From: Acidobacteriota bacterium
Lineage (GTDB): Bacteria; Acidobacteriota; UBA6911
DNA length: 32,662 nucleotides
NCBI GenBank assembly: GCA_031271905.1
Contig: JAISUT010000067.1
Span: 1-32,662 of the forward strand
Direction of reading: 5' to 3'
Shown: positions 1 to 32,662 of the stretch, one piece after another
Layout: each line of letters begins with the position of its first letter
Position numbering within the stretch: the stretch's first letter is position 1
The notes under the pieces: model-generated
Database searches by the model: none
What the model was told of the DNA's origin: nothing
What the model saw: the letters and a program-made list of their open reading frames with translations, nothing else
Program-made: the position numbers and the translations under genes

Positions 1-2
1 GC

Positions 3-482
3 GACTACCAGGGCGCGGCGGCGGCGTTCGAGTCCGAGGGGACGTACTACGGGATGCACCTCGGGGCGGGCTACGTGGCGCGCCTGACGGGGCGGGCGAC
101 GCTCGACCTGTACGGCAAGTACCTCCTGACGCGGCGGGAGGGGGACGAGGTGGCCCTCTCGACGGGCGAGACGGTGCGCTTCGCCGAGGCGACATCGGTG
201 CGCGCGCGGTCCGGCGGGCGGCTCAACTACCTGATGGAGGGCGGTCTGAGCCCGTACCTGGGCGCGGCGTGGGAACGCGAGTTCGACGGGGAGGTCGCCG
301 CGTTCATCGAGGGCTTCGACCTCGGGCGGCCGACGCTGGCGGGCGACAGCGGCATGTACGAGGCGGGGGTCACCTTCGGCGCGGCGGGCGACAAGAGGTT
401 CTCGCTCGACCTCGGGGTGCAGGGCTACTCGGGGCGCCGCGTCGGCATAACGGGCAGCGCCCGCCTGAACGTCAACTTCTAG
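3..482 (+). CDS. Autotransporter beta-barrel domain, C-terminal end (5' truncated)
   Basis: The frame is open from the first bases of the window, so only the last ~160 residues of a larger protein are present. The sequence alternates short hydrophobic/aromatic strands with glycine-rich turns (GMHLGAGYVARLTG, LDLYGKYLLTRREG, LSPYLGAAWEREF, MYEAGVTFGAAG, FSLDLGVQGYSGRR). It ends in ARLNVNF, with a terminal phenylalanine, as in outer-membrane barrels recognised by the BAM complex. This matches the last strands of type V autotransporter translocators. The passenger domain lies outside the window, so substrate and role cannot be stated. A strong GC hairpin follows the stop codon. A large non-autotransporter outer-membrane barrel is a possible alternative. 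Confidence 0.72.
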   Translation, partial: DYQGAAAAFESEGTYYGMHLGAGYVARLTGRATLDLYGKYLLTRREGDEVALSTGETVRFAEATSVRARSGGRLNYLMEGGLSPYLGAAWEREFDGEVAAFIEGFDLGRPTLAGDSGMYEAGVTFGAAGDKRFSLDLGVQGYSGRRVGITGSARLNVNF

Positions 483-497
483 GCGCCGGGCAAGCCG

Positions 498-519
498 GGG
501 GCGCGGCTCGCCGCGCCCC
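498..519. terminator. GC-rich hairpin between convergent genes
   Basis: A perfect 10-bp inverted repeat, GGGGCGCGGC / GCCGCGCCCC, has only 2 nt between its arms, so the real loop would be 4-6 nt. It starts 16 bases after the autotransporter stop and lies between two convergent genes. It is followed by TTCCCCC rather than a clean T run. It is likely a bidirectional or weak terminator. Confidence 0.5.
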
Positions 520-623
520 TTCCCCCATTCCTTCTCATACATCCGGCGACCGTGGACGATGGCGGGTGCCGGCAGCTCGCGGCTTCGCCCCGCACCCCGT
601 CATTGGCGCCATATCGACGCAGG

Positions 624-2939
624 TTAGCGGCGGTTGAACTTCGCCATCAGGTCTTGGACGGACGCCGGCTTCCTCTCCTGCTGCACGGGCCTGCCGCCGC
701 CGTTCGGGCGGGACGGGCGCGCGGACGCGCCCCGTTCGCCCTTGCCGGACTTGTCCCCCTTGTCGGGGCGGCCGGACTTGCCGGGCGACTTCATCGTCAG
801 GGAGATGCGCTTGAGCGCCTCGTTCACCTCCAGCACCCGCACCTTCACGATCTGCCCCACCTTCACCACCTTGCGCGGGTCGTCCACGAAGCGGTCGGCA
901 AGCTGCGAGACGTGCACCAGCCCGTCCTGGTGGACGCCGACATCGACGAAGGCGCCGAAGTTGGCGACGTTGGTCACCACCCCCTCCAGCTCCATGCCGA
1001 CCAAGAGGTCCTTGATCTCCTTCACCTCGTCGCTGAAGGTCGCGTAGCGGAACTCGGCGCGCGGGTCGCGCCCCGGCTTCTCCAGCTCGCCGAGGATGTC
1101 GCGCAACGTCGGCTCGCCGACCGTTTCGGTGACGTAGTCCTTGAGGTTGACCGCGCCGAACTTCGCCGGGTTCTCCGTCACCTTGTCGAGAGGGATGCCT
1201 AGGTCTGCCGCCATCTTCTCCACGACAGGGTAGCTTTCAGGATGCACGGCGGTGTTGTCCAAGGGGTTTTCCCCGTCGCGGATGCGCAGGAAGCCCGCCG
1301 ACTGCTCGAACGTCTTGGGGCCGAACTTGGGCACGTCGAGCAGTTGCTTGCGGTTGCGGAACGCGCCGTTCTCGTTGCGGTAGGCGACCACGTTTTTCGC
1401 CACCCCCGCCGAGACCCCCGCCACGAAGCTCAACAGCTCCTTCGATGCGAGGTTCAAATCCACGCCGACGTAGTTCACGCAGCTTTCCACCGTGTCGCCC
1501 AGCTTCTCCTTGAGCAGCTTCTGGTCCACGTCGTGCTGGTACTGCCCGACGCCTATCGACTTGGGCTCGATCTTCACCAGCTCCGCCAACGGGTCTTGCA
1601 GGCGCCGGGCGATGCTGACGGCGCCGCGCACCGTCAAATCGAGTTCGGGGAACTCCTCGATGGCGACCTCGCTGGCCGAATAGACCGAGGCCCCCGCCTC
1701 GCTCACCATCACCTTGACCGGCTTGGGCGCGCCGCCGTCGAGTTTGGCGAGGACGTCGCCGACGAACGCCTCCGTCTCGCGCCCCGCCGTGCCGTTGCCG
1801 ACCGCGACCAGCTCGATGCCGTGCTTCTGGATGAGCTGCCGCAGGCTCTCGGCCGCCTGCGCCCGCTCGCCGTCCGACTTGTGCGGCTGGACGGTCTTGT
1901 ATTCCAGGAGCTTCCCCGTCCTGTCCACGGCGGCGACCTTGCAGCCGGTGCGGAAGCCGGGGTCGATGCCCAGGGTCGGCTTCATCCCCGCCGGGCTGGA
2001 AAGCAGCAGCTCGCGCAGGTTCGCCTCGAAGGTGCGTATCGACTCGCGGTCGGCGGCCTGCTTCTTCTCGTAGCGGACCTCGCCGATGAGCGTGGTGCGC
2101 ATCAGCCGCTCGAAGGCGTCCTCCAGCATCGCCTCGTAGAACTCGCGGACGTTCGCGGCACCGGTGTGTATCTCCCGCTCGCGCAGGAAAGACGCGACCG
2201 CCGCCGGGTCGAACTCCACGGTGAAGGTCAGCACCCCCTCGGCCTCGCCGCGCCGGAGCGCCAGCATGTTGTGCGGCGCGATGTCCTTCACCTTGACCCT
2301 GTAGTCGCGGTACATCTCGAACTTGGTCGTGCCCTCGGGGTGGTCGTCCTTGACCTGCGAGGTGAAAACGCCCTCGTTCATGAAGTAGTCGCGCAAGTGC
2401 TGGCGCAGCTCCGCCTTCTCGGAGACCTCCTCGGCGAGGATGTCCGACGCCCCCGCCAATGCCGCCGCCGCGTCCGCGACCCCCTTCTCCTCCGAGACGA
2501 ACGCCGCCGCCTCCCCGTCGAGGTCCGCCGCCGCCGCGTCCGGCCGGTTCAGCTCTTTGATGCGGAGCGCCAGCGGCTCCAGCCCCTTCTCGCGCGCCAC
2601 GGTCGCGCGGGTGCGCTTCTTGGGCTTGTAGGGCAGGTACAGGTCCTCCAGCTCGGTCTTTTGCAGGCAGCCCTCGATCTTCGCCTTGAGCTCGTCGGTC
2701 AGCTTCCCCTGCTCCTCGATGGACTTGAGGATCGTCCCTTTGCGCTCCTCCAGCTCCGTCAGGTAGGTGTGCCGCTCCAGCAAGGCGCGCAGTTTGATTT
2801 CGTCCATCTCGCCGGTGAGCTCCTTGCGGTAGCGGGCGATGAAGGGGACCGTGCCCCCTTCGGCGAAAAGCTTGAGGGCGTTGCGCACCTGCGGGAGCCC
2901 TAGGGAGAGTTCTTGGGAGACGGTTTGCGTTATATCCAT
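624..2939 (-). CDS. tex: Tex family S1 RNA-binding protein / transcription accessory protein
   Basis: Tex is a cytoplasmic nucleic-acid-binding protein linked to transcription and RNA turnover. From the ATG at 2939 (MDITQTVSQELSLG) the product is 771 residues, close to the usual ~770-780. The order of parts is typical: an N-terminal helical Tex domain with FIARYRKELTGEMDE; a YqgF/RNase H-like domain from about residue 320 (LGIDPGFRTGCKVAAVD); a helix-hairpin-helix region (NRKQLLDVPKFGPKTFEQSAG); and an S1 domain at about residues 645-718 (GVVTNVANFGAFVDVGVHQDG). The last ~45 residues form a basic Gly/Arg/Lys/Pro-rich tail, a common variable extension. An in-frame ATG 73 codons upstream was rejected because the extra residues are unlike the family. 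The gene appears monocistronic. Confidence 0.95.
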   Translation of the reverse strand: MDITQTVSQELSLGLPQVRNALKLFAEGGTVPFIARYRKELTGEMDEIKLRALLERHTYLTELEERKGTILKSIEEQGKLTDELKAKIEGCLQKTELEDLYLPYKPKKRTRATVAREKGLEPLALRIKELNRPDAAAADLDGEAAAFVSEEKGVADAAAALAGASDILAEEVSEKAELRQHLRDYFMNEGVFTSQVKDDHPEGTTKFEMYRDYRVKVKDIAPHNMLALRRGEAEGVLTFTVEFDPAAVASFLREREIHTGAANVREFYEAMLEDAFERLMRTTLIGEVRYEKKQAADRESIRTFEANLRELLLSSPAGMKPTLGIDPGFRTGCKVAAVDRTGKLLEYKTVQPHKSDGERAQAAESLRQLIQKHGIELVAVGNGTAGRETEAFVGDVLAKLDGGAPKPVKVMVSEAGASVYSASEVAIEEFPELDLTVRGAVSIARRLQDPLAELVKIEPKSIGVGQYQHDVDQKLLKEKLGDTVESCVNYVGVDLNLASKELLSFVAGVSAGVAKNVVAYRNENGAFRNRKQLLDVPKFGPKTFEQSAGFLRIRDGENPLDNTAVHPESYPVVEKMAADLGIPLDKVTENPAKFGAVNLKDYVTETVGEPTLRDILGELEKPGRDPRAEFRYATFSDEVKEIKDLLVGMELEGVVTNVANFGAFVDVGVHQDGLVHVSQLADRFVDDPRKVVKVGQIVKVRVLEVNEALKRISLTMKSPGKSGRPDKGDKSGKGERGASARPSRPNGGGRPVQQERKPASVQDLMAKFNRR

Positions 2940-3392
2940 GGTCTTGGTTCCGGCGAAAACAGGTCGAAGGGCGCCTTTAAAAGCCCCGGATGCGGCGGCG
3001 CGCCTTGTCTGCGGGGGTTTGGGCAGGTGCCGTGAGTTAAGGGATAGCGGGACGGTCAGGCTGTCAGACTTCGTGGCATCGTAAACTTTCCTAAAGGCGC
3101 ATCGAAAACCCCGGACGCCGGGTTGGCGCTTCCTCCGCCCCCCCCCGACGCATGTCATCGTGCGCCGGCGTCGGCATCCTTGCGCGCTCCCCGCCTGCGG
3201 GCTTTTCGAGACGCCCCCCCTGCTCTATAGCTTCCGAGAGGGGGCTTCCCGCCCGATTTCGGAATCGGGGATAAGTTAGTCAAAAAACCCAGCCTTGGCA
3301 ACAAACAAATATGTAGGCGCTTCCACATCGCATTTTCAGCTTGAAAAACTCGCCTTGCGTGTTTCCGGGCGCTGTGCTTCAATGCCTGCGCG
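2940..3392. other. 453-bp intergenic region between divergent tex and squalene synthase genes
   Basis: No credible gene is seen here. Minus-strand reading frames across it are basic and low in complexity. It should hold promoters for both flanking genes, but I cannot point to a convincing -35/-10 pair. At 3252-3269 there is a 7-bp hairpin (CCCGATT, loop TCGG, AATCGGG). The following 100 bases are AT-richer than the surroundings, which fits a promoter region for the plus-strand gene. Confidence 0.4.
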
Positions 3393-4481
3393 ATGGGCGA
3401 AATGGGCGAGACGAGCGGCAATGCCGGCGCTCCCGGCAGGAAGGACACGACGGAAGCCATGGGGGGCGTCCACGCCCTGCTGCGGCGCGTGTCGCGCTCG
3501 TTCTACCTGACCTTGCGCGTCCTGCCGGGCGCCGTCAGGCCGCAACTGGGGCTGGCGTACCTCTTGGCGCGCGCCACGGACACGGTTGCGGACACCGACG
3601 CGGTGGCGGTCGCCAGGCGGCGGGAGGTCTTGGACGCATTCCGCCGGAGCATCCAGGGCGCGGCGCGGGGGGCGCCCCCGGCGCCGCCGGACTTTTCCGA
3701 ATTCCTGCGAACGCGCGGAGCGGGGCTCTCCGAGAAGGACGAGGCGGAGCTGGCGTTGCTGGAGGAATTCGGGACGCTGCTCGACGCCCTCGGAGGGTTC
3801 CCGGACGACGACCGCGAGGAGATCCGCGCTGTGCTGGAGACGATAACCCAAGGGCAGCAACTGGACTTGCAACGCTTCGGCTCGGGCGGGCCGCCGGCAG
3901 GCGCCCCGCCTGCGGCGCTGGCGACGGACGCGGAGTTGGACGATTACACCTACAAGGTGGCGGGTTGCGTGGGGGAGTTCTGGACGCGGCTTTGCCTGGC
4001 GCACGTCTTTCCGCAGATGGAGCGCGACCGGGATCGGCTGTTGGACGACGCGGTGCGCTTCGGCAAGGGGCTCCAACTCGTCAACATCCTGCGCGACTTG
4101 CCGGAGGATCTGCGGCGCGGACGTTGCTACATCCCGTCGCAGGCGCTTGCGGCGCATGGGCTCGCGCCGGGGGATCTGTTGCGCCGCGACGCCTCCGCGC
4201 GTTTCCGGCCGCTCTATCACGGGTACTTGGATTTGGCGGAGGGGCACCTGCGCGCCGGTTGGCGCTACACGGCCTCGCTCCCGCCCGGTTGCGTCCGCAT
4301 CCGGCTGGCGTGCGCGTGGCCGGTGCTGATAGGGGTGCGGACGCTGCGCCTTTTGCGCGACGGCGACGTGCTGGGCGGCGGGCGCGTGAAGATCGCCCGC
4401 GCGGACGTGCGCCGCCTGATCGCCAGGTCCGTGCTCCTGTACCCGAGCCGCAAGGCGTGGCGCCGCCTCTTCGACGCATAG
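3393..4481 (+). CDS. Squalene/phytoene synthase family protein (probable farnesyl-diphosphate farnesyltransferase)
   Basis: These enzymes condense two prenyl diphosphates head-to-head, giving squalene or phytoene for hopanoid, sterol or carotenoid synthesis. Both Mg-diphosphate-binding aspartate motifs are intact: DTVAD at residues 63-67 and DLPED at 235-239, within NILRDLPEDLRRGRCYIP. The N-terminal SRSFYLTLRVLP resembles the one-step squalene synthase (ERG9-like) branch more than the HpnC/HpnD pair. The product is 362 residues from the first ATG. That start has no clear ribosome binding site, whereas the ATG at 3459 (MGGVHALLRRVSRSF) lies 13 nt after AGGAAGGA, so a 340-residue product is quite possible. 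No squalene-hopene cyclase or other isoprenoid gene is near. The substrate (squalene or phytoene) is not decided by sequence alone. Confidence 0.88.
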   Translation: MGEMGETSGNAGAPGRKDTTEAMGGVHALLRRVSRSFYLTLRVLPGAVRPQLGLAYLLARATDTVADTDAVAVARRREVLDAFRRSIQGAARGAPPAPPDFSEFLRTRGAGLSEKDEAELALLEEFGTLLDALGGFPDDDREEIRAVLETITQGQQLDLQRFGSGGPPAGAPPAALATDAELDDYTYKVAGCVGEFWTRLCLAHVFPQMERDRDRLLDDAVRFGKGLQLVNILRDLPEDLRRGRCYIPSQALAAHGLAPGDLLRRDASARFRPLYHGYLDLAEGHLRAGWRYTASLPPGCVRIRLACAWPVLIGVRTLRLLRDGDVLGGGRVKIARADVRRLIARSVLLYPSRKAWRRLFDA

Positions 4482-4490
4482 GGTTTCTCG

Positions 4491-5363
4491 CTAGAGCCCG
4501 CGCAGGCGCTCCGGGCGCAAAAGGGCGGGGTCGCCCCGTTCGAGCACCGCGCGGATGCGGGCGAGCGCCTGTTCCTTCTCCTCCGGCATCCTGATGCGCA
4601 GCGGCAGGTAATTCGAGGCGTGATTCGATGCGAAGAAGCACTTGGTGAACTCGCACCCCGCGACGATGGCCTCCAGCTCCCGTATCAACCCGAACGGGCT
4701 CGGCAGCTCGAAACGCCCCGCGCGCATCTCCTCGTCCAAGGGCGTCCCCGGCACCACCATGAGCGAAAGCGCCCCCACGAAGTCGGGATCCATCGCCGTG
4801 AGCACCGCGCCCGTGTCCCGCGCGTGCTCCCGGCTCAACTCCACGCCGCCGACCCCCAGCAGCACCGTCAGCGACAGGAGGACGCCCGCCCCCTTGACGA
4901 GCCCCGCCGCCCGCACCATCTGCTCCGCCGTCGCGTTCTTGCGGATGCGCCGCAACACCTCCGCGTTGCCCGACTCCAGGCCGAGGTAGACGATGCCGAG
5001 GCCCAGCTTGCGCAACTCGCGCAACTCCGCCCCGTCTTTCTTCAGCACGTCGCTGGCGTTGGCATAGATGCCGACCCGCTCCAACCCTTGGATTTTCAGG
5101 CGCAGGTATCGCAAAGTCTCCACCAGGGCGTCGTGCGGCATCGCCAGCGCGTCGCCGTCCGCGAGGAACACCCGGGGGATGGGCGCGTACCGGGACGCCT
5201 CGTCGATGTCCTCCTTGATCTCCGCGAACGATTTCACGCGGAATGCCTTTTCCCGGAAGGAATGGCAGAAGGTGCATTTGTTGTAGGAGCAACCCGTCGC
5301 CACCTGGAGGATCAGGCTGTCGGCCTCGCTGGGGGGGCGGTAGATCATTCCTTCGTATTTCAT
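4491..5363 (-). CDS. Radical SAM protein with CX4CX2C cluster motif
   Basis: This is a 290-residue radical SAM enzyme of unknown reaction. The N-terminus MKYEGMIYRPPSEADS leads into VATGCSYNKCTFCHSF, giving cysteines 25, 30 and 33 as ligands of the 4Fe-4S cluster. The spacing is CX4CX2C, not the classic CX3CX2C. A TIM-barrel core follows, with LADGDAL, GIYANASDVL, GLGIVYLGLESGN and a GAGVLLSLTVLLGVGG strand. These resemble the Elp3/MiaB/NifB-type radical SAM core. There is no TRAM, B12-binding or SPASM domain, so the protein is the minimal catalytic core. The start is supported by CGGAGG five bases before the ATG. It is convergent with the squalene synthase gene (9 bp between stops) and divergent from the PAS/GGDEF gene. 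Annotation as a coproporphyrinogen oxidase would be wrong: HemN features are absent. Confidence 0.85.
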   Translation of the reverse strand: MKYEGMIYRPPSEADSLILQVATGCSYNKCTFCHSFREKAFRVKSFAEIKEDIDEASRYAPIPRVFLADGDALAMPHDALVETLRYLRLKIQGLERVGIYANASDVLKKDGAELRELRKLGLGIVYLGLESGNAEVLRRIRKNATAEQMVRAAGLVKGAGVLLSLTVLLGVGGVELSREHARDTGAVLTAMDPDFVGALSLMVVPGTPLDEEMRAGRFELPSPFGLIRELEAIVAGCEFTKCFFASNHASNYLPLRIRMPEEKEQALARIRAVLERGDPALLRPERLRGL

Positions 5364-5392
5364 GGCGGCCTCCGGGCAAGCTTGGAATAAAC

Positions 5393-5418
5393 CCGGGAAT
5401 ATCCATGAATAATCCCGG
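5393..5418. promoter_or_regulatory. Imperfect 26-bp palindrome, candidate operator
   Basis: A dyad centred on CATG (5404-5407) has outer arms CCGGGA / TCCCGG and matches its own reverse complement at 22 of 26 positions. It lies 30 bp upstream of the radical SAM start codon and 120 bp upstream of the PAS/GGDEF start codon. This is a typical position for an operator shared by divergent genes. No cognate regulator is visible in the window. Confidence 0.4.
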
Positions 5419-5424
5419 CTGTCG

Positions 5425-5440
5425 GTGTAAAATACTACAC
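5425..5440. promoter_or_regulatory. GTGTA-N6-TACAC dyad
   Basis: A second, shorter inverted repeat (GTGTA at 5425-5429, TACAC at 5436-5440) sits 6 bp from the 26-bp palindrome, in the AT-rich divergent promoter region. It could be a second binding site, or chance. Confidence 0.3.
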
Positions 5441-5537
5441 GGACTTGCCATCGATGGCGAGGTCTCCGTGCAAATATTGGAAATAAAGGGATTTATTCAT
5501 CCGCAAGATGCGGATGGCCAATAGACGGGTAGGCATC

Positions 5538-7886
5538 ATGAGCATCGGAGGGGATCTGAAGGGCGATCTCGCGCAAGAAATGGAATCCTTGCGCGAGGAG
5601 ATCGCGCAGTTGCAGAGCATGTTCCTGGATCCGCTCGCCGGCGTGCCGGCGATGGAGCGTTCGCCCTCCGTCTGGAGCGGGAAGGCGCTCTTGGCGGCGG
5701 ACATATTGGACGACTGCCCGCTCGGCATGGCGCTGATGGATCGGGAGCTTCGGATCGTCAAGGCGAACCGCATGTTCGGCCGCATGCTGGGATACGGCCC
5801 GGAGGAGGTCTGCGCCCTGCGGCTGCACAACCTGGCGCTGGAGCCCGACCTGTTCGCCCCCCTCGTCCAGCAAATCCTCGACGGCGTCTACCCGGCGGCG
5901 AAGGCCGAGGGGGAATGGTTGCACAAGGACGGCGAGTCGTTCTGCATCCAGTTCCTGGCGTCGGAGATGTCCGGCGAGCACCGGTCGCGGCGGTGCCTGA
6001 TCGTCCTCGAGGACATCCGCGAGCGCAAGGCTGCGGAACGCCACCTCCTGTCAGAGAAAAAATTGCTGGAATGGATCGTCAACAGCAGCCTGGACGGCGT
6101 CGCCGCCTTCGACCGCGACGGCTTCTTCACGCTCTGGAACCCCGCGATGGAGCGGATCTTCGGCATCGGCGCGCGGCAGGTGCTGGGGCGGCCCGTGTCG
6201 TTGGCGTGCCCTTTCTTCAAAACCCTCGGGGAGGATGTGAACTTCGACGCCGCGCTCAGGGGGAAGGCCGTCCTTTCAAAGAACAAGCGCTACGTGCCCG
6301 AGGGGGGGGGCGGGCCGATATGCTTCGACGGCTACTACGGGCCCGTCCACGACTCCCGCGCCCCGCGCGACGCCCGGGACGGCGGCGGCGTCGAGGACGA
6401 CAAACCCGTGGTCGGCGGTCTGGTCATCGTCCGCGACGCCTCCGGCAGGTCGGGGGAGCAGTCGCAGGACATCGACGCGGGACGGTACTTGGAGCTGTTT
6501 GAAAACGCCTCGGACATGATGTTCACCTGCGACTTGGACGGCAGGCTGACCTCGGTCAACAAGGCGGGGGAGCAGTTGCTCGGCTACCCCAGGGAAGAGG
6601 CGGTCGGGATGAAGTTCTCGCAACTCGTGGCGCCGCAACACCTGCAGGTCGCGCGCCGGATGACGGAGCAGCGGGCGCCCGACGCGACCTCGACGGTGCG
6701 GGAGCTGGAGCTGAGGCCCAAGGCGGGCGGGAAGGTCGTCGCCGAGGTGAGCAGCCGGCTGATCTTCCACGAAGGGCGGCCGCGCGGCCTCCAGGGCATC
6801 GTCCGGGACATCGGGGAACGCAAGGAGGTGGAATCGACCCTCGCCGCCGCCAATAGGAAATTGGAGGAGAGCGTGCGGGAGTTGGAGCAGCGCTCCCGCG
6901 AGTTGACGCTGCTCGGCGAGTTGGGCGACATCCTGTGCGCCTGCCTCGTCCCCGAGGAGATATACAACGTCGTCGCGCGCATCTCCAGCGAGCTCTTCCC
7001 CAGCCTGGGCGGGGCGCTTTTCGTGCTCGACCCGTCGCGCAACATCGTGGAGTCGGCGGCGGAGTGGGGGTGCGTCTCGTGCGTGGACTCCGTGTTCCCG
7101 CCGGACGACTGCTGGGCGTTGCGCCGGGGCAAGGTCCACTGGGTGGAGGACACCCGCGTCGGCCTGCTCTGCAAACACATCAAGGCGCAGGAGCCCAGGG
7201 GGTTCATGTGCGTGCCCATGATGGCGCAGAGCAACGCCGTGGGGGTGCTGCACCTGTCCTGCCCCATCGGCGACAAGACGCTGGTCTCCAGGCAGAGGCT
7301 GGTCTTGTCGATGGCGGAGCGCATCGCCACCGCCCTCTCCAACCTGCGGATGCACGAGGCCATGCGCACCCAGTCCATCCGCGACCCGCTCACGGGCTTC
7401 TTCAACCGCAATTTCATGGAGGAGGCCGCCGAGCTGGAGCTGCGCCGCGCGTCGCGGACGCAAAACCCGCTGAGCTTCATCATGCTGTCGCTGGACGCGC
7501 CCCGGCAGGGCGACGCGCTTCGGCAGGGTCACAAGGATTCGAGGCTGGACGACGCCGATTCCGCCGTGCGCATGATCGGCATGCTCTTGCAGGCCAACAT
7601 CCGCAAGGGGGACATCGCCTGCCGGTTCAGCGACGACACGTTCGTCGTGGTGTTGCCCCAGGCGCCGCGCGAGGTCGTCCTCCAGCGCGCGGAGGCGTTC
7701 TGCAAACTCATGCGCATGCCGGGGGCGGGGGACAAGGCGACGCCGGACGCCGGCATCTCGATCTCGGCGGGGGCTGCGATCTACCCGGAGCACGGGCAGA
7801 CCGTGGACACGTTGCTCCGGGCGGCGGAGGCCGCCGTGGGCCGGGCGGGGCAAAACGGGGGCAACCGCGTGATCGCCGCCGGGTGA
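5538..7886 (+). CDS. PAS-PAS-PAS-GAF protein with degenerate GGDEF domain
   Basis: This is a signal protein of ~782 residues, predicted cytoplasmic because no membrane segment is seen. In order: a short N-terminal coiled coil (about 5-35); PAS at about 57-160, ending DIRERK; PAS at about 176-300; PAS at about 317-430, ending RDIGERKE; a coiled linker; GAF at about 459-600; and a GGDEF-fold domain from RDPLTGFFNRNF (615) to the end. The active-site motif is SDDTF (698-702) instead of GG[DE]EF. The metal/substrate helix DxDxFKxxND is replaced by SLDAPRQGDALRQGH, so cyclase activity is very unlikely. The RxxD inhibitory-site motif survives as RKGD (689-692), five residues before SDDTF, so c-di-GMP could still bind. 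The ATG at 5538 follows GGGTAGG. A more upstream ATG at 5508 lies in a hairpin (5498-5516) and lacks a ribosome binding site. It is 22 bp from its paralogue. Confidence 0.88.
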   Translation: MSIGGDLKGDLAQEMESLREEIAQLQSMFLDPLAGVPAMERSPSVWSGKALLAADILDDCPLGMALMDRELRIVKANRMFGRMLGYGPEEVCALRLHNLALEPDLFAPLVQQILDGVYPAAKAEGEWLHKDGESFCIQFLASEMSGEHRSRRCLIVLEDIRERKAAERHLLSEKKLLEWIVNSSLDGVAAFDRDGFFTLWNPAMERIFGIGARQVLGRPVSLACPFFKTLGEDVNFDAALRGKAVLSKNKRYVPEGGGGPICFDGYYGPVHDSRAPRDARDGGGVEDDKPVVGGLVIVRDASGRSGEQSQDIDAGRYLELFENASDMMFTCDLDGRLTSVNKAGEQLLGYPREEAVGMKFSQLVAPQHLQVARRMTEQRAPDATSTVRELELRPKAGGKVVAEVSSRLIFHEGRPRGLQGIVRDIGERKEVESTLAAANRKLEESVRELEQRSRELTLLGELGDILCACLVPEEIYNVVARISSELFPSLGGALFVLDPSRNIVESAAEWGCVSCVDSVFPPDDCWALRRGKVHWVEDTRVGLLCKHIKAQEPRGFMCVPMMAQSNAVGVLHLSCPIGDKTLVSRQRLVLSMAERIATALSNLRMHEAMRTQSIRDPLTGFFNRNFMEEAAELELRRASRTQNPLSFIMLSLDAPRQGDALRQGHKDSRLDDADSAVRMIGMLLQANIRKGDIACRFSDDTFVVVLPQAPREVVLQRAEAFCKLMRMPGAGDKATPDAGISISAGAAIYPEHGQTVDTLLRAAEAAVGRAGQNGGNRVIAAG

Positions 7887-7908
7887 CCTGGCGCGAAGGT
7901 AGGGCTGC

Positions 7909-10083
7909 TTGCACTTTATAGACAGACTCCATGGCACTGCGAACCTCCCCCGGAAGGGGGGGGGGCTCGCGCTCGGGCGCGTCCTCGCACCCCCGGACGC
8001 ATCGGAGGGCGTCCGTGCGGAAATCGAAGCCCGCCTCGGATTCTTCCCCTCGTATTTCGCCCCTGCGGAAAGGTTCCCCGGATTGCTGGACAGCCTGTGG
8101 CGGCAGCAGCGGGAGGGGTATTACGACAACCCGTTGCCGGAGACCTTCAAGGAGTCGCTGTTGGCGCTGTTGGCGAACAGTTGCGCCTCGCCGTATTTCC
8201 GGATCGCCCACGCCTGCCGCCTCTACGAGATGGGGGTTCCGCCGAGGGAGATACTGCGTCTGGCGGAAATCCCCGCCCCGGCGCCTGCGGACGTCGAACA
8301 GGCCCGCGCCCTGCTGGCGGGCTTCCCGCGCCCCATCGCCCAATGGCCGGAGCAGAACCCCGTGTTCGGCGAAGGGATGCTCACCTTGTGCGCGGCGGTC
8401 TTCCTCGGCTTGAAGGACTCCGAACTTTGCGCGGATGCGCTGCAAGACCTGCTCGGGGAGGCTTACGGCGCCCTGATGCTGCTCCTGGCATACGCCAAGT
8501 CGGCGCATTTCTGGCTGGAGGCGCACCCGGAGATCGGTTGCGAGGCGCATCCGACCGTCCGCAGGAACTTCTTCCCGCTGGTGCGGCAGGAGCCGCATCT
8601 GGTGGAGGTTTTCCAGAACCACCGGTCGCGGCCTCTGCTGATGGACGGCGGCGAGCGCGCCGACGCGGCGGGAGACGGCGCGGCGGAAGGGGGAGACCGC
8701 TACCGGGAGCTGATCGAGAACTCCGCGGACATCATCTGCACCTACGACTTCTCGGGGCGGCTGTTATCGGCGAACCCGGCGCTGGAGCGCATCGTCGGCT
8801 ATCCCGTCGCCGAGGCGTTGCAGATGCGGATCGCGGACATCATCCACCCCGAATACGCGCATCTGGGGGAGCGGCTGACCGACCCCGCCGTCGTCGGCGA
8901 GACGCCCTTCCACTGCGAGCTCGACGTGGTGACCAAAGACGGCGGCAGGGTCGCCCTCGGCGTCAGCACGCGCCCCGTGTTCCTCGGCGGCAAACCCGTC
9001 GCGGTGCATGGGACGGCGCGGGACGTCACCCGGCGCAAGCAGGCGGAGTCCGCCTTGGAGGAGGCGAACCGGAGGCTGGAGGCATGGGTGGCGGGGTTCG
9101 ACCAGCGCAACCGCGAGATGGCGCTGCTCAACGAAATGGGGGACATCCTGCGCGCCTGCCCCACGATGGAGGAGGCGCACAAGGTCATCCTCGGCTTCGC
9201 GCAACAGATCTTCCCCGTCAAAGTGGGGGCGCTGTACATCCTCGCCCCCGCGCACGACGTCGCCGAGTCCGTCTTGACCTGGGGCGACCCCGACCTCGCG
9301 GAAAGGGTCTTCTTCCAGACGGATTGCTGGGCGTTGCGCCGGGGGCGGGCGCATTGCGTGGAAAACGACCGGGAGGGGATGGTTTGCAAGCATGTGCGCC
9401 ACCCGCCTGCGGACGGATACGTCTGCATCCCGCTGATGGCGCAAAGCGAGGCGATCGGGGTCTTGCACATGATGCAGCCCGACGGCGTCCGCATGACCGA
9501 GGAGCGCCAGCGCCTCGCCGTCGCCCTGGCAGACCACATCGCCATGACGCTGTCCAACCTCCGGTTGCACGAGACGTTGCGCACCCAGGCGATCCGCGAC
9601 CCCCTCACGGGGCTCTTCAACCGCAGGTTCATGGAGGAGTCGCTGGCGTTGGAGATCCGCCGCGCCACGCGCAACAGCCGCTCTCTGGGGATGATCATGA
9701 TCGACTTGGATCACTTCAAGTATTTCAACGACACGTTCGGGCACGAGGCTGGCGACCTGTTGCTCAAGCAGGTCGGGCTGCTGCTGCAGACCAACATACG
9801 CGGCGAGGACATCGCCTGCCGCTTCGGCGGAGAGGAGTTCACGCTGATCCTGCCGGAAGGCAACAGCGCGGCGACCCAGAAGCGCGCAGACTTCTACAGG
9901 GACGCGATCCAGCGCCTCGAGGTCAATTTCAAGGGGGCTTCGTTGGGGCACGTCACCGCGTCCATGGGGGTGGCGGTGTTCCCCGACCACGGCCGTTCGG
10001 CGCAGACGCTGATCGCCGCCGCCGACAAGGCCATGTACCGCAGCAAGAACGAAGGCCGCAACCGCGTCACCTTGGCGGGGTGA
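7909..10083 (+). CDS. Diguanylate cyclase with AhpD-like N-terminal domain, PAS and GAF
   Basis: This is a predicted active diguanylate cyclase (2 GTP to c-di-GMP), ~724 residues and soluble. The N-terminal ~40-230 region resembles the AhpD/carboxymuconolactone decarboxylase fold: LGFFPSYFAPAERFPGLL, then KESLLALLANSCASPYFRIAH, with H101 and LYEMG in the expected places. The two CxxC redox positions are serine and phenylalanine. PAS follows (about 265-376, ending ARDVTRRK), then GAF (about 408-550) and GGDEF (563-724) with DLDHFKYFNDTFGHEAGD, GGEEF at 640-644, and inhibitory site RGED at 631-634. The start is a TTG preceded by AGGG; no ATG or GTG exists before residue ~108. From the PAS onward it is clearly paralogous to the gene before it (shared DCWALRRG, IRDPLTG, DIACRF), implying tandem duplication followed by divergence. 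Confidence 0.9.
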   Translation: MHFIDRLHGTANLPRKGGGLALGRVLAPPDASEGVRAEIEARLGFFPSYFAPAERFPGLLDSLWRQQREGYYDNPLPETFKESLLALLANSCASPYFRIAHACRLYEMGVPPREILRLAEIPAPAPADVEQARALLAGFPRPIAQWPEQNPVFGEGMLTLCAAVFLGLKDSELCADALQDLLGEAYGALMLLLAYAKSAHFWLEAHPEIGCEAHPTVRRNFFPLVRQEPHLVEVFQNHRSRPLLMDGGERADAAGDGAAEGGDRYRELIENSADIICTYDFSGRLLSANPALERIVGYPVAEALQMRIADIIHPEYAHLGERLTDPAVVGETPFHCELDVVTKDGGRVALGVSTRPVFLGGKPVAVHGTARDVTRRKQAESALEEANRRLEAWVAGFDQRNREMALLNEMGDILRACPTMEEAHKVILGFAQQIFPVKVGALYILAPAHDVAESVLTWGDPDLAERVFFQTDCWALRRGRAHCVENDREGMVCKHVRHPPADGYVCIPLMAQSEAIGVLHMMQPDGVRMTEERQRLAVALADHIAMTLSNLRLHETLRTQAIRDPLTGLFNRRFMEESLALEIRRATRNSRSLGMIMIDLDHFKYFNDTFGHEAGDLLLKQVGLLLQTNIRGEDIACRFGGEEFTLILPEGNSAATQKRADFYRDAIQRLEVNFKGASLGHVTASMGVAVFPDHGRSAQTLIAAADKAMYRSKNEGRNRVTLAG

Positions 10084-10137
10084 CCGATGGGGGCGCGGCG
10101 CGCCTGCGGGCGCAGGCGGCCGCTCCCCGCGACGGCG

Positions 10138-10893
10138 TCATTCGGTTTTTTTCTCGACGGGTTCGGATTTCCTTTCCACGACCTTCTTCTCGACGACGGA
10201 AGACGGTGCCGCGACGGAGGGGTGTGCGAAGAGGGTGCGGCATGCCAAGCCCGCCAAACCCGCCCCGACGAGGGGCGCCAGCCAGAACAGCCAGAGTTGT
10301 TTGATGTACATGCCGCCGGCGAAGAACGCCTGGCTGGTGCTGCGCGCCGGGTTCACCGACGTGTTGGTGACCGGGATGCTGATCAGGTGGATCAAGGTCA
10401 GCGCGAGGCCGATGGCGATGGGCGCGAGTTTCTGCGGCGCCCGCTCGTCGGTCGCCCCGATGATGACGACCAGGAAGAAGAAGGTCAGGACGACTTCGCA
10501 GACGAGGGCGGCTATCATGCCGTAATGCCCCGGGGACAGCTCGCCGAAGCCGTTGGCTGCGAAATGGCCTCCGAGGGTGAACCCCTCCTTGCCGGAGGCG
10601 ATGATCAGGATGACCGTGCCGGCGAGGAAGGCGCCGACCAGTTGCGAGATGACATACCCCGCCAAATCCTTCAGCGGGAACCTGCCGCCCACCCACAGCC
10701 CGAACGACACGGCGGGATTCAGGTGGCATCCCGAGACGTGGCCGATGGCGAACGCCATCGTCAAAACAGTCAACCCGAACGCCAGCGCCACGCCTGCGGC
10801 GCCGATCACATCTGCGGCGAACACCGCGCTGCCGCAACCGCCCAGAACTAGCCAGAACGTCCCTATCGCCTCCGCCGTCCATTTCTTAGTCAT
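10138..10893 (-). CDS. aqpZ: Aquaporin Z
   Basis: This is an inner-membrane water channel of 251 residues with six predicted membrane helices and two half-helices. Both pore motifs are intact: NPA at 59-61 ([12 protein letters not shown]) and NPA at 181-183, followed by R184 of the selectivity filter ([10 protein letters not shown]). The filter histidine is also present (H169, in [19 protein letters not shown]). [21 protein letters not shown] and [15 protein letters not shown] are characteristic of AqpZ rather than of the glycerol facilitator GlpF. One small difference is SGCHLNPA, where most AqpZ have SGGHxNPA. The C-terminus adds a charged, low-complexity tail of ~25 residues rich in K, E and V. 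The gene is convergent with the cyclase gene and divergent from nothing obvious. It looks monocistronic. Confidence 0.95.
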
Positions 10894-11028
10894 ATGGCAT
10901 ATCGTCCTATCGAAAAATTAACCTGTTGGCGTCGCCGACGCACCCCCGACCCGAACCCGGTCGCCCGGTCACGCCGCAATCGCCGCCTCTGCATTGGAAG
11001 ATTGATAGCACGGACGGGTCGCAAAATG

Positions 11029-11047
11029 CAAGCCGCACTGCGGCTTG
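11029..11047 (-). terminator. Terminator of the ABC transporter operon
   Basis: Read on the minus strand, an 8-bp perfect hairpin (CAAGCCGC, loop AGT, GCGGCTTG) begins 9 bases after the stop codon of the last operon gene. It is followed by CATTTTG, a short T run. This is a reasonable intrinsic terminator. Confidence 0.65.
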
Positions 11048-11055
11048 TTGCGCCG

Positions 11056-12015
11056 CTAGGGAATGCCGGGCAGGAAGTCCACCGCCACCAAGTCGTTCTT
11101 GTATTTGCCGGGGACGTCGATGTAGTTGACTTTGCTGTCGGCGTCCAGGAACACCGCGCCGGTCTGGGGGTCGTACCGGTAGGGCGTCCCCAGCGGATCG
11201 GCCAGCGCGTATTTCTCCCGCCGCCCTCGCGTCTCCGCCAAGGCGCGCAACGTCGGGGGGTATGCGCCCGCCCGCTCCTTGTAGAGGTCCGCCAACGCCT
11301 CCCAGCCCCAGATGTCGCGCGCCACCTGGAAGCTCATCAACCGGTCTCGCGCGTTCTTCCGCGTGTTTTCGCGCGTCGTCGTCCGGTACTGCTCCTGCCA
11401 GAGCGTGAACGCTATCTGGAAATCCCCGCCGCGCGACAGCGCTGCGGCGGCAAGGCTCGCCAGCCAGCTCGGCGCCCCGGGCACTTTCGTCGCCTGCAAC
11501 CAGATGTCCCCGGCGGCCTTGAAATCCTGCGTGTACAGGTAGTGCAGGAACCCCTTGTCGTACATGAGCTGCCAGGCGTCGGGATGGGCTTCGAGCCCCT
11601 TGTCCAAAAACTTCAACGCGCCTTCCATGTCCCCGGCGCCGAGCGGCGGGTCTTGCGCCAGGAAGAAGCAGCCTTGGCGATAGGCGTCTGTGAGGTAGGG
11701 ATCCAGCGTCGTCGTGATGTCCAGCAGGGCGTACAGGTTTTTATAGCGGACTTTGCGCTTGTCCGCCTCGTCAAAGCGCCCGTAATACTGGATCGTGCGC
11801 ATCCAGTAGAAGTCCGCCGCCAAGCCGTCGTAACCGAGCGCCATCTTCTTCAGCATCTTCGGGGAGCTGAACAGGAGGATGTCGGGATCCTCGTCTCCTG
11901 CGGCGGCGCGCCCCTCAATGAAGCGCTGCGTCGGCCAGACCAGGAGCGCGGCGAGGAGGCAGACGGCGCAGACGCCCCAGGGGCGCACGGGTTTCTCTGC
12001 GGCGGCGGTCGTCAT
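11056..12015 (-). CDS. Membrane-anchored tetratricopeptide-like protein of ABC operon
   Basis: This is a protein of unknown function, 319 residues from the ATG at 12015 (MTTAAAEKPVRPWG). One hydrophobic segment at about residues 12-28 (WGVCAVCLLAALLVW) anchors it; the rest is hydrophilic and helical. It contains FSSPKMLKKMALGYDGLAADFYWMR and then helical pairs that look like weak TPR repeats (ALLDITTTLDPYLTDAYRQG, ALKFLDKGLEAHPDAWQL). The C-terminal third (DPLGTPYRYDPQTGAVFLD) resembles the short prolyl/glycyl beta segment seen in some pilin-like or periplasmic proteins. Its start overlaps the permease stop by 4 bp (ATGA), so translation is probably coupled. The topology suggests a periplasmic partner of the ABC transporter. 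An upstream in-frame ATG was rejected because it lies well inside the permease gene. Confidence 0.75.
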   Translation of the reverse strand: MTTAAAEKPVRPWGVCAVCLLAALLVWPTQRFIEGRAAAGDEDPDILLFSSPKMLKKMALGYDGLAADFYWMRTIQYYGRFDEADKRKVRYKNLYALLDITTTLDPYLTDAYRQGCFFLAQDPPLGAGDMEGALKFLDKGLEAHPDAWQLMYDKGFLHYLYTQDFKAAGDIWLQATKVPGAPSWLASLAAAALSRGGDFQIAFTLWQEQYRTTTRENTRKNARDRLMSFQVARDIWGWEALADLYKERAGAYPPTLRALAETRGRREKYALADPLGTPYRYDPQTGAVFLDADSKVNYIDVPGKYKNDLVAVDFLPGIP

Positions 12016-12830
12016 TTGAAGTCCCTGCTGCGAAAGATCGCGATCCCCAGCGACAACGCCAGCGCGACATATACGATGCAATAGAACACGACGCCCGCGA
12101 CCATGCCCGGGTCCACCGTCTGCGCGTAGGGGATCGTCCAGGTGTTCTCGGACGACGGTTGCAGCACATAGCGCCAGTCAAGGATCTGGAAGTTCGAGAA
12201 ATTCGGGATCACGTAATAAAGGATGCGGCACAGCCACTGCATGGCTTCGGACTTCGTCAGCTCCCCGAAATTCCTCAGGTCGTTGCCGAAGTGCCCGATG
12301 ATCCATAGGAAGAGGGTGAACAGCGCCGACAGCGCGGGGGTGGAGAAGGTCGAGAAAAAGAGCGCCAGCGCCGTGACCAGGCACAGGGAGAGGAAGGTCA
12401 GGGCGACGACCGCCAACACCCGCAGATAGCTCATCGGGTCGGCGCCGCCCGTGTACCACAGCGCCAGCTCCAGCCCGACGGTCATGACCGCGAGGTTCAC
12501 CAGCAACGTGAAGACCAGCCCGAGGTATTTCCCGACGACCAGCTCGGAGCGGCGCACGGGCTTCGCCAAGAGCGCGTACACCGTGCGTTTCTCGATCTCC
12601 TTGTAGACCAGCCCGATGCCGATGAAGATGGCGATCATCGTGCCGAATATGGAGATGGCGCCCAAGCCCAGGTCTACGATCACCTTGTTGTCGTTGCCCA
12701 GCGACAACTGCCCGAGCGCCAGCGCGCTGAAGATCATGACCAGGGCGAAGAGAATCAGGTTGTAGAGGATCTTGTCCCGGACCGTCTCCCGGAATGTGTT
12801 TCCCGCAATCGCCAATATCCTGTGCATCAT
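12012..12830 (-). CDS. ABC-2 type transporter permease
   Basis: This is the inner-membrane permease of an ABC exporter, about 272 residues, with six hydrophobic segments: about 19-40, 50-80, 105-130, 135-165, 170-190 and near the C-terminus. The opening MMHRILAIAGNTFRETVRDK and the GLVYKEIEKRTVYALLAKPVRRSELVVGKYLG region are typical of the NosY-like ABC-2 family ('multi-copper enzyme maturation' permeases). The start is placed at the ATG at 12830. A TTG ten codons upstream (12860) is possible but unlike relatives, and an adjacent ATG lies at 12827. The ATPase gene ends 42 bp upstream and the repeat-protein gene overlaps downstream, so the three form one operon. The transported substrate cannot be told from sequence. 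No copper enzyme or nitrous oxide reductase gene is nearby. Confidence 0.87.
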   Translation of the reverse strand: MMHRILAIAGNTFRETVRDKILYNLILFALVMIFSALALGQLSLGNDNKVIVDLGLGAISIFGTMIAIFIGIGLVYKEIEKRTVYALLAKPVRRSELVVGKYLGLVFTLLVNLAVMTVGLELALWYTGGADPMSYLRVLAVVALTFLSLCLVTALALFFSTFSTPALSALFTLFLWIIGHFGNDLRNFGELTKSEAMQWLCRILYYVIPNFSNFQILDWRYVLQPSSENTWTIPYAQTVDPGMVAGVVFYCIVYVALALSLGIAIFRSRDFK

Positions 12831-12872
12831 GGTTCCAAATTCGGTTTCTTGGGTGTTCAAACCCGTTTAAAG

Positions 12873-13838
12873 TCAGTTCCGGGCTTCCGCCGCCGCCGGA
12901 CGGGCGCCGTCCGGCGCGGCGGAGACCATCGATTGGAAATGCTCCTCCAGCGAGGGGCGGATGGGGTTGACTGAGATCAGCCCCAGCTTCCGGTCGAAGA
13001 CGAAGCGGAGCGCCCGCTCCATCCGCTCCTTGTCCTTCACCCGCAGGTGGAGGCGGTCGTCCATGAGGTGGACCTCCTCGCAGATGCCGCGCAACTCGTC
13101 GGTCACGTCGCCTCCGCCGCCCGCCACGATGATCTCATGCCCGGTGACGCCGACCTTCAATATGTCCGCCAGCTTCCCCGCCTCCTGCAACTGCCCCTTG
13201 TTCAGGATGGCGACGCGGTCGCAGATCGCCTCCACGTCGGGCAGGATGTGCGAGCTGAAGAACACGGTCACGCCGCGCGCCTTGAGCGAGAGGATGATGC
13301 GCCGCACGTCCATGCGGCCCAGCGGGTCCAGGCCCGACATCGGCTCGTCCAGGAAGACGATCTTCGGCTCGTTGATGAGCGCCTGCGCCAAGCCCACCCG
13401 TTGCACCATCCCCTTGGAGAATTTGCGCAACTGCCGGTTGGCCGCATGCCCCAGCCCGACGTCGTCGATCAGCGACTTCGTCCGCTTGCGCAGCTCGTCC
13501 CCGTCGAGGCCGAACAGCTTCCCCGCGTAGGTCAGGAGCTCCACCGGCGTGAGGTAGTCGTAGAAATAAGGGTTTTCCGGCAGGTAGCCGATCTCCTGGT
13601 GCATCGCCGTCGAACTCACGGGTTTGCCCAGGATGCGCGCGGCGCCCGAGGTCGGGCGCAACAGGCTCATGAGGAGTTTGATCGTCGTGCTCTTTCCCGC
13701 CCCGTTGGGGCCGAGGAAGCCGAACGTCTCCCCCTCGTTCACCTGGAGGTTGAGCCGGTCTAGCGCCCGCACGGGGCGTTTCTTCCAGAAACCGACGGCG
13801 AAGTCCTTGGTCAGGTTCTCAATTTCCACTATCGGCAT
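12873..13838 (-). CDS. ABC transporter ATP-binding protein
   Basis: This is the cytoplasmic ATPase that powers the permease encoded next. It is 321 residues from the ATG at 13838 (MPIVEIENLTKDFAVG). All nucleotide-binding elements are present: Walker A GPNGAGKST (43-51), signature FSKGMVQR (140-147), Walker B VFLDEP (161-166), D-loop SGLD, and switch histidine H197 (FFSSHIL). A C-terminal extension of ~100 residues after the core (GHEIIVAGGGGDVTDELRG... to the Ala/Arg-rich end) is common in CcmA/NosF-like exporters with ABC-2 permeases. An in-frame ATG 41 codons upstream was rejected because those residues have no counterpart in the family. The signature begins FSKGM rather than LSGGQ, as in many members of this exporter subgroup. 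Confidence 0.92.
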   Translation of the reverse strand: MPIVEIENLTKDFAVGFWKKRPVRALDRLNLQVNEGETFGFLGPNGAGKSTTIKLLMSLLRPTSGAARILGKPVSSTAMHQEIGYLPENPYFYDYLTPVELLTYAGKLFGLDGDELRKRTKSLIDDVGLGHAANRQLRKFSKGMVQRVGLAQALINEPKIVFLDEPMSGLDPLGRMDVRRIILSLKARGVTVFFSSHILPDVEAICDRVAILNKGQLQEAGKLADILKVGVTGHEIIVAGGGGDVTDELRGICEEVHLMDDRLHLRVKDKERMERALRFVFDRKLGLISVNPIRPSLEEHFQSMVSAAPDGARPAAAEARN

Positions 13839-13999
13839 GGTCGTCTGTTCCCAATCACGTTCCCAAAGTCGCAATGTCCTTTGCGACGTCAATCCGCATC
13901 CGTTTCCAAGTTCGCGGGGCTTCCCGGCCGGCGCGTCCGCGTAAACGGGCGCACCCGCCATCCATTCGCCTGTGCGGGTGGGAATCCCGCGCGATCAGG

Positions 14000-14728
14000 T
14001 CAGCGGCGGGCGCGCTGGCGAAGCACTTCGTAAAACGCTATGCCTGCGGCGACGCTGACATTGAGCGAACTCACATTGCCACATATCGGCAGGGATGCTA
14101 GAAAATCACATTTTTCTTTGACCAGGCGGTGCATCCCGGCGCCTTCGCCCCCCAGCACCAAGGCGGTCGGCACGGTCAGATCGACCTCCCAGAGCGGTTT
14201 TGCGGCGCCGGCGTCCAAGCCCACGGCCCAGTAGCCTTTCTTCTTGAGCGACTCGACGAACTGGGCGGTGTTGGGGACGCGGGCGAGCTTCACATGGGCG
14301 ATGGCGCCGGCGCTGGCCTTGGCCACGGTGGCGCTCAACCCTGCGCTGCGGTTTTTCGGGACGAAGACGCCGTCAACCCCGGAAGCCTCCGCAGAGCGCA
14401 GGATCGCCCCCAGGTTGTGCGGATCCTCGACGCCGTCAAGGACGGCGAGGAGTCCGGGATGTCGCGCGGTGTCCAGTATCTCGTCCGGGGCGAGCGGATC
14501 CAACTCCGCGAGGTGGGCGAGGACGCCTTGGTGGCGTGCGCCAGCCGCCTTGCGCTCCATCCAGGCGCGCTCCTCGAACGAGACGCGGACATGCCGCACC
14601 CCCGCTTCGCGCACGATCTCCTGGACGCGCGGATTCCTCTGCCCGCGCTCGACCGAGACGCGCTCTATGCGCTCCGGGCGCGCCCGCAACGCTTCGGACA
14701 CCGCGTTGATGCCGTAGATCACCGCCAC
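14000..14728 (-). CDS. rlmB: RlmB/TrmH-type 2'-O-ribose RNA methyltransferase (SPOUT)
   Basis: This enzyme methylates a ribose 2'-OH in RNA using SAM. RlmB acts on 23S rRNA G2251, the likely target here, although a TrmH-group tRNA or rRNA target cannot be excluded. The N-terminal ~70 residues form the substrate-binding domain (VIYGINAVSEALRARPERIERV). The knotted SPOUT domain carries motif 1 (NLGAILRSAEASGVDGVFVP), motif 2 (ALVLGGEGAGMHRLV) and motif 3 (SLNVSVAAGIAFYEVL). The length is 242 residues, normal for RlmB. There is no ATG start in the right place; three alternative codons are clustered: TTG 14734, GTG 14728 and GTG 14722. GTG 14728 is chosen because GGGAG lies about 10 bp upstream. 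Confidence 0.9.
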   Translation of the reverse strand: MAVIYGINAVSEALRARPERIERVSVERGQRNPRVQEIVREAGVRHVRVSFEERAWMERKAAGARHQGVLAHLAELDPLAPDEILDTARHPGLLAVLDGVEDPHNLGAILRSAEASGVDGVFVPKNRSAGLSATVAKASAGAIAHVKLARVPNTAQFVESLKKKGYWAVGLDAGAAKPLWEVDLTVPTALVLGGEGAGMHRLVKEKCDFLASLPICGNVSSLNVSVAAGIAFYEVLRQRARR

Positions 14729-14734
14729 CGTCAA

Positions 14735-15074
14735 TCCGCTCCCGCCATGTCCTGCCCGCCCCCGTCGATCACGGCGAATCGACCGACCCTTGTCGCGCCG
14801 CGTCCGGCGGCACGGACGACGCATTTCTCGGCGCCGGTGCGTTCGGGAAGGCGGTGGGAGGGCGCGGGGTTTGCCATCGCAGGATGTACTTTAATGATTT
14901 CCCCGGAGAAATCAAGCCGCATGAAAGTCCGGGATGAAAGATCGATGAATGATCGAAGCCGGCCCGGAGGTCTTTCCTGGATGTCGTTACACCTTTTTAT
15001 TTGCAAACGGCGCCCCCCTCTTGCTAGAGTCGGCTTTCTTAATTTCGTTTTCTGAAAAAGGGAGAGCGCAATCC
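14735..15074. other. Intergenic region upstream of the URO-D-like gene
   Basis: About 340 bp between two divergent genes, without a credible gene. It becomes AT-richer toward the right. At 14896-14913 there is a 6-bp inverted repeat (GATTTC-N6-GAAATC). A possible sigma70 pair TTGCAA (15001-15006), 18 bp, TAGAGT (15025-15030) lies about 45 bp before the downstream start codon. Both signals are weak. Confidence 0.35.
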
Positions 15075-16385
15075 ATGTCTGACACGGCGGAACAGAAACG
15101 GCGGCAGCGGTTCGACAAGTGGCTCAACCCTTCGGGGGTGCAGTTCGCCAACCCCGAGGCAGAGCGCGGCTACAAGGAGAGGGTCGGGCGCTTCATCAAG
15201 GTCTTCGACCTGGAGAAGCCCGACCGCGTGCCGGTGGTGCTCCCCGCCGGGACCTTCCCGGTCTACCACGCGGGGATGACGCTCAAGGAGGCGATGCAGG
15301 ACGCCGAGCGCACCTGCGACGCCTACCGCAAGTTCCTCGGCGAGTTCGAGTCCGACAGCTTCGCCTCGCCCATGATGGTCCCCTCGGCCAAGGCGGGGGA
15401 GATCATCGACACGAAGAACCTCAAATGGCCGGGGCGCGGCCTGCCCGACCACGCCACGATGCTCCAGTTCGTGGAAGGGGAGTACATGAAGGCCGACGAG
15501 TACGACCTCCTCATAGACGACCCCTCCGACTACTGCCTGCGCCGCTACCTGCCGCGCAGCCTGGGGGCGCTGGCCCCGTTCGAGGGCTTCGAGCCGACGC
15601 CGTTCATCCTCGGCATGGCGAACAAGTTCCTCACCCCGGCGATGTTCCCCGCCGTGCGCGCCGCCTACCAGGCGATCATCGACTACGGCGAGGAGACCGC
15701 GCGCTGGATGGGCCCGCTCATGCGGTTCAACCACGACGCGATGGCGGCGGGCTACCCGTCGCTCTTCGGCGGGCAGGCGCACGCCCCGTTCGACATCCTG
15801 GCCGACACCCTGCGCGGCACCAAGGGGATCATCCTCGACATGTACCGCCAGCCGGAGAAGCTGCTGCGCGCCATCGAGAAGGTCACGCCGATGAACGTCA
15901 ACTGCGGCGTCGCGGGGGCGAACATGTCGGGCAACCCCATCGTCTTCTTCGCCCTGCACAAGGGGGACGACACCTTCATGTCCAACAAGCAGTACGAGAA
16001 GTTCTACTGGCCGACCTTCCAGAAGGTCATCCTCGGCCTGATCGAAGAAGGCGTCGTGCCGTTCCTCTTCGCCGAGGGGCGCTACGACAGCCGCTTGGAG
16101 ATCATCAAGGACTTGCCGCGCGGGAAGGTGGTGTGGCACTTCGACCGCACCGACATGTTCCGCGCCAAGGAGGTCCTGGGCGACAACGCCTGCATCGCCG
16201 GCAACGTCCCCGCCTCGCTGCTCTGCACCGGCACGGCGAAGGAGGTCAAGGAATACTGCCGCAAGCTCATCGAGGTCTGCGGCGCGGGCGGCGGCTTCAT
16301 CCTGACCGGCGGCGCGAGCATCGACAACGGCCACGCCGAGAATTTGCGCGCCATGACCGAGGCAGTCATGGAATACAGCGCGTAA
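15075..16385 (+). CDS. URO-D/MtaA-like fold protein (uroporphyrinogen decarboxylase superfamily, not HemE)
   Basis: This is a 436-residue member of the URO-D/CMUT superfamily. Members include heme-pathway uroporphyrinogen decarboxylase, corrinoid-protein methyltransferases and many proteins of unknown reaction. Supporting segments are KPDRVPVVLPAGTFPVYHAG, FDILADTLRGTKGIILDMYRQPEKLL, a C-terminal barrel with VVPFLFAEGRYDSRLEII and WHFDRTDMFRAKEVLGDNACIAGNVP, and the end GGGFILTGGASIDNGHAENLRAMTEAV, which is the usual superfamily ending. It is ~80 residues longer than HemE and lacks the substrate-binding RQAGRY signature of HemE. It is therefore not a safe HemE call, despite hemN and hemH about 4 kb away. 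The start is at the ATG with GGGAGAG upstream; an earlier in-frame ATG at 14949 lacks family similarity. It is probably monocistronic, with strong hairpins after the stop. Confidence 0.82.
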   Translation: MSDTAEQKRRQRFDKWLNPSGVQFANPEAERGYKERVGRFIKVFDLEKPDRVPVVLPAGTFPVYHAGMTLKEAMQDAERTCDAYRKFLGEFESDSFASPMMVPSAKAGEIIDTKNLKWPGRGLPDHATMLQFVEGEYMKADEYDLLIDDPSDYCLRRYLPRSLGALAPFEGFEPTPFILGMANKFLTPAMFPAVRAAYQAIIDYGEETARWMGPLMRFNHDAMAAGYPSLFGGQAHAPFDILADTLRGTKGIILDMYRQPEKLLRAIEKVTPMNVNCGVAGANMSGNPIVFFALHKGDDTFMSNKQYEKFYWPTFQKVILGLIEEGVVPFLFAEGRYDSRLEIIKDLPRGKVVWHFDRTDMFRAKEVLGDNACIAGNVPASLLCTGTAKEVKEYCRKLIEVCGAGGGFILTGGASIDNGHAENLRAMTEAVMEYSA

Positions 16386-16390
16386 GGCGG

Positions 16391-16422
16391 GGACGGCGCG
16401 TCGTTTCATAGGCGCGCCGTCC
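16391..16422 (+). terminator. Hairpin after the URO-D-like gene
   Basis: A perfect 10-bp stem, GGACGGCGCG / CGCGCCGTCC, with a 12-nt loop begins 5 bases after the stop codon. No T tract follows, so this is a terminator-like or mRNA-stabilising hairpin rather than a textbook intrinsic terminator. Confidence 0.5.
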
Positions 16423-16435
16423 GCGTCGATGTCGT

Positions 16436-16480
16436 GGGGCGGTCGCGGCCTGTCTGCCGTCAGGCAGGCGCGACCGCCCC
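16436..16480. repeat. Long GC-rich inverted repeat with internal hairpin
   Basis: Twelve-base arms GGGGCGGTCGCG (16436-16447) and CGCGACCGCCCC (16469-16480) pair perfectly. The 21-nt interior can itself form CTGCC-GTCA-GGCAG. It is the second strong hairpin in a row after the URO-D-like gene. It may be a bidirectional transcription stop, or a dispersed palindromic element. Confidence 0.55.
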
Positions 16481-16585
16481 GCCTTCCCCGGCGATCCCGT
16501 TGCGGGACGCCGCAATCCCGCTCAAACCGCGTCGTCCCGGACGGCTCCGGCGTCCTCCCGGCTCGGTCGAACGGGGAGGTTCTGC

Positions 16586-16644
16586 CAAACACTAAAATTT
16601 CCCATTTGCAAACACTAAAATTTTCCCCTTGCAAACACTAAAAT
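16586..16644 (+). repeat. Three iterons (CAAACACTAAAAT) at exact 23-bp spacing
   Basis: The 13-bp core CAAACACTAAAAT occurs at 16586-16598, 16609-16621 and 16632-16644. The start-to-start distance is 23 bp each time. The first two copies are followed by a similar TTTCCC/TTTTCCCC stretch, and copies two and three are preceded by TTG. The block is strikingly AT-rich for this genome and ends 18 bp before a TATAAT box, so the third copy covers the -35 position of the ATPase promoter. It is a probable regulator-binding array. Confidence 0.8.
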
Positions 16645-16661
16645 CCGATTCGTGCTTCGAG

Positions 16662-16667
16662 TATAAT
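16662..16667 (+). promoter_or_regulatory. -10 box of the AAA/DUF4143 ATPase gene
   Basis: A perfect TATAAT lies 37 bp before the start codon. The -35 position at 17-bp spacing falls on the end of the third iteron (TAAAAT) and does not resemble TTGACA, so activity may depend on a protein bound to the iterons. CCCCC at 16670-16674 could pair with GGGGG at 16694-16698, which is part of the ribosome binding site. Confidence 0.6.
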
Positions 16668-16704
16668 AGCCCCCGTAAGGTATTGGCAACACAGGGGGAA
16701 CATT

Positions 16705-17982
16705 ATGCTGACGCCTGAAGGGTATCGCCGCAGGATCATCGACCGGCGCATCGACAGCCTGCTCAAACTGTTCGGCGCGGTGTGCGTGGAGGGGAGCAAG
16801 TGGTGCGGCAAGACTTGGACGAGCCTTAATCACGCTGGTAGCGTGTATTACGTCGGCGACCCGGCTGGCGATTATCAAAACCGGCGGTTGGCCGCGCTCG
16901 ACCCGCCTTACGCGTTGCAAGGCGAAATCCCGCATGTGATCGACGAATGGCAGGAAGTTCCCGGGCTTTGGGACGCCGTGCGATTCGCCGTGGACCAATC
17001 GCGGGACAAGGGGCGTTTTATCCTGACCGGATCCTCCGTGCCGCCGAACCGGTCGATTCTGCATACCGGCACGGGGCGGATCGTCCGGCTGCGGATGCGC
17101 CCGATGTCGCTGGCGGAATCCGGCGATTCCACCGGGGAGGTGTCGCTGGCCGGACTTTTCGCGGGAGGATCGCCCCGCGCACGGAACGAGGTGTCGCTCG
17201 ATACGATTATTCGGCTGGCTGTGCGCGGCGGCTGGCCGGGCGCCATCGGGTTGGACGATGACGGCGCGCGGGAAATCTCGGTGCATTACATCGAGCAGAC
17301 CGCGCGGGAGGACATGTCCCGGGTGGACGGGAAAAAGCGCAATCCCGGCAAGGCTGCCCGTCTGTTGCGCTCGTTGGCCCGCAACAACCAGACGATGGTT
17401 TCCAACCAGACTTTGCTGGCGGATACGAGGGAAGGAGGTTCGCCGCAGGTCTTCTCCGAACCGACGCTGATCTCGTATCTGGAGGCGTTGAAGAAACTTT
17501 TCGTGATCGAAGAACTGACGGCTTGGAGTCCGCGACTGCGCTCGACGACGCGTATGCGCGTCGCCGCTAAAAAACATTTCGTGGATCCTTCGCTCGCCAT
17601 CGCCGCCCTTGGCGCCACGCCGCAAAAATTGAAGGACGACCTCAACACCTTCGGTTTCATGTTCGAGAACATGGCCGTTCGAGACCTGAAAATATATGCC
17701 GAAGCGTGCGGAGCCAAGGTGCATCACTACCGCGACAATTCCGGTTTGGAAATCGACGTCATCCTCGAAACGCCCGACGGCGGATGGGCGGCCTGCGAAG
17801 TCAAGCTGGGCGTGAACGACGCCGACAAGGCGGCGGAGTCCCTGCTCCGGCTGAAAGGAAAGATCGTGGGCGCGGGAGGCGAAGCGCCGGTGTTTCTGGC
17901 GGTCGTCTGCGGCGTGGGCGATTTCGCCTATGTCCGCGAAGACGGCGTCATGGTCGTTCCCCTGACCAGCTTGGGGGCTTGA
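16705..17982 (+). CDS. AAA-family ATPase with DUF4143 domain
   Basis: This is a 425-residue protein of the AAA_14 plus DUF4143 family, common as solitary genes in bacteria and archaea; the biological role is not established. Walker A is GSKWCGKT (30-37), in the family's characteristic form. Walker B is HVIDEWQ (about 77-83), and FILTGSS (about 110-116) is the sensor-like strand. The DUF4143 half includes NNQTMVSNQTLLADT, SYLEALKKLFVIEEL, and a C-terminal nuclease-like strand pattern, NSGLEIDVILETPDGGWAACEVKLG. That E...D...E-x-K arrangement recalls PD-(D/E)XK folds, which is inference. The ATG is preceded by AGGGGG. The region looks less GC-rich than its neighbours and has its own iteron-bearing promoter, which suggests an independently acquired unit. 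It is not obviously co-transcribed with flanking genes. Confidence 0.9.
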   Translation: MLTPEGYRRRIIDRRIDSLLKLFGAVCVEGSKWCGKTWTSLNHAGSVYYVGDPAGDYQNRRLAALDPPYALQGEIPHVIDEWQEVPGLWDAVRFAVDQSRDKGRFILTGSSVPPNRSILHTGTGRIVRLRMRPMSLAESGDSTGEVSLAGLFAGGSPRARNEVSLDTIIRLAVRGGWPGAIGLDDDGAREISVHYIEQTAREDMSRVDGKKRNPGKAARLLRSLARNNQTMVSNQTLLADTREGGSPQVFSEPTLISYLEALKKLFVIEELTAWSPRLRSTTRMRVAAKKHFVDPSLAIAALGATPQKLKDDLNTFGFMFENMAVRDLKIYAEACGAKVHHYRDNSGLEIDVILETPDGGWAACEVKLGVNDADKAAESLLRLKGKIVGAGGEAPVFLAVVCGVGDFAYVREDGVMVVPLTSLGA

Positions 17983-18144
17983 CGCCATGCCCGTCCGACG
18001 CCTGGTTTTTGGCATGTAAAACATTGCCAAGGCGGGGGCGGCGCAAAAAAAGCCCCACAAATCCCCTATCCTCGCCGGGCGTCCGGCCGAAAAGGCTTGC
18101 ATAGGGTGAAGCCTGGAAGAAGGGGGCGCCCGTTTCATGGACTC

Positions 18145-18192
18145 ATGGACAAGAAACAATCCGCGAAGAAACAATCCGCAAGGAAGGGGTGA
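18145..18192 (+). other. Possible 15-codon leader ORF before the dehydrogenase, with a 15-bp tandem repeat
   Basis: ATG at 18145 opens a reading frame for MDKKQSAKKQSARKG that stops at TGA 18190-18192, three bases before the dehydrogenase ATG and in the same frame. Within it, AAGAAACAATCCGC occurs twice in tandem (18151-18165 and 18166-18180; 14 of 15 bases identical). The dehydrogenase ribosome binding site AAGGAAGGGG lies inside its end. It may be a translated leader or simply a duplicated leader sequence. No good ribosome binding site precedes it. Confidence 0.3.
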
Positions 18193-18195
18193 CGT

Positions 18196-19149
18196 ATGGC
18201 AAGGGGCAAGAAGGTTTCGATTCTCGGGGCGGGGCACGTGGGGGCGACGATCGCGTACACCCTCACGCTGGACGGGATGGCGTCGGAGGTGGTGCTGCTG
18301 GACACCAACAAGGACAAGGCCAAGGGGGAGGTGCTGGACATCATCCAAGGCACCGCGTTTTTCGGGCCGGTCAACATCCACAGCGGCGAATACGAGGACA
18401 TGGCCAATTCCGACGTCGTCGTCGTGACGCTGGGGTTGGCGCGCAAGCCGGGGCAGAGCCGCATGGACTTGGCGCAGGCCAACGTGGACCTGGTCAAACA
18501 GGTGATCCCCGACGCCGTGAAACACGCGCCGGACGCGGTGTACGTCGTGGTGAGCAACCCGGTGGACATCCTCACCTACACGCTGACCAAGATTTCCGGC
18601 CTGCCCGACCGGCAGATCGTCGGCTCCGGCACCATCTTGGATTCCGCGCGCCTGCGCACGGGCTTGGCGAAACATGCGTCCCTGCCCCCGCGCAACGTCC
18701 ACGCCTACGTCTTCGGCGAGCATGGCGACACTTCGGTCGTCCCTTGGTCCTTGGCCACCATCGCCGGGATGGAGATGAACAAGTATTGCGAGCACATCTG
18801 CGCAAACCACGGCGAATGCGGCAAGGCGGCGCTCAAAGCCATCGAAGACGACGTGCGGACGGCTGGGGCGAAGGTCATCGGGCTGAAGGGCGCGACCTAC
18901 TACGCCGTCAGCATGTCCGTCCTCCAGATCTGCGCGGCGATCCTGCGCGACGAATGCTCGATCTTCACCCTCTCCGCCCTGCTGCACGGGCAGTACGGCT
19001 TGGAGGACGTGGCGCTGAGCCTGCCCGTGAAACTGGGCGCGGGGGGCGTGGAGGGATGGATAACGCCCCCGCTGCTCCCTGACGAGGCGGCGGCGCTGAA
19101 GCGCAGCGCGGACGCCTTGAAAGAGGTCATCCGCGCCCTGTCCATATAG
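18196..19149 (+). CDS. L-lactate/malate dehydrogenase family protein (specificity uncertain)
   Basis: This is a cytoplasmic NAD-dependent 2-hydroxyacid dehydrogenase of 317 residues. The Rossmann motif GAGHVGA is at 11-17, with the NAD-selecting acidic residue in LLDTNKDKAKG. The catalytic histidine is H176 in GEHGDT, and substrate-binding arginines lie in RKPGQSR (83-89) and LDSARLRTGL. Features typical of lactate dehydrogenase are GSGTILDSARLR, GEHGDTSVVPWS and KGATYYA. However, the key specificity position (Gln102 in lactate dehydrogenase numbering) is Arg83, as in malate dehydrogenases (RKPGxxR). The enzyme could therefore be a lactate dehydrogenase, an LDH-like malate dehydrogenase, or one of mixed specificity. 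Malate dehydrogenase would fit the nearby methylmalonyl-CoA pathway (oxaloacetate to malate) well. A strong AAGGAAGGGG precedes the ATG. Confidence 0.9.
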   Translation: MARGKKVSILGAGHVGATIAYTLTLDGMASEVVLLDTNKDKAKGEVLDIIQGTAFFGPVNIHSGEYEDMANSDVVVVTLGLARKPGQSRMDLAQANVDLVKQVIPDAVKHAPDAVYVVVSNPVDILTYTLTKISGLPDRQIVGSGTILDSARLRTGLAKHASLPPRNVHAYVFGEHGDTSVVPWSLATIAGMEMNKYCEHICANHGECGKAALKAIEDDVRTAGAKVIGLKGATYYAVSMSVLQICAAILRDECSIFTLSALLHGQYGLEDVALSLPVKLGAGGVEGWITPPLLPDEAAALKRSADALKEVIRALSI

Positions 19150-19214
19150 CGGCGGCGTCCTGGCGTTCCCGCGGCCCGTCCGACGGATCCCGCCAGTCGA
19201 ATTTCCGGCTTCAA

Positions 19215-19230
19215 CCGGTTCCGGAACCGG
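19215..19230. promoter_or_regulatory. Perfect 16-bp palindrome upstream of the PP2C-hemN-hemH operon
   Basis: CCGGTTCCGGAACCGG is fully self-complementary. It ends 37 bp before the phosphatase start codon and 65 bp after the dehydrogenase stop codon. It could be an operator for the downstream operon. It lacks a T tail, so a terminator is less likely. Confidence 0.45.
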
Positions 19231-19267
19231 GGTAATCTTGTGTCTTGTTTTGAACGAAAGGCGCGAG

Positions 19268-20185
19268 ATGACGACTGACAGCAACCTGGACCGGGAGTTG
19301 CGCGTGGGGGCGCAGTACCTTTCCCAATGCCTGACCCCCGAATCCGGCGCGATCCCGCGCATCGGAAACGTGGACATCTACGGCGAGGCGATCCCCCTGA
19401 ACGGCATCGCGGGCGGCGACCTGATCACCTACGTGAACTTCCAGGACCGCTACGACCTGGACCGGCGCATCGCGCGCGCCCGCGAGCAGGGGCGGGAGGA
19501 GATCGCCCGGAACCTGCAAGACCTGAAAAACAAGGGCGGCATCCTGGTCGCGGACGTGGCGGGGCACGAGTTCGCCGACTCCCTGAGGGCCCTCCTGCTG
19601 CACCAGATATTCCACACGTCGATCCTTTACGAGCTCGACCAGCACGGGGAGTTGAGCAACCGGCTCTTCGAGCAGATCAACACCCGCTTCTTCAAGTCGC
19701 GGACGCTGCACAAGCTGGCGGGGGGCTTGGACGCATCAAATTTTGTGACTTTGATCTACGGCGAGATCGACGTGTCGGGCCGCTTCCGCTTCATCAGCGC
19801 GGGGCATCCGCAGCCGTTGATCTTCTCGCGCGCCTACGACCGCTTCGTCGAGATCAGCCCCGACCGGTTGGTCAGCTACCCGCCGATAGGGATACAGCTC
19901 GGGCGCGACGACGTGGACGTCAACCTCTTCCCCTCGGCGCTGGGCTACAAGGAGCAGTACACGACCAACGAGCTCAACCTGATGGGGCAGGGGGACGTGC
20001 TGCTGCTGTTCACCGACGGGCTGACCGACCCGTTCTCCCCCTATTCGCAGAGCCAGTTGGAGCGCGCCGTCTCGCGGGCGAAGGACGGCACGGCCGAGGA
20101 GATCTGCAAGGCGATCGTCGCCGACCGCAAGGCGTCCTTCCAGCCTTCGGACGACCTCAGCCTGGTCGTGCTCAAATACCGGTAG
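19268..20185 (+). CDS. SpoIIE/RsbU-type PP2C serine/threonine phosphatase
   Basis: This is a metal-dependent protein phosphatase of 305 residues. Enzymes of this class usually dephosphorylate anti-sigma-factor antagonists or other switch proteins. The metal-binding and core motifs are all present: AGGDLITYVNF, ILVADVAGHEFADSLRALLL, FVTLIYGEIDVSGRFRFISAGHPQPLI, GDVLLLFTDGLTD, and the terminal SDDLSLVVLKYR. There is no PAS, GAF, HAMP, receiver or transmembrane sensor domain, so input must come from partners. The ATG at 19268 is chosen (GAAAGG just upstream) over a TTG ten codons earlier. The hemN start codon follows only 6 bp after the stop, so it is almost certainly co-transcribed with hemN and hemH. 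No anti-sigma or STAS-domain partner gene is in the window. Confidence 0.9.
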   Translation: MTTDSNLDRELRVGAQYLSQCLTPESGAIPRIGNVDIYGEAIPLNGIAGGDLITYVNFQDRYDLDRRIARAREQGREEIARNLQDLKNKGGILVADVAGHEFADSLRALLLHQIFHTSILYELDQHGELSNRLFEQINTRFFKSRTLHKLAGGLDASNFVTLIYGEIDVSGRFRFISAGHPQPLIFSRAYDRFVEISPDRLVSYPPIGIQLGRDDVDVNLFPSALGYKEQYTTNELNLMGQGDVLLLFTDGLTDPFSPYSQSQLERAVSRAKDGTAEEICKAIVADRKASFQPSDDLSLVVLKYR

Positions 20186-20191
20186 GCGTCC

Positions 20192-21589
20192 ATGGACCTC
20201 GATTTGAACATACAGGGCGAGACCCTGAACCTGACGGAGGAGCTGCTGGAACGGTACAACGTCCCCGGCCCGCGCTACACCAGCTATCCGACCGCGCCGG
20301 AATGGAACGACGCCTTCGGCCCCGGCGACTACGCACGGGCGCTGGAAGGCTCCAACCCGTCGGGTCGCCCTCTGTCGCTCTACATGCACCTGCCGTTCTG
20401 CGAGCGGCTCTGCCTTTTCTGCGGTTGCAACGTCATCGTCAAAAAAGACCATGCGGTCGCCGAGCCCTACCTCGGAGTCCTGAAGAAGGAAATCGCGCAG
20501 GTCGCCGCCCACATCGACCGCAGCCGCCCGGTGGAGCAGTTGCACTGGGGGGGCGGCACCCCCACCTACTTCTCCCCCGCGCAACTGGAGGAGCTTTTCG
20601 CCTGCGCCCGCGAGCACTTCGCCTTCGCGCCGGACGCGGAGCTGGGCGTCGAGATCGACCCGCGCGTGACGACCCGCGCCCACCTGGAGACCTTGCGCCG
20701 CCTGGGGTTCAACCGCCTCTCGATGGGGGTGCAGGACTTCGACCCGCGGGTGCAGCAGGCGGTGCGACGCGTCCAGCCCTACGAGCAGACGAAGGAGCTG
20801 TTCGACGCCTGCCGCGCCCTCGGCTTCGACTCCCTGAACGTGGATCTGATCTACGGGCTGCCGCACCAGACCGTGGACAGCTTCCTGGAGTCGGTGGACA
20901 TGGTCATCGGCATGGCGCCGGATCGCATCGCCATGTTCAGCTACGCCCATGTGCCGTGGATGAAAAAGCAGCAGGGGGCGCTGGCGCGGTTCATCCCGCT
21001 GGGCATGGACAAGTTCCAGATATTCCGCGCGGGGATCGGGCGCTTCACCCAAGCCGGCTACACCTACATCGGCATGGACCACTTCGCCAAACCCGGGGAC
21101 GAGCTGTGCGTCGCCCAGCGCGAACGCACCCTGCACCGGAACTTCCAGGGGTACACGACCAAGGCGGGCTCTGACCTTTTGGGGATGGGGGTGACCTCCA
21201 TCGGCGGCGTGGGGCGGGCCTACGCGCAGAACCATCGCGGCATGGCCGAGTACGTCGCGGCGGTCGCGGCGGGACGGCTCCCCGTCATGCGCGGCATCGG
21301 ACTCACGGACGACGACGTCATCCGGCGCGCCGCCATCAGCCGCATCCTCTGCCACTGCGTCTTGGACAAGGGGGAGTTCGCCTCGGAGTTCGGCATCGAC
21401 TTCGACGCCTATTTCGCGGACGAGCTGGCGCGCCTTGCGCCGCTGGGCGAGGACGGTTTGGTCGAGCTGGACGGGGAAGGCATCCGCGTGACGCTGCTCG
21501 GGCGCATCTTCATCCGCAACGTCGGCATGGTCTTCGACAAGTACCTGCGCAAGCCGAAAGACAAACCGGTCTTCTCCAAGACCCTGTGA
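20192..21589 (+). CDS. hemN: Oxygen-independent coproporphyrinogen III dehydrogenase HemN
   Basis: This radical SAM enzyme converts coproporphyrinogen III to protoporphyrinogen IX without oxygen, in the cytoplasm. It is 465 residues, the full HemN length (E. coli ~457). The N-terminal RYNVPGPRYTSYPTAPEW is the HemN-specific segment absent from HemW. The cluster motif is C70-x3-C74-x2-C77, with the extra C79 (CERLCLFCGC). HWGGGTPTYF, EIDPR, NRLSMGVQDFDPRVQQAV and DLIYGLPHQT are all present. The C-terminal winged part with MDHFAKPGDEL and GYTTKAGSDLLGMGVTSIG is also diagnostic. It sits in an operon between a PP2C phosphatase and ferrochelatase. Presence of this enzyme rather than HemF suggests heme synthesis under anoxic conditions. 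Confidence 0.97.
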   Translation: MDLDLNIQGETLNLTEELLERYNVPGPRYTSYPTAPEWNDAFGPGDYARALEGSNPSGRPLSLYMHLPFCERLCLFCGCNVIVKKDHAVAEPYLGVLKKEIAQVAAHIDRSRPVEQLHWGGGTPTYFSPAQLEELFACAREHFAFAPDAELGVEIDPRVTTRAHLETLRRLGFNRLSMGVQDFDPRVQQAVRRVQPYEQTKELFDACRALGFDSLNVDLIYGLPHQTVDSFLESVDMVIGMAPDRIAMFSYAHVPWMKKQQGALARFIPLGMDKFQIFRAGIGRFTQAGYTYIGMDHFAKPGDELCVAQRERTLHRNFQGYTTKAGSDLLGMGVTSIGGVGRAYAQNHRGMAEYVAAVAAGRLPVMRGIGLTDDDVIRRAAISRILCHCVLDKGEFASEFGIDFDAYFADELARLAPLGEDGLVELDGEGIRVTLLGRIFIRNVGMVFDKYLRKPKDKPVFSKTL

Positions 21590-21608
21590 CCGGAGCCTGC
21601 GACCGCGC

Positions 21609-22703
21609 ATGGGCAACCCGCCGACGACTTTCGCTTCCAAGCCCCCCAAGACCCCCGCACCCGCGTCCGGCGCGGCGACCGACGGCGTGTTGCTGTTGAA
21701 CCTCGGCGGGCCCGAGACGCTCGCCGACGTGCGCCCCTTCCTCTACCGGCTTTTCTCCGACCCTGAGATCATCAGGATAAAGAACGCGGCGGCGCGGCGC
21801 GCGCTGGCGTGGGCGGTCTCGCGCCTCCGGGCGGAGAAGTCGCGGGGGCTCTACCGGCAGATCGGCGGCGGTTCGCCCCTGCGCCGCATCACCGAGGCGC
21901 AGGGGGAGGCGCTGGCGGCGAAGCTCACCGAACTGGGGACGCCCGCGCGCGTCTACGTCGGGATGCTCTGCTGGAAGCCTTTCATCGACGAGGCGCTTTT
22001 CGAACGCATCCTCTCGGACGGGGTGTCGCGCCTCTGCGCGTTGCCGCTTTTCCCGCAGTATTCCGACACGACCACAGGCGCCTGCCTCCGCCGCGTCAGG
22101 GAGCGGGCCGCAGGGCTTGCCGCGCGGCGCGGGCCGTCCTGGAAGATCGCGATCTCCCCTGTCCGCGAGTGGTACGGGAACCCGCTCTATGTCGAAGCGA
22201 TGGCGGATCTGGTCGAGGCGGGGCTGGAGCGGTTCCCCGGGGCGGGGCGGGGCGGGGAGGCGCCACACATTTTTTACAGCGCGCACTCCCTGCCGGAGAA
22301 ATACGTCGCGGCGGGCGACCCCTACCTCGACCAGGTCAAGGATTGCGTGACGCGGATAAACGGCGAGCTGGGCGAACGCCTGTCCGCGCGGGGCGTCCCG
22401 ATGCCCGGGTGCTCCCTCGGCTTCCAAAGCAAGGTCGGTCCGGTCAAATGGCTCTCCCCCTCGGCGGAGGATGTCCTGCGGGACTTGGCGCGCCGCGGCG
22501 CGAAGCGGGTGCTGGCGGTTCCGGTCAGTTTCGTCTCCGACCATGTCGAGACGCTGCAGGAGCTGGACATCGCCTATAAAAACTCGGCGGCGGAGTTGGG
22601 CATCGCGGAATTCCGCCGCGCCGCCGCGCCAAACCTGCATCCGCGGTTCATCGCCGCCTTGGCGGACGTCGTGCGAAAAGCCTTGCCCGCCCCCTGCGCC
22701 TGA
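21609..22703 (+). CDS. hemH: Ferrochelatase
   Basis: Ferrochelatase inserts Fe2+ into protoporphyrin IX, the last step of the protoporphyrin-dependent heme pathway. The product is 364 residues. Conserved parts are VLLLNLGGPETLADVRPFL near the N-terminus, PLFPQYSDTTTGA, the catalytic histidine H226 in YSAHSLPEKY followed by GDPYLDQV, FQSKVGPVKWLSPS, and H312/E314 in SFVSDHVETLQELD. The extra ~20 N-terminal residues (Pro/Ala/Thr/Ser-rich) before VLLLNLGG are not conserved. A later start is not obvious because no ATG or GTG with a good ribosome binding site lies closer. It is 19 bp after hemN, so the two form a late-heme operon. Some Fe-chelatase homologues act on coproporphyrin (CpfC), but the hemN neighbour supports the protoporphyrin route. 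Confidence 0.96.
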   Translation: MGNPPTTFASKPPKTPAPASGAATDGVLLLNLGGPETLADVRPFLYRLFSDPEIIRIKNAAARRALAWAVSRLRAEKSRGLYRQIGGGSPLRRITEAQGEALAAKLTELGTPARVYVGMLCWKPFIDEALFERILSDGVSRLCALPLFPQYSDTTTGACLRRVRERAAGLAARRGPSWKIAISPVREWYGNPLYVEAMADLVEAGLERFPGAGRGGEAPHIFYSAHSLPEKYVAAGDPYLDQVKDCVTRINGELGERLSARGVPMPGCSLGFQSKVGPVKWLSPSAEDVLRDLARRGAKRVLAVPVSFVSDHVETLQELDIAYKNSAAELGIAEFRRAAAPNLHPRFIAALADVVRKALPAPCA

Positions 22704-22706
22704 CCG

Positions 22707-22725
22707 CCCCGGATGCTTTCCGGGG
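22707..22725 (+). terminator. Short hairpin after hemH
   Basis: The arms CCCCGGA and TCCGGGG enclose a 5-nt loop, starting 4 bases after the stop codon. There is no T run. It may protect the mRNA end or act with the downstream terminator. Confidence 0.35.
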
Positions 22726-22883
22726 GATGCCGACGACGGCGCCATCCCATCTTCGACAATCTCCGCTCTGGAAACTTCAACCCCCATGCTCTAAAATCCG
22801 AGGATTTCAGCGGATTCCATCCAAAGAGAAGACCTCGGCGGAGCGGACGGTGCCTCCACGGATGGGGTGCGGGAAGTGGTTTT

Positions 22884-22926
22884 CCGGTGAAAATGCGGTC
22901 TTTCACTGGTCATATTAATTTTTTTT
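22884..22926 (+). terminator. Candidate intrinsic terminator with 8-T tract
   Basis: A 9-bp stem with one G-T pair (CCGGTGAAA at 22884-22892, TTTCACTGG at 22901-22909) is followed nine bases later by eight T residues (22919-22926). It would end the PP2C-hemN-hemH transcript. The ATT-repeat tract just after it contains several TATTAT hexamers that could also serve as a -10 box for the downstream cluster. Confidence 0.5.
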
Positions 22927-23134
22927 ATTATTATTATGCGCGATGATTAAATCAGCTTTCGCACCCCTTGCGGGGGAAACGTCGGGGCGCGGGCGGGGAT
23001 CATCGAGGCATGGGGCGCCTTCGGGCAGGTGTCGCGCCCTTGCCGCGGACTTATAGGGTCGCCCGGATCCTTTCCCGCGCGCGCCAGCGCCGGGGGCGGG
23101 TCTCAGGGAAAATTGACTGAGAAAAGAGAGAGAA

Positions 23135-24628
23135 ATGGCAAAAAAAATCGATGTTACCGAACTCATCCTTCGCGACGCCCACCAGAGCGTGATGGCGACG
23201 CGACTGGGGATCGAGGACATGATCCCCGTCTGCGGGGACTTGGACAAGGCAGGGTTCTGGTCGGTGGAGTGCTGGGGCGGCGCGACGTTCGACTCCTGCA
23301 TCCGCTTCCTGAACGAAGACCCCTGGGAGCGGTTGCGCACCTTCCGCAAGCTCATGCCCAACACGCGCCTGCAGATGCTGTTGCGCGGGCAGAACCTGCT
23401 GGGGTACCGGCACTATGAAGACCATGTGGTGGACCGCTTCGTCGAGAAAGCCGCCGAAAACGGCATCGACGTGTTCCGCATCTTCGACGCGCTGAACGAC
23501 ATCCGCAACCTCGAGCGCGCCATCGCCGCCGTCAAACGCACCGGCAAGCACGCCCAAGGCGCCATCAGCTACACCGTCAGCCCCTTGCACACCATCCAGG
23601 GCTTCGTGGACACCGCCAAGAAGATGAAGGAGCGCGGTTGCGACTCCATCTGCATCAAGGACATGGCCGCGCTGCTCAAGCCGCAGCCCGCCTACGACCT
23701 GGTCAAGGGCATCAAGGACGCCTGCGGCCAGGACACGCGCGTGCAAGTCCACGTCCACGCCACCACCGGCGTCACCATGGTCAGCCTGATGAAGGCGATC
23801 GAAGCGGGGGCGGACGGCGTGGACACCGCCATCAGCGCGCTCAGCCTCGGCCCCGGCCACAACCCGACCGAATCCTTCGTCGAGATGCTGGAAGGGACCG
23901 GCTACACCGCCGACATCGACTCCGAGCTGCTTTTGAAGATCAAAAAATATTTCCTCGGCATCCGCAACAACTATAAGGAATACCTTTCGAACATCACCGG
24001 CGTGGAGACGGAGATCTTCAAGAGCCAGATCCCCGGCGGAATGCTCTCGAACATGGAAAGCCAGTTGAAGCAGCAGAAGGCCGACGACCGCGTGGACGAG
24101 GTGCTGGAGGAGGTGCCGCGCGTGCGCAAGGACAGCGGCTATCCGCCGCTGGTCACCCCGTCGAGCCAGATCGTCGGCACCCAGGCGGTGTTCAACGTGC
24201 TGATGGGCAAGTACAAGGTCCTGACCGGCGAGTTCGCCGACCTGATGCTCGGCTACTACGGCGAGACCATCGGGCCGCGCGACCCCGAGGTGATCGAGCT
24301 GGCTGCAAAGCACGCCAAGAAGGAGCCCATCACCTGCCGTCCCGCCGACCTGCTCAAGCCGGAATGGGACACGCTCAAGGCCGAGGCGCTGGCCCTGCCG
24401 GGCTGCAACGGCTCGGACGAGGACGTGCTGACCGTCGCCATGTTCCCCAAGGTCGCGCCCAAGTTCTTCACCACCCGTGACAAGGGGCCGCTGAACTTGG
24501 GCAAGGAGTCGGCATCCAAGCCCGCCGCGCCCGCCGTGGACACCGGCAAGGGCCCGGTGCGCATGGAAATGTCTTACAACGTGAAACTCAACGGGAACTC
24601 GCACCGGGTGACCGTCACTCCGGCATAG
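23135..24628 (+). CDS. Methylmalonyl-CoA carboxyltransferase 5S subunit (pyruvate/oxaloacetate site)
   Basis: The 5S subunit moves the carboxyl group between carboxybiotin and pyruvate, forming or consuming oxaloacetate, in the soluble transcarboxylase complex. The 497-residue product begins with the DRE-TIM barrel metal site LILRDAHQS. The carboxylated active-site lysine K175 is in CIKDMAALL, and metal histidines H206/H208 are in HVHATTG. The long matches FWSVECWGGATFDSCIRFL, ETEIFKSQIPGGMLSNMESQ and GYPPLVTPSSQIVGTQAVFNV are those of the Propionibacterium 5S protein. HVHATTG fits 5S (HCHSTTG) better than pyruvate carboxylase or OadA (HxHDTxG). The C-terminal tail (MEMSYNVKLNGNSHRVTV) resembles the first strands of a biotinyl domain but stops before any AMKM, so biotin must be supplied in trans. 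It is first in the cluster, with AGAGAGAG upstream. Confidence 0.93.
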   Translation: MAKKIDVTELILRDAHQSVMATRLGIEDMIPVCGDLDKAGFWSVECWGGATFDSCIRFLNEDPWERLRTFRKLMPNTRLQMLLRGQNLLGYRHYEDHVVDRFVEKAAENGIDVFRIFDALNDIRNLERAIAAVKRTGKHAQGAISYTVSPLHTIQGFVDTAKKMKERGCDSICIKDMAALLKPQPAYDLVKGIKDACGQDTRVQVHVHATTGVTMVSLMKAIEAGADGVDTAISALSLGPGHNPTESFVEMLEGTGYTADIDSELLLKIKKYFLGIRNNYKEYLSNITGVETEIFKSQIPGGMLSNMESQLKQQKADDRVDEVLEEVPRVRKDSGYPPLVTPSSQIVGTQAVFNVLMGKYKVLTGEFADLMLGYYGETIGPRDPEVIELAAKHAKKEPITCRPADLLKPEWDTLKAEALALPGCNGSDEDVLTVAMFPKVAPKFFTTRDKGPLNLGKESASKPAAPAVDTGKGPVRMEMSYNVKLNGNSHRVTVTPA

Positions 24629-24705
24629 CATATCATGGCGGGACGCGCTCGCCCGCGTTGCTTGCGGCGGGGGCGCTCCGCCACCTTAAATTAAGGAATT
24701 TCGAC

Positions 24706-26259
24706 ATGGCTGAAAAAACAATGCAGGACAAAATCGAGGAATTGCGCGCCAAACGCGCCAAGACGATGCTGGGCGGCGGCCAGGACAAGCACGACAAGCA
24801 GCACAAGCAGGGCAAGCTGACCGCGCGCGAACGCATCGACGCGATGGTCGATCCGGACAGCTTCGAGGAGACCGGCCTTTTCGCCCAGCACCGCGCGACG
24901 CTGTTCGGCATGGCGGGCAAGGAGTTCCCCGCCGACGGCGTGGTCACCGGAGCGGCGTCCGTCGGCGGACGGCTGGTCCATCTGGCGAGCCAGGACTTCT
25001 CCGTCTCGGGCGGCGCGGCCGGCGAGGTCCACTCCATCAAGGTGGCGGAGATCATGGAGCAGTCGCTGAACACCGGCTCCCCCTTCATCTTCATCAACGA
25101 CTCGGGCGGCGCGCGCGTGCAGGAGGGCATCGACTCGCTCTCCGGCTACGGAAAGGTGTTCTACACCAACGTCGTGCTTTCGGGCGCGGTGCCGCAGATA
25201 TCCCTGATTTGCGGCCCCTGCGCGGGCGGCGCGGCCTACAGCCCGGCGCTCACCGACTTCATCATCCAGACCCGGCAGGCGCAGATGTTCATCACCGGCC
25301 CCTCGGTCATCAAGAGCGTCACCGGCGAGAACGTCACGGCGGAGCAGCTCGGCGGCGCGGACGCGCACATGGCCAACTCCGGCGTCATCCACTTCGTCGC
25401 CGAGAACGACGACCACGCCATCCAGATCTGCCAGAAGCTGCTCAGCTTCCTCCCATCGAACAACCTGGAGGACCCGCCGATCGTGGAGGGCGACCCGAAC
25501 CTCGACCCCAACCCGGAGCTGAACGACGTGGTCCCCACCGACACCAAGCGGGGCTACGACGTGCGCGAGGTCATCACCCGCGTGATCGACTTCGGCGACT
25601 TCCTGGAGGTGCAGGCGGGCTACGCCATGAACATCGTGGTGGGATTTGCGCGCATCAACGGCCGGTCGGTCGGCATCATCGCCAACCAGCCCATCGTGCA
25701 GGCCGGGGTGCTGGACATCAACTCGTCCGACAAGGCGGCGCGTTTCATCCGCTTCTGCAACGCCTTCAACATCCCGATCGTCACCTTCGTGGACGTGCCG
25801 GGCTTCCTGCCGGGGGTGCAACAGGAGTACGGCGGCATCATCCGCCACGGCGCGAAGATGCTCTTCGCCTATTCCGCCGCCACGGTGCCGAAGATCCAGG
25901 TCATCCTGCGCAAGTGCTACGGCGGCGCCTATCTGGCGATGTGCGGCAAAGACCTCGGCGCAGACCGCGCCTACGCCTGGCCCACGGCGGAAGTCGCGGT
26001 GATGGGCGCGGAGGGCGCGGCGGAGATCGTGTTCCGCAAGGAGATCATGGAGGCCGAGGACAAGACGGCCAAGCGCAAGGAGCTGGTCACCGAGTATCGT
26101 GAAGCCTTCTCCAACCCCTACGTGGCCGCCAGCCGCAGGCTGGTGGATTCGGTCATCGAGCCGGCCATGACGCGGCGTCACATCGCCCAGGCGCTCGAGT
26201 ACCTGCACACCAAACGCGAACTGCGGCCTGCCAAGAAGCACGGCCTGATTCCACTATAG
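24706..26259 (+). CDS. Methylmalonyl-CoA carboxyltransferase 12S subunit / MmdA-type carboxyltransferase
   Basis: The 12S subunit takes the carboxyl group from methylmalonyl-CoA to biotin, or the reverse. It is a crotonase-fold carboxyltransferase of 517 residues, the usual length. The N-terminal half has KLTARERIDAMVDPDSFEE, the oxyanion-hole segment INDSGGARVQEGI, and the acyl-CoA site GPCAGGAAYSPALTDF. The C-terminal half has the biotin site VDVPGFLPGVQQEYGGIIRHGAKMLFA and KCYGGAYLAMCGKDLGAD. The same fold serves propionyl-CoA carboxylase beta and the sodium-pump methylmalonyl-CoA decarboxylase alpha. The adjacent 5S and 1.3S genes, and the absence of biotin carboxylase and MmdB, point to transcarboxylase. 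The start at 24706 follows TAAGGA; an earlier ATG (24658) adds residues unlike the family. Confidence 0.94.
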   Translation: MAEKTMQDKIEELRAKRAKTMLGGGQDKHDKQHKQGKLTARERIDAMVDPDSFEETGLFAQHRATLFGMAGKEFPADGVVTGAASVGGRLVHLASQDFSVSGGAAGEVHSIKVAEIMEQSLNTGSPFIFINDSGGARVQEGIDSLSGYGKVFYTNVVLSGAVPQISLICGPCAGGAAYSPALTDFIIQTRQAQMFITGPSVIKSVTGENVTAEQLGGADAHMANSGVIHFVAENDDHAIQICQKLLSFLPSNNLEDPPIVEGDPNLDPNPELNDVVPTDTKRGYDVREVITRVIDFGDFLEVQAGYAMNIVVGFARINGRSVGIIANQPIVQAGVLDINSSDKAARFIRFCNAFNIPIVTFVDVPGFLPGVQQEYGGIIRHGAKMLFAYSAATVPKIQVILRKCYGGAYLAMCGKDLGADRAYAWPTAEVAVMGAEGAAEIVFRKEIMEAEDKTAKRKELVTEYREAFSNPYVAASRRLVDSVIEPAMTRRHIAQALEYLHTKRELRPAKKHGLIPL

Positions 26260-26274
26260 GGACGAGGCGAACTT

Positions 26275-26688
26275 ATGGCGCAAACCGCAAAGACAAACGC
26301 AAAGACGAAAGAGCAGTCGAAAGACTTGCTCGCGGCACTCGGCGAGGTGCGGGCGCAGCTCGCCGTGCTCGCCGAGGCGCAGGCGCAACTCGCCGAGCGC
26401 GTGGCGCAACTCGAGGGGAAGGTTCCGTCCGCCGCCGCCCCGGCGTCGGTGACGCCGCCGCCGGAGGCCCCGAAACCGGCGCTGCCCGTCGCGCCCGCCG
26501 CGCCCGCCGCGCCCGCGAAGCAGGAGATCGGCGAAGAGGAACTCCTGGTCATCTCGGCGGCGCTGGGCGCGTATCTCGGAGTCCGGGTCCACATCCGGCA
26601 GGTCCGGCTGCTCAGCTCCTCGGCATGGGCGCAGCAGGGGCGCGTGTCGGGCATGGCGCACATCCCATACACACATACTACTAATTAG
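26275..26688 (+). CDS. Small accessory subunit of the carboxyltransferase complex (coiled coil, Pro/Ala linker, IxxALGAYLG domain)
   Basis: This is a 137-residue protein of uncertain role in three parts. Residues ~15-50 form a heptad-like helix (LLAALGEVRAQLAVLAEAQA). Residues ~52-85 are a Pro/Ala linker like those of biotin carrier proteins. Residues ~88-130 hold ELLVISAALGAYLGVRVHIRQ and SSSAWAQQGRVSGM. That last block resembles the small C-terminal module of methylmalonyl-CoA or oxaloacetate decarboxylase gamma/delta/epsilon subunits (I..A..YLG..IR...S.WA..GR). There is no transmembrane helix, unlike OadG/MmdD. Placement between the 12S and biotin-carrier genes (15 bp and 8 bp gaps) supports a structural or assembly role in a soluble complex. 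The function is inference. Confidence 0.75.
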   Translation: MAQTAKTNAKTKEQSKDLLAALGEVRAQLAVLAEAQAQLAERVAQLEGKVPSAAAPASVTPPPEAPKPALPVAPAAPAAPAKQEIGEEELLVISAALGAYLGVRVHIRQVRLLSSSAWAQQGRVSGMAHIPYTHTTN

Positions 26689-26696
26689 GAGTTTTT

Positions 26697-27098
26697 GTGA
26701 AACTTAACGTGAAGATCGATGGAAAGACCTACGAGGTGGATGTCGAGGCCGTCGAGCAGGAATCCTCCGTCCCCCAGACCCGCCTCTATGTGACGGGCGC
26801 CCCGACGGTACGCGGAGCCGCGCCCGTCGCCGCGCCTGCGGCGACCCCGGCCCCTGCGGCGTCTTCCGCTCCGGTCGCGGACGAAAGCAAAGTCTGCCGC
26901 AGCCCTGTGTCCGGCATCGTGATCAAGTCTGTGGCGAAGGAAGGGCAGAGCCTCCAGTCCGGAGAAACCATCATGGTGCTGGAAGCTATGAAAATGGAAA
27001 CGAACATTGCAGCGCCCGGCGCGGTCAAGGTCGCCAAGCTCCTCGTCAAAGAGGGCGACAGCGTCCAATCGGGTCAGGTGCTGGTGGAGTTTGAATGA
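26697..27098 (+). CDS. Biotin carboxyl carrier protein (transcarboxylase 1.3S subunit)
   Basis: This subunit carries the biotin that shuttles CO2 between the 12S and 5S subunits. It has 133 residues: an N-terminal strand pair (MKLNVKIDGKTYEVDVEAV), an Ala/Pro linker (about 43-62), and a biotinyl domain with SPVSGIVIKSVAKEGQ and EAMKMETN, where K99 is the biotinylation site. The start is GTG with an excellent TTAGGAG five bases upstream. The ribosome binding site overlaps the previous gene's stop region, suggesting translational coupling. The 3' end overlaps the epimerase start by 4 bp (ATGA). No biotin ligase is in the window; one must be encoded elsewhere. Confidence 0.95.
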   Translation: MKLNVKIDGKTYEVDVEAVEQESSVPQTRLYVTGAPTVRGAAPVAAPAATPAPAASSAPVADESKVCRSPVSGIVIKSVAKEGQSLQSGETIMVLEAMKMETNIAAPGAVKVAKLLVKEGDSVQSGQVLVEFE

Positions 27099-27568
27099 TG
27101 ACAGCGGAATTGGAACAGGTGCCGGGATTCATATGTTTTGACCATATCGCCGTGGCGGTCAAGCCGGGCGAGCTGGACGACCACGTCGCAGCCTACAAGG
27201 CGATGGGCTTCACGGAGCTGCACCGCGAGGAGATCTTGGGCAAGGACCAGGTGCGGGAGGTGATCTTCCGCGTCGGCGACGGGCCGAACCTCTTGCAGCT
27301 CATCGAGCCGCTGAACGAGACTTCCCCCGTGACCAAGCAGATCGAGAAGATGGGCGGTCGCGGCGGCTTCGTCCACATGGCGTTGCGCGTCAAGGACATC
27401 CAGAAGGCGTTCGACCACCTGAAAGCCAGCGGCTTCAAACTGGTGGACGCGGCCCCGCGCCCCGGCTCGCGCGGCACGATGGTCTTTTTCATCCACCCCA
27501 AGGCGACCGAGAAGGCGGCTTTCGGCTTCCTGATCGAGGTGGTGCAGGAGGGGGCGGCCCATGCCTGA
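27095..27568 (+). CDS. mce: Methylmalonyl-CoA epimerase
   Basis: This enzyme interconverts (R)- and (S)-methylmalonyl-CoA, linking the mutase to the transcarboxylase. It belongs to the vicinal-oxygen-chelate/glyoxalase fold, with 157 residues. Two babab modules are visible. The first has FDHIAVAVKPGELDDHVA with a metal-binding histidine, and NLLQLIEPLNETSPV. The second has GGFVHMALRVKDIQKAFDHL with another histidine, and AFGFLIEVVQ with the final glutamate. SRGTMVFFIHPK fits the substrate pocket region of known epimerases. It overlaps the biotin carrier gene by 4 bp and the mutase small-subunit gene by 8 bp, so the block is tightly coupled in translation. A second ATG directly follows the first; either could be used. 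Confidence 0.94.
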   Translation: MMTAELEQVPGFICFDHIAVAVKPGELDDHVAAYKAMGFTELHREEILGKDQVREVIFRVGDGPNLLQLIEPLNETSPVTKQIEKMGGRGGFVHMALRVKDIQKAFDHLKASGFKLVDAAPRPGSRGTMVFFIHPKATEKAAFGFLIEVVQEGAAHA

Positions 27569-28958
27569 CGCTGAAATCAAACTGAACCTCGCCGCCGAGT
27601 TCCCCCCCACCCCCACCGCCGAGTGGGAGGACGTCATCGCCAAGGACCTCAAGGGCGCCGACTACGAGAAGAAGCTGGTGTGGCGCACCGAGGAAGGCTT
27701 CTCCGTGCGCCCCTACTACCGCCGGGAAAACCTCGCCGGGCTCGAAGGGCAGTTGGCCCTGCGCCGTACGAAAAGCGGCTGGGAGATCAGCGAGCAGTTC
27801 GCCCCCGCCGCAGACGCCGTGCGCGCCGACCTCCTGCACGAAGGCGGGGCGACCGCCATCCAGGAGCTCGGCTACGGCATAGCCGAGGGGGTTGAAAAGC
27901 TCGCGGCGCTTTCCGAGAAGAAGCCGGTGGAGGAAGCGGCGGGCGAGATGGAGTTCGTCTTCGCCGCCGGCCCCAGCTACTTCAACGAAATCGCCAAGCT
28001 GCGCGCCGCGCGCCTCCTCTGGGCGCAAGTCGCCGCCGCCTTCGGCGCGAAAAGCCCCGTCGCCATGAAAATCGCGGTGCGCACGCCGCGCCGCAACAAG
28101 AGCGTCTTCGACCACAACACCAACCTGTTGCGGGCGACGACCGAGGCGCTGTCCGCCGTCCTGGGCGGTTGCGACGCGCTGTACGTCGAGCCGTTCGGAT
28201 TCGACCGGCACATCGCCGTGAACATCCAAAGGATATTGCAGGAAGAGTCGCACCTGGACGCGGTGGCAGACCCCGCCGGCGGCTCGTACTACATCGAGTC
28301 GCTGACCGACGCCATCGCCCGCGAGGCGTGGAAGCTCTTCCAAGGCGTCGAAGCCGAAGGCGGTTTCACGAAGGCCAAGGAGTCCGGCTCCATCGGCAAG
28401 GCCATTGAGGCGGCGCGCGCGGCGCGGGAGAAGTCTCTGACCAGCCGCCGCAAGGCCCTGGTCGGGGTGAACAACTTCCCGAACCTCATGGAGACGGCCG
28501 CGGACATCCAAGATGTGCAGCCTCCCAAGGCCGAGTGCGAGCATGAGTACCGCGTGGCGACGCCGTTCGAGGCGATCCGCCGGCGCACGCTCGATTTCGC
28601 CAAGGCCAAGGGGAAGGCCCCCAAGGTGCTGCTCCTGACGCGGGGCGACGTGAAGATGAAGGGGGCGCGCTCGAACTTCGCCCTCAATTTCTTCGGTTGC
28701 GCCGGGTTTGCCATCGAGACTTCCGAGGAGTACGCCGGTTCGGACGCCGACCTGATAGTCCTTTGCAGCTCCGACCCCGAATACCTGGCCTTCGCCAAGG
28801 ACGTCTGCCCCAAGGTGAAAGTCCCGGTCATCGTGGCAGGGAACCCGAAGGACCAGATCGAGGCGCTCGAAGCCGCCGGAGTCAAGGGCTTCATCCACGT
28901 CCAGAGCGACGCGGCGGCGACCTTGGCCGATTGGCAAAACAAACTTGGTATGGAATGA
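27561..28958 (+). CDS. mutA: Methylmalonyl-CoA mutase small (beta) subunit, shortened
   Basis: This is the non-catalytic partner of the mutase heterodimer, 465 residues. The usual MutA has about 600-640. N-terminal part: [32 protein letters not shown]. Barrel part: [21 protein letters not shown], then [25 protein letters not shown] and [17 protein letters not shown]. The C-terminal flavodoxin-like domain ([29 protein letters not shown]) lacks the DxHxxG cobalamin-ligand motif, as expected for MutA. Between residues ~110 and ~150 a short linker replaces what is normally ~150 residues of barrel. The reading frame is intact and the junction is smooth, so this looks like a natural short form, not a frameshift. 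The stop is 10 bp before the large-subunit start. Confidence 0.9.
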
Positions 28959-28968
28959 GGAGCGGGCG

Positions 28969-31089
<2,121 letters not shown>

Positions 31090-31103
31090 CGCACATTGTC
31101 GGC

Positions 31104-31121
31104 GCGGGGCGCAAGCCCCGC
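31104..31121 (+). terminator. GNRA-loop hairpin after mutB
   Basis: A 7-bp GC stem, GCGGGGC / GCCCCGC, is closed by a GCAA tetraloop, 15 bases after the mutB stop. It has no T tract. It is likely an mRNA 3'-end stabiliser preceding the true terminator. Confidence 0.45.
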
Positions 31122-31153
31122 CTCGGCCGGATGGACAGCCAGTCTCCAACGGG

Positions 31154-31183
31154 AAAGGGCGGCTCTTCGCGGGGCCGCCCTTT
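31154..31183 (+). terminator. Intrinsic terminator of the transcarboxylase-mutase operon
   Basis: A perfect 10-bp stem, AAAGGGCGGC / GCCGCCCTTT, with a 10-nt loop lies 65 bp after the mutB stop. The short T run is part of the stem's 3' arm (TTTG follows), so it may act in both directions. It separates mutB from meaB. Confidence 0.75.
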
Positions 31184-31246
31184 GTGCCGACATGGAATCG
31201 ACATGATTCGCGGGGCGGGGGGGGCATGGAACTGTCTTACACTGGT

Positions 31247-31276
31247 TTGACGGCCAGCGGTTGAAAATTTGATATT
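31247..31276 (+). promoter_or_regulatory. Candidate sigma70 promoter of meaB
   Basis: TTGACG (31247-31252, 5 of 6 consensus bases), an 18-bp spacer and GATATT (31271-31276, 4 of 6) lie in an AT-rich stretch 46 bp before the meaB start codon. Together with the terminator upstream, this suggests meaB has its own transcript. Confidence 0.45.
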
Positions 31277-31321
31277 TATGGTTATGGACAGGCTCGCCTA
31301 GGAAAACCGACCGTCGCCATT

Positions 31322-32305
31322 ATGAAACGTCTTTCTCTGGAACAATACGTCGATGGCGTGCTCGCGGGGGACCGCGTGACCCTCGCCCGGGCCATCACCG
31401 TCATCGAAAGCGACCTTGCCTCGGACGCCGACCTGGCCGCGCGGATGCTCGACCGGCTCCTGCCGCACGCGGGCGGTGCGCGGCGCGTGGGCGTCACCGG
31501 CGTCCCCGGCGCGGGCAAGAGCACCTTCATCGACGCGCTCGGCGTGATGCTCATCCACGAATATGGCGAAAACCTCGCCGTGCTGAGCATCGACCCGTCC
31601 AGCCCCATCTCCGGCGGCAGCATCCTCGGCGACAAGACCCGCATGGAGCGGCTGGCGACCGAGGAGCGCGCCTTCATCCGGCCTTCCCCCTCGCGGGGGC
31701 ATCTGGGCGGGGTGGCGCGGCGCACGCGCGAGACCATGCTCCTGTGCGAGGCCGCGGGCTACCGCAACATCCTGGTCGAAACGGTGGGGGTGGGGCAGTC
31801 CGAGACCGCCGTCCGCTCCATGACCGACTTCTTCCTGCTCCTGATGCTGGCCGGAGCGGGGGACGAGCTGCAAGGGATGAAGCGCGGCATCATCGAGATG
31901 CTCGACGGCATGTCGATCACCAAGGCGGACGGCGACAACAAGCCCAAGGCGGAGAGGGCGCGCAACGAGTACGCCCACGCCCTGCACCTGTTCCCCGCCT
32001 CAGCCGACGGCTGGACGCCGCCCGTGCTGACCTGCTCGTCGGTCACGGGCGAGGGCTTGCACGAACTCTGGCAGACGATCCTGGAGCACCGGCAGCTCCT
32101 GGAGGGCAACGGCTTTCTCGCCAAGCGCCGGAGCCGCCAGGCGCTGGAGTGGATGGACGAGCTGCTCCTGATGGGCTTGGAAGACTCCTTCCGGCAGGAC
32201 GCGACGGTGGCTGAGCACCTGCCGAGGCTGCGCGAGGAGGTGCGGCGCGGCGCGGCCACCCCGTTCGCCGCCAGCCGCGACCTCCTCCGCATGTACCGCC
32301 GGTAG
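31322..32305 (+). CDS. meaB: MeaB/ArgK-type G3E GTPase, methylmalonyl-CoA mutase chaperone
   Basis: MeaB uses GTP to gate cobalamin loading and to protect or repair methylmalonyl-CoA mutase. It has 327 residues, the usual length. The P-loop is GVPGAGKST (60-68). The G3E-family Mg motif region is DPSSPISGGSILGDKTRM, and RGHLGGVARRTRETMLLCEAAGY and the Walker B/switch region ILVETVGVGQSE follow. The base-specificity motif is TKADGDN. The C-terminal dimerisation helices end in LLRMYRR. No strong ribosome binding site precedes the ATG; AGGAAAA lies ~20 bp away. The location directly downstream of mutAB fits the usual genetic linkage. It is the only gene of the pathway here outside the main operon. 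Confidence 0.96.
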   Translation: MKRLSLEQYVDGVLAGDRVTLARAITVIESDLASDADLAARMLDRLLPHAGGARRVGVTGVPGAGKSTFIDALGVMLIHEYGENLAVLSIDPSSPISGGSILGDKTRMERLATEERAFIRPSPSRGHLGGVARRTRETMLLCEAAGYRNILVETVGVGQSETAVRSMTDFFLLLMLAGAGDELQGMKRGIIEMLDGMSITKADGDNKPKAERARNEYAHALHLFPASADGWTPPVLTCSSVTGEGLHELWQTILEHRQLLEGNGFLAKRRSRQALEWMDELLLMGLEDSFRQDATVAEHLPRLREEVRRGAATPFAASRDLLRMYRR

Positions 32306-32428
32306 GTGGCGCGACGGGGGGCGCCCCCCCGCGCGACCCCTTCCCTCGCCTGTTGGAACCGCCCCGCCGTCTCCCTCCGAAAAAGAAAGGTGGGTGTGGA
32401 GGGCGCCCGCTGAAGCGACGCTCCGCCT

Positions 32429-32662
32429 TTACGCCCCGAACTCTCGTGTGAAGCTCAGGATGTCGATCTCGCGGAACATCGGTGTGCAGGGGGGGAGCTT
32501 GCGGATGTCCAAGAACTCGGTCTCGAAGGTGAACTCGCGCTTGGGGACGAAATACACCGCAGTGCCGACTTTGAACGCGCTCGAAGCTTGCTGGGCATAG
32601 TACAGGCTGATGATCGAACCCCGGTACCACAGCGGCACGTCGGAGCTCCAGTACTCGAGCAT
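32429..32662 (-). CDS. Unrecognised protein, C-terminal part (continues beyond the window)
   Basis: A minus-strand frame is open from the window edge to a TAA at 32429-32431. The visible 77 or so residues include EYWSSDVPLWYRGSIISLYY, AQQASSAFKVGTAVYFVPKR and the end REIDILSFTREFGA. I do not recognise the family. The composition is protein-like (many aromatics, mixed beta/alpha pattern), and codon use fits the neighbours. There is an ATG codon exactly at the edge, but it may be internal. Its 3' end faces meaB, 123 bp away; that gap contains a GGGGGGCGCCCCCC palindrome and no gene. Confidence 0.6.
   Translation of the reverse strand: MLEYWSSDVPLWYRGSIISLYYAQQASSAFKVGTAVYFVPKREFTFETEFLDIRKLPPCTPMFREIDILSFTREFGA

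What the first reader, a model, noticed from the sequence alone, without database searches (positions are those of the whole stretch)
16586..16667. Exactly spaced triple iteron controlling an orphan AAA/DUF4143 ATPase
Three copies of CAAACACTAAAAT recur every 23 bp, in phase, and the last copy covers the -35 position of a perfect TATAAT box that has no consensus -35. The block is strongly AT-rich in a GC-rich genome. Such regular spacing suggests cooperative binding of a protein. That could be the ATPase itself (autoregulation) or a dedicated factor. The ATPase family is widespread but has no settled function, so a conserved upstream array would be a real clue to its biology.
Basis: partly seen in the sequence, partly recalled or inferred. 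Interest (0 to 1): 0.68.

Follow-up and report, generated by a model that had tools for sequence, protein, structure and literature searches.

The report
Private promoter arrays of candidate defence ATPases
Genes for one very common but uncharacterised family of bacterial and archaeal ATPase-nucleases almost always carry their own private row of DNA repeats, spaced exactly 23 bases apart, at their promoter, and the repeat spelling changes together with the protein's predicted DNA-reading helix, so the protein most likely binds and controls its own gene.

Summary
The 13-mer occurs nowhere else in the genome. What is conserved is not the sequence but the period. In 73 of 75 non-redundant homologues from bacteria and archaea the upstream region has its strongest self-match at a lag of exactly 23 bp (6% in random stretches of the same loci). 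A hold-out set gave 13 of 14. Unit spelling differs between most paralogues, including 5 in this genome, and similar units occur mainly between close relatives. Base-residue couplings of the unit core concentrate in the predicted winged helix, above all at residue 253 at the start of the recognition helix. Other DUF4143 clades show other periods (22, 32/33 bp) or promoter palindromes; another ATPase-nuclease family (PDDEXK_9) shows none. Best reading: the ATPase, a STAND-like NTPase with an intact PD-(D/E)XK site, named by PADLOC as the unvalidated defence candidate PDC-S01, binds its own array and autoregulates. Binding is inferred, not measured; repression versus activation is open.

The parts
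16586..16608 (+). array unit 1 (23 bp; core CAAACACTAAAAT 16586-16598)
   Evidence: sequence; exact repeat; lag-23 segment
16609..16631 (+). array unit 2 (core 16609-16621)
16632..16654 (+). array unit 3 (core 16632-16644); overlaps the -35 position
   Evidence: the same 17-bp gap between core and -10 is seen in the nearest homologues L051 and L052 (sequences)
16662..16667 (+). TATAAT, predicted -10 box
   Evidence: sequence; -10-like boxes are commoner just after the array than in Markov copies, 61 versus 28 of 100 bacterial loci, most often 3-4 bp after the array end
16693..16699 (+). AGGGGGA, likely ribosome-binding site
   Evidence: sequence; inference
16705..17982 (+). AAA_14/DUF4143 ATPase-nuclease, 425 aa (PADLOC PDC-S01); predicted reader of the array
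   Evidence: Pfam AAA_14 3e-11 and DUF4143 1e-30; PADLOC PDC-S01 5e-59; AlphaFold2 model pLDDT 95.4
17386..17502 (+). codons for residues 228-266, winged helix (recognition helix 252-264; residue 253 covaries with the repeat)
   Evidence: DSSP on model; couplings
17749..17805 (+). codons for E349, D351, E365, K367, predicted PD-(D/E)XK active site
   Evidence: E349 and D351 in 115/115, E365 and K367 in 114/115 homologues

Best explanation
The array is the private operator of the ATPase gene. Each 23-bp unit holds one core (about 10-13 bp) read by the winged helix of one ATPase protomer. Protomers line up along the array at 2.2 helical turns per step and cover the core promoter, so the ATPase represses its own transcription until its state changes (ATP/ADP exchange, or a signal such as infection). 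The same protein carries an intact nuclease site, so the likely logic is a self-limited switch that keeps a dangerous effector scarce. Shown by computation here: the array, its exact period, its restriction to these genes, and its covariation with the protein's own winged helix. Inferred: physical binding, one protomer per unit, repression, and the inducing signal.
For: Best upstream self-match lag is exactly 23 in 73/75 non-redundant homologues; controls downstream of the stop 5/77, further upstream 3/72, shuffled 5/80. 120/124 in the enlarged clade, 6/6 in a 32-34% identical subclade and 4/4 in L040-L043. 13/14 in later-fetched viral, plasmid and phage records; random stretches 6.4%. All 5 own-genome paralogues of the clade. 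Own units hit upstream of own gene 324 times; units borrowed from other loci 8 times. Unit similarity versus protein identity: Spearman 0.51, Mantel p 0.002. Residue 253 has the strongest association with unit similarity beyond overall identity among pairs 50-85% identical (t 13.7, next 9.1). Among the 20 strongest couplings to core columns 10 lie in the winged helix (2 expected, p 8e-6); linker columns show no significant excess in that subset. On a tree built without the winged helix, 10/10 edge-disjoint pairs that differ at core column 7 also differ at residue 253, against 7/19 same-base pairs; 253 ranks first of 425. Array ends a median 34 bp before the start codon; -10 boxes cluster 3-4 bp after the array end. 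No conserved partner gene. Other DUF4143 clades use 22 or 32/33-bp repeats or promoter palindromes.
Against: No binding or expression data. Residue-base association is partly confounded by ancestry: pairs that differ at column 7 are also more distant (median 0.64 versus 0.27), and residues outside the winged helix (157, 8, 330, and windows near 340 and 397) also score high; among pairs 40-60% identical residue 253 does not lead. A repressor and an activator would leave the same traces. In the window the -35 is not consensus, which could suit activation. Two loci carry a second array downstream of the gene, which plain autoregulation does not need.
Confidence: 0.66

Rival explanations
1. The ATPase binds the array but as an activator (like the STAND regulators MalT or IniR): units upstream of a weak promoter recruit RNA polymerase after ATP-driven assembly.
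For: The window promoter lacks a consensus -35. The N-terminal 300 residues have a STAND/AP-ATPase fold: 2qen Z 14.9, SSO1545 Z 13.4, NLRs and CED-4 about 11-12. IniR, a STAND-like ATPase, activates a promoter (PMC5760070).
Against: In many loci the last core lies between or on the -35 and -10 hexamers, where bound protein should block polymerase. Arrays with the same period occur in archaea, whose promoters differ.
Confidence: 0.17
2. The array is not mainly regulatory but a docking, loading or target site: the ATPase-nuclease assembles on it (as on iterons or a partition site), or the gene moves or recombines through it.
For: Iteron-like geometry; intact nuclease residues; two loci with a 71-bp and an 82-bp array copy on both sides of the gene.
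Against: Only 2 of 95 loci have a downstream copy (a third hit, in L074, is a single site at the stop codon). The array sits against the promoter with a favoured -10 offset. Exact arrays of two unit types were absent from 2.9 million viral contigs. The gene is rare on plasmids (44/72,556) and phages (4/50,697).
Confidence: 0.1
3. A separate DNA-binding protein, encoded elsewhere, reads each array.
Against: Each paralogue would need its own factor (13-16 analysed in each of two genomes). No real flanking family recurs in more than 5 of 80 loci; the two larger clusters (26 and 16 loci) look like antisense frames of homologous ATPase genes, judged from position only. The covariation lies in the ATPase's own winged helix.
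Confidence: 0.05
4. Chance or neutral tandem slippage in AT-rich DNA.
For: Upstream regions are AT-rich (for the window), and microsatellite-like growth can make repeats.
Against: Exactly 23 bp across phyla and both domains, with different unit spelling, and in GC-rich genomes too; controls negative.
Confidence: 0.01

Closest known systems
PDC-S01 (PADLOC phage-defence candidate)
   Same: PADLOC models match the window protein (5e-59) and the nine other DUF4143 paralogues of this genome that were scanned; ATPase plus PD-(D/E)XK; very widespread (PMC12988326)
   Different: Literature read here describes no operator or DNA motif; defence activity is unvalidated. The 23-bp array marks only part of PDC-S01.
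RptR defence-island repressor (PMC12255303)
   Same: Defence-linked autorepressor acting through three direct repeats at its own promoter
STAND transcription regulators (MalT, IniR)
   Same: STAND-type ATPase that acts at promoters (IniR: PMC5760070)
   Different: They carry a separate C-terminal DNA-binding domain; here the predicted reader is the winged helix of the STAND core, followed by a nuclease domain.
SSO1545 / PABY2304 archaeal ATPases
   Same: Best structural matches over residues 1-303 (Z 13.4 and 14.9)
   Different: No DNA target known to me for either; no sequence match of the window protein to any PDB chain at E<=1.

Membership tests
PDC-S01 / AAA_14-DUF4143 family | AAA_14 and DUF4143 domains over Pfam cut-offs, PADLOC PDC-S01 match | tested here: met
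PDC-S01 / AAA_14-DUF4143 family | anti-phage activity | not testable with these tools
   no assay; PMC12988326 says validation is pending
STAND / AP-ATPase class | NBD, helical domain and winged helix in STAND order | tested here: met
   predicted fold matches 2qen, SSO1545, NLRs and CED-4 over residues 1-303
STAND / AP-ATPase class | signal-driven ATP-dependent oligomerisation | not testable with these tools
   Walker A and B residues invariant but no assay
PD-(D/E)XK nucleases | conserved E, D, ExK active-site residues | tested here: met
   E349, D351, E365, K367 in at least 114/115
Autoregulatory operator arrays | binding site at own promoter, specific to own protein | tested here: inconclusive
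   position, private sequence and covariation fit; binding not measured
Plasmid-type iterons / replication origin | replicon with initiator protein at the array | tested here: not met
   gene lies on a 98.9-kb contig of the genome between a URO-D-like and a malate/lactate dehydrogenase gene; no replication protein beside it

The most novel reading that the evidence does not exclude
The arrays are address labels of an orthogonal family of DNA-templated STAND switches: each ATPase-nuclease assembles on its own array in a clade-specific geometry (22, 23 or 32/33 bp steps, or a palindrome), and this assembly on DNA both sets its level and holds or arms its nuclease. Genomes with up to 18-19 copies carry many insulated protein-DNA pairs, and a simple recognition code (residue 253 and neighbours) reassigns the pairs during evolution.
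Probability: 0.28. Interest if true: 0.9.

Novelty: new variant of a known kind. Interest (0 to 1): 0.8.

Why it matters
PDC-S01 was reported as the fourth most common defence system across prokaryotes and is unvalidated (PMC12988326). A cognate DNA site for each copy turns a protein of unknown function into one with a predicted DNA target that can be tested quickly by gel shift, gives reporters to find the inducing signal, and a predicted recognition code to check by mutation. It also suggests that the winged helix of a STAND ATPase, mostly studied as a regulatory module in plant and animal immune receptors, reads DNA in this prokaryotic branch.

Tried and rejected
Regulon elsewhere in the genome: the window unit is absent elsewhere; the L052 unit occurs only around its own gene; the L013 core gives 3 exact hits at its own gene and one elsewhere. 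Empty-site test for mobility: the neighbouring dehydrogenase is missing from the other genus members held, so no empty site could be compared. Viral arrays without the gene: none for two unit types. Partner gene: none recurrent (the two largest clusters appear to be antisense frames, which I did not verify by sequence). Sliding-window test of which protein segment tracks the unit was not exclusive: windows at 335-354, 270-285 and 395-410 score like 245-262, so I rely on the base-level couplings. The related-looking ATPase-nuclease family PDDEXK_9 shows no arrays, although its start codons were assigned crudely. Literature: one unrelated paper holds DUF4143; no paper found on 23-bp arrays of this kind; subscription papers and preprints are not in the library.

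Full report
Observation. The three 13-bp copies, their 23-bp spacing, the TATAAT and the low GC are all as described. The array is the strongest direct repeat of any lag from 10 to 60 in the window. The sequence is unique in the genome, and near-matches are at chance level.

The gene. The 425-aa product has AAA_14 and DUF4143 domains. PADLOC calls it PDC-S01. The AlphaFold2 model is confident (pLDDT 95.4, pTM 0.93). Residues 1-303 match the archaeal ATPases PABY2304 and SSO1545, then plant NLRs and CED-4, so this part is a STAND-type ATPase with helical domain and winged helix. The C-terminal part keeps E349, D351, E365 and K367 in at least 114 of 115 homologues, the pattern of an active PD-(D/E)XK nuclease. 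No relative is in the PDB by sequence.

The array is a property of the gene family. The genome has about 16 DUF4143 loci. Five belong to the window's clade, and all five have a significant upstream period of 23 bp with different unit sequences. A scan of 85,000 species genomes gave 80 homologues from Clostridia, Coriobacteriia, spirochaetes, Bacteroidales, Akkermansia, Propionibacteriaceae, archaea and others. In 73 of 75 non-redundant upstream regions the best self-match lag is exactly 23, against 5/77 downstream, 3/72 further upstream and 5/80 after shuffling. Enlarged with paralogues it is 120/124, plus 6/6 in a 32-34% identical subclade and 4/4 in L040-L043. Records fetched later from viral, plasmid and phage collections gave 13/14; the miss is a 30% identical Rhizobium protein. 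Arrays hold a median of 3.2 units and end a median of 34 bp before the start codon.

The spelling is private. Two genomes, a Methanoplasma archaeon and a Micrococcales MAG, carry 19 and 18 homologues. Among the paralogues analysed there, units are mostly as different as those of unrelated loci in the bacterium (median similarity 0.41 against a background of 0.42). In the archaeon they are somewhat more alike (0.49), partly from shared AT-richness (my inference), and close paralogues share units in both. A locus's own unit hits its own upstream region 324 times; borrowed units 8 times.

The protein most likely reads the array. Unit similarity rises with protein identity above about 55% (Spearman 0.51, Mantel p 0.002). 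This alone could be common descent. After removing overall identity, the residue most associated with unit similarity among pairs 50-85% identical is 253 (t 13.7; next 9.1), with 238, 251 and 252 also in the top seven. These lie in the winged helix; 252-264 is the recognition helix in the model. At base level, E at 253 goes with T at core column 7 (17/19), D with A (15/17), N with A (6/7), and N with T at column 9 (7/7). Of the top 20 couplings to core columns, 10 fall in residues 228-266 (2 expected, p 8e-6), while linker columns show no significant excess in the main subset (4/20; 5/20, p 0.05, in one of three subsets). On a tree made without the winged helix, all 10 edge-disjoint pairs that differ at column 7 differ at residue 253, against 7 of 19 same-base pairs. 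Caveats: differing pairs are also more distant, the hypergeometric test treats couplings as independent, 253 does not lead among pairs 40-60% identical, and some residues elsewhere score high.

Promoter geometry. In 61 of 100 bacterial loci a TATAAT with at most one mismatch lies near the array end (28 in Markov copies), with a peak 3-4 bp after the end. In 30 of these 61 the best -35 is at 17-bp spacing with at most two mismatches. In the window and its two nearest homologues the last core instead overlaps the -35, 17 bp before the -10. Either way bound protein would meet RNA polymerase. The array lies upstream of the predicted start site, so it most likely acts as DNA, not RNA.

Wider family. 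Other DUF4143 clades of the same genomes show 22-bp repeats, 32/33-bp repeats, or strong promoter palindromes instead; 21 of 74 show neither. Sample sizes there are small. The PDDEXK_9 family of ATPase-nucleases shows no arrays. So operator geometry appears to be a clade trait of DUF4143 proteins.

Interpretation. The simplest account is autoregulation by the ATPase through its winged helix, most likely repression of a gene for a potentially harmful nuclease. The defence label comes from PADLOC and is unvalidated (PMC12988326).

Novelty. I found no description of these arrays in the open-access library. Direct-repeat operators are a known kind; a fixed-period, hypervariable, protein-matched operator across bacteria and archaea for this family is, as far as these tools show, new.

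Noticed in passing
L052:4335-4405 and L182:2040-2121 (approx.): In 2 of 95 loci the cognate array is duplicated downstream of the ATPase gene in the same orientation (71 bp at 97%, 82 bp at 93%); in L052 the copy lies about 100 bp before a murI-like ORF. Remnant of tandem duplication, or gene insertion at an array; unresolved.
   Followed up: partly
L222, L244, L263, L208 (22 bp); L121, L238, L243, L247, L254, L250, L259, L265 (32/33 bp): Other DUF4143 clades have upstream direct repeats with other fixed periods of 22 or 32/33 bp, near whole helical turns plus one or two bases.
   Followed up: partly
L216, L229, L201, L228, L206, L231, L204: Still other DUF4143 genes have long palindromes at the promoter in place of direct repeats.
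   Followed up: partly
genomes G022 (L161-L174) and G033 (L181-L196): Expansion to 18-19 members of one ATPase clade in a single small genome, some in tandem, some broken by stops.
   Followed up: partly
window 26328-26401: Second-strongest direct repeat of the window (lag 30) lies inside a coding region with a proline/alanine-rich linker; ordinary.
   Followed up: no
window 23135-32305: Cluster resembling a methylmalonyl-CoA pathway: carboxylase subunits, biotin carrier, epimerase, two mutase subunits and a MeaB-like GTPase (from the translations only).
   Followed up: no
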